DNA of 64,000 bases, from assembly GCF_001514065.1 (NCBI RefSeq), contig NZ_KQ948428.1:313525-377524 (forward strand), read 5' to 3'. Below the pieces are notes generated by a model that did not search any database, was not told the DNA's origin, and was given only the letters and a program-made list of their open reading frames with translations. This document shows, one piece after another, positions 1-64,000 of this stretch. Positions within the stretch are counted from its first letter, which is position 1; the number at the start of each line of letters is the position of its first letter. The position numbers and the translations under genes are program-made. This DNA is from Streptomyces antibioticus (GTDB lineage Bacteria; Actinomycetota; Actinomycetes; Streptomycetales; Streptomycetaceae).

Positions 1-553
1 CGAAGTCGCCCAGCTGCCCCCACTGCACGACCGTGACGGTCTTGCCGTCCCGGCCGACGGAGAGCAGATGGATGTCGGAGGCGCCCCAGGAGCTCTCGAT
101 GTGCAGACCGTGCACCCGGGCGCCCTCCTCGACCGGCAGCGTCCCGTAGTCCCGGTGGGTGGCCTCGACCTCCGGGTCGGCCTGCTCCAGCTGCGTGGGG
201 CAGGTCTTGATGTCCTTGTTCAGCCGGGTGGCGAGGGCCTTGGCCTTGCTGGTGTCGCCGACGACGATCGTGAGCTGCAGGGCGCCGGTGTCGAGGTCGG
301 TGTGGAAGGTGCGGTACCGGGAGTCGTAGCCCGGCATCGTGTCCTGGAGGCAGGACAGCAGGCCGTCCGGGACACCGTCGGTGACCTTGCCGGCCGTCCA
401 GGAGGACGAGGGGTGCGGCGGCAGTTCGGACGCCGACAGGAACTTCGGAGATACCTTCGGGGCGGCGTCCGCGGGTGAGGCGAGCGTCGCGCCGAGGGCG
501 AGTCCGGTGGCGGCGACGGCGAGGAGCGCGCCGGCTCGGTTGCGCATGGGCAT
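1..553 (-). CDS. Secreted protein of unknown function (C-terminus outside window)
   Basis: The gene enters from the left edge and is read on the minus strand, so only its first 184 codons are visible. I place the start at the ATG ending at 553 because GGGGGA lies 7 bases upstream; a second in-frame ATG lies two codons later. Residues 1 to about 28 form a signal peptide: a short basic start (MPMRNR), an alanine/leucine-rich core, then an Ala-x-Ala type end. The mature part shows FLSASELPPHP, a cysteine pair and an alternating beta-rich pattern reminiscent of small actinobacterial extracellular sensor-like domains. I do not recognise a catalytic motif. It is transcribed away from the XRE-type gene at 794, with a 240-bp shared upstream region in which I see no clear operator. 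Product unknown; secretion is the only firm inference. Confidence 0.75.
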   Translation of the reverse strand, partial: MPMRNRAGALLAVAATGLALGATLASPADAAPKVSPKFLSASELPPHPSSSWTAGKVTDGVPDGLLSCLQDTMPGYDSRYRTFHTDLDTGALQLTIVVGDTSKAKALATRLNKDIKTCPTQLEQADPEVEATHRDYGTLPVEEGARVHGLHIESSWGASDIHLLSVGRDGKTVTVVQWGQLGDF

Positions 554-793
554 GAGTGTGTCCCCCGTGTACGAGTGAGTGCGAGAAGATGTGCGAGTGC
601 GTGCTGAGTAAGTAGCGTGTCGCCCGGCGGTGGTTGGTCGGTCCGGTCCGCTCGGTGCGACACCAAGAGCATCAGCGGTCACAGGCGGCCGGCGCAACCG
701 CGGACGGCCGATCTGCGCGGGTGGAACCATCCCAGGCCATGTGACGTGCAGGAATACGAGTGCCTGGGACAGCGGAACGGGGGCGGGACAACG

Positions 794-2281
794 GTGTCGG
801 AGCAGCACGACGCAGACGAGGTGGCGGAGTTCGCGGCGCTGCTCGCGCGGCTGAAGGAACGGACGGACCGCAGCTACGGCCAGTTGGCCCGCCGGCTGAA
901 CATGAACACCTCGACGCTGCACCGGTACTGCGCCGGTGAGACGGTCCCGGTGGACTTCGCCCCCGTGGAGCGGTTCGCGGCGCTGTGCGGGGCGACGCCG
1001 GAGGAGCGGCACGAACTCCACCGGCGGTGGCTGCTCGCGGTGGCGGCACGACAGCGGTCGTCCCGCCCGCAGGAACCCGCGCCGACGCCCGGACCGACGC
1101 CGGCATCGGACCCGGCCGAACCCGACGCCGAGCCGACCGTCGAGGCGGCCGCTGCACCGACCGTCGAGGCGAGCGCACCGGCCGTAGAGGCGAGCGTCGA
1201 GCCGACCGCTGCACCGACCATCGAGGCGAACGCTGCACCGCCCCTCGACCCGACCGTCGAGCCCGCCATCGGCCCCACCCTCGAAGCGGACGAGGTCGAC
1301 CCCGTCACCGAGCTGCGGCTGCCCGAGCCAGCCCGCCCGCGCCCCCGCCCTTGGTACCGGCGTCGGCGGACCCTGGTCGCCTCGGCGGCGGCCGTCGCGC
1401 TGATCGCCACGCTCGGCAGCCTGTCCGCCCTCTCGGACGGCCGCTCCTCCGCCGCCGACTCCGTGAGCCCCACCGACCCGGCCGTCACCACCTCGGCCGC
1501 CCCCGGGTCACCGGACCCCACCGCGTCGAAGAAGAAACCGAGTCCGTCCGCTTCCCCGGGCCGGGGAACCTCGTCGCCGTCCGCCTCCGGAACCGGCCGC
1601 CCGCACGCCGGCCCGTCCGCCAAGGGCGGCGGCAGCCCCACCGGCGGAGCCGGCCCGGGAGCGGCCGTGCCGCTGTCCTGGACGGTCAACTCCCATGTCT
1701 GGAACGCGGGCTGCGGCCACCGGTACGTCATCGACAAGCCGTCGACGCAGGTGCCACCGCCGCCGGTCGCGCAGGATGCCGCGGTCTGGGCGGCGGCGCA
1801 GGGCGCGCTGCACGGCGGCGAGACGATGGTGCAGATCTCGGTGCAGGGGCGGAGTTCCACGGCCGTGGTCCTCGACGCGCTCCGGGTGCGGGTGGTGGGG
1901 CGTTCGGCCCCGGCCGAGGGCAACTCGTACGCCATGGACAACGGCTGCGGCGGCGCGCTCACGCCCCGCATGTTCTCCGTCGACCTCGACGCGGACCGGC
2001 CGATCGCCCGCTCGGAGGCCGGCAACGACGGGGAGAACGAGATCCCGGCGATCCGGATGCCGTACCGCGTCTCCGCCGAGGACCCGGAGATCCTGCTGGT
2101 CACCGCGCGCACCGTCGGCTGCGACTGCCGCTGGTACCTCGAACTGGACTGGTCCTCCCAGGGCCGCACCGGCACCGCCCGCATCGACGACCACGGCACC
2201 CCGTTCCGCACGACGGGCGACAAGGGGCTGCCGCAGTACTCGTACGACTACACGAACCGGAAGTGGGTCTCCGGGGACTAA
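794..2281 (+). CDS. Membrane-anchored XRE-type helix-turn-helix protein with extracellular domain
   Basis: The frame is open from 617, but I choose the GTG at 794 (MSEQHDADEV) because it follows a GGGGGCGGGA stretch and begins the conserved domain. Residues about 10-65 form an XRE/Cro-type HTH (SYGQLARRLNMNTSTLHRYC). Residues 90-190 are a Pro/Ala/Glu-rich linker made of repeated PTVEA-type units. A basic stop-transfer stretch (WYRRRR) precedes one membrane segment at about 193-213. After a Ser/Pro/Gly linker, roughly residues 290-495 form a folded extracellular domain with several cysteines (NAGCGHRY, DNGCGG, VGCDCRWY). This is one-piece signal transduction architecture: a cytoplasmic DNA-binding domain coupled across the membrane to an outside domain. 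Ligand and target genes are unknown. The stop codon overlaps that of the convergent oxidase gene by 4 bases. Confidence 0.85.
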   Translation: MSEQHDADEVAEFAALLARLKERTDRSYGQLARRLNMNTSTLHRYCAGETVPVDFAPVERFAALCGATPEERHELHRRWLLAVAARQRSSRPQEPAPTPGPTPASDPAEPDAEPTVEAAAAPTVEASAPAVEASVEPTAAPTIEANAAPPLDPTVEPAIGPTLEADEVDPVTELRLPEPARPRPRPWYRRRRTLVASAAAVALIATLGSLSALSDGRSSAADSVSPTDPAVTTSAAPGSPDPTASKKKPSPSASPGRGTSSPSASGTGRPHAGPSAKGGGSPTGGAGPGAAVPLSWTVNSHVWNAGCGHRYVIDKPSTQVPPPPVAQDAAVWAAAQGALHGGETMVQISVQGRSSTAVVLDALRVRVVGRSAPAEGNSYAMDNGCGGALTPRMFSVDLDADRPIARSEAGNDGENEIPAIRMPYRVSAEDPEILLVTARTVGCDCRWYLELDWSSQGRTGTARIDDHGTPFRTTGDKGLPQYSYDYTNRKWVSGD

Positions 2282-4020
2282 GGCCGGGGCATGTTGCGCA
2301 GGTTGGAGCGGGCCATCTGGAGCATGCGGCCCACGCCGCCATCGAGGACGATCTTCGAGGCGGAGAGGGCGAAGCCGGTGACCATCTCGGTGCTGATCTT
2401 CGGCGGGATGGACAGGGCGTTGGGGTCGGTGACGACGTCGACGAGGGCGGGGCCCTTGTGCTTGAAGGCGTCCTTCAACGCCCCCGCGAGGTCCTTCGGC
2501 TTCTCGACGCGGACGCCGTGGGCACCGCAGGCGCGGGCGACGGCCGCGAAGTCGGGGTTCTTGTTCGTGGTTCCGTACGACGGGAGTCCCGCGACCAGCA
2601 TCTCCAACTCGACCATGGACAGCGAGGAGTTGTTGAAGAGGACGACCTTCACGGGGAGGTCGTACTGCACCAGGGTCAGGAAGTCGCCCATCAGCATGGA
2701 GAATCCGCCGTCGCCGGACATCGACACGACCTGGCGCTTGCGGTCGGTGAACTGGGCGCCGATCGCCATCGGCAGCGCGTTGGCCATGGAGCCGTGCGAG
2801 AAGGAGCCGATGACCCGGCGGCGGCCGTTGGGTGAGATGTAGCGGGCGGCCCAGACGTTGCACATGCCGGTGTCGACCGTGAACACGGCGTCGTCGTCGG
2901 CGAGTTCGTCGAGGACGGCGGCCACGTACTCGGGGTGGATCGGGACGTGCTTCTCGACCTTGCGGGTGTAGGCCTTGACCACGCCTTCCAGGGCGTCGGC
3001 GTGCTTCTTGAGCATCTTGTCGAGGAAGCGCCGGTTCTGCTTCTCCTTCACCCGCGGGATCAGACACCGCAGGGTCTCCTTCACATCGCCCCACACCGCG
3101 AGGTCGAGCTTCGAGCGGCGGCCCAGGTTCTCCGGGCGGACGTCGACCTGGGCGATCTTGACGTTGTCGGGCAGGAAGGCGTTGTACGGGAAGTCGGTGC
3201 CGAGCAGGATCAGCAGGTCGCACTCGTGGGTGGCCTCGTAGGCGGCGCCGTAGCCGAGCAGACCGCTCATGCCGACGTCGTACGGGTTGTCGTACTGGAT
3301 CCACTCCTTGCCCCGCAGCGCGTGCCCCACCGGGGACTTGACCTTCTCCGCGAACTCCATGACCTCGGCGTGCGCGCCGGCCGTGCCGCTGCCGCAGAAG
3401 AGGGTGATCTTCTCGGCCTTGTCGATCATGCGGACGAACGCGTCGAGTTCGGCGTCGCCCGGACGGACCGTGGGCCGGGAGGTGACGAGGGCGGTCTCCA
3501 GCGGCTTGTCCGGGGCGGGGTCGTCGGCGATGTCGCCGGGGAGGGAGACGACGCTGACGCCCGAGCGGCCGACCGCGTGCTGGATGGCGGTCTGGAGCAG
3601 CCTCGGCATCTGCTTCGGGCTGGAGATCAGCTCGCTGTAGTGGCTGCACTCGCGGAACAGCTGGTCGGGGTGGGTCTCCTGGAAGTAGCCCAGGCCGATC
3701 TCGCTGGACGGGATGTGCGAGGCGAGGGCGAGGACGGGCGCCATGGAGCGGTGGGCGTCGTACAGGCCGTTGATGAGGTGCAGGTTGCCGGGACCGCAGG
3801 AGCCTGCGCAGGCGGTCAGCTTGCCGGTGATCTGGGCTTCCGCCCCGGCGGCGAAGGCGGCGGTCTCCTCGTGCCGGACGTGCACCCAGTCGATGCCGCG
3901 GTTGCGGCGCACGGCGTCGACGACCGGGTTGAGGCTGTCGCCGACGACGCCGTAGAGGCGTTTCACTCCGGCGCGCACGAGGATGTCCACGAACTGTTCG
4001 GCAACGTTCTGCTTGGCCAT
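2278..4020 (-). CDS. poxB: Thiamine-pyrophosphate enzyme, pyruvate oxidase/dehydrogenase (PoxB) type
   Basis: Full-length ThDP enzyme of 580 residues, the normal size for pyruvate:quinone oxidoreductase. It should convert pyruvate to acetate and CO2 with electrons passed to quinone, bypassing the pyruvate dehydrogenase complex. The N-terminal pyrimidine-binding domain has the cofactor-activating glutamate in VRHEETAAFAAG. A central nucleotide/FAD-type domain follows (LLILLGTDFPYNAFLP). The C-terminal PP domain carries the classical ThDP motif: GDGGFS, with NN about 25 residues later (VVLFNN). I use the ATG ending at 4020 (MAKQNVAE), with a weak GGA upstream, rather than the in-frame ATG six codons earlier; both are possible. 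The family also includes acetolactate synthase-like enzymes, so the substrate is inferred. It converges on the XRE-type gene, the two stop codons sharing CTAA. Confidence 0.88.
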   Translation of the reverse strand: MAKQNVAEQFVDILVRAGVKRLYGVVGDSLNPVVDAVRRNRGIDWVHVRHEETAAFAAGAEAQITGKLTACAGSCGPGNLHLINGLYDAHRSMAPVLALASHIPSSEIGLGYFQETHPDQLFRECSHYSELISSPKQMPRLLQTAIQHAVGRSGVSVVSLPGDIADDPAPDKPLETALVTSRPTVRPGDAELDAFVRMIDKAEKITLFCGSGTAGAHAEVMEFAEKVKSPVGHALRGKEWIQYDNPYDVGMSGLLGYGAAYEATHECDLLILLGTDFPYNAFLPDNVKIAQVDVRPENLGRRSKLDLAVWGDVKETLRCLIPRVKEKQNRRFLDKMLKKHADALEGVVKAYTRKVEKHVPIHPEYVAAVLDELADDDAVFTVDTGMCNVWAARYISPNGRRRVIGSFSHGSMANALPMAIGAQFTDRKRQVVSMSGDGGFSMLMGDFLTLVQYDLPVKVVLFNNSSLSMVELEMLVAGLPSYGTTNKNPDFAAVARACGAHGVRVEKPKDLAGALKDAFKHKGPALVDVVTDPNALSIPPKISTEMVTGFALSASKIVLDGGVGRMLQMARSNLRNMPRP

Positions 4021-4047
4021 GAGTCCATGTATCCACACCGGCCGGGG

Positions 4048-5880
4048 TTACGCCTCCCACACGGCGGCCGCCGTACGGTCGTCGGCGTAGCCCTTCACCC
4101 GGACCTGGGTGTCGGCGAGGAACGCGGCGAGGCCCGGCGGGGTGGGGCCGGACCACCGTCCCGTGAGGTACGCGCCCAGCTCCGGCTCGCCGCGCAACGG
4201 CTCCGCGAGGCCGCCGCTGCACATCAGGAGTGTGTCACCCGGGCGGGCTACCGAGGCGCGGAACCGGAACGGTTCGCGGGGTGGCTCGGGGGCGGGTTCG
4301 TAGGGGCTCGGCGGAGTGGGGATGCCGAGGTCCATGGTGAGGCGGTCGCCCTCGGGCGTCTCGGCGGGCAGCGAGCCGAAGCCGACGACCGGTTCGCCGG
4401 TGGCGTCGGTGACGCGCGGCTCGATGTCCTGCCACTCGCCGTCCCGGAGCCGGAACAGGCCGCCGGCGCCGACGCCGAAGAAGACGCGGGTACGGCAGTC
4501 GGTGTCGGCGGGCAGGAGTAGACAGCGCAGGGTGGCGGAGTACTCCTCCGGGTCGATGCCCTGTTCGACGGCGCTGGCGCGGAGTTTGCCGAGGCTGCGG
4601 TCGGTGAGGCGGTGCAGGCCGGACTTGAGGTCGCCGCGGCGGGCGGCCCTGATGTCCTCGGCGAGCCTGGCGTGACTGCGGCCGACGGCCCTGCCGATCC
4701 AGTGGCAGGCCTCGGCGGCGGCTCGGTGGGCGCCTGGGGTGGCCCTCGCGCCGGTGGCCATCGCGACGAGGACCAGGGCGTGGTCGCCGGTGCCGAACCG
4801 GGCGGTGAGGAGGGAGTCGCGGCGGGGTTCGCCGCGGAAGCGGGCGGAGTCGCCGCGGACGGAGGCGGCGCGGAGGGTGCAGGAGCCGTAATGGGCGCCG
4901 TCGAGGACGGTGTCGGCCACGAGGTCGTCGAGTTCGTCGGGGTTCGCGGGTGGGAGGGCGGTGGGTTCGGCTTCGTAGGTGGGCGGGCCCGAGCCGAGAT
5001 AGGTGACGGCGGGTGGGGGGAGGGTGGGGAGGTCGAGGCGGGTGGCTGTGCGTACGGGGGTTTCGGTGGGCGGGGGTTCCGGGGCGGCCGGGGTCGGTGC
5101 TGGGGGGTGGGTCTCGCTCGCCCGCGCCGGCGGGGTGCCCTGGGGCACGACTGCCCGCAGCGACGGGGGCGATGACGGTAGCGGCGGCGCTGCCGGCGAG
5201 GGCGGCGACGACGGCGGTAGCGGCGGCGCTTCAGGGTCGGCTGCCCGGCCGGGCTCCGCCCCAGCGGCATGACGACGCGCAGCTTGCGCGGGAGTGTCCG
5301 CAGGCCGCGCGGGGATCTCCGCACCCCGGGCGGGGCTCTCAGCAGGCCGCGCGGGGAGGTCCGCAGGCGGTGCGGGGAGGTCCGCAGGCAGTGCAGGGAT
5401 GTCCGCAGGCGGTGCGGGGACCTCCGCCGACCTCGCGGGGGTATCCGCCGGCCGCGCGGGGAGGTCCGCAGACCGCCCGGCGACCTCCGCCGACCTCGCG
5501 GGGAGATCCGCAGGGCGAACCGGAATGTCGGCAGGCCGCGCGGGGATGTCCGCGGCCTGCGCCGGGACCTCCGCAGCCCGCGCCGGCATGTCCGTAGGCG
5601 GCACAGGCATGTCCGCAGGCTGCGCCGGGACCTCCGTAGGCGGCGCCGGGATGTCCGGCGGCCGCGCCGGGACCTCCGTAGGCCGTGCCGGGATCCCGGC
5701 ATTTTGTGCAGGGATCTCAGCCCCCGTCGCGTCCCCGTTCACCGTTCCCGCTGCCGACTCGTATCTGTCGTCCAGCGTGTCCGGGGCCGATGTGGGGCCC
5801 GCGTCCTCGGTCTTGTCGTCGTACAGCTGTCCCCACCAGTCGTCCTCGTGGCCGGTGGGCCTTCCCCCCTGATGGCTCAT
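4048..5880 (-). CDS. PP2C-like protein with long N-terminal heptad-repeat arm and degenerate metal site
   Basis: 610 residues. The first 50 are acidic and polar (HEDDWWGQLYDDK). Residues about 55-200 are about 20 copies of a 7-residue proline/alanine unit of the form x-PARPAD, encoded by 21-bp tandem repeats. A second Pro/Ala-rich linker follows to about 310. The C-terminal part (about 320-610) resembles the PP2C phosphatase fold used in streptomycete Ser/Thr signalling: RRDSLL near the start, a short TFATG-like core, and a final ADDRTAAAVW. Two metal-binding motifs look wrong: the usual DGxGG is ATGARATPG, and the usual DGL is SGGL. The protein may therefore be inactive and act as a binding protein. 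It lies 27 bp upstream of the poxB start in the same direction, so the two may be co-transcribed. No signal peptide or membrane segment is visible. Confidence 0.8.
   Translation of the reverse strand: MSHQGGRPTGHEDDWWGQLYDDKTEDAGPTSAPDTLDDRYESAAGTVNGDATGAEIPAQNAGIPARPTEVPARPPDIPAPPTEVPAQPADMPVPPTDMPARAAEVPAQAADIPARPADIPVRPADLPARSAEVAGRSADLPARPADTPARSAEVPAPPADIPALPADLPAPPADLPARPAESPARGAEIPARPADTPAQAARRHAAGAEPGRAADPEAPPLPPSSPPSPAAPPLPSSPPSLRAVVPQGTPPARASETHPPAPTPAAPEPPPTETPVRTATRLDLPTLPPPAVTYLGSGPPTYEAEPTALPPANPDELDDLVADTVLDGAHYGSCTLRAASVRGDSARFRGEPRRDSLLTARFGTGDHALVLVAMATGARATPGAHRAAAEACHWIGRAVGRSHARLAEDIRAARRGDLKSGLHRLTDRSLGKLRASAVEQGIDPEEYSATLRCLLLPADTDCRTRVFFGVGAGGLFRLRDGEWQDIEPRVTDATGEPVVGFGSLPAETPEGDRLTMDLGIPTPPSPYEPAPEPPREPFRFRASVARPGDTLLMCSGGLAEPLRGEPELGAYLTGRWSGPTPPGLAAFLADTQVRVKGYADDRTAAAVWEA
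5281..5718 (-). repeat. Tandem 21-bp repeats encoding Pro/Ala-rich heptads
   Basis: About 20 head-to-tail copies of a 21-bp unit sit inside the PP2C-like gene. They keep frame and encode heptads such as IPARPAD, VPAQPAD and LPAPPAD. Copies differ at several positions, mostly at the hydrophobic first residue (I, V, L, M, T) and the fourth or fifth residue, so the array is old or under selection for the heptad pattern. A period of exactly seven residues with a hydrophobic residue at one position points to an extended polyproline-like stalk rather than a coiled coil, because proline is too frequent. Confidence 0.85.
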
Positions 5881-5952
5881 GCCCCTAATTGTCCACCGCG
5901 AGGGCCCGATGAAAACGGGGCAACCGGAAAATCAGCAGGTCGTGCGAAACAG

Positions 5953-5996
5953 GTCGCCGGGCGGTCCCACCCCCCACGGGAGAACCGCCCGGCGAC
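5953..5996. terminator. Hairpin downstream of subtilase gene
   Basis: A perfect 13-bp inverted repeat (arms GTCGCCGGGCGGT and ACCGCCCGGCGAC, 18-base loop) lies 36 bp beyond the minus-strand stop of the large protease and 73 bp upstream of the PP2C-like start. It is the best terminator candidate for the protease transcript. There is no long T-run, as is usual in streptomycetes. Confidence 0.6.
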
Positions 5997-6031
5997 GTCC
6001 GAGTGACCCGGGCCCGCGATCCCCTGACGTG

Positions 6032-9000
6032 CTAGCGCACGTCGTAGGCCCGGGTCACGATCTGGGTGACCGAGTTGCCGTTGGCGTCGGTCAGGTCGGC
6101 CCTGAGTGTGACCTGCTTTCCTGTCGCGGAGCTGTGGTCGACGACGGCCTGCCAGACCCCGCCGCGCCGCTCGGTCCTCGCCTCGGTCCAGGTCTCGCCG
6201 GCGTCGTAGGAGTAGGCGAGCTTCACCGAGGTCAACGCGCCGGGGTGGTAGCCCGCGTGGCCCGTCGCCGTGAGCGTGAGGCGTTGGCCGTCCTTCGCGG
6301 GGAGGGTCTTGAGGCCGTCCTCGGGGAGGCCGTAGTGCGGGAACAGCAGCGGGATGCCCTGGGAGTAGGCGTTCTCGTCGAGGGCCGAGCGGAAGGACCA
6401 GGTCGTGGTCGTCTGCGTGGTGCGGTTCCAGACCCGGGCCGGCTGGCCGAACTTCGCCGTGCTCAGGGTGAGTTCGTACGACGACTCCGCCGCCGGGACC
6501 GTGAACACCCCGAACGGGTAGGGGCTGTCGCCGACGGTCTCGCCGTTCCGCTTCAGGACCATGTTGCCCAGGTCGCCGAAGCTGCCCTGGACGCCCACGT
6601 GTTGGCCGTCGCCGTAGAAGGCCGGGGCGACGCCGATGAGGTCGCCCTGACGTTCCGCGGCCAGCGCCTCGGTGCCGGTGTCGTCGACGGGGCCGGTCGG
6701 CGCGAGGACACCGCCGTACCACTCCTCCTCACGACGCTCACCCTTCTCGTACGTCCGCACGGGGTCGATCATGAACTCACCCCACGGGAAGCTGCTGGAC
6801 AGCTGCTGCCCCCAGCCGGTCGCGCCCGGCGTGCGGTACTCGGTGCGGGTGAAGGGCGCCGGGACGGTCTCGATGTCGCCGAAGTAGCCGGACAGGCCGC
6901 TCGGGCGGGTCATCGAAGGGAGGTCGATGTGGTCCGTCGCACCGCCCGACATCGACTTGTACGTCGCCTTCGTCGCCGCCAACTCCCGGTCACGGGCGCG
7001 ATAGACGCGGTCGCTGCGGAGCTGTCCCGTCTCCGGGTAGGCGAGGTTGTAGACGTACCGGCTCTTCGCCGTGGCCGTCCAGCGCAGGGTCACGTCCGTT
7101 CCGGCCGCCAGCAGCGCCTTTGCCTCCTCCGTCGGGATTCCCAGGACCGGCAGCGTGCCGCCGGTGAAGCCCGCCGACGGGTACCAGCGGCCCGGCGCCT
7201 CGCGGTAGCCGAGGACCGCCACGGCCCCGGCCGCCTTCGCGCGGTTCGCGACCTCGTAGGCGCCGCCGTCGTCCGGGAGCCTGACGAGTGCGATCTTGCC
7301 CTTCGCACCCGAAAGGTCCTCCGCCGTACCGGACTTGGCGTCGTAGAGCGCTGCCTGTCCCTTGCCGTCCAGGTTCACGGAGTTCGTCGAGGCGGTCACC
7401 GGGTGGAGCTTCCGCCCGCCCACGACCGCCAGTTCGGTGATCTGCGGGGCCGCGGCGCGCCAGAAGCTGTCGAACTCGAAGCTGCCGTCGGTGGCCTTGC
7501 CGTCGACGGAGGCGTAGTAGCCGCGCAGGGTGCGGCCGCCCGCCGCGGTGCCGCCATGCAGCCAGGTGTCGTCCCACGAGCGGGCGAAACCGAGCGTGGC
7601 GCCCCGGAGTTCGGTCGGCCGGTCCGTGCGGACGCCGAGGCGGTGGGCCTTGCGGGCGTCGAGGACGACCGTGGTGTCCCCGCGGACCTCCAGCTGTGGA
7701 CGGGCCAGGTAGGAAAGGGAGTTGTAGAGGGTGCCTTCGGTCTCCGGGGTGGTGATGAAGCTGGAGAGGAAGTAGCTGCCGGGGCGGACCGTGTACGTCT
7801 GGTCGCCGGCGCCGTCGTTGAAGCGGCGCTCGCCGGTGGCGTCGTCGGTGCCGATGACGTCGACTGAGGAGGCGCCGGTGGCGGGGTCGCCGTGGCGGTC
7901 GATCAGCTTGACGCGCAGGGTGACCGTCTCGGGCTGGACGTAGAGGGAGAAGGGGGTGGAGACGCGGACGCCGTTCGCCTGAGCGAGCACCCGGCCCGTG
8001 ATGTCGCCGTACTGGGCGCGCTTGAGCGTGGCCGTGGGGTCGACGCGGAGCGGGACCTCGACCGTCTTGCCGGCCGGGACGGTGACCGACGCCGAGTTCA
8101 GGCGGGCCACGGGTGAGCGGACGGTGGAGCCGTCGTTGCCGGTGACCCCCGTCACCGACAGCTTCAGCTCCACCGCCCTGTCGGTGGTGTTGGTGTACGG
8201 CACGGAGACCGTGCCGCGGTCGGTCTTGTCCTGCGGCCAGTCGTAGGTGCCGGCCTGGACGGCGGGCGCGCCGAGGATCGTCTGGTCGAGGGCGGCCTTG
8301 ACGTCGAGGCGGCCACCGCCGGTCTCGCGGACGTCGCCGGGGATGTCCGCGTCGGCGGCGGAGACGAGGGCGGCCTTGATCCGGGCGGCGTTCCAGTCCG
8401 GGTGACGCTGCTTCAGGATGGCGGCGGCGCCGGCGACATGCGGGGTCGCCATCGACGTACCGCTCATGGACTGGTAGGCGTACACCCCGCGTCCGCCCGC
8501 GTTGGCGGCGGAGATGCCGACGCCCGGGGCGGTGATCTCGGGCTTGAGGGTGTGGGCGCCGTAGACCGGGCCGCGGCTGGAGAAGTTCGCGGTCGAGTCG
8601 TCGCGGTCGACGGCGCCGACCGTGAGGACGCTCGGCGCGCAACCGGGCGAGGAGACCGTGTTGTTGCCGGGTCCGGAGTTGCCGGCCGCGATGACGAAGA
8701 GGGTGTTCTCGTGGGAGCGCGCGAGTTCCTCGGTGGCCTGGGCCATCGGGTCGGTGCAGTCCCGCTCGTCGGGGTTGCCGAGGCTCATGGAGATGACGTC
8801 GGCGCCCTGTTCGACGGCCCACTGCATGCCGGCGATGATCCACGAAGTCTCGCCGTAGCCGCCGTCGTTGAGGACCTTGCCGTTGAGCAGCTCGGCGCCG
8901 GGCGCGACGCCCTTCTTCTTGCCGCCGCTCGCGGCGCCGGTGCCGCCGACGGTGGAGGTGGTGTGGGTGCCGTGGCCCTGGTGGTCGTCGGTGTCGGCCG

Positions 9001-9760
9001 AGTCGGTGAAGTTCCGCGACGCGCCGATCCGGCCCCTGAGGTCGGGGTGGTCGGCGTCGACGCCGGTGTCCAGGACGGCGACCTTGGTGCCCTTGCCGTC
9101 GTAACCGGCGGCCCAGGCCTCCGGGGCGTGGACCTGCTTGGTCGACCGTTCGAGGGTGGCCGAGACCTTGGCGTCCAGCCACAGCTTCTTGAGGGACCCC
9201 TGGTTGACGTCGTCCCAGAAGGCGCCGGCCTTCTCCTTGTCCGCGTCCAGGGCCACGCCGTCGATCGCGTCGAGCACCCGGTCGCGGGCGGCGCCGCGCG
9301 GGGTCTTCGGGACGCTGCGGGCGGTGACGGTACGGTCGTACGTCGCGATCAGCGGCAGCGTGTCGGTGTGGGCGTCGTCGTAGCCCTGCCGGACCAGGCC
9401 GGTGACGTTGAACAGTTCCTCGTCCACGCGTCCGGCGGCCAGCGCCTCGATCGCGCCCTCGGGATAGACGTAGAGGTCGTCGCCGTCCTGGCGGGTCTGG
9501 GTGAAGGGGGTCGTGCCGTCCTCGCCGGGCAGGGCGACGGCCCCGTCCTTCGTGACGAGGACCCGGTCGCCGGTGACGAGGGTGACGACGGCGCCGGCGC
9601 CCGGGGTGGCCCGGCTGCCGGTCAGCGGTCTCGACCCGTCGGGGTCGGCCGCGTGCGTGGGCGCGGCGGTCGTGACGGCCAGCACGACGGCGGTCGCCGC
9701 CCCCATGGCCGTACGGCGTATCGCTCTCGCCAAGATCGCTCTCCTGCCGTGTCGCCGCAT
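6032..9760 (-). CDS. Large secreted subtilisin-family (S8) serine protease with PA-type insert
   Basis: 1,242 residues from the ATG ending at 9760, chosen because it gives a good signal peptide: basic MRRHGRRAILARAIRR, a hydrophobic core and THAA at about residue 38. A second ATG at 9706 would remove the basic region. A propeptide of about 160 residues follows. The S8 catalytic triad is complete: Asp231 in AVLDTGVDADHP, His263 in GHGTHT and Ser436 in SGTSMATPHVAG. The oxyanion Asn361 is in AAGNSG. The region after residue 450 contains Fn3/beta-sandwich stretches, a protease-associated-type segment (GKIALVRLPDDGGAYEV, AGAVAVLGY) and a C-terminal Ig-like domain. The enzyme should mature outside the cell and degrade proteins or peptides. 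It is read away from a LuxR-like regulator at 9936, a plausible controller. Confidence 0.93.
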   Translation of the reverse strand: MRRHGRRAILARAIRRTAMGAATAVVLAVTTAAPTHAADPDGSRPLTGSRATPGAGAVVTLVTGDRVLVTKDGAVALPGEDGTTPFTQTRQDGDDLYVYPEGAIEALAAGRVDEELFNVTGLVRQGYDDAHTDTLPLIATYDRTVTARSVPKTPRGAARDRVLDAIDGVALDADKEKAGAFWDDVNQGSLKKLWLDAKVSATLERSTKQVHAPEAWAAGYDGKGTKVAVLDTGVDADHPDLRGRIGASRNFTDSADTDDHQGHGTHTTSTVGGTGAASGGKKKGVAPGAELLNGKVLNDGGYGETSWIIAGMQWAVEQGADVISMSLGNPDERDCTDPMAQATEELARSHENTLFVIAAGNSGPGNNTVSSPGCAPSVLTVGAVDRDDSTANFSSRGPVYGAHTLKPEITAPGVGISAANAGGRGVYAYQSMSGTSMATPHVAGAAAILKQRHPDWNAARIKAALVSAADADIPGDVRETGGGRLDVKAALDQTILGAPAVQAGTYDWPQDKTDRGTVSVPYTNTTDRAVELKLSVTGVTGNDGSTVRSPVARLNSASVTVPAGKTVEVPLRVDPTATLKRAQYGDITGRVLAQANGVRVSTPFSLYVQPETVTLRVKLIDRHGDPATGASSVDVIGTDDATGERRFNDGAGDQTYTVRPGSYFLSSFITTPETEGTLYNSLSYLARPQLEVRGDTTVVLDARKAHRLGVRTDRPTELRGATLGFARSWDDTWLHGGTAAGGRTLRGYYASVDGKATDGSFEFDSFWRAAAPQITELAVVGGRKLHPVTASTNSVNLDGKGQAALYDAKSGTAEDLSGAKGKIALVRLPDDGGAYEVANRAKAAGAVAVLGYREAPGRWYPSAGFTGGTLPVLGIPTEEAKALLAAGTDVTLRWTATAKSRYVYNLAYPETGQLRSDRVYRARDRELAATKATYKSMSGGATDHIDLPSMTRPSGLSGYFGDIETVPAPFTRTEYRTPGATGWGQQLSSSFPWGEFMIDPVRTYEKGERREEEWYGGVLAPTGPVDDTGTEALAAERQGDLIGVAPAFYGDGQHVGVQGSFGDLGNMVLKRNGETVGDSPYPFGVFTVPAAESSYELTLSTAKFGQPARVWNRTTQTTTTWSFRSALDENAYSQGIPLLFPHYGLPEDGLKTLPAKDGQRLTLTATGHAGYHPGALTSVKLAYSYDAGETWTEARTERRGGVWQAVVDHSSATGKQVTLRADLTDANGNSVTQIVTRAYDVR

Positions 9761-9935
9761 GCCCGCGTACGCGAAACGCGCAGGCCGAAGAGGCCCAAGG
9801 CGGGCATTGCGGACGGTGGTTGATGCTGCGGTGGCGCCACGATGGCAGAGGGGCGGGTGGTGCGGCGATGATGTGCCGAGGCGGGTTTGCGCCGTGGCCG
9901 GTTCCCGCCACGGTGCTGCCGGGGAGGGGTCGTTG
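9761..9935. promoter_or_regulatory. Divergent promoter region, protease / LuxR-like regulator, with two inverted repeats
   Basis: The 175 bp between the two divergent starts holds a perfect 10-bp palindrome GTGGCGCCAC at 9831-9840. It also holds an inverted repeat CCGTGGC-(8)-GCCACGG at 9892-9913, just ahead of the regulator's GGGGAGGGG ribosome site (9921-9929). Either could be the regulator's operator. The assignment is inference from position. Confidence 0.45.
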
Positions 9936-10916
9936 ATGCTGGGTGTGCTGGGGCTGGACGAGACGCACGAGTCGGCGTACCGGGCACTGGTGTCCGTGGG
10001 TGCGGCCGACGTGCCCGATCTCGCGCGGCGGCTGACGCTCGCGGAGCACGACACCGAGCGTGCCCTGCGGCGCCTGGAACGCCATGGACTCGCGGCCCAG
10101 TCCTCCGCCCGCCCCGGCCGCTGGGTAGCCGCTCCTCCAGGGGTGGCGCTGGGCGCGCTGCTCACCCAGCAGCGGCATGAGCTGGACAAGGCGGAGCTGG
10201 CGGCGGCCCTGCTCGCCGAGGAGTACCGGGCGGCGGCGGCCGAACCGGCCGTGCACGATCTGGTCGAGGTGGTGATCGGGGCGGCGGCGGTGGCGCAGCG
10301 TTTCCTTCAGTTGCAGCTGGGGGCGACCGAGGAGGTGTGCGCGCTGGTCACCGGCAACCCGGCGGTGGTCTCCGGCGGGGAGAACGACGCCGAGGAGCAG
10401 GCGGCCGGGCGCGGGGTGCGCTACCGGGTGGTGGTCGAGCGGTCGGTCCTCGATCTGCCGGACGGCATCAGCGAGCTGTCCGCCGCGCTGGGCCGGGACG
10501 AGGAGGTACGGGTGGTGGACCGGGTGCCGACGAAGCTGGTCGTCGCCGACCGCGTGCAGGCCCTCGTACCGCTGACCTCGCACACGGCGGAGCCGGCCGC
10601 GCTGGTCGTGCACGCGAGCGGGCTGCTGGAGCTGCTGTCGGCACTGTTCGAGTCGGTGTGGCGGGAGTCGCTGCCGCTGCGCCTGGGCGTCTCCGGGGTG
10701 ACGGAGGCGGAGGCCGACGCCCCGGACGGGACGGATCTGGAGGTGCTGTCGCTGCTGCTCGCCGGGATGACCGACGCGAGCGTGGCCAAACAGCTCGATC
10801 TGGGGCTGCGGACCGTGCAGCGCCGGGTGAAGCGGCTCATGGAGCTGGCGGGCGTGACGACGCGGTTGCAGCTGGGGTGGCATGCGTACGAGCGGGGGTG
10901 GGTGGCCCGGGAGTGA
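9936..10916 (+). CDS. Helix-turn-helix regulator, TrmB-like N-terminus and LuxR-type C-terminus
   Basis: 326 residues from the ATG at 9936, six bases after GGGGAGGGG; the frame stays open further upstream without a ribosome site. The N-terminus (about 1-65) is a winged-helix-like region (DVPDLARRLTLAEHDTERALRRLERHGL). The middle (about 95-240) looks like a phospholipase-D-like/TrmB sensor region (VVVERSVLDLP). The last about 65 residues form a LuxR/GerE-type HTH (LSLLLAGMTDASVAKQLDLGLRTVQRRV). This architecture is common in streptomycetes, usually with no receiver domain and an unknown ligand. Divergence from the subtilase suggests, but does not prove, that it controls that gene. Confidence 0.85.
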   Translation: MLGVLGLDETHESAYRALVSVGAADVPDLARRLTLAEHDTERALRRLERHGLAAQSSARPGRWVAAPPGVALGALLTQQRHELDKAELAAALLAEEYRAAAAEPAVHDLVEVVIGAAAVAQRFLQLQLGATEEVCALVTGNPAVVSGGENDAEEQAAGRGVRYRVVVERSVLDLPDGISELSAALGRDEEVRVVDRVPTKLVVADRVQALVPLTSHTAEPAALVVHASGLLELLSALFESVWRESLPLRLGVSGVTEAEADAPDGTDLEVLSLLLAGMTDASVAKQLDLGLRTVQRRVKRLMELAGVTTRLQLGWHAYERGWVARE

Positions 10917-10917
10917 C

Positions 10918-10987
10918 CTGGGCGAACCTTCCCGACCTGCGGGACGGATGCCGGGGAACGGTCTGGGCGAACCTTCCTGACCTGCGG
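10918..10987. repeat. Two 25-bp direct repeats between regulator and DUF456 gene
   Basis: CTGGGCGAACCTTCC-cgacctgcgg occurs at 10918-10942 and again at 10963-10987 with one mismatch, a period of 45 bp. The first copy starts two bases after the regulator's stop codon, and the second ends 29 bp before the DUF456 start. It could be a tandem operator or promoter element, or the result of a local duplication. Confidence 0.8.
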
Positions 10988-11016
10988 TTTCTCCGGCCTT
11001 CGGGCACCCTGGACGC

Positions 11017-11499
11017 ATGGGAGTGTGGGACCTCCTGCTGGTCGGCCTGGTGCTCCTGCTCGGCCTGTGCGGAGTGCTCGTGCCCGGGGTGCCGGGATCG
11101 TGGCTCGTGTGGGCCGCGGTCTCGTGGTGGGCGCTGAAGGATCCGCAGCCGGTCGCGTGGTGGGTGCTGGTGGGGGCCACCGTGGTGCTGTTCCTGTCCC
11201 AGGTGGTGCGCTGGGCGCTGCCACCGCGCCGGCTGCGCACGAGCGGCGCGACCCCCCGGATGGGCGTGTACGCGGGTGCCGGCGCGTTCCTCGGCTTCTT
11301 CCTGATCCCCGTGCTGGGCGCGATCCCCGGCTTCATGGGCGGCGTCTACCTGTATGAACGCCGCCGCCTCGGCCGGCACGGTGAGGCGGTCGCGGCCCTG
11401 CGCACGGTGATGCGCTCGGGCGGCTCCAGCGTGCTGACGGAACTGTTCACCTGCCTGCTGATCGCGGGTGCGTGGCTGGGGGCGGTGATCTGGGGGTGA
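11017..11499 (+). CDS. DUF456 family small membrane protein
   Basis: 160 residues, almost all hydrophobic. It has about four membrane segments: residues 5-24, 25-40, 47-66 and 84-110, plus a final one near 140-158. The pattern LLLGLCGVLVPGVPGSWLVW near the N-terminus and the glycine-rich AGAFLGFFLIPVLGAIPG in the middle are the glycine-zipper hallmarks of DUF456. The family has no established function. It begins 100 bp after the LuxR-like regulator and may share its transcript or be served by the direct repeats in front of it. Confidence 0.85.
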   Translation: MGVWDLLLVGLVLLLGLCGVLVPGVPGSWLVWAAVSWWALKDPQPVAWWVLVGATVVLFLSQVVRWALPPRRLRTSGATPRMGVYAGAGAFLGFFLIPVLGAIPGFMGGVYLYERRRLGRHGEAVAALRTVMRSGGSSVLTELFTCLLIAGAWLGAVIWG

Positions 11500-11565
11500 C
11501 GTAGGTCCGCGGCCCTAGGCCGAGGAGCCGATGTGCCGGTGGGACGGGCGTGTTTGAGTGGCCGC

Positions 11566-11949
11566 ATGACCGAATTCAGCGAGGCCGAACGCGCGTATCT
11601 GAGGTCGCAGCGGCTGGGGCGGCTCGCCACCGTCGATCCGCAGGGGCAGCCACAGGCGAACCCGGTCGGCTTCTTCCCGCAGGACGACGGGACGATCCTG
11701 GTCGGGGGCCACCAGATGGGCCGCAGCAAGAAGTGGCGCAACCTGCGGCAGAACCCGAAGGTCGCGCTCGTCGTCGACGACGTCGTCAGCCTGCGGCCCT
11801 GGAAGGTGCGGGGCATCGACATCCGCGGGGAGGCCGAGCTGCTGGTGGGCCCGCACGGACTGGGCGCACACTTCAGCGAGGAGGTCATCCGCATCCATCC
11901 GCGGCGGATCCACAGCTGGGGTCTAGAGGACGCCCTCGAGGGTCAGTAG
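11566..11949 (+). CDS. PPOX-class F420-dependent oxidoreductase-like protein
   Basis: 127 residues with the split-barrel flavin/F420 binding fold: FSEAERAYLRSQRLGRLATVDPQGQPQANPVGF at the start, then GGHQMGRSKKWRNLRQNPKVALVVDD, which carries the basic cofactor-phosphate contacts. The C-terminus (IRIHPRRIHSWGL) is typical of the PPOX-class F420 family in actinobacteria. It likely reduces an unknown substrate using F420H2 or flavin. The ATG at 11566 begins the conserved region. The last 27 bp overlap the end of the convergent ogt gene. Confidence 0.88.
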   Translation: MTEFSEAERAYLRSQRLGRLATVDPQGQPQANPVGFFPQDDGTILVGGHQMGRSKKWRNLRQNPKVALVVDDVVSLRPWKVRGIDIRGEAELLVGPHGLGAHFSEEVIRIHPRRIHSWGLEDALEGQ

Positions 11950-12405
11950 CGCGGTCTTGCGCTCCAGCCCGCCCGCGTACCCGGTCATGGCCCCGTTCGC
12001 GCCGATCACCCGGTGGCAGGGCCGGACGATCAGCAGCGGGTTGGCGCCGATGGCACCGCCGACCGCCCTTACGGCGACCCTCGACGCCCCGATACGGGCG
12101 GCGATCTCGCCGTAGGTGACCGTCGCCCCGTAGGGAACGTCGTCGAGCGCGGCCCAGACCCGTTCCCGGAAAGCCGTGCCCTCGGCCCGCAACTCCAGCC
12201 GGAACTCCTTGAGTTCCCCGGCGAAGTAGGCGTCGAGCTGCTCCTGGGCGGCACGGAAGGGACCCGGATCCCGCCGCCAACTCGCCTGCACCACACGCCC
12301 GTTCTTCTGTCCGGGAACGGACAGGGAGGTGAGCGCGCCATCCGGCTCGGCGGTGAGCAGCAGCGGCCCGACCGGGCTTTCGACGGTCGTCCAGTAGAGG
12401 GTCAT
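11923..12405 (-). CDS. ogt: Methylated-DNA--protein-cysteine S-methyltransferase
   Basis: 160 residues, normal size for Ogt/AGT. The active-site signature is intact in IVRPCHRVIGANG, where the cysteine accepts the alkyl group from O6-alkylguanine in a suicide reaction. The N-terminal beta-domain begins MTLYWTTVESPVGPLLL. The HTH region (PYGATVTYGEIAARIG, then AVRAVGGAIGANP with the arginine finger) is present. The start codon overlaps the stop of the upstream Ada-AlkA gene by ATGA, so the two are probably translationally coupled and co-induced by methylation damage. The 3' end overlaps the convergent PPOX gene by 27 bp. Confidence 0.95.
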   Translation of the reverse strand: MTLYWTTVESPVGPLLLTAEPDGALTSLSVPGQKNGRVVQASWRRDPGPFRAAQEQLDAYFAGELKEFRLELRAEGTAFRERVWAALDDVPYGATVTYGEIAARIGASRVAVRAVGGAIGANPLLIVRPCHRVIGANGAMTGYAGGLERKTALLTLEGVL

Positions 12406-13754
12406 CGGTGCTCCAACTCCCCTGCTGCGCGCAGGTGTTGCAGGGCGTACGAGCGCCAGGGGCGCCAGCTGTCGGGGAGGTCGAGGCCGGGCGGGGCGAC
12501 GTCCGGGTCGCCGAGGGCGCGGGTGCGGATCACGGCGACCGTGCGGGCGTCCATGCCGGGGAGGGCGAGCAGGGCGGCCTGCGCGTCGTCGCGGTCGGCG
12601 CCCGGGTCGAGCCGTACGGCACCGTCGGCAAGGGCTGCGGCGAGGGTGGCGACGGGACCGTCGGCCTGGGCGAGGGCGGCGGCCTCGGGGAAGAGGTGCG
12701 TGAGGCTGCCGCAGGGCGCGTCGAGGGCCTTGCCGTACCGCTGCACGAGCCGCTCGGCCTCGTCCGTCCCGACGAGTGCCCGCACCGCGAGCTCCTCGGG
12801 ATCGGCCGCCCCGGGTGACCGCAGCCCGGGCCGGGCGGCGACCAGCGGAGCGAGCGTCGGATCGGCGCCGAGCCGCTCGTCGACGGCGTACGGATCGGCG
12901 TCGAGGTCGAACAGCCGGCGCAGTCGGCCCACGGCCGTCGTCAGATCGCGCAGGTCGGTGAGGTGCAACCGGGCGTCGAGCCAGCCCCGGGGCCGCTCGT
13001 CGACGGCGACGATCCCGGTGCCGTACGGCAGCCGCAGGGTCCGTCGGTAGACCCGCCTCCCGGGAGCCCCGCTGACCTCCTCGACACCCGGTACGGCCTC
13101 GGCGGCCAGGACGTCGAAGACGGCGGAGGACTGGTAGGCGCCCCGGTAGGCGAGCCGCAGCGGCACCCCGGCCGACGGGGTGGCCGTACGACGCGCGCCG
13201 GGGGCGGCGGCGCGCAGCTCGCTCGGTGTCGAGGCATACACGGTGCGGATCGTGTCGTTGAACTGCCGCACGCTGGCGAATCCGGCGGCAAAGGCCACCT
13301 GCGTGACCGGCAGCTCGGTGGTCTGGAGCAGGATGCGTGCCGTGTGCGAGCGCTGGGCCCGGGCGAGGGCGACGGGCCCGGCGCCGAGCTCGGCGGTGAG
13401 CTGCCGCTGGACCTGCCGGGCGCTGTATCCCAGCCGCCCGGCGAGCCCGGCGACGCCCTCACGGTCGACGACCCCGTCCCCGATCAGCCGCATCGCCCGC
13501 CCGACCACATCGGCCCGCACGTTCCATTCCGCCGACCCCGGCACGGCATCCGGCCGACACCGCCGACAGGCCCGGAACCCCGAGCCCTGAGCGGCGGCGG
13601 CGGTCGCGAAGAACCGCACGTTCCGCCGCTTCGGCGTGACGGCAGGACAGCTGGGCCGGCAGTAGATCCCGGTGGTGGAGACGGCGAAGAAGAACTCCCC
13701 GTCGAACCTCCCGTCCCGGCTGCGCACGGCTTCGTACCTGGTGTCTTCGTCCAT
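12402..13754 (-). CDS. Ada-AlkA fusion: methyl-phosphotriester sensor/activator plus 3-methyladenine DNA glycosylase
   Basis: 450 residues from the ATG ending at 13754 (MDEDTRYEAVRSRDGRFDG); the frame runs further upstream but the Ada domain starts here. Residues 1-70 are the Ada zinc domain with four cysteines: Cys32 and Cys36 (GIYCRPSCP), Cys63 and Cys66 (RACRRC). Cys32 is the expected methyl acceptor. Residues about 85-165 are an AraC-type HTH. From about 180 to the end is an AlkA-like glycosylase with a helix-hairpin-helix (LLALPGMDARTVAVI) and a downstream acidic stretch (GDPDVAPPG) where the catalytic Asp is expected. It should sense methyl phosphotriesters, activate the operon and excise alkylated bases. 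It lacks the O6-methylguanine transferase half of E. coli Ada, which the adjacent ogt supplies. Confidence 0.93.
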   Translation of the reverse strand: MDEDTRYEAVRSRDGRFDGEFFFAVSTTGIYCRPSCPAVTPKRRNVRFFATAAAAQGSGFRACRRCRPDAVPGSAEWNVRADVVGRAMRLIGDGVVDREGVAGLAGRLGYSARQVQRQLTAELGAGPVALARAQRSHTARILLQTTELPVTQVAFAAGFASVRQFNDTIRTVYASTPSELRAAAPGARRTATPSAGVPLRLAYRGAYQSSAVFDVLAAEAVPGVEEVSGAPGRRVYRRTLRLPYGTGIVAVDERPRGWLDARLHLTDLRDLTTAVGRLRRLFDLDADPYAVDERLGADPTLAPLVAARPGLRSPGAADPEELAVRALVGTDEAERLVQRYGKALDAPCGSLTHLFPEAAALAQADGPVATLAAALADGAVRLDPGADRDDAQAALLALPGMDARTVAVIRTRALGDPDVAPPGLDLPDSWRPWRSYALQHLRAAGELEHR

Positions 13755-13826
13755 CACAGGTTCCAGTGTCGTCCAGGGACGAAGACGCGGCTGGCGGATT
13801 TCAGACACGGCACTGATGAGGCTCTC

Positions 13827-13848
13827 GGGGGCGCGGGGAACTGCGCGA
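13827..13848. repeat. Dispersed intergenic repeat element (copy 1)
   Basis: The core GGGGCGCGGGGAACTGCGCG here recurs at 45935-45955, and its first half at 53807-53817. All three copies lie between genes. This core is common in streptomycete intergenic DNA as I know it. It is GC-rich and can form hairpins, but its role is unsettled. The rest of the 150-bp gap between the RsgA stop and the Ada-AlkA start shows no gene. Confidence 0.55.
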
Positions 13849-13903
13849 GCAACCACGAGTCACCCGCACCCGCCGAACAACCGACCCGGCACCCCCGTAG
13901 GCG

Positions 13904-15010
13904 TTAAGCCCACCGCCCCCGCTTGACCTCCATCGCCGCCTTCCCCTCAGCCCCCCTCTTCTTCCACTCCCGCCGAAGCTCCGCACGGACCCGCGCATCG
14001 GTCTTGGCGACGATCCGCTGGTTCTCCCGGATCAGCTTCCGATAGCTCTCCAGCCGCCGCTCGGCCAGCTCACCGGAGTCGATCGCGGCGAGCACCGCGC
14101 ACCCCGGCTCGCTCTCGTGCGCGCAGTCGTGGAACCGGCAGTCCCCGGCAAGCTCCTCGATCTCGGAGAAGACCTGCCCGACGCCGCTCTCGGCGTCGAA
14201 GAGCCCGACCCCCCGCAGTCCGGGCGTGTCGATGAGAACGCCCCCGCCGGGCAGGGCGAGCAGGTTGCGGGTGGTGGTGGTGTGCCGTCCCTTCCCGTCG
14301 ACGTCACGGGCGGCCTGGACCGTCATGACATCCGAGCCGACGAGAGCGTTGGCCAGCGTCGACTTCCCGGCGCCGGACTGCCCGAGGAGCACGGACGTAC
14401 CGCCGGAGGCCACCGCGGCGAGGACGTCGAGCCCGTCCCCGTCCAGGGCGCTGACGGTCAGCACCGGCACTCCCGGCGCCGTGGTCTCCACGTCCTGGAC
14501 GAGATGCGCGAGCGTCACGGCGTCCGGGACGAGGTCGGCCTTGGTGAGCACGACGACGGGCTGGGCGCCGCTCTCCCAGGCGAGGGCGAGGAAGCGCTCG
14601 ATGCGGCCGAGGTCGAGTTCGACGGCCAGCGACACGGCGACGATCGCGTGGTCGACGTTGGCGGCGAGGATCTGCCCCTCGGACCGCTTGGAGGAGGTGG
14701 AGCGCACGAAGGCGGTACGGCGCGGCAGATACGTCCGTACGTAACGCGGGTTGCCGCCGGGTTCGACGGCGACCCAGTCGCCGGTGCACACGACCCGCAG
14801 TGGGTCGTGCGGGGTGACGAAGGCGGTGTCGGCGCGCAGTGTCCCGTCGGCGGTGACGACGTCGCACTGTCCGCGGTCGACGCGGACGACCCGCCCGGCG
14901 AGCAGTCCTTCGGCGTCGTAGGGGGCGAACTCGTCCGCCCATGCGTCGTCCCAGCCGTAGGGAGCGAGCGCGGAGAAAACAGAAGAAGAGGTGGAGCTCG
15001 AGGAAGTCAA
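13904..15010 (-). CDS. rsgA: Ribosome small-subunit-dependent GTPase A (RsgA/YjeQ type)
   Basis: 368 residues from the TTG ending at 15010, chosen because GAAGGG lies 7 bases upstream; another TTG ten codons earlier has no ribosome site. The GTPase motifs are circularly permuted, the hallmark of this family: G4 (TKAD, about 157-160) precedes G1 (GQSGAGKST, about 210-218), and G3 (DTPG) comes at about 261. An N-terminal OB-fold segment (VVRVDRGQCDVVTADG) precedes them. A C-terminal zinc knuckle follows: Cys291, Cys296, His298 and Cys304 (CRFHDCAHESEPGC). RsgA helps late 30S subunit assembly. In streptomycetes a different RsgA usually sits beside aroA; this one has no such neighbour and is probably the second paralogue. 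A small upstream reading frame and a palindrome over the ribosome site suggest translational control. Confidence 0.93.
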   Translation of the reverse strand: MTSSSSTSSSVFSALAPYGWDDAWADEFAPYDAEGLLAGRVVRVDRGQCDVVTADGTLRADTAFVTPHDPLRVVCTGDWVAVEPGGNPRYVRTYLPRRTAFVRSTSSKRSEGQILAANVDHAIVAVSLAVELDLGRIERFLALAWESGAQPVVVLTKADLVPDAVTLAHLVQDVETTAPGVPVLTVSALDGDGLDVLAAVASGGTSVLLGQSGAGKSTLANALVGSDVMTVQAARDVDGKGRHTTTTRNLLALPGGGVLIDTPGLRGVGLFDAESGVGQVFSEIEELAGDCRFHDCAHESEPGCAVLAAIDSGELAERRLESYRKLIRENQRIVAKTDARVRAELRREWKKRGAEGKAAMEVKRGRWA

Positions 15011-15016
15011 GGGTGA

Positions 15017-15028
15017 CCCTTCGAAGGG
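15017..15028. promoter_or_regulatory. Perfect palindrome overlapping rsgA ribosome-binding site
   Basis: CCCTTCGAAGGG is a perfect 12-bp palindrome. On the minus strand its second half (GAAGGG) is the likely Shine-Dalgarno sequence for the TTG start ending at 15010. It could bind a protein, or in RNA bring two transcripts together; a hairpin alone is unlikely because there is no loop. Confidence 0.4.
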
Positions 15029-15055
15029 CGGCCCCGGCAAGGAAGTTGAGTGAGG

Positions 15056-15124
15056 TCAGCCGGTGGCCGCGGAGGTGGACGTGATGATCTGGATGCGGGC
15101 AGTGCTCATCGCAGTGACAGCCAT
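15056..15124 (-). CDS. Possible 22-residue leader peptide upstream of rsgA
   Basis: An ATG ending at 15124, preceded by GGAGGTG at a good distance (6 bases after), opens a 22-codon frame MAVTAMSTARIQ... ending in TSAATG and a TGA. It is rich in Ala, Thr, Ser and Ile, with no cysteine, tryptophan or run of one amino acid that would suggest a classical attenuator. It ends 45 bases before the rsgA TTG start. The strong ribosome site is the main support; the peptide matches nothing I know. Confidence 0.4.
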   Translation of the reverse strand: MAVTAMSTARIQIITSTSAATG

Positions 15125-15222
15125 CGGTCGACACCTCCTCGAAAACACTCACTCGGCCAGCCCGTCCGGCTGGAACATCCACACCGTATCCGGGACACCC
15201 TCGGCCCCGTCAACCGAATTAA

Positions 15223-16710
15223 TCAGGCCTTCGCGCAGGCCTGCCCGTTCAACGTCACGTCGTACCCCGGCGAGTTCGTCCCCTGCCAGGAGGCGATGAA
15301 GCCGAAGGCGAAGTCGGCGCCCGCCGCGACGGTCCTGTTGTAGTCGGCGGCGGAGGCGGTGACACGGGAGCCGCTCTGGGAGAAGTTCCCGTCCCACATC
15401 TCGCCGACCTGCTGGCCGTCCTTGAAGGACCAGGCGACCCGCCAGTCGTCGAGGGCGTCCTCGGTGGTGACGGTCACGGTGGCCTGGAAACCGTCGGGCC
15501 ACTGGTTGACGAGCGTGTACTTGTACGTGCAGGCGGCGCGTGCGGTCGTCGGGCCCGGCGCCGGCTTGTCGTCGTCCTGCGCGGCGGAGGACTTGGTGCC
15601 CTGGGGTTCGGGGTCGGGGTTCCTCCGGGTGGGCGAGCCCTGGGTGGCGCTGGCGGAGGGGGTCTTGGAGCCCGACGGTGTGGCGCTCGCGGACGGCAGG
15701 GTGGTGCCGGGGTCGGCCGCGACGGGCTGGCGGTCGGCGGAGTCGCCAGGGGGCGCGGCGCCGTCGTCCATGCCGCCCTTGCCGAAGGGCATCATCGAGA
15801 CGCCGAGGGCCAGCAACGACACCAGTACGGCGGTGACGAGGAGGCTGTTGCGCACGACCCGCGCCTTCTGCGCACCGGGGTTCGGCGGCCCGGCGTCGAC
15901 CGGTTCCGGGCGTCCGGCGCCCAGCCGCACCTCGGCGGCGCGGCGCCGGCGCTCCAGGTAGGCGAGGCCGCCCCAGCCGATGACCCCGCCGGCGAGGGCC
16001 GCGGGCAGCCCGCCGCCGTGCAGCCGCAGACAGGCGGCGGCCTCGGCGCACTGCACGCAGGTGGCGAGGTGCCGGGAGAGGTCCTCGGGGGTGTCGGCGC
16101 CGGCGGACCGGGTGACCGCGTCGAGGAGCCGGGCGTAGCTGCGGCACTGCGCGGCCATCGGGGTGTCGAGGTGGTTGCGGTGGCTGCGGTCCCTGAACAG
16201 GCCGCGCACCTGGGCGAGTTCCTCGGACACGGTGGCCGGGTCGAGGCCGAGCCGGCGGGCCACCACGGACAGCGGCAGTGCCTCGACCTCGGCCAGCCAG
16301 AGCAGGTCGGCGTCGTGTTCCTGCATGTCGCGCAACCCGCGCAGGGCGAGCGGGCGTTGGAGCGGCGGGCCGGTGTAGCGGTCGGCCTTCTCGGAGTTGA
16401 GCCAGAGCCGCAGGTCGGGGTCGAGCTTGTGGCCCTGCCCGTCGGTCTCCCAGGCGGCCGCCGTGGTGCGCACCGCGGTCAGCAGCAGTGGGATCATGGG
16501 CAGTCGGGGCGCCCGCCGGCCGACACCGCGGCCCGGGCCCGCCTCGGCCGCCTTGACCTCGCGCATGCCGAGCGTGAAGGCCTCCGTGGACAGTTGGTTG
16601 GCCGCGGTGGACCCGGACGTGCACAGGTCGGCATAGGAGAGGACCGCGTCCCAGCACTCCGAGAACAGGGCGGCCTCGGTGGCGTCATGGGGGGTCGGCA
16701 GGTCGGGCAT
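15223..16710 (-). CDS. Transmembrane chimera: sigma-like HTH, zinc anti-sigma-like motif, membrane segment, extracellular CBM2
   Basis: 495 residues from the ATG ending at 16710 (AGGAGA 4 bases upstream). Residues 1-120 resemble the front of an ECF-type regulator, and 138-175 form a sigma-region-4-like HTH (LPLSVVARRLGLDPATVSEELAQVR). Residues 189-221 carry Cys189 and the H-xxx-C-xx-C signature His214, Cys218, Cys221 (RHLATCVQC) of zinc anti-sigma domains. A weak hydrophobic stretch at 232-251 ends in ERRRR. The convincing membrane segment is about 288-306 (SLLVTAVLVSLLALGVSMM). A Ser/Pro-rich linker leads to a CBM2-type module, 394-493, bounded by two cysteines and with the exposed-tryptophan pattern of cellulose/chitin/xylan binders (NQW, WRVAWSF, MWDGNF, SWQGT). 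It looks like a polysaccharide-sensing switch in one chain. Targets are unknown. Confidence 0.85.
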   Translation of the reverse strand: MPDLPTPHDATEAALFSECWDAVLSYADLCTSGSTAANQLSTEAFTLGMREVKAAEAGPGRGVGRRAPRLPMIPLLLTAVRTTAAAWETDGQGHKLDPDLRLWLNSEKADRYTGPPLQRPLALRGLRDMQEHDADLLWLAEVEALPLSVVARRLGLDPATVSEELAQVRGLFRDRSHRNHLDTPMAAQCRSYARLLDAVTRSAGADTPEDLSRHLATCVQCAEAAACLRLHGGGLPAALAGGVIGWGGLAYLERRRRAAEVRLGAGRPEPVDAGPPNPGAQKARVVRNSLLVTAVLVSLLALGVSMMPFGKGGMDDGAAPPGDSADRQPVAADPGTTLPSASATPSGSKTPSASATQGSPTRRNPDPEPQGTKSSAAQDDDKPAPGPTTARAACTYKYTLVNQWPDGFQATVTVTTEDALDDWRVAWSFKDGQQVGEMWDGNFSQSGSRVTASAADYNRTVAAGADFAFGFIASWQGTNSPGYDVTLNGQACAKA

Positions 16711-16924
16711 CGGTCTCCTGCATCCAGAGCGAGTCAACTCACCTTATTGGCAACGGAGTTGCGGGGAACCTCGCGACAGCGCATGAGCTTTTCACGGGTT
16801 CCACACAACTGACAAGCGGGCTATTCAAATCCGGTTACCGGGAGTCGACGAACGCCCACGTCACGTTGCCCTTGTTGTGCCTGTTGCGCCAGTTCCTCGT
16901 GGTGTCACTTCTGGATACATACGC

Positions 16925-16960
16925 AAAGAAGGCCCGGACGTCTCGATCCGGACCTTCTTT
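16925..16960 (-). terminator. Terminator downstream of radical SAM gene
   Basis: AAAGAAGG-C-CCGGA pairs with TCCGG-A-CCTTCTTT (13 paired bases, one mismatch, 8-base loop), 45 bp past the minus-strand stop at 17005. The outer A/T pairs give a short U tract in the RNA. The remaining spacer 16711-16924 (upstream of the CBM2 chimera) holds its promoter region. I see no complete gene there. Confidence 0.8.
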
Positions 16961-17004
16961 TCCGCGGGAGTCGTCGACGACCCGCCTTCCCCGAGAACCC
17001 GCGG

Positions 17005-18324
17005 CTACGCCTCGGCCGGCTCCTGCGCCGGCAGGCTGTCCATGAAGGAGCTCACGGAGAAGACCGCGCGGCCGGCGCCGGGCTCACCGTAGCCGGGGGG
17101 CGAGGAGAGGCCGAACTCCTCCATCGTCTGGCGATAGGCCTGGAGCAGCCGGATGTGGTACTCCAGCGGCGCACCCTGCGGGTTGGCCTTGCCGAGCGGG
17201 GTCGTCGGCTCCGGGCACCAGGTGGTGAAGCGGGGCGTGATGCCCTGCGACATGAAGAAGCGCAGGCCCTCCGTGGTCGAGGCGATTGCCTCGTCGACCG
17301 TCTTGAAGCCGAAGGGCTCGGCCATCTCCACGCCGGCCACGAAGTTGGGGATGACGTTGCGGGCGCCGAAGATCTCCGCCGAGTCGAGGATGCGCTTGTG
17401 CCACTCGTCGCGGCCGACGTAGCGCTCCTTGCCCGGGCAGTACATCTTGAACAGATACTCGTCCCACACCTCGTAGTTGGGGTGGTAGATCTGCACGCCG
17501 TAGTCCTTGAACCGCTGCACGTCGTCCTTGGGCAGCGCCTGGGCGACGACCTTGCCGATCCAGCGGCCCGGGAAGCGCTCCTCGATGGCCTTCGCGTAGT
17601 GGCCGTAGAAGTCGGCCTCGTCGCGCCCGGAGACGGTCTTGGTGATCGCGCCGCCGGTGAGCGTGTACGCGGTCGACGCCTTCTGGGTGTCGTACCGGTC
17701 GATGATCTCCAGGGCTTCGAGGACCTCCTCGACGTCCTTCACACCCGTGTACGGCCGGCCCGCCGCCTTGTGCTGGCGCCAGTTGTGGTTGATGTCGCAG
17801 TACTGGCACTCCTCCTTGGCGCCGAAGTACTGGCACACCCGGAAGACCGTCAGATAGATGAGGTAGCCCCACTGGATGGTCGGGGCGACCTCCATCACGG
17901 ACTTCCCGTTGGAGAGCTTGTGCTTGTAGTACTCCGGCATCGGCGGCACACCGACGTCGGCGATCCGCTTGCCGTCGAGGTAGAGGCCGAGCATGCCGCT
18001 GTCGTCGGCGGCGACGCGGTACGGCGAGGCCGGGTTCACGCGCACGGAGACGACGGTGCGGCGCAGGTCGTACGGCCCGCCGGTGAGGATGATCTCCTCC
18101 GGCGGGCGGCGCAGCGCGGCCTCGCCGAGCTCGGGGAGGGTGCCGTGGTCGAAGGAGAAGATGAAGTACGACTTCGGCTTGACCTCACCGCCCTCGTTGT
18201 CACTGAGGGCGGACGGGTCGAAGGCCACCCCGCCCCGGAGCAGATCCTCCTTGAAGACGGCCTCCCGCGGTACGTGCGGGAACCTCTCCATCAGATCTTC
18301 GACCAGCGCGGTACGGCTGCCCAT
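17005..18324 (-). CDS. Radical SAM enzyme with expanded CX8CX2C cluster motif
   Basis: 439 residues, ATG ending at 18324 with GGAGGAG 7 bases upstream. The iron-sulfur site is Cys164, Cys173, Cys176 (RVCQYFGAKEECQYC), spaced C-x8-C-x2-C instead of the canonical C-x3-C-x2-C; the hydrophobic residue before the last Cys is aromatic, as in the family. The glycine-rich SAM-contact strand may be TAYTLTGGAI, and a beta strand with IGKVVAQALPKDD follows. Further cysteines at MYCPGKERY and WCPEPTTPLG could hold a second site. The first 160 residues are an N-terminal extension of unknown function. I recognise it as a conserved streptomycete radical SAM protein of unknown substrate. There is no precursor-peptide gene beside it, so a RiPP role is unsupported. 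Confidence 0.88.
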   Translation of the reverse strand: MGSRTALVEDLMERFPHVPREAVFKEDLLRGGVAFDPSALSDNEGGEVKPKSYFIFSFDHGTLPELGEAALRRPPEEIILTGGPYDLRRTVVSVRVNPASPYRVAADDSGMLGLYLDGKRIADVGVPPMPEYYKHKLSNGKSVMEVAPTIQWGYLIYLTVFRVCQYFGAKEECQYCDINHNWRQHKAAGRPYTGVKDVEEVLEALEIIDRYDTQKASTAYTLTGGAITKTVSGRDEADFYGHYAKAIEERFPGRWIGKVVAQALPKDDVQRFKDYGVQIYHPNYEVWDEYLFKMYCPGKERYVGRDEWHKRILDSAEIFGARNVIPNFVAGVEMAEPFGFKTVDEAIASTTEGLRFFMSQGITPRFTTWCPEPTTPLGKANPQGAPLEYHIRLLQAYRQTMEEFGLSSPPGYGEPGAGRAVFSVSSFMDSLPAQEPAEA

Positions 18325-18382
18325 CCGTCATCTCCTCCCGGCTAAGGCGTTCGACTCCTCACGGTATGCCCCCGCCCGCCCG

Positions 18383-19045
18383 TCACGCGTACCGGGTCCC
18401 CTCGCGACGCGCGATATGTGACGGTACAGGCGTTTCGGCGGCCAGTGCGGGGTCCGCGACCGGCGCTCCCCACACGGAGGTGAGCGGAAGCACACCGGCC
18501 CACAGACCCAGCTCCGCGTCGGGGCCGTCACCGTCCTCGGGCGGACCGGTACGGATCTTGACCGAGGCCTCTTCGAGGGAGAGGGCGAGGAGGGTGGTGG
18601 CGGCGAGCTCTTTGCGGCTCGGCCGGCGGGCGTACGACCACTGCCCTGGCGTCGCGTGTTCGGTGAGCCGGCGGAGGCCTTCGAGCTTCTCCTCAGGGTC
18701 GGTGACCTTGCGGGCCTCGCCGTGGATCATCGCGCTGCGGTAGTTCACCCCGTGCTCGAAGACGGACCGGGCGAGGACGAGGCCGTCCACGTGCGTGACG
18801 GTGACGCAGACCGGCGTCCCGCCCGCGAGGCTGCGGCTCGCCACGGAGCCGTGGAGGTAGAGGTGCCGCTCGTCCCGCCCGTAGACGGTCGGCACGACCA
18901 GGGGCCGCCCCTCGACGACCACACCCAGATGGCAGACGAACCCGGCGTCGAGGATCGCGTTCAGGTCGGCCCGGTCGAGGCTGCCCTGCGCTCGCAGGCG
19001 GCGGTGCCGGGTGAGGTCGGTGTCGGGGAGCGGGTCGAGAGTCAT
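18383..19045 (-). CDS. Pyridoxamine 5'-phosphate oxidase-family (FMN-binding split barrel) protein
   Basis: 220 residues with the FMN split-barrel pattern: LNAILDAGFVCHLGVVVEGRPLVVPTVYGRDERHLYLHGSV is split across the first barrel strands, then VCVTVTHVDGLVLARSVFEHGVNYRSAMIHGEA and LRRLTEHATPGQWSYARRPSRKEL, the second half typical of the HugZ-like/Pyridox_2 group. It is usually an FMN-dependent oxidoreductase of unknown substrate rather than true PdxH. The start ATG ending at 19045 has only a weak ribosome site. The gene lies upstream of the radical SAM gene in the same direction (58-bp gap), so they may form an operon. Confidence 0.85.
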   Translation of the reverse strand: MTLDPLPDTDLTRHRRLRAQGSLDRADLNAILDAGFVCHLGVVVEGRPLVVPTVYGRDERHLYLHGSVASRSLAGGTPVCVTVTHVDGLVLARSVFEHGVNYRSAMIHGEARKVTDPEEKLEGLRRLTEHATPGQWSYARRPSRKELAATTLLALSLEEASVKIRTGPPEDGDGPDAELGLWAGVLPLTSVWGAPVADPALAAETPVPSHIARREGTRYA

Positions 19046-19089
19046 GACGAGAGAAGCTACTGATATCGCTGCACCGTCGCCAGATCTTT

Positions 19090-19107
19090 ACGGATATGGA
19101 CATCCGT
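19090..19107. promoter_or_regulatory. Inverted repeat upstream of PPOX-family gene
   Basis: ACGGAT-(6)-ATCCGT lies 45-62 bp upstream of the minus-strand start at 19045, a good place for an operator. No neighbouring regulator gene is an obvious partner. Confidence 0.35.
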
Positions 19108-19137
19108 GCAGCATGAGGACAACGAAAACCGCAGCCG

Positions 19138-21497
<2,360 letters not shown>

Positions 21498-21560
21498 CGC
21501 GAAGGAACCTGGGCGACTGGCTCGAACAAACCCGGGCGGCTGACTTTATAAAGCCCCTTT

Positions 21561-21580
21561 CCTAACCCCTTGTCGAAAGG
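21561..21580 (+). promoter_or_regulatory. Shared upstream element, copy at ROK gene
   Basis: CCTAACCCCTTGTCGAAAGG lies about 78-97 bp upstream of the ROK start. The block AACCCCTTG-T/C-CGAA recurs upstream of the importer gene at 23003-23022. The 160-bp gap around it also has a TTTATAAAG tract that stands out from the GC-rich background. Confidence 0.5.
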
Positions 21581-21657
21581 CTGTGGCGGTCATAGCCTTG
21601 CCGCGCGCCGGTGCCGACGTCGTCCCGGCATGAGCCGAAGGGACGGGGGGCTACCTG

Positions 21658-22902
21658 GTGAAGCGCACCTCACGTGACATCCGCACCGCGAATCGCTACG
21701 AGGTGCTGCGCCAGATCATCGCCGAGTCGCCCACGTCCCGGCAGGAGCTGGCGGCCGCCACCGGACTGAGCCTCGCCACGGTCGCCACGCTCGTCGGTGA
21801 GCTGCTCGACCTGCGGATGATCACGGAGGTCGGTTTCGAGGACTCGGCGGGCGGGCGCCCCCGGGGCCTCGTCGCGGTCAACGCGTCAGGGGGCGCGCTG
21901 ATCGGTGTCGACATCGCGGAGACCTACGTCCATGTCGAGCTGTTCGACCTGGGGCTGAACGTGCTGGCCCGGGCCGAGGAGGACGTCCGGCCCAGCGAGA
22001 GCCGGCCCGAGCAGGTGGTCGGGCATGTGGCCGCGGTCGTCGGCTCGGTGGTCGCGCAGGCCGGGATCGAGGGGGCACGGGTCCTCGGCGTCGGGGTGAG
22101 CGTGCCGGGCCAGGTCGACCGGGCCACCGGTATCTCGGAGTACGCGCCCAACTGGGACTGGCACGACGTGCCGCTGCTCGACCTGCTGACCGAGCACATC
22201 GCCTACCCCCTCTATCTGGACAACCCGTTGCGCGCCTCGGCGGTGGCCGAGCTGTGGTTCGGGGCGGCGCGCGGGCGCGGGGACGCCGTGGTGGTCAACC
22301 TCGGGACCGGTGTGGGCTCCGGGCTGGTCCTCGGCGGCGGGCTGCACCGGGGGGTCAGCAACAGCGCCGGCGAGTGGGGCCACACCACCATCGTGCTGGA
22401 CGGCCGGCTGTGCCGCTGCGGCAAGAACGGGTGCGTGGAGGCGTACGTCGGCGCGTCCGGGATCATGCTGACCCTGCGCGAGACGGGCGCCGACAGTCCG
22501 CTGCTGCACCCGGAGGACCAGACGGCGACGATCGCCGCGCTGGCGCGGGGGCTGGCCGAGCGGGACCCGGTGGCGGTCAAGGTGGTCCGCGACACCGTCC
22601 GCTATCTCGGCGCCGGCATCGCCGACCTGGTCAACCTGTTCAACCCGGAAGTGGTCGTGCTCAGCAGCTGGGTCGCGGCCGCGCTCGGCGAGCCCCTGGT
22701 CGAGGAGGTGCGCGAGGCCGTCGCCCGGCACGCGCTGCCCCGCCCGAACGCCGCCACCGAGATCGTCCTCTCCCCGATCCCCACCGACCCGGTGTGCCTG
22801 GGCGCGGCCACGTTCGCGCTCGAAGGGGCCCTCCAGTCGGTCGGGCAGAGGCAGCAGAAACGCACCCCGTCGGCGCGAGCCAAAGCCCGGAACCGCCAGT
22901 AG
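21658..22902 (+). CDS. ROK-family transcriptional regulator
   Basis: 414 residues from a GTG preceded by GGGGGG. A winged HTH lies at about 15-60 (TSRQELAAATGLSLATVATLVGELLDL). The ROK sugar-kinase-like fold follows: a phosphate-binding loop VVNLGTGVGSGLVLGGGL, the sugar-contact EWGHTTI, and the zinc-type cluster CRCGKNGCVEAY. With an HTH present and a position just upstream of a sugar ABC importer and beta-galactosidase, this is a XylR/NagC-like repressor rather than a kinase. Its effector is probably the imported sugar. A common element in front of this gene and the binding-protein gene suggests self-regulation and control of the importer. Confidence 0.92.
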   Translation: MKRTSRDIRTANRYEVLRQIIAESPTSRQELAAATGLSLATVATLVGELLDLRMITEVGFEDSAGGRPRGLVAVNASGGALIGVDIAETYVHVELFDLGLNVLARAEEDVRPSESRPEQVVGHVAAVVGSVVAQAGIEGARVLGVGVSVPGQVDRATGISEYAPNWDWHDVPLLDLLTEHIAYPLYLDNPLRASAVAELWFGAARGRGDAVVVNLGTGVGSGLVLGGGLHRGVSNSAGEWGHTTIVLDGRLCRCGKNGCVEAYVGASGIMLTLRETGADSPLLHPEDQTATIAALARGLAERDPVAVKVVRDTVRYLGAGIADLVNLFNPEVVVLSSWVAAALGEPLVEEVREAVARHALPRPNAATEIVLSPIPTDPVCLGAATFALEGALQSVGQRQQKRTPSARAKARNRQ

Positions 22903-23002
22903 TCGAGGCCCCTGAAAGAGGGTCGCGGGCCGCCGGGACGACGGTCCGCGCCTCGCGACGTCCGACATCCCGAACGTCGCACAACGCTTCGCACAGACTT
23001 CG

Positions 23003-23022
23003 TCCAACCCCTTGCCGAAGCC
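23003..23022 (+). promoter_or_regulatory. Shared upstream element, copy at importer operon
   Basis: TCCAACCCCTTGCCGAAGCC lies 86-105 bp upstream of the binding-protein start, matching the ROK-gene element at 14 of 20 positions with an uninterrupted AACCCCTTG. Next to it GCCTTAGCCGAAGGTTAACG gives a local AT-richer stretch. It is a candidate ROK operator or common promoter. Confidence 0.5.
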
Positions 23023-23107
23023 TTAGCCGAAGGTTAACGTCCCGCACCGCAACTCCTTTTGAGCCATGGGCGCTGAGCCGCAGCCGTACTCGAGACAAGG
23101 ACGTCAC

Positions 23108-24367
23108 ATGTCGGCAATGAGCAACAACAACTGGTCCCGCCGATCCCTCTTCCGGGCCGCGGCGGGCATGGCGGCCGCCGGGACGCTGGCCGCGTGCGGC
23201 AGCAACACCGGCCGTGGCAGCGGCTCCGGGGACACGCTCGTCCAGTACTTCCACGCGTACGGCGAGGCGGGCACCGAGCAGGCCATCAAGCGGTACGCCA
23301 AGGCCTACAAGGACGCCAACGTCACGACCCAGTGGATCACCGGCAGCAACTTCGAGAACAAGCTGTTCCCGGCCCTGCTCACCAAGAACGCGCCCGACGT
23401 CTTCGAGTTCCACCCGCAGCTTCAGCTGGTGACGAGCGGTCAGGTCGCCGACCTGTCCGACATCATCAACCCGGTCAAGGACGACTTCAACCCGGCCGAC
23501 ATCGCCTCGCACACGGTCGACGGGAAGATATACGGCGTCCGGATGATCGACGACCCGCAGTTCTTCTACTACCGCCCCTCGCTGTTCGAGAAGGCCAAGG
23601 TCGAGGTCCCCCAGACGCTGGAGGAGCTGATCGAGGCGGTCGACAAGCTCACCACCGACAAGGTCAAGGGCGCCTTCCTCGGCAACGACCTCACCCCCGT
23701 CCAGAGCCCGCTGATCTGGTCGGCCGGCGCGGACACCCTCAACGCCAAGAACGAGATCGCGTACCACACGGACGCCGTGGCCGACGGTCTCAGCCAGCTC
23801 CGCAAGCTGTTCACCAGCGGCAACCTGCTCCTCGACGCCCCCGCCGACTGGTGGGACCCCTCCGCCTTCACGCAGGGCCTGACCGCGATCCAGTGGTGCG
23901 GCATGTGGGCCATGCCGGTCATCCAGAAGGCGCTCGGCGACGACGTCGGCATCTTCCCCTTCCCGAAGGTCGGCTCGGCCGGCAAGTTCTCGGTCACCAA
24001 CGGCGGTTGGTCGATGTTCGTCAACGCCAAGGGCGACAACGTCGACGCGGCCAAGGAGTACGTGAAGTGGCTGTGGATCGACCAGAAGAAGTACCAGGAG
24101 GACTGGGCGCTCTCCTACGGCTTCCACATCCCGCCGCGCACCTCGATCGCCCAGTCCGCCACCAAGCTCAAGTCGGGTCTGCCGGCTGAGGGCGTCAAGC
24201 TCTTCAGCGAGTACGGCCACTTCGACAACATCGGCTGGACCCAGTCCATGATCACCGCGATCAACGACGTGATCGCCAACTCCGTACGCAAGGGCGGCAG
24301 CCCGGACGCCGCGCTCAGCGCCGCCGACAAGAAGGTCAACGCCGAGCTCAAGAAGCTCTTCGGATAG
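23108..24367 (+). CDS. Sugar ABC transporter substrate-binding lipoprotein
   Basis: 419 residues from the ATG at 23108 (AAGGA 6 bases upstream). The N-terminus has a twin-arginine pair (SRRSLFR) and a lipobox ending LAAC, with Cys30 as the lipidation site, so it is a Tat-exported lipoprotein. The rest is a type-I carbohydrate binding protein (SBP_bac_1): NVTTQWITGSNFENKLFPALLTKNAPDVFEF is split between early strands; FFYYRPSLFEKAKVEVPQTLEEL, WCGMWAMPVIQKAL and NGGWSMFVNAK are typical fold positions. It delivers a sugar to the two permeases that follow. Given the beta-galactosidase at the end of the operon, a beta-galactoside or galacto-oligosaccharide is likely. Confidence 0.95.
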   Translation: MSAMSNNNWSRRSLFRAAAGMAAAGTLAACGSNTGRGSGSGDTLVQYFHAYGEAGTEQAIKRYAKAYKDANVTTQWITGSNFENKLFPALLTKNAPDVFEFHPQLQLVTSGQVADLSDIINPVKDDFNPADIASHTVDGKIYGVRMIDDPQFFYYRPSLFEKAKVEVPQTLEELIEAVDKLTTDKVKGAFLGNDLTPVQSPLIWSAGADTLNAKNEIAYHTDAVADGLSQLRKLFTSGNLLLDAPADWWDPSAFTQGLTAIQWCGMWAMPVIQKALGDDVGIFPFPKVGSAGKFSVTNGGWSMFVNAKGDNVDAAKEYVKWLWIDQKKYQEDWALSYGFHIPPRTSIAQSATKLKSGLPAEGVKLFSEYGHFDNIGWTQSMITAINDVIANSVRKGGSPDAALSAADKKVNAELKKLFG

Positions 24368-24387
24368 GCCGGCGGACGGACCTCGAC

Positions 24388-25349
24388 ATGTCGACCACCA
24401 CCGAGATCGACCTCGCGAACCCCGCCCCGGCCAAGCCTGCGCAGGCGCGGCCGCGGCGGGGCCTGCGGGGCAACGCCACGCTCAACTTCTGGCTGTTCAC
24501 CGGTCCCTTCCTCATCGGCCTGATCGTCTTCGTGTTCGTGCCGATGGGCTGGAGCATCTACCTCAGCTTCTTCGAGGCCCGCTTCACCGTCTCGCCGAGC
24601 AGCTTCATCGGCCTCGACAACTACAAGGCGATCCTCGACAACCCCGACTTCACCGGGTCGCTGGTCACCTTCACCGTCTTCGCCGCGTTCATCGTCCCCA
24701 CCACCTGGGCGCTCTCGCTCGGCCTGGCGCTGCTGGTGCACCGCATCCGGTTCATGAAGGCGTTCTTCCGGTCGGTGTTCTTCCTGCCGACCGCGGTGTC
24801 GTACGTGGCCGCCGCGCTGGTGTGGAAGATGTCCATGTTCAACGGCGTCCGCTTCGGCCTGGCGAACACGATCCTGAGCTGGTTCGGCGTCGACAACGTC
24901 GCCTGGCTCGCCAACCCCGACCCGCCCTGGTACTGGCTGGTCATCGTGACGCTGCGGCTGTGGTTGCAGGCCGGTTTCTACATGATCCTGTTCCTCGCGG
25001 CGCTCCAGAACATCCCGGCCGAGCTGTACGAGGCCGCGTCCATCGACGGCGCCAGGCCGGGCTGGCAGACCTTCCGCTACATCACCCTCCCCCAGCTGCG
25101 CGCCACCTCCACCGCGGTGATCCTGCTGCTGCTGATCGCCGCCTACCAGGCCTTCGACGAGTTCTGGAACCTGCTGGGCAAGGCGACCTGGGGCCAGCCG
25201 CCGCTCGTCGAGCTGTACAAGACGGCACTGGGCGAGAACCAGGACTACGGCCAGGGCAGCGCGGGCGCGGTCATCCTGACCCTGCTCATCCTGATCATCA
25301 CGCTGTTCCAGGGCAAGCTCATGGGCTTCGGAAGGGGTGAGGAGTCCAA

Positions 25350-25353
<4 letters not shown>
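24388..25353 (+). CDS. Sugar ABC transporter permease, MalF-like
   Basis: 321 residues with about six membrane segments, starting WLFTGPFLIGLIVFVFVPMGW. The cytoplasmic EAA loop that docks the ATPase is clear: ELYEAASIDGARPGWQTFRYITLP is split over about residues 211-234. It starts 20 bp after the binding-protein stop, and its own stop overlaps the next start (GTGA). No ATPase gene follows. In Streptomyces such importers commonly use a shared ATPase (MsiK) encoded elsewhere. Confidence 0.95.
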
Positions 25354-29136
<3,783 letters not shown>

Positions 29137-29258
29137 AGACCACTAATCGATTGACCCATTGATCGACTTTTTGACACTGTCGGGACGTCGTCGGCGGCCG
29201 GTCGGCATCTCTGCCGTCCGGCCGCAATTCCTTTTTTCCGCAGAGGAGTTGATGCCAG

Positions 29259-30254
29259 TTGAGTGCCGGCATCGAGGTCCACGGACTGTCCCGTACCTTC
29301 CACACCACCGTCCGCCGTCCGGGCTTCACGGGAGCCGTCCGCTCCCTGGTGAACCCGGAACGGGTCGCCAAGCACGCCGTCACCGACATCACCTTCGACG
29401 TCGCCCCCGGTGAACTCCTGGCCCTGCTCGGCCCGAACGGCGCCGGCAAGTCCACCACCATCAAGATGCTCACCGGCATCCTCACCCCCACCTCGGGACA
29501 TGCCCGGGTCGCGGGCGTGGTGCCGTACGAGGAGCGGGAGCGCAACGCCCGTAACATCGGCGCGGTGTTCGGGCAGCGCACCCAGCTGTGGTGGGACCTG
29601 CCCGTCCGGGAGTCGTTCGCGATCCTGCGCGACATCTACGAGGTGCCGAAGACCGAACACGCCGCCCGGCTCCAGGAGTTCGACGCGCTGCTCGACCTCT
29701 CCTCCTTCTGGGACACCCGGGTGCGCCACCTCTCCCTCGGCCAGCGGGTGCGCAGCGACCTGGCCGCCGCCCTGCTCCACGACCCGCCGGTCGTCTTCCT
29801 CGACGAGCCCACCATCGGCATGGACGTGGTGGTCAAGGAGCAGGTGCGGGAGTTCCTGCGCCACCAGGTCACCGAGCGCGGCCGTACGGTCCTGCTCACC
29901 ACGCACGACATGACCGAGGTCGAGCGGCTGGCCGAGCGGGTCGTCCTCGTCAACCACGGGCGGCTCGTCCTGGACGGCACCCTCGACGAGATCCGCCGCA
30001 AGTTCGGCTCGACCTGGCAGGTCCGGGCGACGCTGGCCGACGCGCACGCGGAGGTCGCCCCGCTGCGGGGCATCGCCCTGCTCCAACGGACCGGCCCTCA
30101 GGTCGTGTTCGGCCCGGACGGTCCCCACGCCCCGACCGTGCACCAGGCGCTGAAGGCCGTCATCGAGCACCACGAGGTCACGGACATCGCCCTCGACGAG
30201 GCGGACCTGGAGGACGTGATGCGGGCCGCGTACGTCCATCGGGAAGAGGTCTGA
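29259..30254 (+). CDS. ABC-2 type exporter ATP-binding protein
   Basis: 331 residues from a TTG ten bases after GAGGAG; an out-of-frame ATG at 29252 lies between them, so the start is slightly uncertain. It has Walker A (LLGPNGAGKSTT), signature LSLGQRVRSD, Walker B with the catalytic Glu (VVFLDEPTIGMD) and the switch His (LLTTHDMTEVE). The C-terminal about 80 residues are the regulatory tail of daunorubicin-resistance-type ATPases. The next two genes are its permeases. The substrate is unknown. The 122-bp upstream spacer (29137-29258) is unusually AT-rich (CTAATCGATTGACCC, CTTTTTGAC) and probably holds the promoter. Confidence 0.93.
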   Translation: MSAGIEVHGLSRTFHTTVRRPGFTGAVRSLVNPERVAKHAVTDITFDVAPGELLALLGPNGAGKSTTIKMLTGILTPTSGHARVAGVVPYEERERNARNIGAVFGQRTQLWWDLPVRESFAILRDIYEVPKTEHAARLQEFDALLDLSSFWDTRVRHLSLGQRVRSDLAAALLHDPPVVFLDEPTIGMDVVVKEQVREFLRHQVTERGRTVLLTTHDMTEVERLAERVVLVNHGRLVLDGTLDEIRRKFGSTWQVRATLADAHAEVAPLRGIALLQRTGPQVVFGPDGPHAPTVHQALKAVIEHHEVTDIALDEADLEDVMRAAYVHREEV

Positions 30255-30255
30255 C

Positions 30256-31059
30256 ATGGCCGTGCTCCACGCCTGGCGCGCCGCCCGCGTCACCCCGCTC
30301 GGCGAGCTGCACACCCCGCCCCGGATGACCGCCGTACTGCTGCGCCTCACCGTGCAGATCGTGCTGGTGGCATCCCTGTGGCACGGCCTGTACGCGAACA
30401 CCGGCACCACCGCCGGACTGAGCCGCGACCAGGCGGTGACGTACGCCGTGCTGGCCGTTCTCGCCTCCAGGATGCGGGAGTTGGACCAGTACGCGGGCCG
30501 CGACACGGTGCTCCAGCACATGCACTTCGGCACGATCGTCTACTGGTACCTGCGCCCGCTGCCACCGCAGCGCTACCACGCCCTGCGCGCGCTCGGCGAG
30601 AAGCTCTACGGGTTCGCCTGGGCGCTGGCCGGATACGCGGTCTGCCTCACCGCCGGAGTCATCGAGCCGCCGGGGTCGGCTGCCACGGCCGGGGTGTTCC
30701 TGCTGAGCCTGCTGCTCGGCCAACTCGTCCTGTACTACGTGCTGCTCGTCCTCGACCAGATGTGTTTCTGGACGGTCCGCAACAACGCGGCGATGCTCAT
30801 CCTGATCTTCGCGCAGAATTTGCTGTCCGGCGTGTACGCGCCCCTGTGGTTCTTCCCCGACTGGTTCGTGACCCTGAGCGCGTTCCTGCCCTTCCAGGCG
30901 ACGCTCAACGTACCGCTGTCCCTCTACGTCGGCCGCATCCCACTGTCGGACGCCGGTCTCCAACTCGCCGTACAGGCCGCCTGGGTGGTGGCGCTGCACC
31001 TGTTCACCCGGTTCCTGTGGCGGCGGGCCGCCCTTCGTGTCATGTCCCAGGGAGGCTGA
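30256..31059 (+). CDS. ABC-2 family exporter permease (first subunit)
   Basis: 267 residues with about six membrane segments and the pattern of the ABC-2 family formerly DUF990 (YADQ: REL-DQYAGRDTVLQHMHFGTIVYWYLRPLP at about 74-105). It begins two bases after the ATPase stop. It pairs with the following, distantly related permease. Function: membrane channel of an exporter for an unknown lipid, drug or peptide. Confidence 0.9.
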   Translation: MAVLHAWRAARVTPLGELHTPPRMTAVLLRLTVQIVLVASLWHGLYANTGTTAGLSRDQAVTYAVLAVLASRMRELDQYAGRDTVLQHMHFGTIVYWYLRPLPPQRYHALRALGEKLYGFAWALAGYAVCLTAGVIEPPGSAATAGVFLLSLLLGQLVLYYVLLVLDQMCFWTVRNNAAMLILIFAQNLLSGVYAPLWFFPDWFVTLSAFLPFQATLNVPLSLYVGRIPLSDAGLQLAVQAAWVVALHLFTRFLWRRAALRVMSQGG

Positions 31060-31064
31060 GGACC

Positions 31065-31865
31065 GTGCAATCCCTGCGGATCATGTGGCGGATCACGCTG
31101 CTCAACTTCCGTGCCCAGCTGGAGTACCGCACCGAGTTCCTGCTGATGATCGCGATCGGCGCGATCTGGCAGGTGTCGGTGATCGTGTTCGCGACGGTGC
31201 TGCTGGCCCGGTTCACCGGGATGGGCGGCTGGGACAGCTCCGAGGTCCTGCTGATCCCGGCGACCCGGATGCTGGCGCACGCCTTCTTCGTCCTCTTCCT
31301 GGGCCGGGTGCACGGCGCCGGCCGGCAGATCCAGGAAGGCAGGATCGACACCTATCTGCTGCGGCCGATGCCGGTGCACCGCCAGCTCCAGCTGGCCTTC
31401 TTCCCCACCAACGCGATCGGCGACCTGACGGTGGCGGTGGGCCTGATGATCGGCGCGCTCAGCCGCAGCGAGCTGGACTGGACGCCGGGCCGGATCGGCT
31501 ATCTGGCCGCCGCGGTCGTCGGCGGACTGTTCCTGGAGGCCGCCCTGTTCACGGCGGTGGCCAGTGCGTCGCTGCGCTTCCCGGCCGCCGACTACTGGAG
31601 CTACTGGCTGGAGGAGCTCCTCGGCACCTTCGGCAGCTACCCGCTGAACGTCCTGCCGCGGGCGGTGGGCGGCTTCCTGACGTACGGTCTTCCGCTCGCG
31701 TTCGTCGCGTACTTCCCGGTCGCCGTCCTGACCGGGCACGGCCATGACATCGGCGCTCCCTACTGGCTGGCGGCGGCGTCTCCGCTGCTGGGCGTGCTGG
31801 CGTATCTGGGGGCGCGGCTGCTGTGGCGGTGGAGCCTCAGGCACTACAGCGGGATCAACGGCTGA
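31065..31865 (+). CDS. ABC-2 family exporter permease (second subunit)
   Basis: 266 residues from the GTG at 31065 (GGAGG 9 bases upstream); the frame is open far upstream but that part overlaps the first permease. There are six predicted membrane segments. The pattern RTEFLLMIAIGAIWQ, the loop GAGRQIQEGRIDTYLLRPMP and YPLNVLP near the end mark the second half of the two-permease DUF990-type exporters. A strong bidirectional hairpin follows the stop. Confidence 0.9.
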   Translation: MQSLRIMWRITLLNFRAQLEYRTEFLLMIAIGAIWQVSVIVFATVLLARFTGMGGWDSSEVLLIPATRMLAHAFFVLFLGRVHGAGRQIQEGRIDTYLLRPMPVHRQLQLAFFPTNAIGDLTVAVGLMIGALSRSELDWTPGRIGYLAAAVVGGLFLEAALFTAVASASLRFPAADYWSYWLEELLGTFGSYPLNVLPRAVGGFLTYGLPLAFVAYFPVAVLTGHGHDIGAPYWLAAASPLLGVLAYLGARLLWRWSLRHYSGING

Positions 31866-31869
31866 CGTC

Positions 31870-31905
31870 CATGGGCCGGGCCCCTTGAAGGCGGCCCGGC
31901 CCATG
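31870..31905. terminator. Bidirectional terminator between exporter and delta-60 protein genes
   Basis: A perfect 13-bp stem, CATGGGCCGGGCC with GGCCCGGCCCATG, and a loop of about 10 bases lie between the two convergent stop codons (31865 and 31922). It should end transcripts from both sides. Confidence 0.85.
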
Positions 31906-31921
31906 GCATCCGGAGTGATCG

Positions 31922-33913
31922 TCAGGGACAGCTGAGGCGGGTGTCGCCGGTGTCCGTCGTGCAGGTGTCGGTGCCGAAGCCGCCGTTGGCGGTGTCGTTG
32001 CCGGAGACGCTGTCGACCGTGTTCAGGCGGTCGTTGCCGTAGTTGCCGATCAGGTTGTCGTTGCCGGGGCCGCCGTTGAGGGTGTCGTTGTCGAAACCGC
32101 CGTCGACGCGGTCGTTGCCGTAGTCGCCGTACGCGGTGTCGGTGCCGTAGCTCGCGTTGATGGTGTCGTCGCCGCCGAGGCCGCAGATCACGTCGGTGCC
32201 GTAGGTACCGGTGATCGTGTCGTTGCCGCTGGTGCCGATGCGGGTGCAGCCGCGGGCGTTGTTGACGGTGGTGGTGACCGTGGCGGTGTTGTTCGCGGTC
32301 GCCGGGTCGGTCTGGCCGGCGGTGACCGTGGCCTTGTCGGTGAGGGTGCCGGTGGCCCGGGGTTCGGCGACGACGGTCACGGTGGCCTTGGCGCCCGGTG
32401 CGAGGGTGCCGAGGGCGCAGGAGACGGCGGTTGTGCAGGTGCCCTGGGAGGGGGTCGCCGAGATGACGGAGCCGGCGGGGCCGGTGAGGGTGTCGGTGAG
32501 GGTCACGCCGGTGGCGCTCGTGGTGGTGCTGGTGTTGGTGACGGTCACGGTGTAGGTGGCCCGGTCGCCGATGCTCACCGTGGTGGTGCCGGTCTTGGTG
32601 ACCGAGAGGTCGACGCCGGTGGGCGGGGGCGGCGGGGCCCCGCCGCCGAGATAGCGGGCGAGGGCGCGGTCGTCGCCGGTGTCGCCGGCCGCGACGATCT
32701 TGCCGTCGGCCTGGAGGGCGAGGGCGCCCACCCGGTCGAAGGCGCCGAAGTCGGTGGTGGTCCGGCCGCCGGTCGCGAAGCCCGTGTCGGCGGTGCCGTC
32801 GGCGTTGTAGCGGGCCAGGGCGAAGTCGGTGCCCGCGGAACCGCCGGCGAGGATCCGGTCGTCGGGCTGGACCGCGAGGTCGTTCACCGCGGACGTGGGG
32901 CCGAAGTCGGTGGTGACGACGCCGCCGGTGCCGAAGCCGCCGTCGAGGGTGCCGTCCAGGTTGTAGCGGACCAGGGTGAAGTCCTCGCCGGTGCCGCCGG
33001 ACATGAGGATCTTGCCGGTGGACTGGACGGCCACGGTCTCGCCCCAGTTGTAGCCGCCGAGGTCCGTGGTGACCTTGCCGTCGCCGCCGAAGGTGGTGTC
33101 GAGGCTGCCGTCGGGGTTGTAGCGGGCCAGGGCGAAGTCGAAGGAGGTCTCGCCCGAGTAGCCGGCCAGCACGATCTTGCCGTTCGGCTGCACCACCATG
33201 TCCTTCGCGATGGCGCCGCCCTCCGCGCTGAAGGAGGTGTCGACGACACCGTCGCCGTCGAAGGAGGTGTCGGGGGTGCCGTCCGGCAGGAGGCGCACCA
33301 GCGCGAAATCGCCGCCCGCGCGGGCCCCGGCGAGGATCTTCCCGTCGGGCAGCACCGCGACGCCGGCGGCGTCCTCGGCACCGCCCGCGAGGCCGGGGCT
33401 GACCCAGCCGTCGCCGCCGCCGAAGGTGGTGTCGAGGCTGCCGCCGGTGGTGTAGCGGGCCACCGTGAACCAGCAGCAGCCGGCGAACTCGTCGTCGGTC
33501 TCCTGATGGCGCCCGACCACGACGATCTTCCCGTCGCCCTGGATCGCCACCCCCTGGGCGATGTCCTCACCGAACTCGAAGTCGGTCAGCACCTCGCCGT
33601 CGCCGTCGAAGGAGGTGTCCGGGGTGCCGTCGGGGTTGTGGCGCATCACGGTGAAGTCGGACGCGTCGAAGTCGGAGCCCTGGCTGGAACCGACGGTGAC
33701 GATCTTGCCGTTGCCGGCCTGTACGGCGACGTCCTGGGAGTCGGCGCGGAAGCCGTTGTCGACGACGACCTTCCCGCCGGTGCCGAACGCGGTGTCGAGA
33801 TCACCGGGTGCGGCGAGCGCGCTGCCCGGCAGGGCGACGACGAGCGCGAGTGCGGCGGCGCCCCTCAGCACCGCCGCGCGCAGAGATCCCCGTAGGGAGT
33901 CAAGGGTGGACAT
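31922..33913 (-). CDS. Secreted delta-60-repeat protein with DUF11 and RTX-like calcium-binding repeats
   Basis: 663 residues from the ATG ending at 33913 (GGAAG 9 bases upstream). Residues 1-35 form a signal peptide (AVLRGAAALALVVALPGSALAAP). Residues about 36-430 hold seven or eight delta-60 repeats, each with a PDGTPDTSFDGDG element followed by VQPDGKIVLAG, which fold as beta-propeller-like blades. A proline linker (PPPPPTG) leads to a DUF11 domain at about 440-550 (DRATYTVTVTNTSTTT). The C-terminus, about 560-663, has haemolysin-type nonapeptides (GGDDTINASYGTD, NGGPGNDNLIG) that bind calcium in RTX proteins. Three cysteines sit near this end. It is an exported surface or matrix protein; no enzyme motif is seen. 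The combination is modular and unusual. Confidence 0.85.
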   Translation of the reverse strand: MSTLDSLRGSLRAAVLRGAAALALVVALPGSALAAPGDLDTAFGTGGKVVVDNGFRADSQDVAVQAGNGKIVTVGSSQGSDFDASDFTVMRHNPDGTPDTSFDGDGEVLTDFEFGEDIAQGVAIQGDGKIVVVGRHQETDDEFAGCCWFTVARYTTGGSLDTTFGGGDGWVSPGLAGGAEDAAGVAVLPDGKILAGARAGGDFALVRLLPDGTPDTSFDGDGVVDTSFSAEGGAIAKDMVVQPNGKIVLAGYSGETSFDFALARYNPDGSLDTTFGGDGKVTTDLGGYNWGETVAVQSTGKILMSGGTGEDFTLVRYNLDGTLDGGFGTGGVVTTDFGPTSAVNDLAVQPDDRILAGGSAGTDFALARYNADGTADTGFATGGRTTTDFGAFDRVGALALQADGKIVAAGDTGDDRALARYLGGGAPPPPPTGVDLSVTKTGTTTVSIGDRATYTVTVTNTSTTTSATGVTLTDTLTGPAGSVISATPSQGTCTTAVSCALGTLAPGAKATVTVVAEPRATGTLTDKATVTAGQTDPATANNTATVTTTVNNARGCTRIGTSGNDTITGTYGTDVICGLGGDDTINASYGTDTAYGDYGNDRVDGGFDNDTLNGGPGNDNLIGNYGNDRLNTVDSVSGNDTANGGFGTDTCTTDTGDTRLSCP

Positions 33914-34052
33914 GCGCCCAGCTTCCGGACGCCCGTACGGCTCGGTGGCGTGGCTGGCCGGTGTCTGGTCCCACTGGGCCGCACACTTCCACCCCACGGG
34001 GTGACCGGACCGACAATCGGCCCGCACGGCCCGCGGCATAGGGTCGGGCGCG

Positions 34053-34592
34053 ATGGACGAGCGACAGGAAAAGGAACGGGCGTACGCCGCCGAGGGGGTC
34101 GTGTGGTCGCGGCTGGCCGGGTTGCTGCCGGGCGCCGAGGACGTGGACGAGATCCAGGGGTGCTGGGACATCGGTGAGCAGGAGGCCGGTCTGTTCCGGC
34201 TGGTGGACCGGCTGTTCGAGCTGGGGCTGTCCGTGGACGACCGGACAAGGGCCGAGCTCGCGGCGATGGCCGAGCAGTGGGGGGTGTGGGACCAACTGGC
34301 CACGGACATCGTCGATCTGCCCGGCTTCGAGGGGAAGGTGCGGGTGGTCGAGGGCCTGGAGCCGGTCGACCGGGCCGGTGCTCTGGCACTGGTGCCGTGG
34401 ATGCGGTGCGAGCCGTGCGGCCGCATCCTGGCGCTGGAGCACCGGCGCGAGGCGTGGGGCGCCTTGTCGTTCTCCCCGGTGTCGTACGTCGTGTCGGTCC
34501 CGGACGGCTCGGGCACCCAGCTCGTGATCGACGCCGAGGCACCGGACGCGGTGTGGCGGGCACTCGACACGTTGACGGCGAGTTGCCGGTAG
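34053..34592 (+). CDS. Hypothetical cytosolic protein with CxxC motif
   Basis: 179 residues, acidic and tryptophan-containing (VVWSRLAGLLPG, QEAGLFRLVDRLFELGL). It has a Cys-x-x-Cys at MRCEPCGRILALEHRREAWG. It has no signal peptide or membrane segment. The pattern of a helical N-terminus, then an alpha/beta C-terminus recalls small immunity-like proteins, but I have no specific match and no toxin gene lies beside it. It is divergent from the delta-60 protein gene (139-bp spacer with no clear operator). Confidence 0.7.
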   Translation: MDERQEKERAYAAEGVVWSRLAGLLPGAEDVDEIQGCWDIGEQEAGLFRLVDRLFELGLSVDDRTRAELAAMAEQWGVWDQLATDIVDLPGFEGKVRVVEGLEPVDRAGALALVPWMRCEPCGRILALEHRREAWGALSFSPVSYVVSVPDGSGTQLVIDAEAPDAVWRALDTLTASCR

Positions 34593-34634
34593 GGCGCTGG
34601 CCGCCGGCACGCGGGGGACGCCTCGGGTCACCGC

Positions 34635-35921
34635 TCAGGCGTCGACGCGTTCGTACCGTTCCATGGCGTCCAGGCGGCGGATGCCCGGTATCGGTGACGG
34701 CAGCAGCCACAGCAGTGACAGCATGCCGCCGACTGCCGCCACGACAAAGGTCGTTCGCAGCCCGAACCCGGTGGCGAGCGCGCCTCCGGCGACGGCGCCG
34801 AGCGGCCGTACTCCGTAGTTGACGGTGCTGTACGCGCCGGTGACCCGACTGCGCATCTCGCCCGGAATCGCCGCGGCCATCAGCGAGTTGAGGTTGACGT
34901 CGAACAGCATGACGCCGATGCCGATGAGGAATTCGGCCCCGCCCAGCACTCCGGCACGCGCCCACAGCGGACCGTCGGCCACCACCACGAGGGCGAGGGG
35001 CGCCGGGAACAGCACGGCCCCGACGGCGACGGCACGGCCGATGCCGATCCGGCGTGACACCCAGGGCGCGAGCAGCGCGCCGACGAGGGAGCCGCTCGCA
35101 CCGATGCCGAGCGTCAACCCGATGGCGCCGGGCGGGAGTTCGAGCTCACGGTCGGCGAACAGCACGACCAGGCCGCTGCCCGTCAGGAACGTGAAGAAGT
35201 TGATGGTCGTCGTACAGCCGAGGCTCGCCCGCAGCACCGGATGACGCAGGACGAACACCAGCCCCTGCCGGGCGCCGTGCCACACCCCCCGCCGGTTCCG
35301 GCGCTCCGGCACCGGTTCCTCGACCCGCACCCAACGCAGCAGGAGCGCCGAGCCGAGGAAGGACAGGGCGTCCACGACGACCGCGACCGGCGCGGTGAGC
35401 GCCTGGACGAGCCCCCCGCCCAGCGCCGGCCCGGCGATGAAGGAGGCCGAACGGGCCGCGCTGAACTTGCTGTTGGCGTCGACATACGACGTTCGCGGCA
35501 GCAGCCAGGTGAAGAGCGGAGTGAACGCGCAGCCCGCCACCACACTGGCGACACCGCACAGCAGGACGGCGGCGAAGAGGTGGGCCGTCGTCAACGTGCC
35601 CCACAGGTGGGCGGCCGGCAGCGTCAGCAGCACCGCCGCGCGGAACACATCGCACCCGATGATCAGCCGCCGCTTCCCCGCGCGGCCGTCGACCCATGCG
35701 CCGATCAGCATCCCGAGGAGATTGGGTGCCCAGGCCAGCGCGGTCAGCCACGCCACCTGACCGGCGGAGGCGTCCAGCGCGGTGACGGCGATGAGCGGGA
35801 CGGCCACCTCGGAGACCCGGTCGCCGACCTGCGAGACCGCGCTGCTGGCCCAGGTGAGGAAAAAGGGCCGCTCGCGCCACAGGGAACCGGCCCGCTCGGC
35901 GGCCTCCTGCCCCGAGGTCAC
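34635..35921 (-). CDS. MFS transporter (DHA-type efflux pump)
   Basis: 428 residues with 12 membrane segments. The first segment reads FFLTWASSAVSQVGDRVSEVAVPL, typical of the enterobactin-exporter/MFS_3 group. Motif A is present as DGRAGKRRLIIG. The GTG ending at 35921 overlaps the stop of the upstream ArsR-type gene (GTGA), so both form one transcript and are translationally coupled. A drug or siderophore exporter controlled by its own repressor is the likely role. The frame is open further upstream, but that overlaps the regulator. Confidence 0.92.
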   Translation of the reverse strand: MTSGQEAAERAGSLWRERPFFLTWASSAVSQVGDRVSEVAVPLIAVTALDASAGQVAWLTALAWAPNLLGMLIGAWVDGRAGKRRLIIGCDVFRAAVLLTLPAAHLWGTLTTAHLFAAVLLCGVASVVAGCAFTPLFTWLLPRTSYVDANSKFSAARSASFIAGPALGGGLVQALTAPVAVVVDALSFLGSALLLRWVRVEEPVPERRNRRGVWHGARQGLVFVLRHPVLRASLGCTTTINFFTFLTGSGLVVLFADRELELPPGAIGLTLGIGASGSLVGALLAPWVSRRIGIGRAVAVGAVLFPAPLALVVVADGPLWARAGVLGGAEFLIGIGVMLFDVNLNSLMAAAIPGEMRSRVTGAYSTVNYGVRPLGAVAGGALATGFGLRTTFVVAAVGGMLSLLWLLPSPIPGIRRLDAMERYERVDA

Positions 35922-36526
35922 TCTCCCTCGCCCGCTTCCGGCAGCGCGTACCGCAGCAGCCGTACGCCCCGCGTGCCCGGTGGGCGGTCCGCCGCGTCGC
36001 GTGTCACGTACGGCGCGAGTACGGCCTCCACGGCGTCCTCGATCGCGGCGAGTTCCTCGGCGGAGACCACGATCCGGGTGTTGGCCAGCCGGGCGACCCG
36101 GCGCCACGCCGGCTCCAGCTCCGGCTCGGTCTCGGCGGCCCAGCGTTCGATCTGCTGGGCGCCCCGGGCGAACATCTCCATGCCGAGCGCCCGCGCGGCC
36201 GACACCCCGTCCTCGTCGTCCGGCATGTCGAAGCGGAACCCGCGGGCCACCGCCTCCCACCGCCGTTCCCGCCGGTCGACGCTCCCCTCGGCGTCCCGCA
36301 CCAGCCCGAAGCCGGCGAGATGGCGCAGATGCCAGCTGGTCACGGAGGGGGTCGCACCGACGTGCGGGGACAACTGCGTGGCCGTGGCGGGCCCGTTGCG
36401 CTGGAGCCGCTCCAGGACGGCCAGCCGTACGGGATGTGCGAGCGCCCGCATGGTCTTCGGATCGGTGATCTCGATGTCACCGAGACGGTTGCCGGACGTG
36501 CCGTGAGGACGAGCGTCGGGTTCCAT
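35918..36526 (-). CDS. ArsR-type winged-helix repressor
   Basis: 202 residues from the ATG ending at 36526. The HTH (MRALAHPVRLAVLERLQRNGPATATQLSPHVGATPSVTSWHLRHLAGFGLV is split through about 23-75) is typical of ArsR/HTH_20 regulators, without visible metal-binding cysteines, so it is probably ligand- rather than metal-responsive. It overlaps the MFS gene by 4 bp. Two perfect inverted repeats lie within 45 bp upstream of its start, so it very probably represses its own operon. Confidence 0.92.
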   Translation of the reverse strand: MEPDARPHGTSGNRLGDIEITDPKTMRALAHPVRLAVLERLQRNGPATATQLSPHVGATPSVTSWHLRHLAGFGLVRDAEGSVDRRERRWEAVARGFRFDMPDDEDGVSAARALGMEMFARGAQQIERWAAETEPELEPAWRRVARLANTRIVVSAEELAAIEDAVEAVLAPYVTRDAADRPPGTRGVRLLRYALPEAGEGE

Positions 36527-36529
36527 GAT

Positions 36530-36569
36530 GTGAGAGTGTCCTCTCACAAAGTATGAGAGTCAACTCTCA
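36530..36569. promoter_or_regulatory. Twin operators of the ArsR-type repressor
   Basis: Two perfect palindromes: GTGAGAG-TGTC-CTCTCAC (36530-36547) and TGAGAGT-CA-ACTCTCA (36554-36569). Both contain TGAGAG/CTCTCA. The first begins 4 bases from the repressor's start codon, so binding would block both ribosome and polymerase. The divergent sphingomyelinase-like gene at 36643 may also be affected. Confidence 0.8.
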
Positions 36570-36642
36570 CGTCACCCATGAATGTTGAACAGTTTTCTCA
36601 ACTACCCTTTTTAATCACTCGCGTTGACATGAACATGGACCC

Positions 36643-37962
36643 ATGAGACGACTCCTCGGCACCCTCGCGGCCGCGGCCCTGGCCGTGACCGGCCTCGCCA
36701 CCACCGGTACGGCACCCGCCGCCGCTGCCACCACCGGCACCTTCAACGTGCTGACGTACAACGTCGCCGGGCTCCCGGAGGGCCTGAGTTCAGGCCACCC
36801 GGCGACCAACACCCCGCTGCTCGCACCCCGGTTGGCGCCCTACGACATCGTCAACGTCCAGGAGGACTTCAACTACCACGCGGCCCTGTACGCGGGCGAC
36901 AACCACCCGTACCGCACCGCGACCAGCGGCGGCGTCCCCTTCGGCGACGGCCTCAACACCCTGTCGGACTACGCCTTCGACGACTTCGAGCGCGTGCACT
37001 GGAACAACTGCACCGGCACCAACTGCCTGACCCCGAAGGGGTTCTCCCTCGCCCGGGTACGGCTCGCCGAGGGCGTCTACGTGGACCTGTACAACGTCCA
37101 CACCAACGCGGACGACTCCGACGACGCGCTGGCCGCCCGGCGCGCCAACGTCGAGCAGCTCTCCGACTTCATCCAGGCGAACTCCGCGGGCAACGCCGTG
37201 ATCGTCATGGGGGACACGAACACCCGGTACACCCGCTCCGGCGACAACATCCGCACGCTGGCCGACGAGAACGGCCTCACGGACGCGTGGGTGCAGCTGG
37301 TGAAGGGCGGGGTGCGGCCGACGCAGGGCGCGGACCCGCTGGTGTGCCCGACGTCGGCGCCCACCAACTCCTGCGAGGTCGTGGACAAGGTCCTGTACCG
37401 GGGCAGCAAGCTGTTCTCGCTGACGGCCACCCGCTACAACGACGAATGGGCGTCGTTCCTCGACTCCGCCGGCGGCAACCTCTCCGACCACTTCCCGCAC
37501 ACCGTCGACTTCTCCTACACCCTCAACTCGTCCCTCAAGGCGAGCGACTTCATCGGCGGCCCGCACGGCACCGCCTTCAACGACGCGGACGACCTCCCGT
37601 CCACCGTCTCCCCGCGCACCCTCACCCTGCGCGGCGCCTCCCGCCTCGACGCGGTGTCCCTGACCCTCGACGGCGGTACGACGCTCAGCCACGGCGGTAC
37701 GGGCGGCACGGCGACGTCACTGACCCTGGCGTCCGGCGAGCACCTCACGTCCGTGAAGCTGACCCAGGGTCAGAAGGACGGCCGCACACGGATCTTCTCG
37801 GCGGCGTTCACCACGGACAAGGGCCGCACCCTGTCCTCCGGCACGGCGACCTCGGACACGAAGACCTTCACGGCACCGGCGGGCTGGCAGATCGCCGGCT
37901 TCACGGGCCGTGCGGGCGACGAGATCGACAAGCTGGGCGTGCTGTACGCGCCGATCGGCTGA
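36643..37962 (+). CDS. Secreted endonuclease/exonuclease/phosphatase-fold enzyme (sphingomyelinase-like) with C-terminal lectin-type domain
   Basis: 439 residues. The signal peptide is MRRLLGTLAAAALAVTGLA... ending AAAA at about 30. The EEP catalytic fold (about 33-290) has all key positions: Asn in LTYNVAG, Glu in VNVQEDF, Asp/Asn in VIVMGDTNTRY and the final SDHFPH with the catalytic His. The C-terminal about 130 residues (LKASDFIGGPHG, GTSLTLASGEHLTSVKL) resemble a jacalin-type beta-prism, probably for binding sugars or membranes. Likely a phosphodiesterase on sphingomyelin or other phospholipids, but related secreted DNases share the fold. It is divergent from the ArsR/MFS operon across an AT-rich promoter. 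Confidence 0.88.
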   Translation: MRRLLGTLAAAALAVTGLATTGTAPAAAATTGTFNVLTYNVAGLPEGLSSGHPATNTPLLAPRLAPYDIVNVQEDFNYHAALYAGDNHPYRTATSGGVPFGDGLNTLSDYAFDDFERVHWNNCTGTNCLTPKGFSLARVRLAEGVYVDLYNVHTNADDSDDALAARRANVEQLSDFIQANSAGNAVIVMGDTNTRYTRSGDNIRTLADENGLTDAWVQLVKGGVRPTQGADPLVCPTSAPTNSCEVVDKVLYRGSKLFSLTATRYNDEWASFLDSAGGNLSDHFPHTVDFSYTLNSSLKASDFIGGPHGTAFNDADDLPSTVSPRTLTLRGASRLDAVSLTLDGGTTLSHGGTGGTATSLTLASGEHLTSVKLTQGQKDGRTRIFSAAFTTDKGRTLSSGTATSDTKTFTAPAGWQIAGFTGRAGDEIDKLGVLYAPIG

Positions 37963-37963
37963 C

Positions 37964-37980
37964 GGGCCGCCGAGCGGCCC
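37964..37980 (+). terminator. Hairpin directly after the EEP gene stop
   Basis: GGGCCGC-CGA-GCGGCCC is a perfect 7-bp stem with a 3-base loop, starting one base after the stop codon. Confidence 0.65.
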
Positions 37981-37996
37981 GAGTTGGAGTTTCAGG

Positions 37997-38037
37997 TCTC
38001 CGGCCTGTACGTAAGGAGTGATCCGTACAGGCTGGAG
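37997..38037 (+). promoter_or_regulatory. Stem-loop pairing with ribosome site of the 38046 gene
   Basis: TCTCCGGCCTGTACG (37997-38011) pairs with CGTACAGGCTGGAG (38024-38037) over 14 bases with one G-U and a 12-base loop. The right arm ends inside GGAGGGGG, the ribosome site of the next gene. In RNA it could hide that site; as DNA its 9-bp perfect core GCCTGTACG/CGTACAGGC could be an operator. Confidence 0.6.
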
Positions 38038-38045
38038 GGGGACTG

Positions 38046-39587
38046 GTGAGACCGGAGGCTCTTGGGCCGTTCAACCGCCGGGTTCGCCTGGTCGTCGAGG
38101 TCCGCGACGACCAGGACGAACGGGAGTTGGCGGGCAGCCTGTTCGAGGCCCAGGGCTGGGGAGTGCGGCCGGTCCGGGACAGTGACGCGGTGACCCCCGA
38201 CGACGGGTACGCGGCGTTCATCGTCGAGATACCCGTGCACGGCTCACGCTGGACGGCCCGAGGGGCGGCCGTCGAGCGGCTGACCTCGCTCGCGGACCGG
38301 CGGAAGGTCGACGTGTGGGTGCGGGAGACCAAGCTGGTCCCGCTCAAGTCGCCGACCCCGCACACCACTTATCACGTGCATCACAAGGTCCCCGAGGGTG
38401 CGGGCCCGGTCCTGCGGCGGCTCGCCGAGCAGTGGATCGCCGTGGGCGGGTGGGACGTACGGCACACCCTGCATCTGCGCGGGGCGCCCGACGACGATCA
38501 ACGCGAGCGGGCGCTGGCCGAGTTGGAGGCGCGCAACATCGGCGGTCGGCCGTTCGACCGGGAGGTGCATGACGTCCGGGTGGCAATGGGCCCGGCGAGC
38601 AACGGGACTCCGGTCGATCCGCGACGGCGGGCGCTCACGGCCACGGCGGTGATCGCGGTCGCCCTGGTGTGCCTGGCGTGCGGCATCGTCCTCGGCGCCT
38701 TCGCGACGCCGTGGCGATGGGCGGCCCTGCTGCCTCCCGCCGGGCTCGCCTGGCCGGTGGGCGCCTGGCTGACCTCCAACGCGCCCCGGCCGTGGCCGGT
38801 CAGACTGGGGTGCGGCGCGGTGTTCATGGCGGCCCTGACCTGCGGGGGCCGGCTCTGGGCGAGCTCCCAGGAGGCGAGCCTGTCCGAGCAGTTCCTCTGG
38901 CTCCTCGTCACCCTGGGCATCGGCTGCGTCGCCTTCGGCCTCTGGTACGCGCTCAGCGCGTCGTGGTTCAGCCGCAACGTGCAGTGGTTCCTGCCGGTCC
39001 TCGCCGCGCCGCTGCCGTTCGTCGTCCCGTGGGTCGGGGCGTTCCTGCACGCGGTGTATCTGGAGGACATGTTCGGCATCCCGGCGGACGCGGTGCATGT
39101 CGGCTTCTTCTGGCAGTACGCCGTGGCGCTCAAGCCGCTGGCCGTGGCGGTGGCGTGTGTCCTCACGGTCGTCGCGGTGGGCGGCTGGGCCCGGCACTTC
39201 AACGTGGCGCCGTCCGTCAGCGGCTTCTTCCGGCTGATGCTGGTACTGGCCGGACTGGTCGCGGTACTGACGACAGTCACCCTCTCCCTGCACACGACGG
39301 AGACGGCCGCCCGCCGAGCGATGAACGCGGCAGCCGAGGGCCGCCGTCCCCCCGCCTACTACGGCCTCCAGCCCGACCTGGTCTGCATACACCCCCTCAC
39401 CAAACAGATCCCGGTCATCAACGGCCCCGCCCCCACGACCCACCCCGTCCTGTCCTTCCAGCCGAGCGGCGACACTCTCTGGCTCTGGGACCCGTCCCCG
39501 ACCCACGGCAACGACACCACCCGCCACGCCCTGCGCCTGCGAGCGGAGGACGTGACTTTGACGGCAGCGCACGGCAAGCACTGCTGA
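38046..39587 (+). CDS. Multi-pass membrane protein of unknown function
   Basis: 513 residues from the GTG at 38046 with GGAGGGGG four bases upstream. Residues 1 to about 190 are soluble with two similar halves (RLVVEVRDDQDERELAGSLFEAQGWGV, later YHVHHKVPEGAGPVLRRLAEQWIAVGGW), both of a beta-alpha type. About seven membrane segments follow between 198 and 415. The tail of about 90 residues contains RPPAYYGLQPDLVCIHP and seems extracellular. I do not recognise the family, though similar proteins occur in streptomycetes. The stop codon sits in the first of three 30-bp repeats. Confidence 0.8.
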   Translation: MRPEALGPFNRRVRLVVEVRDDQDERELAGSLFEAQGWGVRPVRDSDAVTPDDGYAAFIVEIPVHGSRWTARGAAVERLTSLADRRKVDVWVRETKLVPLKSPTPHTTYHVHHKVPEGAGPVLRRLAEQWIAVGGWDVRHTLHLRGAPDDDQRERALAELEARNIGGRPFDREVHDVRVAMGPASNGTPVDPRRRALTATAVIAVALVCLACGIVLGAFATPWRWAALLPPAGLAWPVGAWLTSNAPRPWPVRLGCGAVFMAALTCGGRLWASSQEASLSEQFLWLLVTLGIGCVAFGLWYALSASWFSRNVQWFLPVLAAPLPFVVPWVGAFLHAVYLEDMFGIPADAVHVGFFWQYAVALKPLAVAVACVLTVVAVGGWARHFNVAPSVSGFFRLMLVLAGLVAVLTTVTLSLHTTETAARRAMNAAAEGRRPPAYYGLQPDLVCIHPLTKQIPVINGPAPTTHPVLSFQPSGDTLWLWDPSPTHGNDTTRHALRLRAEDVTLTAAHGKHC

Positions 39588-39673
39588 GAAGGGGCTCCGC
39601 GACCGGCCGGCGTCTGAGAAGGAGCTCCGCGACCGGCCGGCGTCTGAGAAGGTGCTCCGCGACCGGCCGGCGT
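39584..39673. repeat. Three contiguous 30-bp direct repeats
   Basis: The unit CTGAGAAGG-n-GCTCCGCGAC-CGGCCGGCGT occurs three times head to tail at 39584, 39614 and 39644, differing only at one base (g, a, t). The first copy contains the TGA stop of the membrane-protein gene. Each unit contains the palindrome CCGGCCGG. The array sits between convergent genes and may act in termination or simply mark recent slippage duplication. Confidence 0.92.
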
Positions 39674-39681
39674 CCTCACGC

Positions 39682-40185
39682 TCAAGTCCCTGTCGCAGAC
39701 GGCCCGTTCACCGAGCGCCGACGCCAAGGGGAGCGGCGGAGCAAGGCACGCAGAGGCCGGGTCGACGGCGGGTCGTAGGCGGCGTCGTGCCACAGACGAC
39801 GCAGGTGGACGAACCCGTAGTCGCGCCCGGCGTCCGAGTCCAGGAGCGTCTCGGCCCAGACGCGGTCGAACGGCGGACGGTGCATCTGCGCATGAATGGC
39901 CCCGCCCCACTCCCCCCAGGTCTCGTCGGAGACCCACCCCTGGGCCCGGAGGTCGGCCTCGTCCTCACTGTGCCGGAAGTAGAGCCGTATCGCGGTCGTG
40001 TCATCGGCGTCACCGGCGTCGACCCCGCGCAGCGCGTGCAGCGACATCCGGTCCAGCAGCGACCAGTAGCGGGCGACATAGACGTCCTCGAACTGCCGGA
40101 CACGCTGCGTGCGCACCTGCCAGATCGCGGTCCCCGACGCCGCGAACGCAGCCAGCACAGTGATCACAAGGGAGAGCCATTCCAT
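39682..40185 (-). CDS. Small protein with one N-terminal membrane anchor
   Basis: 167 residues from the ATG ending at 40185 (MEWLSLVITVLAAFAASGTAIW), giving a single membrane helix at about 4-22. A further ATG-equivalent upstream gives no better ribosome site. The rest is cytosolic and charged (RQFEDVYVARYWSLLDRMSLHAL, RAQGWVSDETWGEWGGAI). This matches a streptomycete family of unknown function, as far as I can tell. It is convergent with the membrane protein at 38046. Confidence 0.7.
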   Translation of the reverse strand: MEWLSLVITVLAAFAASGTAIWQVRTQRVRQFEDVYVARYWSLLDRMSLHALRGVDAGDADDTTAIRLYFRHSEDEADLRAQGWVSDETWGEWGGAIHAQMHRPPFDRVWAETLLDSDAGRDYGFVHLRRLWHDAAYDPPSTRPLRALLRRSPWRRRSVNGPSATGT

Positions 40186-40256
40186 GGCCAGGCATTGTGA
40201 CGGACCCGCGAGGGGAGCCGTCCACCACCCCCTCACCCTTCCTGCACTAGCATGCC

Positions 40257-40273
40257 ACCTAGACCCCCTAGGT
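40257..40273. promoter_or_regulatory. Inverted repeat upstream of TetR gene
   Basis: ACCTAG-ACCCC-CTAGGT is a perfect 6-5-6 repeat 38 bp before the TetR start and 72 bp before the divergent small-membrane-protein start. It is the likely autoregulatory operator. Confidence 0.55.
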
Positions 40274-40310
40274 TCCCCAGAGTGCCGCCCAGAGAGCCGG
40301 AGACATCCCC

Positions 40311-40895
40311 ATGGCCCGCGCAGGAATCACCGCCGATCGGCTCGCCGAGGCGGCTGCCGATCTCGCTGACGAGGTCGGGTTCGAGAAGGTCACCATGTCC
40401 GCGCTCGCCCGGCACTTCGGGGTCAAGGACGCGAGTCTGTACTCGCACATCAAGAACCTCCAGGAGCTGCGCACCCGCGTCGCCCTGCTCGCCGGGGCGG
40501 AGATGATCGACCGGATCGCCGTGGCCGTGGCGGGCCGGGCCGGCAAGGACGCGCTGGCCGCGTTCGCCGGGGCGTACCGGGAGTACGCCCTGGAGCGGCC
40601 CGGGCGCTACGGGGCCACCCAGATCCGTGTCGACCAGGCCCTCGTCGCCGACTCCCCCGGCTTCCGGCGCACCGCCGAGATCACCTACGGCATGCTCCGC
40701 GCCTACGGTCTGGAGGAACCCGACCTCACCGACGCCGTACGCCTGCTGCGCAGCACCTTCCACGGCTACTGCGCCCTGGAGTCCACCGGCGGCTTCGGCG
40801 CCGCCCGCGACGTACAGCAGTCCTGGACCCGCGCGATCGACGCCCTGCACGTCCTGCTGGAGAACTGGCCCCGCGAGGAGTCCACGGACGGGTGA
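40311..40895 (+). CDS. TetR/AcrR-family transcriptional regulator
   Basis: 194 residues. The N-terminal HTH is clear: ITADRLAEAAADLADEVGFEKVTMSALARHFGVKDASLYSHIKN, split over about residues 6-49. The C-terminal ligand domain has the WHG-type pattern (LLRSTFHGYCALESTGGFG) of TetR_C_33 proteins. The ligand is unknown. Its most likely targets are itself and the divergent small membrane protein, through the palindrome at 40257. It is tail-to-tail with the PEP-mutase-like gene. Confidence 0.92.
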   Translation: MARAGITADRLAEAAADLADEVGFEKVTMSALARHFGVKDASLYSHIKNLQELRTRVALLAGAEMIDRIAVAVAGRAGKDALAAFAGAYREYALERPGRYGATQIRVDQALVADSPGFRRTAEITYGMLRAYGLEEPDLTDAVRLLRSTFHGYCALESTGGFGAARDVQQSWTRAIDALHVLLENWPREESTDG

Positions 40896-40911
40896 GCGGC
40901 GCAGAAGGCGC

Positions 40912-41679
40912 TCATCGACGCGTTCCGGCGCAACCGAGGGCCACGACCTCGTCGTACGAGAGTGTCGCGCCCTGCGGTGAGCGGCCCTCCGCGACGGCCG
41001 TGACCGTCTCCAGCATCGCGCCCAGCGCCCGCCGGTACGGCAGCGAGCCGAGGCTGACCCGGCGGACGCCGAGGGCGGCCAGTTGGGGGACCGTGAGGCC
41101 GGTGGGCGAGTAGAGGATGTTGAGCGGGACGTCGAGGCGTTCGGCCAGGGCGCCGATCGCCGCCGGGTCGGCCAGCCCGGGGACGAACACGCCGTCCGCA
41201 CCCGCCTGTTGGTAGGCGTCGAGGCGGCGCAGGGTGTCCTCGCCGTCGCCTTCGCCCAGCCAGTACGTGTCCGTGCGGGCGTTCACGAAGAGGTCCGGTA
41301 CCGCCGACTTGACCGCGGCGATCTTCGCGGCGTGCACGTCGGCCGGTCCGAGGCCATCCTCCAGGTTGATGCCAACCGCACCGACCGCCGCCAACTCCCG
41401 CGCGAACTGCGCCACTTCGTCGGGGTCGTCGCTGAAGCCGCCCTCGGCGTCCACCGAGAGCAGGAAGGGCTGCGTGCCCAGCGTCAACGCCAGCCGCAAG
41501 GTCTCGTCCCAGGTCGCCGAGGCCCCGTCAGGCAGCCCGGCCGCCGCGGCGACGCCGAGACTCGTGGTACCGACGGCCGGGAAGCCCTGGCCGGCCAGCA
41601 CCGCGGCCGAGGCGTGGTCCCAGGCGTTGGGCAGCAGCAGGGGAGCGCCGGTGTGGTGGAGTGCGGCGAAGGGCGTCAT
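40912..41679 (-). CDS. Isocitrate lyase/PEP mutase-superfamily protein
   Basis: 255 residues forming a TIM barrel. It begins FAALHHTGAPLLLPNAWDHASAAVL. Family markers are VSVDAEGGFSDDP (metal-binding Asp), GINLEDGL (Glu-Asp) and VNARTDTYW. The catalytic loop Cys (KKCGH) of isocitrate lyase is not visible, so it belongs to the broader carboxyvinyl-carboxyphosphonate/oxaloacetate hydrolase-like group. Substrate: possibly a 2-hydroxy or 2-oxo dicarboxylate. The 101-bp spacer up to 41780 contains no gene I can support. Confidence 0.87.
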   Translation of the reverse strand: MTPFAALHHTGAPLLLPNAWDHASAAVLAGQGFPAVGTTSLGVAAAAGLPDGASATWDETLRLALTLGTQPFLLSVDAEGGFSDDPDEVAQFARELAAVGAVGINLEDGLGPADVHAAKIAAVKSAVPDLFVNARTDTYWLGEGDGEDTLRRLDAYQQAGADGVFVPGLADPAAIGALAERLDVPLNILYSPTGLTVPQLAALGVRRVSLGSLPYRRALGAMLETVTAVAEGRSPQGATLSYDEVVALGCAGTRR

Positions 41680-41780
41680 GACTGCTCGCCCACCGTGTGG
41701 GCGGAACGCGTGCGGATGCCGGTCATGGACGTCACGCTAGTGCCGTATCCGTTCGGTCCCCGCCGAAGTGTCCTCGCCCG

Positions 41781-42149
41781 CTACTCCCCGCGTTCCGCCT
41801 GGCTCCGCTCCACACAGAACTCGTTGCCCTCGGGGTCGGCCATCACCACCCACCCCGTCCCGTCCGGCTTGCGCTGGTCGTCGACGACGGCCGCGCCGAG
41901 GGCAAGAAGACGCTCGACCTCCTCGTCGCGGGTGCGGTCCTGGGGCTGGAGGTCGAAGTGGACGCGGTTCTTGACCGTCTTGGTCTCGGGGACGGTCACG
42001 AAGAGGACGCCCGCGGCCTCGATCAGGGCCTCGGGGTCACCGGGCTGGTCCTCCTCGTGGAGGGGCTGGTCGAGCGCTTTGGACCAGAACGTCGCGAGGG
42101 CATAGGCATCGGCGCAGTCGATCGTCACATGGCGAATCAGAGAAGTCAT
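41781..42149 (-). CDS. VOC-fold (glyoxalase-like) protein
   Basis: 122 residues from the ATG ending at 42149 (MTSLIRHVTIDCADAYALATFWSKAL). It carries the paired beta-alpha-beta-beta-beta modules of the vicinal oxygen chelate family, ending VVMADPEGNEFCVE, where the Glu and His positions bind metal in active members. Small streptomycete VOC proteins of this type are mostly uncharacterised. The frame is open upstream, but the composition there (Arg/Pro-rich) is that of a non-coding frame. Confidence 0.85.
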   Translation of the reverse strand: MTSLIRHVTIDCADAYALATFWSKALDQPLHEEDQPGDPEALIEAAGVLFVTVPETKTVKNRVHFDLQPQDRTRDEEVERLLALGAAVVDDQRKPDGTGWVVMADPEGNEFCVERSQAERGE

Positions 42150-42190
42150 GCGAGCGATCTTGGTGCACCGCCGTGAAACCGGGCAACCAA

Positions 42191-44176
42191 TTAGCCAACC
42201 CGCGGGTGGCCGGACCGGCCCCGGACGGCATTCATCTCCTCGACCATCCGTCGCATGACCTCGACCGGCAGCCCCGGGTTCCGCGCCGCCGTCTCCGCCC
42301 CACCCCCGCGCAGCAGCCCGACCAGCAACCGGGCCGGCAGCCGCGGGTGCAGCGCCGCGGCCTGCCGTACGTGCTCGTGCGGGTCCTCCAACAGTCGCGC
42401 CGCGGCGGCCGCCGACAGCCGTGGGTCGGTCGCGGCGCGGTACCGCACCTCCTCGCTGACGTCCCGGCTGAGCCGCTCGACCAGCTCGGGCGTCGACTCG
42501 GCGTCGTCCAGGGCGAGTTGACGCATCCGCGGGTTCGGGTCGTCGGCGTACCGGACGAGGTCGCGGCGGGGGAAGTTCGGGTGGCCGCGCGGCCGGTCGG
42601 GGCTGCTGAGGCTGCCGTCCCACCACTGCCACACCCGCAGCAGCATGTCTGCGGGCGCGTCGTCGCAGGACTCGGCGAGGAAGAGCTGGACGATCCGGTC
42701 CTCGTCGCGGGCGAGGCGTTCGACGACGTCCGGGGGCAGACGCCGGGCCCTGGCCACGCCTCTGCGCACCAGGAAGTGGGCGGAGGCGGCCAGGCGGCGC
42801 ATGGCCTCCTCGTCCTCGTGCAGATCCTTGACCCAGTCCAGCTCGAAGTAACGGACTCCCGGGTCCAGTTCGACCGGGATGGCGGCCCGCTGCTCCTCCG
42901 TGAGGTCGGGCCGGGTGGACACCTGGAAGCGGACCCCGTCGTCCGGGTCCTCGGCCAGGAGGGCGACCAGGTCCGGGTCCAGACGGAGGTTGGCGGCGAG
43001 GTACCAGCGCTGCGAACGGTCCCCGTGGCGGGCCAGGTGCTCGGCGAGGTCACGTTCCAGGAGGCAGCTCTCCAGAGCTCCGGCCTCCACTTCTTCGGCG
43101 TCGAACACCGACCGGGGCATCGGGTGGTCCCGGTGGTGCAGCACCCGCACCCTGGCCCGCACGACGGCGTGCGGATCGGCGAGCAGCGCCTCGCGGCCCG
43201 CCGCGTCGAGATGGGGCCAGGCGGTCCGGCAGGCCACGGCACGCACACCGTCGGCCGGGTCGGCGGCCAGCACGACCGCCACGGAGGCGGGCAGCCCTTG
43301 GAGGCGCGCGGCCTCGGACCGCACCCGCGCGGACGGGTCCGCGGCGAGGACACGGCAGGCGTCCTCGGCGACCCGGACCTGGAACTCCCCCGCCGTCATG
43401 GCGAGAAGCCACCGCTGCCGCTCGTCCCGCTCGGCGAGGATCACCCGGCCCCACTGCTCGGGAGTGATGCCCGGCTGGGTGCTGGCGGTCCTGAACCGGA
43501 CCTCCCAGTCGGGGTCGGCGAGCAGCCCGTCCACGACCTCGGCCGGCAGAGCGCCGTACAGGCTGTAGGAGGACAGCACCGGCAGCAGCGGCCGCAGCTC
43601 CGTCGGCAGGGCCGGGTTCAGCGAGAGCCCGCTCGCCCAGGAATCCAGCACGGACTGTGGGCACTTGGGCCCCCGGAACAGCGACTCCCAGGCAGCCGCC
43701 CGCTCCTCCGGGCTCTCCCGCCCCGCGACCCGGGCGGCCTCCTCGCGCCGCGCCCGAACACCGTCGACGGCGACGAGCCGCACCGCGTTCTCCCGCCTGC
43801 CGACCCCCACCAGAGCGTCCCCGTCCAGCGCCATGGTGACGAACCCGGGCCGCTCACCGAGCACACCGGCGAGATCCCACTCACCGCGCAGCCGCACCCT
43901 CACCCACCCGCCGGTCCGACTGCCGGGAAAGTCGACGAGGAACACCCCATCCGCACCGAGGACACCGGCCTCGGTCGCCAACCGATGCCACTCGGCGTTG
44001 AGTTCACCGACGAGGTCGGACCGCTCCAAGGACACCGACACGGTCGCCTCAGCGTCCCCCGCGACCACATACCGCCAGGCAAAGCGAGACGGCAACACCT
44101 CCTCGACCCGCCGCTCCCCCACGACATCGAGCCCGGCCCGCCCCAACAGCTCTACGAGTTCGTCTCCCCCACCCAT
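42191..44176 (-). CDS. Large leucine-rich-variant/HEAT-like repeat protein
   Basis: 661 residues from the ATG ending at 44176 (GGATGGGG upstream; another ATG three codons earlier). The first about 150 residues are a globular domain of unknown type. From about 195 to the end come helical repeats of about 24 residues: LLADPDWEVRFRTAS, VLAADPSARVRSEAARL, RLSRDVSEEVRYRAATDP, RLLEDPHEHVRQAAALHP. This DPxxxVR signature marks LRV/HEAT-type alpha solenoids, usually scaffolds for protein binding. There is no signal peptide. It lies 24 bp downstream of the DUF2264 gene in the same direction, so it could be co-transcribed, though a role in polysaccharide use is not evident. Confidence 0.8.
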   Translation of the reverse strand: MGGGDELVELLGRAGLDVVGERRVEEVLPSRFAWRYVVAGDAEATVSVSLERSDLVGELNAEWHRLATEAGVLGADGVFLVDFPGSRTGGWVRVRLRGEWDLAGVLGERPGFVTMALDGDALVGVGRRENAVRLVAVDGVRARREEAARVAGRESPEERAAAWESLFRGPKCPQSVLDSWASGLSLNPALPTELRPLLPVLSSYSLYGALPAEVVDGLLADPDWEVRFRTASTQPGITPEQWGRVILAERDERQRWLLAMTAGEFQVRVAEDACRVLAADPSARVRSEAARLQGLPASVAVVLAADPADGVRAVACRTAWPHLDAAGREALLADPHAVVRARVRVLHHRDHPMPRSVFDAEEVEAGALESCLLERDLAEHLARHGDRSQRWYLAANLRLDPDLVALLAEDPDDGVRFQVSTRPDLTEEQRAAIPVELDPGVRYFELDWVKDLHEDEEAMRRLAASAHFLVRRGVARARRLPPDVVERLARDEDRIVQLFLAESCDDAPADMLLRVWQWWDGSLSSPDRPRGHPNFPRRDLVRYADDPNPRMRQLALDDAESTPELVERLSRDVSEEVRYRAATDPRLSAAAAARLLEDPHEHVRQAAALHPRLPARLLVGLLRGGGAETAARNPGLPVEVMRRMVEEMNAVRGRSGHPRVG

Positions 44177-44200
44177 GATCCCCATCCTGCCCGAGCCGGC

Positions 44201-45895
44201 TCACCGCACGGCGGTGACGTCCACGCCGGCACTGCCCACCCGCGCCTCGACCGCCCGCTCGTCACCCCAACTCACATGCAGCGAACCTGAGTTGTAGAGC
44301 CGCACGCTCACCGCTTCCTCCAGCGGCAAGGGCTCCGCCTCACCACTGAGCCGCACCACGGCAACGAACAGACTGTCCCCGTCCCCGGTCACGCCGGACA
44401 GCTCCGGCCCCAACCCGACGACCGGCAGGATCTCCGCCCGCACCCCCTCCCCACCGGCGGCCCACCCCGTGACCCGCACCGGCGTCCCCGGCTCCGCCCC
44501 CGCCACCAGATGCGCCCGCACCTCCACGGCTCCGTGCGCCAGCACCAGGCTGGTCACCCGCGCTCCCCCACCGGCCGCGTGCCGCGAGGCCGCCCAGCCG
44601 TCACCGACGCCCAGCGGCTGGATGTCCGTACGGCTCGGATCGTCCCCGACGATCACGCTGTTGTCGTACGACGGTGAAGGCGTCGTCACCGTCGAATAGG
44701 CGAGGCGCGTGTAGTACGGGTCGTAGCGGACGTCCTCGCTGCCGTGGTTGTGGAGACGGACCAGACCATCTGAACGCGTCGACTGGATCAGCCAGTTGGG
44801 GGCGTCGATCGACCGCACGACGTCCGCGCGCTCCGCCGGTCCGGGTTCCTCCGTGGCCGTCCACACCTCGTGCTCGGGCGGCAGGAGCAGCCCGAGGAAG
44901 GCCTTGCTGGCCCAGTACGGGGAGGCGGGACCGGAGTATCCCTGAAGGACGGCCTCGTCAGGGCCGTGCCAGCCCAGCGTCAACAGCCCGTCCGCGTTCA
45001 CCGCACCCCGGTCCAGGAAGTACTTCAGCGCCCCGGACGCCAGCCGTCGCGTCTCCCCCGGCGTCAACGGCGTACGACCGGTCAGGGCGCCGAGCCACAG
45101 CGGGGCGGTGGTCGCGAAGCGGTAGGTGAGGGAACGCCCCTGGTGCATGGGAGCGCCGTCACCGCCGAACAGATGCGCGTAGTCGGCGAGATGGGCTTCG
45201 AGACGGTCGCCGTACAGGCTCAGGAGCCGACTGTCGTCGGCCAGCCAGGCGTGCAGCACCGGATAGAGGTGCATCGCCCAGCCGTTGTAGTAGTCGTACT
45301 TGCGGCCGTCGCCATCGGTGTACCAGCCGCCGCCGACGTACCACCCCTCGATCCGCTCCAGACCACGGTCGATCGCCTTGCCGGCCGCCTCGGTCTCGTA
45401 CCCGATCTCCTTCAGGAACCCGCCGACGGTGACGGGGAACAACTCCCAGTTGCAGGGCCAGGCTTCAGCCCCGAGCGCATCACCGAGCCAGCCGGCGGCC
45501 CGCTGCCGCACACCGTCGTCCAGCCGGTCCCAGAGAAGGGGTCGCGTCAGCCGCAGCGCGAGAGCGATCGAGGCGGCCTCGACGAGCGGCTGACTGCGGT
45601 CCTCGATCCGCGGCCACACCCCGGAGACCCCGACGGCGAGCCCGTCCGCATACCGCTCCAACGCGGTCTCGTCCCGCCGAAAGGCCGCCAGCAGCAAAGT
45701 ACGGGCGTACCCCTCCAACCCATCGGAAAGCCGCCCGGACCAGCTCGTGTGCGTACCGGGGAACTGATAGAGCGCCCCGCCTTCGGTGGCGTAGGGCTCA
45801 GTAGCGGCGAGCAGAGAATCGGCGGCGGCTTCCCAATGGGCACGGGTGTAGCCGGTGTACGGGCTCAGCGTGAGGTCCTCGGAGGGGATGTTCAT
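44201..45895 (-). CDS. DUF2264 family protein, probable glycoside hydrolase
   Basis: 564 residues. DUF2264 is recognisable from the (alpha/alpha)-barrel start (SRPYTGYTR-like PYTGYTRAHWEAAADSLL), the conserved WSGRLSDGLEGYAR, EAWPCNWELFPVTVGGFLKEIG, the GWYVGGGWYTDGDGRKYDYYNGWAMHLYP region and APMHQGRSLTYRF. As I recall, members of this family were assigned to a beta-glucuronidase family (GH154) in arabinogalactan degradation; this should be checked. No signal peptide is present, so it would act on imported fragments. It is the left end of the pectin/arabinogalactan locus and is read leftwards. Its own promoter region (45896-46034) shows a dispersed repeat but no AAGCGCTT site. Confidence 0.85.
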   Translation of the reverse strand: MNIPSEDLTLSPYTGYTRAHWEAAADSLLAATEPYATEGGALYQFPGTHTSWSGRLSDGLEGYARTLLLAAFRRDETALERYADGLAVGVSGVWPRIEDRSQPLVEAASIALALRLTRPLLWDRLDDGVRQRAAGWLGDALGAEAWPCNWELFPVTVGGFLKEIGYETEAAGKAIDRGLERIEGWYVGGGWYTDGDGRKYDYYNGWAMHLYPVLHAWLADDSRLLSLYGDRLEAHLADYAHLFGGDGAPMHQGRSLTYRFATTAPLWLGALTGRTPLTPGETRRLASGALKYFLDRGAVNADGLLTLGWHGPDEAVLQGYSGPASPYWASKAFLGLLLPPEHEVWTATEEPGPAERADVVRSIDAPNWLIQSTRSDGLVRLHNHGSEDVRYDPYYTRLAYSTVTTPSPSYDNSVIVGDDPSRTDIQPLGVGDGWAASRHAAGGGARVTSLVLAHGAVEVRAHLVAGAEPGTPVRVTGWAAGGEGVRAEILPVVGLGPELSGVTGDGDSLFVAVVRLSGEAEPLPLEEAVSVRLYNSGSLHVSWGDERAVEARVGSAGVDVTAVR

Positions 45896-45934
45896 GGGCT
45901 CTCTTTCAAACTAGCCGAGGTGCAACGCCCTTCA

Positions 45935-45955
45935 GGGGCGCGGGGAACTGCGCGA
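45935..45955. repeat. Dispersed intergenic repeat element (copy 2)
   Basis: GGGGCGCGGGGAACTGCGCG followed by ACCGGCCCCCACC, the same core as at 13827. It occupies the gap between the DUF2264 start and the end of the acetylesterase frame. Confidence 0.55.
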
Positions 45956-46034
45956 CCGGCCCCCACCGACCCGCGGACAAAAGCCGACCGACAAGCCTGG
46001 GGCGCCCCGGTTCCGGTCGAGGCGCCCCAGGGGC

Positions 46035-47080
46035 TCACTCCGCCGCCCTCACCGACCCCGCAGGGACCAGGTGCTGAGCGACAAGTTCATCGCGGACGAT
46101 CCCGGCATACACCGTGGCCCCGTGCACGGACGTGTGCGTGTTGTCGCGCTTCTCGTTGTACAGGTACAGCGCCTTGGAACCCTCCGCCCCGAGGGACTCC
46201 ACGAGCGACTTCGTCTTCGCGGTCAGGTCGATCAGCGGGACGCCGTTGTCTGCCGCGACCGAGCGGATGACGGCGGGGTGGTCGACGCCGAGGCCGTTGA
46301 CCAGGAGTGCGGTGTTGTTGTTCAGCGTGCCGTCCGAGTTGAACCAGCGTCGCACGATCGGCGTCACGAGGACAGGCTCCCCGCCCTTTTCACGGATCCC
46401 GGCGACCAGAGTCTCCAGGTTCGCCCGGTAGGTCGCCTCGTCGGTCGTCTTGTCGTTGTGGGCGAGCTGGACGAGGACGAGATCGCCGGGTCGGATCAGC
46501 GGCTGGACGGTGCCCCAGAGTTGGGCGTTCGCGAGGTAGCTGACCGTGCTCTCGCCGGAGTCGGCGTAGTTGGCGACGGAGAGGCCCTTGCGCAGGTACT
46601 GGGGCAGTGCTGGCCCCAGCCGGAGTAGGGGTCGCCGGGCTGGTCGCAGACGGTGGAGTCGCCGACGAGGAGGATCTGGCGGGTATGACGGGCCGGGGTG
46701 ACCTTGATGTCGGCGAGGGCCGGGGCCGTGCCGCCGATGACGAGGTCGAGGCCGGGGCTGCCCTCGGCTCCGGTGGGCTCGCCCTCGGGGGTGCGGACGT
46801 TCACGGTGAAGCTGCGGGCGACCTGCTCACCGGCGGGCGCGGCCGTCGCCGGCAGCAGGGCGCGCCGGGTCTCGCCGCTGATCGCGGTGCTGGAGTCGGC
46901 GTCGCCGCCGAGGAGGACCTTCACGTCGTACGTGCCCGCCGGGACGTCGAAGTGACAGGCGCCGGCGGTGCAGTGGTCGATGCCGAGCGGGGCGTGCCCC
47001 TCCCCGGCATGGGCGGGTACGGCGATCAGCACGGCGCCCAGGGTGAGTACCGCCGGCACGGCGAGGTTGAAACGTCTCAT
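46035..47080 (-). pseudogene. Rhamnogalacturonan acetylesterase (CE12, SGNH hydrolase) with a 1-base frameshift
   Basis: The ATG ending at 47080 (GGAGGAG 6 bases upstream) starts a signal peptide (MRRFNLAVPAVLTLGAVLIAVPAHA). A CBM35-like beta domain follows (FDVPAGTYDVKVLLGG), then the SGNH block I with the catalytic Ser (LLVGDSTVCDQ). At YSGWGQH the frame breaks: the bases CACTGCCC would read on correctly as CACCTGCCC, so one C is missing (near 46607). After restoring it the minus strand continues LPQYLRKGLSVANYADSG, VLVQLAHNDKTTDE, VTPIVRRWFN and ends with the catalytic Asp-His pair in DNTHTSVHGA. The intact gene would give about 348 residues that de-acetylate rhamnogalacturonan I. It is either a true null mutation or a sequencing error. 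It is divergent from the PL4 lyase. Confidence 0.88.
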
Positions 47081-47134
47081 TCGCTGCTCCTCCGACACGT
47101 GGCAAGACCTGGCGGGCTGGACCGTACCCCTATC

Positions 47135-47209
47135 TGCAAGCGCTTTCTAGACCTCGGGTCGATTTCACAAGATTGCCAACCTCCCGCAAGCGAAAGCCCT
47201 TTCGCGAAA
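47135..47209. promoter_or_regulatory. LacI-type site and palindromes in CE12/PL4 divergent promoter
   Basis: TGCAAGCGCTTTCT at 47135-47148 is nearly identical to TGCGAGCGCTTTCT at 51606-51619. Further along are GCGAAAG-CC-CTTTCGC (47190-47205) and the overlapping perfect palindrome TTTCGCGAAA (47200-47209). They lie in the 196-bp gap between the acetylesterase and lyase starts, so one regulator could control both. Confidence 0.7.
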
Positions 47210-47276
47210 TCGATTCAACTGCCACTCTGCGAGACACCCGCACCTCCCCCACATGTCTCTCGAAGGAGGCACCCCC

Positions 47277-48959
47277 ATGTCCGAAGCCGCATCCCGCAGA
47301 GCGGTCGGCCGCCGCGCCTTCGTCATCGGCAGGGCCGCCGCGGCCGGTACCGCGGCGCTCGCCGGGCCGCTCGCCCGGCCTGCGTCCGCCGCGACCTTCG
47401 GCTGGCGCGACGACGGCTCGAACTACGTCGTCGACACCGGCGCCAACCTCGTCTTCAAGGTCAGCAAGACCAACGGCGACCTGACCTCGCTGGTCTACAA
47501 GGGCACCGAGTACCAGGGTTACGGCGGCAAGAACTCGCACATCGAATCCGGCCTCGGCACCTCGACGGTGACGATCAGTCAGTCCGGCTCCACGATCCTG
47601 ATCGCGGTCGCCTACGGCACGCTCAGGCACTACTACGCGGCCCGCAGCGGCGAGAACAATATCTACCTGTGGACCAACCGCGCCGACACCTCGGTCGCCT
47701 CGACCCGTTTCATCCTGCGCGTCAAGGCGGGCCTGTTCCTCAACGACGAGCCCGATTCCTACACTTACGCGCCCACCACCATCGAGGCCTCGGACGTCTT
47801 CGCGAAGTCCGACGGCCAGACCCGCTCCAAGCACTACTCGAAGCTGCGGGTCATCGACTACAACTACGTCGGCTGGAGCGCGAACGGCGTCGGCCTGTGG
47901 ATCGTCCGCTCGAACCACGAGAAGGCCTCCGGCGGCCCCTTCTACCGTTCCCTGCTGCGCCACCAGAGCGCGGACGGCGGCGGCCTGTACGAGATCCTGC
48001 ACTACGCGCAGAACCAGACCGAGGACGAGCGCTTCGGCCTCCAGGGCCCGTACGTCATCGCCCTCACGGACGGCGGCGCCCCCTCCTCCTCGCTCTACCC
48101 GGGCACCCTGACCACCTCCTGGGCCGACTCGCTCGGCATCTCCGGCTACGTGGCCTCGGGCGGCCGGGGCCGGGTCGCGGGCGTCGGGATCACCGGCCGC
48201 GACACGGCGTACCCGTACACGGTCGGGCTCGCCAACTCGGCCGCCCAGTACTGGGGTTCGGCGCGCTCGTCCGACGGCTACTTCTCGATCGGCGGGGTGC
48301 TGCCGGGGACGTACACGCTGACCGTCTTCAAGGGCGAACTCGGCGTCCACACCACCTCGGTGACCGTCACCGCGGGCGGCACGACCACCCTCAACACCCT
48401 CGCGATCCCGTCCTCGAACGACCCGAGCAACGCGAGCGCGATCTGGCGCATCAACGACTGGAACGGCACGCCCAGCGGTTTCAAGAACGCCGACCTGATG
48501 ACGTACGCCCACCCCTCCGACGTCCGCGCCGCCGCCTGGACGGGCAACGTGGTCATCGGCAGCGGCACCGAGACCTCGGCCTTCCCCTGCTACCTCTGGA
48601 AGGACGTCAACAGCGGTCTGCTGGTGTACTTCAAGCTGACCGCCGCCCAGGCCGCCGCCGCGCACACGCTGCGCATCGGCGTGACGACGGCCTACGCCAA
48701 CGGACGGCCGCAGGTCGTCGTCAACGACACCTGGACGTCGGCGATCCCCTCCCCGCCCACCCAGCCGAGCACCCGGTCCCTGACCAACGGCTCCTACCGG
48801 GGCAACAACCACACGTTCACCTACAGCGTCCCGGCGAGCGCCTGGCGCACGGACACCGGCCAGTACAACATCCTGAAGATCAACGTGGTGAGCGGTTCGG
48901 GGACGACGTCCTATCTCAGCGCCGGCACCTCGATCGACGCGATCGACCTGCTGGCCTGA
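47277..48959 (+). CDS. Secreted rhamnogalacturonan lyase, PL4 family
   Basis: 560 residues from the ATG at 47277 (GAAGGAGG 7 bases upstream). A Tat-type signal (SRRAVGRRAFVIGRAAAAG) ends near ASAAT. The mature protein follows PL4 fungal-type rhamnogalacturonan lyase closely: an N-terminal beta-sandwich catalytic domain (YVVDTGANLVFKVSKTNGDLTSL is split there; NSHIESGLG; ASDVFAKSDGQTRSKHY), an Fn3-like middle domain (GGVLPGTYTLTVFKGEL) and a C-terminal CBM-like jelly roll (IWRINDWNGTPSGFKNAD, RIGVTTAYANGRPQV). It cleaves Rha-GalA bonds in the RG-I backbone by beta-elimination. It is the strongest evidence for a pectin role of the locus. Confidence 0.93.
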   Translation: MSEAASRRAVGRRAFVIGRAAAAGTAALAGPLARPASAATFGWRDDGSNYVVDTGANLVFKVSKTNGDLTSLVYKGTEYQGYGGKNSHIESGLGTSTVTISQSGSTILIAVAYGTLRHYYAARSGENNIYLWTNRADTSVASTRFILRVKAGLFLNDEPDSYTYAPTTIEASDVFAKSDGQTRSKHYSKLRVIDYNYVGWSANGVGLWIVRSNHEKASGGPFYRSLLRHQSADGGGLYEILHYAQNQTEDERFGLQGPYVIALTDGGAPSSSLYPGTLTTSWADSLGISGYVASGGRGRVAGVGITGRDTAYPYTVGLANSAAQYWGSARSSDGYFSIGGVLPGTYTLTVFKGELGVHTTSVTVTAGGTTTLNTLAIPSSNDPSNASAIWRINDWNGTPSGFKNADLMTYAHPSDVRAAAWTGNVVIGSGTETSAFPCYLWKDVNSGLLVYFKLTAAQAAAAHTLRIGVTTAYANGRPQVVVNDTWTSAIPSPPTQPSTRSLTNGSYRGNNHTFTYSVPASAWRTDTGQYNILKINVVSGSGTTSYLSAGTSIDAIDLLA

Positions 48960-48971
48960 CTTGACGTCAGG
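48955..48971. terminator. Short inverted repeat spanning two convergent stop codons
   Basis: CCTGAC-TTGAC-GTCAGG contains the stop codons of the PL4 gene and of the convergent GH43 gene, which are 7 bp apart. A 6-bp stem is weak for a terminator, but it is the only candidate here. Confidence 0.35.
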
Positions 48972-50379
48972 TTCCGCGCGTCCACTGCTGGTTGGTCGCT
49001 CCGTTGCAGGTGTACGTGATGATCGCGGCGGAGTTGGCGGTGGACGCGCCGTTCACGTCGAGGCACTCGCCGGTGGCGCGGGCCTTGATGGTGACGTACG
49101 AGCCCGAGGTGACCACCGACCACTGCTGAGTGGTGGCACCGGAGTCGCAGTCCTCCTGGGTGACGTCGGCGGCGTTCTCCTGGAGGCACAAGGAGCTGCC
49201 GCGGCCGACCAGCTGGTAGTAGCCGGTGCCCAGGTCCTTGAACCACCACTTCTGGTTGCCGCCGCTGTTGCAGGTGTACTGGGTGAGGGCGATGCCCTGC
49301 CAGAGCGACTGGTTGGGCACGTCCGCGCACTTCGAACTGTGGCGCGCGATCAGCGTGTTGTACGTGGCACTCGTCCCGCCGATCGTGCCGGCGGCCGTGT
49401 CCACGGTGATCTCCGGGTACCAGGACAGGGACATCGTGGTGGAGGTGGGGAAGGTCAGTGGCAGCCACACGTACCGGGAGTCGCTGACGGTCCCGCCGAA
49501 GGAGTTGCCCCAGCGGTCGCCCATGTAGAGGTACGAGGTGCCGGACGTCCCGGCGATCGGGAGGACGTACGCGGTCTGGGAGTTGTACGTCGTGGAGTCG
49601 CCGACGTTCGCCATCGAGGTCCACGGTCCGGCGAGCGAGGTGGCGGTGGCGTACTGCTGCTGGTTGGCGCTCCAGCCGGTGGCGCCCGAAGTGAGCAGGA
49701 AGTAGACGCCGTTGCGCTTGAAGAGCGCGGGTGCCTCGCGATGGCCGCCCGGCCACGGGTTGGCGACCAGGCTGTCGATGGCCGTGTAGTCGGCAGTCAG
49801 CTTGTAGATGTGCAGGTCGTAGTTCTCGTTGGCGGCCGAGACCATGTAGGCGGTGCCGTCGGTGTCGACATACGTCGTGATGTCCCGGGACATGTACTGG
49901 CCGAGCGGGCGGAAGCTGCCCTGGTAGGTGTAGCTGCCGTCGACGGTGTCGGAGACGGCAACGGCCGCGCGGGCCTCGCTGTAGTCGGTGCCGTTCTCCT
50001 TGTGCATCCACATCACGAACTTGCCGGTGGACGCGTTGTAGATGACCTTGGGCCGCTCGATGTAGGCGGTGCCCAGCTCGGCGGCGGAGGACTGGGTCAG
50101 GACGTTGTTCCTGAACTCCCAGTTCTTCAGGTCGGTGGAGCGGTAGACGGAGACGGCCTTGAAGGTGTTGTCGGCGTTGCGGTTCTCGCCGAACCAGTAG
50201 TAGTACGACCCGACCTTGATGACGCCGCCGCCGTGGGCGTGCAGGGCGTTGCCCGAAGTGTCGGTGAACTGGACGCCGTTGGGGATGGTGAAGGCGGCGG
50301 CCTGGGCGGGTCCGGCGGTGACGAGGGCACCGGCGAGGGCCAGACAGAGGGCGAGCAGTACCGCGTACGCACGTCTCAT
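48967..50379 (-). CDS. Secreted GH43 enzyme with CBM13 (ricin-type) domain, exo-beta-1,3-galactanase-like
   Basis: 470 residues from the ATG ending at 50379. Signal peptide MRRAYAVLLALCLALAGALVTAGPAQAAA. The GH43 five-blade propeller (about 32-335) has HAHGGGVIKVGSYYYWFGENR at the position where most GH43 members have a catalytic Asp; this replacement by a His/Gly-rich loop is typical of subfamily 24 exo-beta-1,3-galactanases. The likely general acid is Glu in HREAPALF, and SRDITTYVDTDG holds the supporting Asp. The C-terminal about 125 residues are a beta-trefoil CBM13 with QxW-type repeats (GNQKWWF, TTQQWSVV, TNQQWTRG). It likely removes galactose from beta-1,3-galactan of type II arabinogalactan. 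The start overlaps the upstream GH43 stop by ATGA. Confidence 0.87.
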   Translation of the reverse strand: MRRAYAVLLALCLALAGALVTAGPAQAAAFTIPNGVQFTDTSGNALHAHGGGVIKVGSYYYWFGENRNADNTFKAVSVYRSTDLKNWEFRNNVLTQSSAAELGTAYIERPKVIYNASTGKFVMWMHKENGTDYSEARAAVAVSDTVDGSYTYQGSFRPLGQYMSRDITTYVDTDGTAYMVSAANENYDLHIYKLTADYTAIDSLVANPWPGGHREAPALFKRNGVYFLLTSGATGWSANQQQYATATSLAGPWTSMANVGDSTTYNSQTAYVLPIAGTSGTSYLYMGDRWGNSFGGTVSDSRYVWLPLTFPTSTTMSLSWYPEITVDTAAGTIGGTSATYNTLIARHSSKCADVPNQSLWQGIALTQYTCNSGGNQKWWFKDLGTGYYQLVGRGSSLCLQENAADVTQEDCDSGATTQQWSVVTSGSYVTIKARATGECLDVNGASTANSAAIITYTCNGATNQQWTRGT

Positions 50380-51467
50380 GACGCGACCTCCAGGTCCGTG
50401 ACAGCGGTGTCCGCCACCGGGATGCCGAAATCGGGGGTGCCGTCCGCGTGCCAGCCGAGCTTCTGGACGCGGGTGTGCCGGTTGGGGTCGTCCAGCGGGT
50501 CGCCGACGATGTCCTTGTACGGGCGTGCGTGGTAGACGAGGACGTCGCTGCGGCCGTCCTCGGCGACGGTGAAGCAGTTGTGGCCGGGGCCGTACTGCTT
50601 GGTCGTGTCGTTGCTGGTGAAGACCGGCGTCGGTGACTTGGACCAGTTCGCGGGGTCCATGAGGTCGGCGTCCGCGTCGACGGTCAGCAGGCCCATGCAG
50701 TAGTGGAAATCGGTGGCGCTGGCCGAGTACGACATGAAGAGCCTGCCGTGGCGGGCGATGACGGACGGGCCCTCGTTGACCTTGTAGCCGACGCACTCCC
50801 AGTCGTACTCGGGTGTGGACAGCCGCACTTGAGGTCCCGTCAGGGACCAGGGGGTGGCCATCTTCGACAGCCACAGGGCGGTGTTGTTGTCCATGCCGGG
50901 CTCGTGCTGGGCCCAGGCGAGGTAACGGGTGCCGCGGTGGGTGAAGGTGGTGGCGTCGAGGGAGAAGGTCTCCCAGGCGGTCCTGAGCTGGCCGCGTTCG
51001 GTCCAAGTGCCCTTGAAGGGGTCGTGGTTGGCGTTCTCCAGCACCCAGATCCGGATGTCCCACACGCTCTCGGCGGGCGCGGAGGCGAAGTAGATGTACC
51101 ACTTGCCGCCGATGCGGTGGATCTCCGGCGCCCAGATGTGCGCGCCCATCGGGCCGGTGGCGTGCTTGGTCCAGATGACCGACTCCGCGGCGGTCGCGAG
51201 ACCGTTCAGGGTGCGGGAGCGGCGCAGGATGATCCGGTCGTACTCGGGGGCGGTGGCGGTGAAGTAGTACGTGCCGTCGGAGTGCCGGTGGATGTGCGGG
51301 TCGGCGCGGTGCCGGACGAGCGGATTCACGAAGGGCGCCGCCTTCTTCGCGCTCGGGCTCGGGCTCGGGGCGGCTACGGCGACGGTGGGGGTGGCGGCCA
51401 GGGCGCCCGCGGCCAGGGCACCCTTCAGCAGCAGTCGCCGGTCGGGGACGGGGGGAACGCGGCTCAT
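50376..51467 (-). CDS. Secreted GH43 enzyme, exo-alpha-L-arabinofuranosidase type
   Basis: 363 residues from the ATG ending at 51467 (GAGAGG 8 bases upstream). A Tat signal with RRLLLKGALAAGALAA ends near AVAAP. The GH43 triad is readable: general base Asp in RADPHIHRH, supporting Asp in SLDATTF and general acid Glu in KVNEGPSV. WAPEIHRIGGKWYIYFA is a family hallmark. The DPHI-RH-DGTYYFTATAPEYDRI pattern resembles Streptomyces exo-1,5-alpha-L-arabinofuranosidase (subfamily 26). It would strip arabinose from pectic arabinan or arabinogalactan. It is translationally coupled to the downstream GH43 gene and divergent from the 51638 surface protein, with two AGCGCTTTC boxes between. Confidence 0.9.
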   Translation of the reverse strand: MSRVPPVPDRRLLLKGALAAGALAATPTVAVAAPSPSPSAKKAAPFVNPLVRHRADPHIHRHSDGTYYFTATAPEYDRIILRRSRTLNGLATAAESVIWTKHATGPMGAHIWAPEIHRIGGKWYIYFASAPAESVWDIRIWVLENANHDPFKGTWTERGQLRTAWETFSLDATTFTHRGTRYLAWAQHEPGMDNNTALWLSKMATPWSLTGPQVRLSTPEYDWECVGYKVNEGPSVIARHGRLFMSYSASATDFHYCMGLLTVDADADLMDPANWSKSPTPVFTSNDTTKQYGPGHNCFTVAEDGRSDVLVYHARPYKDIVGDPLDDPNRHTRVQKLGWHADGTPDFGIPVADTAVTDLEVAS

Positions 51468-51596
51468 ACGGACTGCCTCTCGGGTGGGGGTGTCCTGAGA
51501 GTGATGTTCGACATTGCGAACACCTGTTGTCATGGCGAACAGCCGAAAGGTACGGCGGGTAACAGGGGAGGTCAACGGGTCGGACGTGATGGGGAA

Positions 51597-51620
51597 GGCG
51601 CTTTCTGCGAGCGCTTTCTG
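51597..51620. promoter_or_regulatory. Double GCGCTTTCTG box between GH43 operon and surface-protein gene
   Basis: GCGCTTTCTG occurs twice, at 51598-51607 and 51611-51620. The second lies inside TGCGAGCGCTTTCT, 13 of 14 identical to the site at 47135. The divergent starts are 130 bp to the left and 18 bp to the right, so the site could control both directions. Confidence 0.7.
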
Positions 51621-51637
51621 TCTGTGCGTGCGGAGGC

Positions 51638-53779
51638 GTGTCCTCGGGACCGGATTTCTGTTATCGCCGGCCGCCCCGCCGCGTCTCCCCTCCCGTGCAC
51701 AGCCATACCCACAAGACAGCAGCGGCCGCCGGTGCCCTCGCGGCGGTCGCCGCCCTCCTTGCCGGCGCTCCTCCCGCCCGGGCCGCCGGTACCCGGGACG
51801 TCACCGCCGACGTACTCGCCGGCCGGGACGTCACGCTCACCGGGGACACGGTCGTCACCGTGCCGTCCGGGACGACGACGTACAACGGGGTGTTCCGAGG
51901 CGAGGGCACGCTCACCGTGCGCGGCAGCGGGACGCTGATCCTGACCAAGGACAGCGACTTCACCCTCCCGAAGGCACGGCAGCGGCAGAAGGTGTCGATC
52001 CAGGGCGGCAACCACCCCTACGTCACCACCGCCACCCCCGACCCGCCCGCGATCACGGTCGCCCGAGGCGCCACGCTCCAGTACGGCAACGGCGGCCCGG
52101 CCGGGGTGATCGGCCACTACCCGTACAACACCCCGGCCTTCCGCCTCAACCAGGACAACATCCGGGTCGACGGCACCCTGCGGCTGTCCCTGAAGGACGT
52201 CGCCTACAACCTGGGCACCATCAGCGGCTCCGGCCTGATCACCCAGCCGCGCTTCCTGTGGTCCACCTGGGACGTGACGTCCGGCCCGTTCTCCGGGGTC
52301 ATCGACAACGGCACGCAGACGAACGCCGGACGGCCGGAGTACGCGACCTCCCTGCCGGGGATGCGCAAGGTCCTCAACCAGGGCACCTGGACCGTGGACA
52401 CCCCGCTGGGCCAGACGGTCACCCAGCGCATGGACTTCTACCAGCGCGAGTACGGCAGCGACATCAACGTCCAGTCCCGGCCCGGCAGCACGGTGATCCT
52501 GACGGGCCAGTACAGCTGGTCGAACCAGGGCGGCGACACCGACCCGTCGCTCAGCGACCCGGCCCTGAACTGGACGCCCGCCCGCAAGAACGTCAACAAA
52601 CGCGGCACCAACATCAAGGGCGCGAACGTCCATTGGGGCGACGGCACCACGCACAAGATCTTCATGCCGGGCACGGCGGAGACGGTCTACATCAACCTCC
52701 TCGCCGCGCGCTCCCGTTCCCTCCTCACCTTCGACTACAACGGCCCGGTGACGCTGGGCGCGCCGATCGGCGGCGGCGTCTTCCACGACACGCTCGCGTC
52801 GCCCGGCGCCGGGGACATCGTCATCGCCGGGACGCGCGGCAACGACGTCACGTTCGCGGCCGTCCAGTACTACGACGGCTCCACGACCGTCGAGAAGGGG
52901 GCGGTGCTGCGGCTGGGCAGCGGCCGGGCGGGCGGCGACGGCGGACTGTACACGGCAGGCGGTCTGTACAAGGTCGTCAACAACGGCTCGCTGGTCCTGA
53001 ACAACGTGACCAAGTCCCTTGCCCTGCCCCGGATCAGCGGCAGCGGCTCGCTCACGCAGACGGGCCGCGCGACGACGACACTGACGGGGACCTCGGTGAC
53101 GTACACCGGGACGACGACGGTGAAGAAGGGCACGCTGGCGCTGCGGAACGGGGCAACTCTGCTGCGCAGCAAGGCGATCCGGCTGACCGGGTCCGGCGCA
53201 CGCCTCGACGCCGGCACGGCGGGGCTGCGGGTGGCGACGTCGCTGAGCGGCAAGGGCACGGTGAAGGGGGCGGTGACCAACGACGGCGTGGTGCGGGGCG
53301 GCCTCACGGTCTCCGGCGCCTACACGCAGAGCGCGAAGGGTGAACTTGTGCTGGGCGCCGAGCCGTTGAAGGTGACCGGCGCGGTCCGTCTGGCCGGTGA
53401 CCTCGACCTGTCGGCGGCCGGGTCCCGCCCCGCCAAGAAGATCACCGTGCTGGACCACGAGGGGGCCGCGAAGACCAAGGGCGCCTTCACCGGCCTGAAG
53501 GAGGGCGCGAAGCTCAAGCTCGCCGACACCACCTACCGGATCTCGTACAAGGGCGGCGACGGCAACGACGTCGTCCTGACCGTGGCCACCCCTGAGACCA
53601 CCAAGGCAGAAGCAACCCCGCCCGCAGCGGCCGACGTGACCCGCGCCGCGAGCGCAGAACAGGACGACGGTCTCGGCTGGTGGCCGTACGCCCTGAGCCT
53701 GGGCCTCCTGGGCGGCTTGGCGGTGCCGGCGACGCGGTACAGGCGCGGCCGCCGAGGCGGACGGCACGCAGCACACTGA
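51638..53779 (+). CDS. Wall-anchored beta-strand-repeat (autotransporter-associated type) protein
   Basis: 713 residues if the GTG at 51638 is used; its ribosome site is only one base away, and a GTG at 51695 is an alternative, so the start is uncertain. A signal peptide (AAAAGALAAVAALLAG) ends near ARAAG. The body is beta-helical, with autotransporter-associated beta strand repeats such as VVNNGSLVLNNVTKSL, GSGSLTQTGRATTTLTG, TVKKGTLALRNGATLL. A central region (DFYQREYGSDINV, GANVHWGDGTTHKIFMPGTAETVYINL) may be a separate carbohydrate-binding or lyase-like solenoid. The C-terminus has a Thr/Ala-rich stretch, one membrane helix (WWPYALSLGLLGGLAV) and a basic tail (RYRRGRRGG), so it is tethered to the cell. 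In a pectin locus it may hold polysaccharide at the surface. Confidence 0.78.
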   Translation: MSSGPDFCYRRPPRRVSPPVHSHTHKTAAAAGALAAVAALLAGAPPARAAGTRDVTADVLAGRDVTLTGDTVVTVPSGTTTYNGVFRGEGTLTVRGSGTLILTKDSDFTLPKARQRQKVSIQGGNHPYVTTATPDPPAITVARGATLQYGNGGPAGVIGHYPYNTPAFRLNQDNIRVDGTLRLSLKDVAYNLGTISGSGLITQPRFLWSTWDVTSGPFSGVIDNGTQTNAGRPEYATSLPGMRKVLNQGTWTVDTPLGQTVTQRMDFYQREYGSDINVQSRPGSTVILTGQYSWSNQGGDTDPSLSDPALNWTPARKNVNKRGTNIKGANVHWGDGTTHKIFMPGTAETVYINLLAARSRSLLTFDYNGPVTLGAPIGGGVFHDTLASPGAGDIVIAGTRGNDVTFAAVQYYDGSTTVEKGAVLRLGSGRAGGDGGLYTAGGLYKVVNNGSLVLNNVTKSLALPRISGSGSLTQTGRATTTLTGTSVTYTGTTTVKKGTLALRNGATLLRSKAIRLTGSGARLDAGTAGLRVATSLSGKGTVKGAVTNDGVVRGGLTVSGAYTQSAKGELVLGAEPLKVTGAVRLAGDLDLSAAGSRPAKKITVLDHEGAAKTKGAFTGLKEGAKLKLADTTYRISYKGGDGNDVVLTVATPETTKAEATPPAAADVTRAASAEQDDGLGWWPYALSLGLLGGLAVPATRYRRGRRGGRHAAH

Positions 53780-53806
53780 CAAGCACCGCGGAGTGAACGC
53801 CGTCAA

Positions 53807-53865
53807 GGGGCGCGGGGCCGTGTCGATGTGCGGCTCCGCCGCGTGGGCGCGACCAGCCACCGCCA
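53807..53865. repeat. Dispersed intergenic repeat element (copy 3, variant)
   Basis: GGGGCGCGGGG is followed by ccgtgtcgatgtgcggctcc and GCCGCGTGGGCGCGACC, a second common streptomycete intergenic pattern sharing its first half with copies at 13827 and 45935. It fills most of the 149-bp gap between the surface-protein and homocysteine methyltransferase genes. Confidence 0.5.
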
Positions 53866-53928
53866 AGCGGCACCCGGCCCCCGACATCAAGAGGCACCCC
53901 CGTAGCCGCAACGACTACTGTCAACAGC

Positions 53929-54846
53929 ATGACCAGCACCTCCACCCTCGCCCAGGCGCTAGCCACCCGCACGGTCGTCCTCGACGGCGGCATGTCCAAC
54001 CAGCTCGAGTCCGCCGGCCACGACCTGAGCGACGAGCTGTGGTCGGCCCGGCTGCTCGCCGAGCGCCCCGAGGCGATCACCGAGGCACACCTCGCCTACT
54101 ACGAGGCGGGCGCGGACGTCGCGATCACCTCCAGCTACCAGGCGACCTTCGAGGGCTTCGAGAAGCGCGGCATCGGCCACGACCGCGCCGCCGAGCTGCT
54201 GTCCCTCAGTGTGGAGCTGGCCCGCGAGGCGGCGCGGCAGGCGCAGGCGAAGGGCGTCACCCGCCCGCTGTACGTCGCCGCCTCCGTCGGCCCCTACGGG
54301 GCGATGCTCGCGGACGGCTCCGAGTACCGCGGCCGGTACGGGCTGAGCGTGACCGAGCTGGAGGCCTTCCACCGTCCGCGCCTGGAGGTGCTGGCCACGG
54401 CCGGACCTGACGTCCTGGCCCTCGAAACGGTGCCGGACGCCGACGAGGCGCAGGCGCTGCTGCGGGCGCTGCGCGGTCTGGACACGCCCGCCTGGCTGTC
54501 GTACTCGGTCGCGGGCGACCGTACCCGCGCCGGGCAGCCGCTGGAGGAGGCCTTCGCCCTGGCCGCCGAGGCGGACGAGGTCATCGCGGTCGGCGTGAAC
54601 TGCTGTGCGCCGGAGGACGTGGACGGGGCGGTCGAGATCGCGGCCCGGGTGACCGGCAAGCCGGTCGTGGTCTACCCGAACAGCGGCGAGGCCTGGGACG
54701 CCGAGTCCCGCGCCTGGGTCGGCCGCTCCAGCTTCGCGCCGGGCGAGGTGCTGGCCTGGGAGGGGGCCGGGGCGCGGCTGATCGGCGGTTGCTGCCGGGT
54801 GGGCCCGGAGGCGATCGCGTCGATCGCGGGAACGCTGTCGTCGTAG
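53929..54846 (+). CDS. mmuM: Homocysteine S-methyltransferase
   Basis: 305 residues, the usual size. The zinc-binding cysteines are present: Cys in VGVNCCAPED, and the pair in LIGGCCRVGP near the C-terminus. The start is typical (TRTVVLDGGMSNQLE), and ITSSYQATFEGF and ALETVPDADEA are TIM-barrel landmarks. It transfers a methyl group from S-methylmethionine (or SAM) to homocysteine, forming methionine. It has no visible link to the polysaccharide genes around it and is followed by a gene remnant. Confidence 0.94.
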   Translation: MTSTSTLAQALATRTVVLDGGMSNQLESAGHDLSDELWSARLLAERPEAITEAHLAYYEAGADVAITSSYQATFEGFEKRGIGHDRAAELLSLSVELAREAARQAQAKGVTRPLYVAASVGPYGAMLADGSEYRGRYGLSVTELEAFHRPRLEVLATAGPDVLALETVPDADEAQALLRALRGLDTPAWLSYSVAGDRTRAGQPLEEAFALAAEADEVIAVGVNCCAPEDVDGAVEIAARVTGKPVVVYPNSGEAWDAESRAWVGRSSFAPGEVLAWEGAGARLIGGCCRVGPEAIASIAGTLSS

Positions 54847-54856
54847 GCGTGGTCCG

Positions 54857-54979
54857 CGCCCTCCGCATGTTCCGTACGAGGAGTCGGGCAGGCTCGCGGT
54901 ACGGACCGCGCTGGGGCGGGAGCCGAACGCGCCGGACGAGCATCTGCTGCTGGGGACGCATGTGGTGGTGCGGGACTCG
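54857..54979 (+). pseudogene. C-terminal remnant of a LacI-family regulator
   Basis: The forward frame through 54866 reads PHVPYEESGRLAVRTALG, then PNAPDEHLLLGTHVVVRDS. The VPYEExGRxAV helix and the final THLVVRxS strand are how LacI-family sensor domains end. Upstream is the end of mmuM with no matching sequence, and downstream the frame runs on with no stop of its own for over 70 codons. It is therefore a truncated relic, not a gene. The adjacent GH127 gene carries a LacI-type operator, suggesting this was once its regulator. Confidence 0.65.
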
Positions 54980-55065
54980 GTGGTGAAGGTGGCGGAGGCC
55001 GCGGCGTGGGCACACTCACGGCGCCCTTGTCGCCGGACCGGGCGTTTCCTATGCTCACGGCGACA

Positions 55066-55078
55066 GCAACCGGTTTCC
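55066..55078. promoter_or_regulatory. LacI-type operator before GH127 gene
   Basis: GCAACCGGTTTCC, a near-palindrome with central CCGG, lies 18 bp before the GH127 start, overlapping the expected promoter. It matches GCAAACGGTTTCC at 20177 at 12 of 13 positions but differs from the AAGCGCTT class found elsewhere in the locus. Confidence 0.6.
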
Positions 55079-55095
55079 ATCCGGGAGTACCACGC

Positions 55096-56952
55096 ATGCC
55101 GACCGGCCCGATCCGTCTCACCGACCGCGCGTCGAGTGCGCTGCGCCCGGCGACCGCCGCCCGCATCACCGGCGGCTTCTGGGCCGAGCGGCGCAGGACC
55201 AACGCCGAGGTGAGCATCCCGCAGGGCCCGGCCCGGCTGGAGTCGGCCGGGAACCTGGCCAACCTGCGGGCGGCCGCCGCGGGCAAGGGCACGTTCACCG
55301 GCGACTTCCCGTTCCAGGACTCGGACGTCCACAAGTGGCTGGAGGCGGCGTCCTGGCAGTTGGCCGACACCCCGGACGACGCCGAACTGGCAGCCGGGGT
55401 CGACGAGTTGACCGCCCTCCTCGCCGCCGCCCAGGAGGCCGACGGTTACCTCCAGACGTACTACCAGGTCGCCCGCCCGGAGAAGCGCTGGCAGGAGCTG
55501 GGCTGGGGCCACGAGTTGTACTGCGCTGGCCATCTGATCCAGGCCGCGGTCGCCCACCACCGGGCGACGGGCCGCCGTGAACTCCTCGACGTGGCCGAGC
55601 GGTTCGCCGTACTCGTCGACTCGGTGTTCGGCGCGGACAAGGAGATCGACGGGGTGTGTGGGCACCCCGAGATCGAGACCGCGCTGGTGGAGCTGTACCG
55701 GGAGACCGGGGAGCGGCGCTGGCTGGACCTCGCCGGGTACTTCGTGGACCGGCGTGGGCACGGGCTGCTCGACGCCGACGTCAACCCGCACCTGGGCAAG
55801 GCTTATTGGCAGGACCACACACCGGTGCGCGAGGCCACGTCCGTCACCGGGCACGCCGTACGGCAGCTGTATCTCCTGGCGGCCGTGACGGACCTGGCCG
55901 CCGAGACCGGTGACGGTGAACTGCGGGCCACCGCCGAGCGGTTGTGGGACGCGATGGTGGCGTCGAAGACGTATCTGACGGGCGGGCTCGGGGCCCGGCA
56001 CGAGGGTGAGGCGTTCGGGGAGCCGTACGAACTGCCGCCGGACCGCGCCTACGCGGAGACCTGTGCGGCGATCGCGTCGATCCAGTGGTCGTGGCGGATG
56101 GCGCTGCTGACCGGCGAGGCGAAGTACTCCGACCTGGTCGAACGCACCCTCTACAACGGTTTCTTGTCCGGTGTCGGCCTCGACGGCGACAGCTGGCTCT
56201 ACGTCAACCCGCTCCAGGTCCGTGAGGAGTACGAGGGGGCCTTCGAGCCGGACAAGACGGCCCGCCGCACCCCGTGGTTCCGCTGCGCCTGCTGCCCGCC
56301 CAACGTCATGCGACTGCTGGCCTCGCTCCCCCACTACCTGGCGAGCGGCGATGCGGAGGGGCTGCAACTGCACCAGTACGCGACGGGCGTGTACGCGGCC
56401 GGTGGCGGCCGGGTCCGGGTGGAGACCGCGTACCCGTGGCAGGGGCGGATCACAGTGACCGTCGAGGAGGCACCCGGCGACGACGACTGGACGCTGTCGC
56501 TGCGCATCCCGTCCTGGTGCGCGGACTTCACCGCCTCGGCCCCCGACGGCGCGCCGCCGGCCGAGACCCACCCGGGCTGGCTGCGGCTGCGCCGCCGCTG
56601 GTCCCCCGGTGACACCCTCACCCTCGACCTGGAGCTGGACACCCGGCTCACCCGCTCCGACCCCTACGTGGACGCCGTACGGGGCTGTGCCGCCATCGAG
56701 CGCGGCCCGCTGGTGCACTGCCTGGAAGCCGTCGACCAGCCGCCCGGCCTCCGCTTCGAGAACCTCACCCTCCCCGACGGCGCCCACCTCGCCGCCCACC
56801 ACGACCCCGATCGGCTCGGCGGGGTCACCGTGGTCACGGCCGACGGACGGAGCCGGGGAGGCGCAGACGTCGTACCACTGACCGCAGTTCCGTACTACGC
56901 GTGGGCGAACCGACGGCCAGGGGCGATGCGGGTGTGGATTCCGCGGGAGTGA
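55096..56952 (+). CDS. GH127 beta-L-arabinofuranosidase (DUF1680)
   Basis: 618 residues from the ATG at 55096 (GGGAG 8 bases upstream); earlier in-frame ATGs would put the operator inside the gene. Family signatures: ITGGFWAERR near the start, DSDVHKWLEAASW, DGYLQTYYQ, the acid/base region VCGHPEIETALVELYRETG and the zinc-cysteine site RCACCPPNVMRLLASL, where one Cys is the nucleophile and nearby Cys and a Glu bind zinc. There is no signal peptide, so it acts in the cytosol on imported beta-L-arabinofuranosides from pectin side chains or hydroxyproline-linked arabinan. Its 3' end overlaps the convergent carboxylesterase by 119 bp. Confidence 0.93.
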   Translation: MPTGPIRLTDRASSALRPATAARITGGFWAERRRTNAEVSIPQGPARLESAGNLANLRAAAAGKGTFTGDFPFQDSDVHKWLEAASWQLADTPDDAELAAGVDELTALLAAAQEADGYLQTYYQVARPEKRWQELGWGHELYCAGHLIQAAVAHHRATGRRELLDVAERFAVLVDSVFGADKEIDGVCGHPEIETALVELYRETGERRWLDLAGYFVDRRGHGLLDADVNPHLGKAYWQDHTPVREATSVTGHAVRQLYLLAAVTDLAAETGDGELRATAERLWDAMVASKTYLTGGLGARHEGEAFGEPYELPPDRAYAETCAAIASIQWSWRMALLTGEAKYSDLVERTLYNGFLSGVGLDGDSWLYVNPLQVREEYEGAFEPDKTARRTPWFRCACCPPNVMRLLASLPHYLASGDAEGLQLHQYATGVYAAGGGRVRVETAYPWQGRITVTVEEAPGDDDWTLSLRIPSWCADFTASAPDGAPPAETHPGWLRLRRRWSPGDTLTLDLELDTRLTRSDPYVDAVRGCAAIERGPLVHCLEAVDQPPGLRFENLTLPDGAHLAAHHDPDRLGGVTVVTADGRSRGGADVVPLTAVPYYAWANRRPGAMRVWIPRE

Positions 56953-58414
56953 CGTCGGAGGCCCACAGGGCCAGCTCGGCGTCGAGCGGGCCGTACGCGA
57001 CGTGCGGCTCGCCGTCGCCGAAGATCCGCACCGGGTGCGTGGCGTCCCACGCCTGCCACCCGGGGTTCCCGTCCGCCACGAACCGCACCCACGCCCCGTG
57101 CATGGCGTCGCTCAGCTCCTGCGGAGCGCCGTCGCCCGCCAGCTTGGCCGACTCCGGGCGCTCCCCGGTGTCGAAGACGAACCCGAGTTCGAGGGCGTGG
57201 CAGGAGCCGAGGTCGGGGAGGTTCGAGGGCCAGGCGAACTCGTAGACGTACGCCATGCCGGGGCGGGCGTCGGCCAGCCGGTGCAGCGGGATGCGCAGCA
57301 GGTGGTCGGTGACCATCTGGCCGACGATCTCGGCGGTCCCGGCGTCGGGGTGCAGGGCGCGGTAGCCGCGCGGCACCTCGTGGCCGGTGTGGCAGCGGGC
57401 CATGGCGCCGGCCAGGGCGACCGGGCCGAGCCGGTCGACGCGTTCCAGCAGGCCGCCGGGGACCAGCCAGAGCCGGTACTCGTCCCGGGTCCAGCCGGTC
57501 ATCAGCTCGACGTCACGGGCCGCGTCGCCCTCGACCAGGGCGACCAGGGGGTCGCGCGGGACGAGGTCGCCGTCGACGACGATGCCGAAGGCGGGGCCGC
57601 CCAGCACCGGGCTGCTGAGCTTGCCGACCTCGGCCTGGGTGCGCAGCAGCAGCTCGCGGTCGACCTCGGCGAAGGCCGCGGCGGTGGCGGGGATCTTCAG
57701 CCGGGTCGCCATCCGGCGGACCATGCGCCGTACCTTGTCCCGGTCGGAGGCCTCGGGCGGGCCGCTCTGCAGGATCGCGCGCCGGACCAGGCCCTGGGCC
57801 TGCGGCGCGGCGAGCAGGGCTCCGGTGCTGATCGCGCCGGCCGACTGGCCGGCCAGGGTGATGCGGTCGGGGTCGCCGCCGAACTCCGCCACCGACCGGT
57901 GGACCCATTCCAGGGCGGCGAGCTGGTCGCGCAGGCCGGGGTTGGCGGGGGCGTCCGGGAACAGTCCGTAGCCCTCCACCCCCAGCCGGTAGTTCACGGA
58001 GACGAAGACGACGCCGTCCCGGGCGAAGGCATGCCCGTCGTACACCGGCACGGCCGAGGAACCCCTGGTCAGGGCGCCGCCGTGCAGCCACACCAGGACC
58101 GGGAGCCGGGCCCCGCGGCCCGGCTCCGGTGTCCACACGTTGAGGTTGAGGCAGTCGTCCCCGGGCACCGCCGGGTCGGACAGGTACTGCGCGAAGGCCT
58201 CGGAGTACGGCGGTTTCGGCGCCGTCGGCCCGAAGGCGGCGGCGTCCCGGACCCCGTCCCAGGACTCGGGCGGCAGCGGCGGCCGGAACCGGCGCGCTCC
58301 GAAGGGCGGGGCCCCGTAGGGGACGCCCCGGAACACCGCCACACCCCGTTCGTACCGCCCACGGACGGCCCCGTAGGGCGTCCTGACCACGGGGTTCGCC
58401 TGGTCTGCCGTCAT
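56834..58414 (-). CDS. Type-B carboxylesterase
   Basis: 526 residues. The oxyanion loop is VLVWLHGGALTRGSS, the nucleophile Ser is in ITLAGQSAGAIS (GQSAG in place of the common GESAG), and the acid and His are expected near TRDEYRLW and SCHALELGFVFD. There is no signal peptide. The last about 35 residues (TPASPLAVGSPTRS, then a basic tail) are encoded opposite the end of the GH127 gene and look like an extension past the usual family end. It may remove acetyl or feruloyl esters from pectic fragments, but the family is broad. Confidence 0.9.
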   Translation of the reverse strand: MTADQANPVVRTPYGAVRGRYERGVAVFRGVPYGAPPFGARRFRPPLPPESWDGVRDAAAFGPTAPKPPYSEAFAQYLSDPAVPGDDCLNLNVWTPEPGRGARLPVLVWLHGGALTRGSSAVPVYDGHAFARDGVVFVSVNYRLGVEGYGLFPDAPANPGLRDQLAALEWVHRSVAEFGGDPDRITLAGQSAGAISTGALLAAPQAQGLVRRAILQSGPPEASDRDKVRRMVRRMATRLKIPATAAAFAEVDRELLLRTQAEVGKLSSPVLGGPAFGIVVDGDLVPRDPLVALVEGDAARDVELMTGWTRDEYRLWLVPGGLLERVDRLGPVALAGAMARCHTGHEVPRGYRALHPDAGTAEIVGQMVTDHLLRIPLHRLADARPGMAYVYEFAWPSNLPDLGSCHALELGFVFDTGERPESAKLAGDGAPQELSDAMHGAWVRFVADGNPGWQAWDATHPVRIFGDGEPHVAYGPLDAELALWASDVTPAESTPASPLAVGSPTRSTELRSVVRRLRLPGSVRRP

Positions 58415-58563
58415 GCGCCCACCAGCCCTTCGCCGCGCTCGTGCACCGGTAACACAAGAGCATCACAGCCCCTGCTCGTATTCCGCTGCACGGGCACTGC
58501 CGAGGGCCATTCGGTGGACACGGCTGCCGCCGCGGCGTGGTTCCGGCTCACCCTGTCAGCCAG

Positions 58564-58686
58564 GAACAGTAAGCGCATTCTCCCTTCCGAACCTCACGGA
58601 CCGCCGGGCCCTGCCAAGCCAGCCCTCTTCCGGACGCCACAGGGGCAATCTAGGGTGGGCAGCAGGACAGGAAGCGCTTACTGTTC
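58564..58686. promoter_or_regulatory. Two inverted AAGCGC operators flanking the LacI/carboxylesterase promoter region
   Basis: GAACAGTAAGCGC at 58564-58576 and its exact 13-base reverse complement GCGCTTACTGTTC at 58674-58686 lie 110 bp apart. The second is centred on GGAAGCGCTTACT, an AAGCGCTT site 57 bp before the LacI start. Two copies in opposite directions about ten helical turns apart would suit repression by DNA looping. The rest of the 328-bp gap (58415-58742) shows no gene. Confidence 0.75.
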
Positions 58687-58742
58687 TCCGCACCGGTCGA
58701 AACTTTCCAGGGCCCACGGGCGGGCCGGAGAGGTGGTTCCCG

Positions 58743-59783
58743 ATGGTCCGTACGGGAGGTACGAGCGTGGCGGTCGGGCCGACCCTCGCGGTCGTGGCCC
58801 GGGCGGCGGGGGTGTCCGTGCCCACCGCCTCCAAGGTCGTCAACGGCCGCGAGGACGTGGCGCCCGAGACGCGACGCCGGGTCACGGAGGCCCTGGACCG
58901 GCTGGGATATGTACGCAGACCCCGGTTCGACGCGACGAAGCCGCCCGGACTCGTCGACCTCGTCATGCACTCGCTGGAGACGTCCTGGTCGGGCGCGGTG
59001 CTGCACGGGGTGGAGGAGGCGGCCCACGACGCGGGTCTGGAGGTGGTCGTCTCGGCGGGTCCCACCCGGAACCGTGGCGACCGCCCCGAGCGGGGCTGGC
59101 TGGACAAGTTCATCGCCCGCGGCTCGTCCGGCGTGCTGTTCGATCTGGCCGAGCTGACGCCGTCCCAGTACGCCTGGCTGGAGCAGCACCGCATCCCGTT
59201 CGTGATGATCGACCCGGTGCTCGAACCGCCGCCGGGCGTGGTGTCGGTCGGGGCGGCGAACTGGCAGGGCGGGGTCGGCGCGACCGAGCATCTGCTGGGT
59301 CTTGGCCATGAGCGGATCGCGGTGATCGCTGGGCACCGGCGCAGGATGTGCAGCAGCGCCAGGGTGGCCGGCTACCGCTCGGCGCTCGCCTCGGCCGGGG
59401 TCCGGCAGCGTCCCGAGTACGTGCGGTACGCCGGTTTCGACGAGGGCGAGGCCCGCCGCCGCACACTCGAACTCCTCGACCTGCCCGAGCCGCCGACGGC
59501 CGTCTTCGTCTGCTCGGACCGGATGGCGCTGGGGGTGTACGAGGCACTCGCCGAGCGCGGCCTGCGGGTGCCGGACGACCTGAGCGTCGTCGGCTTCGAC
59601 GACCTCCCCGAGTCCCGCTGGCTCACCCCACCCCTGACCACGATCCGCCAGCCCCTGTCGGAGATGGCGGCGACGGCTCTGCGGCTGCTGGTCCGCATGA
59701 TGGACGACCGGCGACCGGAGGGGACGCGGACGGAGTTGTCGACGCGGTTGGTGGAGCGGGGGAGTACGGGGCGGGTGCGGTGA
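58743..59783 (+). CDS. LacI-family transcriptional regulator, likely pectin-locus repressor
   Basis: 346 residues from the ATG at 58743 (GAGAGG 8 bases upstream). The N-terminal HTH is canonical: LAVVARAAGVSVPTASKVVNG, then the hinge helix region RRRVTEALDRLGYV. The periplasmic-binding-like sensor follows, with VDLVMHSLETSWSGAVLHG, SGVLFDLAELTPSQ, GLGHERIAVIAG, AVFVCSDRMALGVYEAL and VVGFDDLPESRWLTPPLTTIRQP. It probably responds to a sugar freed by the locus. AAGCGCTT-type sites in its own promoter and in two enzyme promoters of the locus make it the best candidate regulator for 47-53 kb. Confidence 0.92.
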   Translation: MVRTGGTSVAVGPTLAVVARAAGVSVPTASKVVNGREDVAPETRRRVTEALDRLGYVRRPRFDATKPPGLVDLVMHSLETSWSGAVLHGVEEAAHDAGLEVVVSAGPTRNRGDRPERGWLDKFIARGSSGVLFDLAELTPSQYAWLEQHRIPFVMIDPVLEPPPGVVSVGAANWQGGVGATEHLLGLGHERIAVIAGHRRRMCSSARVAGYRSALASAGVRQRPEYVRYAGFDEGEARRRTLELLDLPEPPTAVFVCSDRMALGVYEALAERGLRVPDDLSVVGFDDLPESRWLTPPLTTIRQPLSEMAATALRLLVRMMDDRRPEGTRTELSTRLVERGSTGRVR

Positions 59784-59827
59784 CAGGCCGCGGCGAGCGG
59801 CCCGTAACGGCTTCGGTCAGGAGCTGC

Positions 59828-60310
59828 TCAGCAGCCGACGGTATCGGTGTGTACCCACATGTTCATCTTTCCCACGTCGGGATTGGGGTGCTCCCAAGTG
59901 ATCCAACCGTCCGCCGCGACGCAGTAATTCGCCGTGCCGGTCACGCCGACGGGTCCCGCATAGTAGGCGTAATTGCCATTGTCCGAATCGCCGGCCGTGC
60001 CGTGGCATCTCTGCCCCTCGCCTGATCTTTGCGAGCATCGATACAGGGTGACGCCAGTGGAAGCGGAGACGCCGTAGGAGGCCCCGCGGTGATAGAGGCA
60101 AGCGCTGTTGGTGCCGCCATTGCTGCTGTTGTAGTAGATGACCAATTCGCCGATAACCGTGCTGCGGGCGGTTATGTAGACCGGCTGGCTGTGGGTGATG
60201 GTGCCGGAGCAGGAAGTGGCGGCCTGCGCGGGGCCGGCGGCGAACAAGTTGATGCCCAGGAGCGCGGCCACGGTGGTGAGGGTGGCCAGGGCACGGCGGG
60301 GGAAGCGCAC
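59828..60310 (-). CDS. Small secreted protein with six cysteines
   Basis: 160 residues: signal peptide MRFPRRALATLTTVAALLGINLFAAGPAQA to about 31, then a mature domain of about 130 residues with cysteines at 34, 71, 92, 102, 130 and 160, which could form three disulfides. It is rich in Tyr, Gly, Asn and Thr (GELVIYYNSSNGGTNSACLYHRG, DNGNYAYYAGPVGVTG), a pattern of small extracellular beta proteins, possibly related to spore- or hypha-associated proteins. I do not recognise the family. Its upstream region has a 10-bp inverted repeat. It lies tail-to-tail with the LacI gene. Confidence 0.82.
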   Translation of the reverse strand: MRFPRRALATLTTVAALLGINLFAAGPAQAATSCSGTITHSQPVYITARSTVIGELVIYYNSSNGGTNSACLYHRGASYGVSASTGVTLYRCSQRSGEGQRCHGTAGDSDNGNYAYYAGPVGVTGTANYCVAADGWITWEHPNPDVGKMNMWVHTDTVGC

Positions 60311-60359
60311 GCAAGTCCCTTCCGGGGGTGAACAACAAGAGCGGGATCATGGACATGCT

Positions 60360-60386
60360 AACCGTCACCAACGCGGGGTGACGGTT
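60360..60386. promoter_or_regulatory. Inverted repeat upstream of six-cysteine secreted protein
   Basis: AACCGTCACC-(7)-GGTGACGGTT, perfect 10-bp arms, 50-76 bp before the secreted-protein start, and 41 bp past the kinase stop. It could be an operator or the kinase terminator. A second perfect palindrome, CTGACGTCAG, is at 60404-60413. Confidence 0.5.
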
Positions 60387-60426
60387 CATCAACATCCTTT
60401 GCGCTGACGTCAGTTGGCGCGGGCGC

Positions 60427-62055
60427 TCAGGTTGCCGCCCAGACGGTCATGTCCACGGTCACGGCGCTCATTCCAGGCGTGTCCCACATGGCTGTGGACT
60501 TCTGCTGGATGACCAGCAGCGCGATGTCTCCGGAGGGATGTTTGACGCAGTACTCGGTTCCGGCGGCGGCCGCGGCCAGCGGCCAGTCACGGAACCTGTC
60601 TTCCTTGGCACCGCCGAGGAACAGTTTGCAGTCGTCGAGGGTCGTGCCCGGGTCGCCGTACATCTGGACCATGTGGCTGCTGTCGCTCACCAACGCGCAG
60701 CCGATCTCCTTGCAGCTGAGGCGGATGTCCCCCTTGCGGTCGTCCCGCGTGCCCGGCTTGGCGACGTGGATGTACAGGGAGTTGTCCTCGTCCAGCCGCT
60801 CCTGGGGGTAGGCGTGTGCTCGCGGCGGCCCGGACGCGCTCGGCGACGGACTCCCCGCGCCCCCTGCCGACGACGCCCCCTTCGACTGTCCGGACGCCGC
60901 CGCATCCGGCGTCGAGGAGGAAGAAGAGGTCGTGTCCCGGTCCCTGCTGTCGTCGTCCCCGTTCTGACGGGCCTGCCACACCAACCCCGTGATCAGCAGC
61001 ACCCCCGCCGTCACCGCGGCCGCCGTGCTCGCGGCGATGCGGCGGCGTCGGGAGCTGCGCTGCTGCGGTGCCGCCGGCACCGTCGTCCGCACCGGTGCGA
61101 TCAAGGGCTGTGTGTGCAGTGGTTTCGTGAGCGCCGCCCCGGGGGCGGAGACCGGTTCCGGGATCGTCGCCTCGGAGCCCGCGACCTCCCGCCAGACCGC
61201 CGGGCCGCCGCCCGCGTCGGTCTGGGTGCCGAGTTGGCCGCGGCACCATTCGACGATCTCGGCCGGGGTGGCCCGCTGCGCCGGGTCGGTGGTCAGGCAG
61301 CGGGCGAGCAGGGGCCGCAGGGGTTCGGGCAGGCGGGAGAGGTCGGGTGCGGAGTGGACGATGCGGTAGAGGACGGTGGCGGCGGGACCGTTGCCGTACA
61401 GGGGTTCGCCCAGCGCCGCGAACGCCGCCGTCTGGCCGAGCGCGAAGACGTCGGTGGCCGGCGTGATCTCCCCCGCGACGGCCTGTTCCGGCGCCATGAA
61501 CTGCGGTGTGCCGATCGCCGCGGCGCCGGTCGCCGTGTATGCCGTGAGGTCGGCCGCCAGCGAGATGCCGAAGTCGATGACACGGGGGCCGTCGGCGGCC
61601 AGCAGCACGTTGGACGGCTTCAGGTCACGGTGCACGATCCCGGCGGCATGGATGGCCTGAAGCGCCTCGGCCACGCCCGCCATCAGCCACAGCACGGCCG
61701 GGACCGGCAGCGGGCCGCGCCGGTGTACGGCCTCCGCCAGCGAGGGTCCGGGGACGTAGAGCGTGGCGAGCCAGGGCGGGGTGCCGTCGGCGTCGGCGTC
61801 GATCAGTTCGGCGGTGTAGGCGCCCCGCACCCGCCGGGCGGCCTTGATCTCGCGGCCGAAGCGCCGCCGGAAGTCCGGGTCGTCGGCGAGTTCGGGGCGT
61901 ACGACCTTGATCGCCACGGGTCGGCCGCCCGCGGTGTGGGAGAGGTAGACGCGGCCCATGCCGCCGGCGCCGAGCCGGGCGGCGAGCCGGTAGCCGGCGA
62001 TCACGGGCGGGTCGTCCACCTGAAGTGGCTGGAACACCTCAGCCGCGTCGTTCAC
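60427..62055 (-). CDS. Membrane Ser/Thr protein kinase (PknB-type kinase domain, no PASTA repeats)
   Basis: 542 residues from a GTG preceded by GGGGGGA. The kinase domain (about 20-275) has the Gly loop LGAGGMGRVYL, Lys50 in PVAIKVV, catalytic Asp144 in IVHRDLKPSN, DFG at 161-163 and APE at about 188-190. A juxtamembrane linker leads to one membrane helix at about 341-360 (AASTAAAVTAGVLLITGLVW), then a Ser/Pro/Gly linker and an extracellular domain of about 130 residues with four or more cysteines (IRLSCKEIGCALV, TTLDDCKLFLGG, GTEYCVKHP). It should autophosphorylate and pass on an external signal. It is divergent from the VOC gene at 62229. Confidence 0.93.
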   Translation of the reverse strand: MNDAAEVFQPLQVDDPPVIAGYRLAARLGAGGMGRVYLSHTAGGRPVAIKVVRPELADDPDFRRRFGREIKAARRVRGAYTAELIDADADGTPPWLATLYVPGPSLAEAVHRRGPLPVPAVLWLMAGVAEALQAIHAAGIVHRDLKPSNVLLAADGPRVIDFGISLAADLTAYTATGAAAIGTPQFMAPEQAVAGEITPATDVFALGQTAAFAALGEPLYGNGPAATVLYRIVHSAPDLSRLPEPLRPLLARCLTTDPAQRATPAEIVEWCRGQLGTQTDAGGGPAVWREVAGSEATIPEPVSAPGAALTKPLHTQPLIAPVRTTVPAAPQQRSSRRRRIAASTAAAVTAGVLLITGLVWQARQNGDDDSRDRDTTSSSSSTPDAAASGQSKGASSAGGAGSPSPSASGPPRAHAYPQERLDEDNSLYIHVAKPGTRDDRKGDIRLSCKEIGCALVSDSSHMVQMYGDPGTTLDDCKLFLGGAKEDRFRDWPLAAAAAGTEYCVKHPSGDIALLVIQQKSTAMWDTPGMSAVTVDMTVWAAT

Positions 62056-62228
62056 CCGTCCCCCCGGTCCCCTGGTCCTGTGACCCTCTGCTCCCCTGTC
62101 GCGGCGGTTCGATCAACCGTGCGACAGCAGCAGCCTAAAGGGTTTTCTGTGACGGCCTCCGCCGCCCGCCCCCTCTTGCGCACAGGTGTTCCGTCACGGA
62201 CCCGCCCCTGCGTAGCCTCGATCGCACG

Positions 62229-62861
62229 ATGAACACGATTCCCGCACGCCTTGACCACCTCGTCCTCGCAACCCCCGACCTGGCGGCGACGGTCGCCGAG
62301 TTCACCCGGCGTACGGGAGTGGCGCCCGCCCCCGGCGGGGTGCACGTCGGCCGGGGCACCCGCAACTTCCTGGTGTCGCTGGGCGGTACCGGCTATCTGG
62401 AGATCATCGGACCCGACCCGGAGCAGCCGGAGCCGGTGGGGCCGCGCCCCTTCGACGTCGACGCCGTCAGCCGTCCGCGCACGGTCACCTGGGCGATCAG
62501 CCCGCCCGACCTGGACGCGGCGGTCGCGACCGCCCGGTCCCGGGGGTACGACCCCGGCGACATCCGCCCCATGAGCCGCCGCACCCCGGACGGCACGCTG
62601 CTGGCGTGGCGGCTCACGGACGGCGACACCCAACACCCCTCCGGGCTCGTGCCGTTCCTCATCGACTGGGGCACCGCACGCCATCCGTCCGCCTCGGGCC
62701 TGCCCAGCACGCCACTCCTCGCGCTCACGGCGACGGCACCCGACCCGGCCGAGATCCACCGTCTGCTCGCCACCCTGGAGACCGAACTCCCCGTCACCGA
62801 GGGCCCGGTGGGACTCACGTTCACGGTGGACACCCCGCGCGGCCCGGTCACCTTCGACTGA
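62229..62861 (+). CDS. VOC-family protein (glyoxalase-like domain)
   Basis: 210 residues. It starts LDHLVLATPDLAATVAEFTRRTGVAP, a VOC/Glyoxalase_3 opening, with GGVHVGRGTRNFLVSLG and YLEIIGPD as the first module's metal-site strands. The second half (LTDGDTQHPSGLVPFLIDWG) is typical of the larger VOC subgroup of about 200 residues. The substrate is unknown. The 173-bp upstream region contains no clear operator. Confidence 0.87.
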   Translation: MNTIPARLDHLVLATPDLAATVAEFTRRTGVAPAPGGVHVGRGTRNFLVSLGGTGYLEIIGPDPEQPEPVGPRPFDVDAVSRPRTVTWAISPPDLDAAVATARSRGYDPGDIRPMSRRTPDGTLLAWRLTDGDTQHPSGLVPFLIDWGTARHPSASGLPSTPLLALTATAPDPAEIHRLLATLETELPVTEGPVGLTFTVDTPRGPVTFD

Positions 62862-62947
62862 CGGCCCCGGCAACGGACATCTCCCCGTCCCGCGTGATGT
62901 CCGATTCCTTCAAGACCGCGGCCACGGGACCTGCCTACGGTGGCCGC

Positions 62948-63352
62948 ATGACTCCACGATTCGATGCCATCGGCCTGATCGTCTCCGACATGGCCGCCTC
63001 GGTCGCCTTCTACCGCCGCCTCGGGTTCACCTTCCCGGAGGGCGCGGCGGACGAGCCGCACGTCGAGGCGCAACTCCCGGGCGGGCTGCGCCTGTTGCTC
63101 GACACCGAGGCGACGGTCCGCTCCTTCCACGCGAGCTGGCGGCCGCCGACCGGAGGCGACAGCCGCACCGCCCTCGCCCTGCGCTGCGCCGGCCCGGCCG
63201 AGGTGGACACGGTGTACGACGAGATGGTGAACGCCGGCCACCACGGCGAACTCAAGCCCTGGGACGCCTTCTGGGGCCAGCGCTACGCGACCCTGCACGA
63301 CCCGGACGGCAACGGCGTCGACCTGTTCGCCCCGCTACCGCCGGCCCAGTAG
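62948..63352 (+). CDS. VOC-family protein (bleomycin-resistance-like)
   Basis: 134 residues from the ATG at 62948. The single-domain VOC fold is clear: [23 protein letters not shown] at the start, and [23 protein letters not shown] at the end with the conserved Asp-Pro-Asp-Gly-Asn turn. Such proteins bind or modify small toxic compounds, but many are uncharacterised. It is the second VOC gene in a row and may be a distant duplicate. It overlaps the convergent AraC-type gene by 18 bp. Confidence 0.88.
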
Positions 63353-64000
63353 CTCCCCGAGCGGCAGCCCTGCCAACTCCCGTACGTCCCGGGCGAGATG
63401 AGCCTGATCGGCGTACCCGGCACAGGCCGCCGTCTCGGCGTACGGCACCCCGCGGCGGGCCAGCCGCAACGCCCGCTGGAGCCGCAGCACCCGCCCCAGC
63501 GTCTTGGGCCCGTACCCGAACGCGACGAGGCATCGGCGGTGCAACTGGCGGGCCCCGAGGCCGAGTCGATCGGCGGTGGCGGCGACGGGTCGCCCCGCGT
63601 CGAGGGCGTTCACGACCTCCCCCAGCAAGGGATCGGGAGCGTCGACGTCGGCTGCCAGCCCCAGCGCCGCCTCTTCGAGCCCGTGCGCGGGATCGGCGGC
63701 GGCGTTCACCCGTGCGGTGAGCTGCCGTACCCGGGCGGCGGGCCAGAGGTCGGCGAGTTCGACCCGCCGGTTGAGGACTTCAGGGGCGGGGACGCCGAGG
63801 AGGGTGGGCGCGGTACCGGGGAAGAAACGGACACCGGCCCAGGCACTGCGGTCACCCCCGGTGGCGTAGGCCTGTGTGTCGGGCCCGGCGACGAGCAGCC
63901 GCCCGTCGTGCCAGAGCAGATCCATGCAGCCGTCGGGGAGAACACGGCCAGGCTGAAGCGGGGAGGGTGTACTCATCCACACGACGGAGCCCGGAAGCCG
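63335..64000 (-). CDS. AraC-type regulator, N-terminus beyond the right edge
   Basis: The frame stays open to the window end, and the residues before the in-frame GTG at 63982 still read RLPGSVVW, the usual opening region of this family. So I treat the gene as cut rather than starting there. The N-terminal cupin-like DUF6597 domain has [25 protein letters not shown] and [17 protein letters not shown]. The C-terminal AraC HTH has [38 protein letters not shown] and [23 protein letters not shown]. It probably regulates the neighbouring VOC gene or a gene outside the window. The effector is unknown. Confidence 0.87.

What the first reader, a model, noticed from the sequence alone, without database searches (positions are those of the whole stretch)
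15223..16710. Sigma-like HTH, zinc anti-sigma motif, membrane helix and CBM2 in one protein
The chain carries a sigma-4-like HTH and an HxxxCxxC zinc motif inside the cell and a polysaccharide-binding CBM2 outside. Clostridial cellulose sensing uses separate SigI and RsgI proteins, with the binding module on the anti-sigma. Here both halves seem fused, which would be a different design for sensing plant or fungal polysaccharide.
Basis: partly seen in the sequence, partly recalled or inferred. Interest (0 to 1): 0.72.

Follow-up and report, generated by a model that had tools for sequence, protein, structure and literature searches.

The report
Cellulose-binding receptor with sigma-factor-like core
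A Streptomyces membrane protein joins an outward cellulose-binding-type domain to an inward, remodelled sigma factor with its own zinc anti-sigma; this fusion design is already known (ECF52 sigma factors), but here much of the usual positive DNA-contact charge has gone while the domain stays conserved.

Summary
What is unusual is that this protein is not an ordinary ECF52. With ricin-lectin paralogues it forms a separate group (branch support 100/99). Its sigma parts score under Pfam and TIGR02937 cut-offs. Net positive charge in region 2.4 and in the region 4.2 helix is lower in each of 120 clade members than in any of 30 ECF52 proteins, yet the cytoplasmic part is under stronger purifying selection than the CBM2. 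Presence goes with the cellulase GH48 (53 of 60 genomes, against 39 of 90), not with chitinase GH19. Most likely it is a surface receptor for a cellulose-like polymer whose output may be protein-protein (PhyR-like) rather than promoter recognition.

The parts
15223..16710 (-). whole gene, 495 aa plus stop: sigma2-sigma4-ZAS-TM-linker-CBM2 protein
16411..16683 (-). sigma-2-like region, residues about 10-100 (region 2.2 near 36-46, region 2.4 near 81-97)
   Evidence: profile alignment to 20 ordinary ECF sigma factors over 9-174; dN/dS 0.22 for 10-92
16165..16356 (-). sigma-4-like region with HTH, residues 119-182
   Evidence: dN/dS 0.25
16015..16152 (-). zinc anti-sigma (ZAS)-like domain, residues 187-232, ligands C189 H214 C218 C221
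   Evidence: ligands invariant in 35 of 35 rows
15943..16014 (-). hydrophobic stretch after the zinc site, residues 233-256, most constrained part, not predicted to span the membrane
   Evidence: dN/dS 0.05; insertion score +3.4 for 233-251
15784..15855 (-). membrane helix, residues 286-309 (core 289-307)
15547..15783 (-). Ser/Thr/Pro-rich linker, residues 310-388, variable
   Evidence: dN/dS 0.68
15235..15531 (-). CBM2, residues 394-492, with conserved C394/C492 and W404, W439, Y457
16711..16820 (-). conserved upstream (promoter/5' leader) region of about 110 bases
   Evidence: 122 unique orthologous upstream sequences aligned
16925..16960 (-). hairpin followed by T-rich end, probable terminator of the upstream radical SAM gene, so the gene likely has its own promoter
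   Evidence: read by eye from the sequence; the consensus scan listed this stem on the + strand only, and one such site is near the 0.7 expected by chance

Best explanation
It is a one-chain surface receptor for a cellulose-like polysaccharide, descended from an ECF52-like fused sigma/anti-sigma protein. Shown by sequence: a sigma2-sigma4 module, an adjoining ZAS-type zinc site, one membrane helix, a long linker and a CBM2 predicted outside. Inferred: CBM2 docks on cellulose (or a similar polymer), and tension or proteolysis across the membrane frees or reshapes the sigma-ZAS module. Inferred and least sure: that module does not recognise -35/-10 promoter elements in the ordinary way, because its DNA-contact surfaces are remodelled; it more likely works by binding another protein (an anti-sigma, another ECF such as the resident ECF52, or RNA polymerase), as the degenerate sigma-like domain of PhyR does. 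Stepwise confidence: architecture and ECF52 relationship 0.95; surface polysaccharide receptor 0.75; non-canonical (pseudo-sigma) output 0.5.
For: Homology: the clade-only profile A2 run over this genome (E<=1, 7 matches; 150 of 215 first-look candidates scored) finds its own gene, the four ricin paralogues, the ECF52-type gene L066 at E 2.5e-20 (residues 8-250, ahead of one ricin paralogue) and the ECF+ZAS gene L068 at 2.4e-7, and no other ECF gene. hhalign to ECF52: E 1.6e-16 (2 rows) and 9.8e-19 (30 rows). Zinc ligands invariant. Topology. CBM2 cysteines and aromatic places: C394, W404, W439 in 119 of 119, Y457 in 118 of 119, C492 in 119 of 120 rows with letters there (122 aligned). Remodelled contacts: net charge of region 2.4 (81-97) is -5..+2 in 120 clade members, +3..+5 in 30 ECF52, +1..+6 in 20 ordinary ECFs; of the region 4.2 helix (160-173) -1..+1, against +2..+4 and +1..+6. 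Position 167: Arg in 30 of 30 ECF52 and 17 of 20 ECFs, Gln in 109 of 120. Position 164: Glu in 120 of 120, Leu in 30 of 30 ECF52. Position 39 (region 2.2): Asp in 30 of 30 and 19 of 20, Gln in 90 of 120. Constraint: median dN/dS sigma2 0.22, sigma4 0.25, ZAS 0.22, CBM2 0.48, linker 0.68. Cellulose link: GH48 in 53 of 60 genomes with the orthologue and 39 of 90 without; GH19 in 47 of 60 and 77 of 90.
Against: No experiment and no structure. Not all basic residues are lost: R81 and R173 are kept in 120 of 120, R169 in 116. Charge ranges overlap with ordinary ECFs at the edge: 4 of 20 ECFs have +1 or +2 in region 2.4 where 8 of 120 clade members do, and 1 of 20 has +1 in the 4.2 helix where 9 of 120 do. 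Whole sigma-4 charge (119-182) equals that of ECF52 (-1.31 against -1.20), and 144-182 is more positive here (+0.80 against -0.87; R175 in 119, R178 in 120 of 120), so DNA binding by another surface is not excluded. E43 of region 2.2 is kept in 119 of 120 (all). Purifying selection on the sigma parts fits an active sigma factor equally well. The GH48 link is not corrected for shared ancestry, and 7 of 60 genomes lack GH48. Profile A2 alone finds no PDB sequence below E 1.
Confidence: 0.5

Rival explanations
1. A working ECF52-like sigma factor with changed promoter specificity: the CBM2 binds cellulose, the ZAS part is removed by proteolysis, and the freed sigma directly transcribes cellulase and other genes, as proposed for ECF52.
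For: Whole architecture as ECF52; strong purifying selection on the sigma parts; R81, E43, R173, R175, R178 kept in 119-120 of 120; conserved upstream region that could hold an own promoter.
Against: Arg at 167 of the recognition helix replaced by Gln in 109 of 120, Glu at 164 in all 120, and region 2.4 lowered in charge. The conserved upstream element TTGTCAGTTGTGTGG has one exact match in the genome, its own gene; of the 12 further sites with 1-2 mismatches I looked at 9 and saw no shared second element, so no regulon was seen; a regulon with another motif was not searched for.
Confidence: 0.33
2. An anti-sigma acting in trans: the ZAS part binds another ECF (for example the resident ECF52) and the sigma-like part is a decoy that fills its own ZAS until the signal arrives.
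For: ZAS ligands invariant; an ECF52-type gene matched in 56 of 61 genomes, so a partner is nearly always there; PhyR precedent (passages).
Against: No interaction evidence; no ECF gene seen next door: the conserved neighbour is a radical SAM gene.
Confidence: 0.15
3. A passive cell-surface anchor: the CBM2 tethers hyphae to cellulose and the cytoplasmic part is a leftover of an ECF52-like ancestor.
For: Sigma parts of the window protein are below Pfam detection; a membrane- or wall-anchored cellulose-binding protein is known in Streptomyces reticuli (AbpS, recalled, not searched).
Against: The cytoplasmic part is more constrained than the CBM2 (dN/dS about 0.22-0.25 against 0.48; 233-256 at 0.05) and the zinc ligands are invariant, which a leftover would not show.
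Confidence: 0.1

Closest known systems
ECF52 sigma factors, SCO4117 of Streptomyces coelicolor (PMC5826349, PMC8999054; passages read)
   Same: Sigma2, sigma4, zinc finger, membrane helix, Pro-rich linker and carbohydrate-binding domain in one chain; homologous to the ECF52-type gene L066 of this genome over residues 8-250, with the same VIGW stretch after the zinc site.
   Different: CBM2 instead of NPCBM; sigma parts below Pfam and TIGR02937 detection; DNA-contact columns changed; separate group in the tree (100/99); in 60 of 150 genomes, whereas the ECF52-type gene matched in 56 of 61. L066 is called SCO4117-like by its domains and near-universal single copy; the SCO4117 sequence itself was not compared.
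Ricin-lectin paralogues of the same group (L009-L012 in this genome; Ricin_B_lectin in 24 of 27 relatives scanned)
   Same: Same cytoplasmic half and zinc site, membrane helix, lectin-type outer module; region 2.4 also lacks net positive charge (-3..+1 in 25).
   Different: Ricin B trefoil instead of CBM2; the region 4.2 helix keeps more charge (-2..+4); region 2.2 Glu lost (Ala in 22 of 25).
ECF53-like fusions in the same genome (L063 with a glycosidase catalytic core, L065 with AbfB)
   Same: ECF sigma, HxxxCxxC, hydrophobic stretch and a carbohydrate-active outer domain in one chain.
   Different: Sigma70_r2 match over cut-off; unrelated outer domains. The label ECF53 rests on literature descriptions and was not tested.
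SigI/RsgI of Clostridium thermocellum
   Same: Polysaccharide-binding module outside, sigma control inside (works alike).
   Different: Two separate proteins and another sigma type (abstracts in the listing and general knowledge).
PhyR of Alphaproteobacteria (PMC8103513; passages read)
   Same: Sigma-like domain with degenerate promoter- and RNA-polymerase-contact regions.
   Different: Response regulator that binds NepR; no ZAS, membrane helix or CBM.

Membership tests
ECF52 (SCO4117 type) | ECF sigma domain recognised as such (sigma2 and sigma4) | tested here: inconclusive
   Homologous by profile but no Pfam sigma family at E<=10 and TIGR02937 only 11 bits, cut-off 42.9. The ECF52-type L066 passes TIGR02937 (58.5) and Sigma70_r2, but its own Sigma70_r4_2 and zf-HC2 scores are also under the Pfam cut-offs.
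ECF52 (SCO4117 type) | Zinc-finger (ZAS) domain after sigma4 | tested here: met
   C189, H214, C218, C221 invariant in 35 of 35 rows.
ECF52 (SCO4117 type) | Membrane helix and Pro-rich linker | tested here: met
   sequence.
ECF52 (SCO4117 type) | Carbohydrate-binding domain at the C-terminus | tested here: met
   CBM_2 E 9.5e-26; the module differs from the NPCBM of L066.
ECF52 (SCO4117 type) | Falls inside the ECF52 clade | tested here: not met
   Tree of 64 rows: 47 CBM2 and ricin rows on one side of a branch with support 100/99, 17 ECF52-type and ECF rows on the other (the program says the bootstrap had not settled and warns of long branches).
functional ECF sigma factor | Basic DNA-contact surface in regions 2.4 and 4.2 | tested here: not met
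   Net charge below every one of 30 ECF52; caveats: edge overlap with ordinary ECFs, basic residues after the helix.
functional ECF sigma factor | Transcription initiation with RNA polymerase core | not testable with these tools
   Needs in vitro transcription.
class I ZAS anti-sigma | H/C-x24/25-H-x3-C-x2-C zinc site (motif recalled) before a membrane helix | tested here: met
   C189-x24-H214-x3-C218-x2-C221.
CBM2 family | Family profile match, cysteine pair and three surface aromatics (aromatics recalled) | tested here: met
   the third aromatic is Tyr instead of Trp, as at the aligned place in 3ndy.
SigI/RsgI | Separate SigI and RsgI proteins | tested here: not met
   One chain; homology shown to ECF sigma factors; SigI itself was not compared.

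The most novel reading that the evidence does not exclude
A whole group of membrane lectin receptors in Streptomyces (CBM2 and ricin forms) uses a degenerate sigma factor, fused to its own zinc anti-sigma, as an intracellular protein-binding switch and not as a transcription factor: a membrane-bound, polysaccharide-gated counterpart of PhyR sigma mimicry that feeds into the resident ECF network.
Probability: 0.4. Interest if true: 0.75.

Novelty: new variant of a known kind. Interest (0 to 1): 0.45.

Why it matters
How streptomycetes sense insoluble polymers is poorly known. This family offers one-gene receptors whose outer module hints at the ligand, and it sets ECF52-type proteins with intact DNA contacts (a gene matched in 56 of 61 genomes) beside a related group with remodelled contacts. 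Whether the second group still starts transcription is a clear, testable question about how sigma factors become signalling partners.

Tried and rejected
Second membrane helix at 233-251 that would put CBM2 inside: rejected on insertion score (+3.4; mean +3.77 over 122 orthologues), with the caveat that the scale was recalled and simplified. A regulon through the conserved upstream element: 13 sites with up to 2 mismatches in the genome against 2 for the reversed pattern; one exact, its own gene; 9 of the other 12 were looked at and showed no shared second element. Three one-mismatch sites share TTGTCAGTGGTGTGGTGCA, which looks like a different repeated element. Consensus sigma-70 promoter scan: none in 14900-17100. 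tRNA: none in the window. PDB search with the clade-only profile: nothing below E 1; the SigE match at 7.8e-9 came with A1, which contains two ECF52-type and four ricin rows, so it is not used as proof. Passive leftover: disfavoured on dN/dS. Papers: searches listed no paper that I recognised as describing a CBM2-carrying or ricin-carrying member of this group or its changed DNA contacts; the main ECF classification papers did not appear in these listings, so they may describe it.

Rows dropped and choices made: of 134 proteins taken, 122 were distinct; L075 (412 aa, frame differs after the linker), L139 and L043 (no stop before the stretch ends) are incomplete. L139 and L059 were left out of the 120 used for charge; L139, L075 and L043 out of dN/dS (Nei-Gojobori, 150 random pairs of 82-97% identity, 138-149 used per domain, pairs not independent). 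The 30 ECF52 are the best 30 of 58 matches; the 20 ordinary ECFs were chosen by hand from the 81 over the cut-off; the 25 ricin rows were the four of this genome, L062 and 20 picked from the listing. The 60 orthologue-bearing genomes were read by me (50% identity or more; G003 only over residues 1-186).

Full report
Observation. The open frame is at window 15223-16710, minus strand, 495 aa. Residues 9-174 align as a profile with 20 ordinary ECF sigma factors of the same genome (probability 94.0, E 1.5e-7), against at most 0.3 in 12 control alignments. Residues 8-250 match the genome's ECF52-type gene L066 at E 2.5e-20 when the clade profile is run over the genome. The zinc site is C189, H214, C218, C221, invariant in 35 of 35 rows. 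The membrane helix is 289-307, and the charge bias puts the N-terminus inside in 111 of 122 orthologues. CBM2 is 394-492; its nearest PDB chains are CBM2 modules of an exoglucanase/xylanase (6qfs, 1exg).

Distribution. With E<=1e-10 on the first 309 residues, 85 of 150 same-genus genomes have a relative; by my reading of that listing 60 of 150 hold the CBM2-clade orthologue (50% identity or more; G003 only over residues 1-186). In the named genome collection 208 stretches encoded a relative and the best 80 were kept; 79 are titled Streptomyces and one 'Actinobacteria bacterium'. In an order-wide draw of 147 genomes 89 had a relative at E<=1e-8, in 2 of 5 genera, the second genus only weakly (1e-10 to 1e-11). 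The 30 loci, the window's own included, all carry the protein to its CBM2 end.

Known kind. ECF52 proteins have an ECF sigma domain, zinc finger, membrane region, Pro-rich extension and carbohydrate-binding domain, are reported only from Actinobacteria, and are proposed to be activated by proteolysis or conformational change after carbohydrate sensing (PMC5826349 and PMC8999054, passages); some ECF52 and ECF53 are said to carry glycosidase and carbohydrate-binding domains, without experimental proof (PMC10766802, passages). In this genome L066 (Sigma70_r2, weak zf-HC2, NPCBM), L063 (Sigma70_r2, glycosidase core) and L065 (Sigma70_r2, AbfB) show this. L066 is called SCO4117-like by its domains and because such a gene matched in 56 of 61 genomes, nearly always as one copy; SCO4117 itself was not compared.

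What differs. A 64-row tree puts CBM2 and ricin forms (47 rows) apart from ECF52-type and ordinary ECF rows (17) with support 100/99 (bootstrap not settled, long branches present). The sigma domains of the window protein score under Pfam and TIGR02937 cut-offs. Net charge in region 2.4 and in the region 4.2 helix is lower in each of 120 clade members than in any of 30 ECF52; it overlaps slightly with the 20 ordinary ECFs. Named positions: 167 Arg to Gln (109 of 120), 164 Glu (120 of 120; Leu in 30 of 30 ECF52), 39 Asp to Gln (90 of 120). That these columns are DNA- or RNA-polymerase-contact places rests on recalled knowledge of E. coli sigma-E and other sigma factors. Against this: R81, R169 and R173 are kept (120, 116 and 120 of 120), total sigma-4 charge equals that of ECF52, and the stretch after the helix is more positive here (R175, R178), so another DNA surface is possible. 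The ricin paralogues show part of the same change (region 2.4 -3..+1; 4.2 helix -2..+4; n 25).

Constraint. Median dN/dS: sigma2 0.22, sigma4 0.25, ZAS 0.22, residues 233-256 0.05, membrane helix 0.13, linker 0.68, CBM2 0.48 (150 pairs, 138-149 used per domain). The cytoplasmic half is not decaying.

Likely ligand. The CBM2 keeps its cysteine pair and the aromatic places W404, W439 and Y457 in 118-119 of 119 rows (C492 in 119 of 120). The alignment to 1exg puts the three at Trp positions of that module; that these bind cellulose there is recalled. Genomes with the orthologue hold GH48 in 53 of 60 cases, those without in 39 of 90 (Fisher p 2e-8); GH19 shows no such link (47 of 60 and 77 of 90, p 0.28). 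In a logistic fit with genome size the orthologue coefficient stays at 2.1 (149 of 150 genomes, G121 having no size in hand). A few GH48 matches are fragments (G106, G143, G146). Shared ancestry was not corrected.

Neighbourhood. A radical SAM gene (variant_rSAM domain) lies upstream on the same strand in 80 of 80 named loci, with at most 600 bases between in 73 of 80 and up to 2353 in L087. RsgA is found in 52 of 80, 15 of the loci being shorter than 12,900 bases. A conserved region of about 110 bases precedes the start codon, behind a hairpin that may end the radical SAM transcript. By eye no cellulase gene is adjacent; the genome's GH48 is on the same contig about 280 kb away.

Mechanism. 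Shown: anatomy, homology, conservation. Inferred: cellulose-type binding outside; signal passing through the membrane helix to the sigma-ZAS module. Least certain: whether the module transcribes. PhyR shows that a sigma-like domain with degenerate promoter- and polymerase-contact regions can act by binding an anti-sigma (PMC8103513, passages); two of 29 clade members have a weak hit to the PhyR family model (best E 0.03), which I do not count as evidence. I put the pseudo-sigma output at about even odds, with an ECF sigma of altered promoter specificity as the main rival.

Verdict. The new part is a conserved, separate group with remodelled canonical DNA contacts.

Noticed in passing
17005-18324 minus: Radical SAM protein (variant_rSAM, E 2.6e-51) upstream on the same strand in 80 of 80 named loci, within 600 bases in 73; functional link to the receptor unknown.
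   Followed up: partly
L063:1930-3879 plus strand (G000:C17): ECF sigma fused through HxxxCxxC and a hydrophobic stretch to a glycosidase catalytic core (Glyco_hydro_cc, E 7.1e-50): an ECF sigma that may carry its own enzyme outside.
   Followed up: partly
L065:1900-3453 plus strand (G000:C1): ECF sigma with HxxxCxxC and an AbfB domain (E 3.1e-42).
   Followed up: partly
16711-16820: Strongly conserved upstream region with blocks TTGTCAGTTGTGTGG, CGTGAAAAGC and an inverted CAACTC...GAGTTG; no known promoter type recognised.
   Followed up: partly
L232, L233, L234: Three other genome sites share TTGTCAGTGGTGTGGTGCA, a possible repeated regulatory element.
   Followed up: no
L060, L061 (G100): One genome has two highly divergent CBM2 members of the group, on a long shared branch in the tree.
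   Followed up: no
G219:C1:5962858-5963777: An orthologue with a TGA inside, matched in two overlapping pieces: the gene may be broken in some lineages.
   Followed up: no
12402-13856 minus: Ada-like regulator joined to an AlkA-like glycosylase, next to a methylguanine methyltransferase-like gene at 11923-12405 (named from sequence by eye).
   Followed up: no
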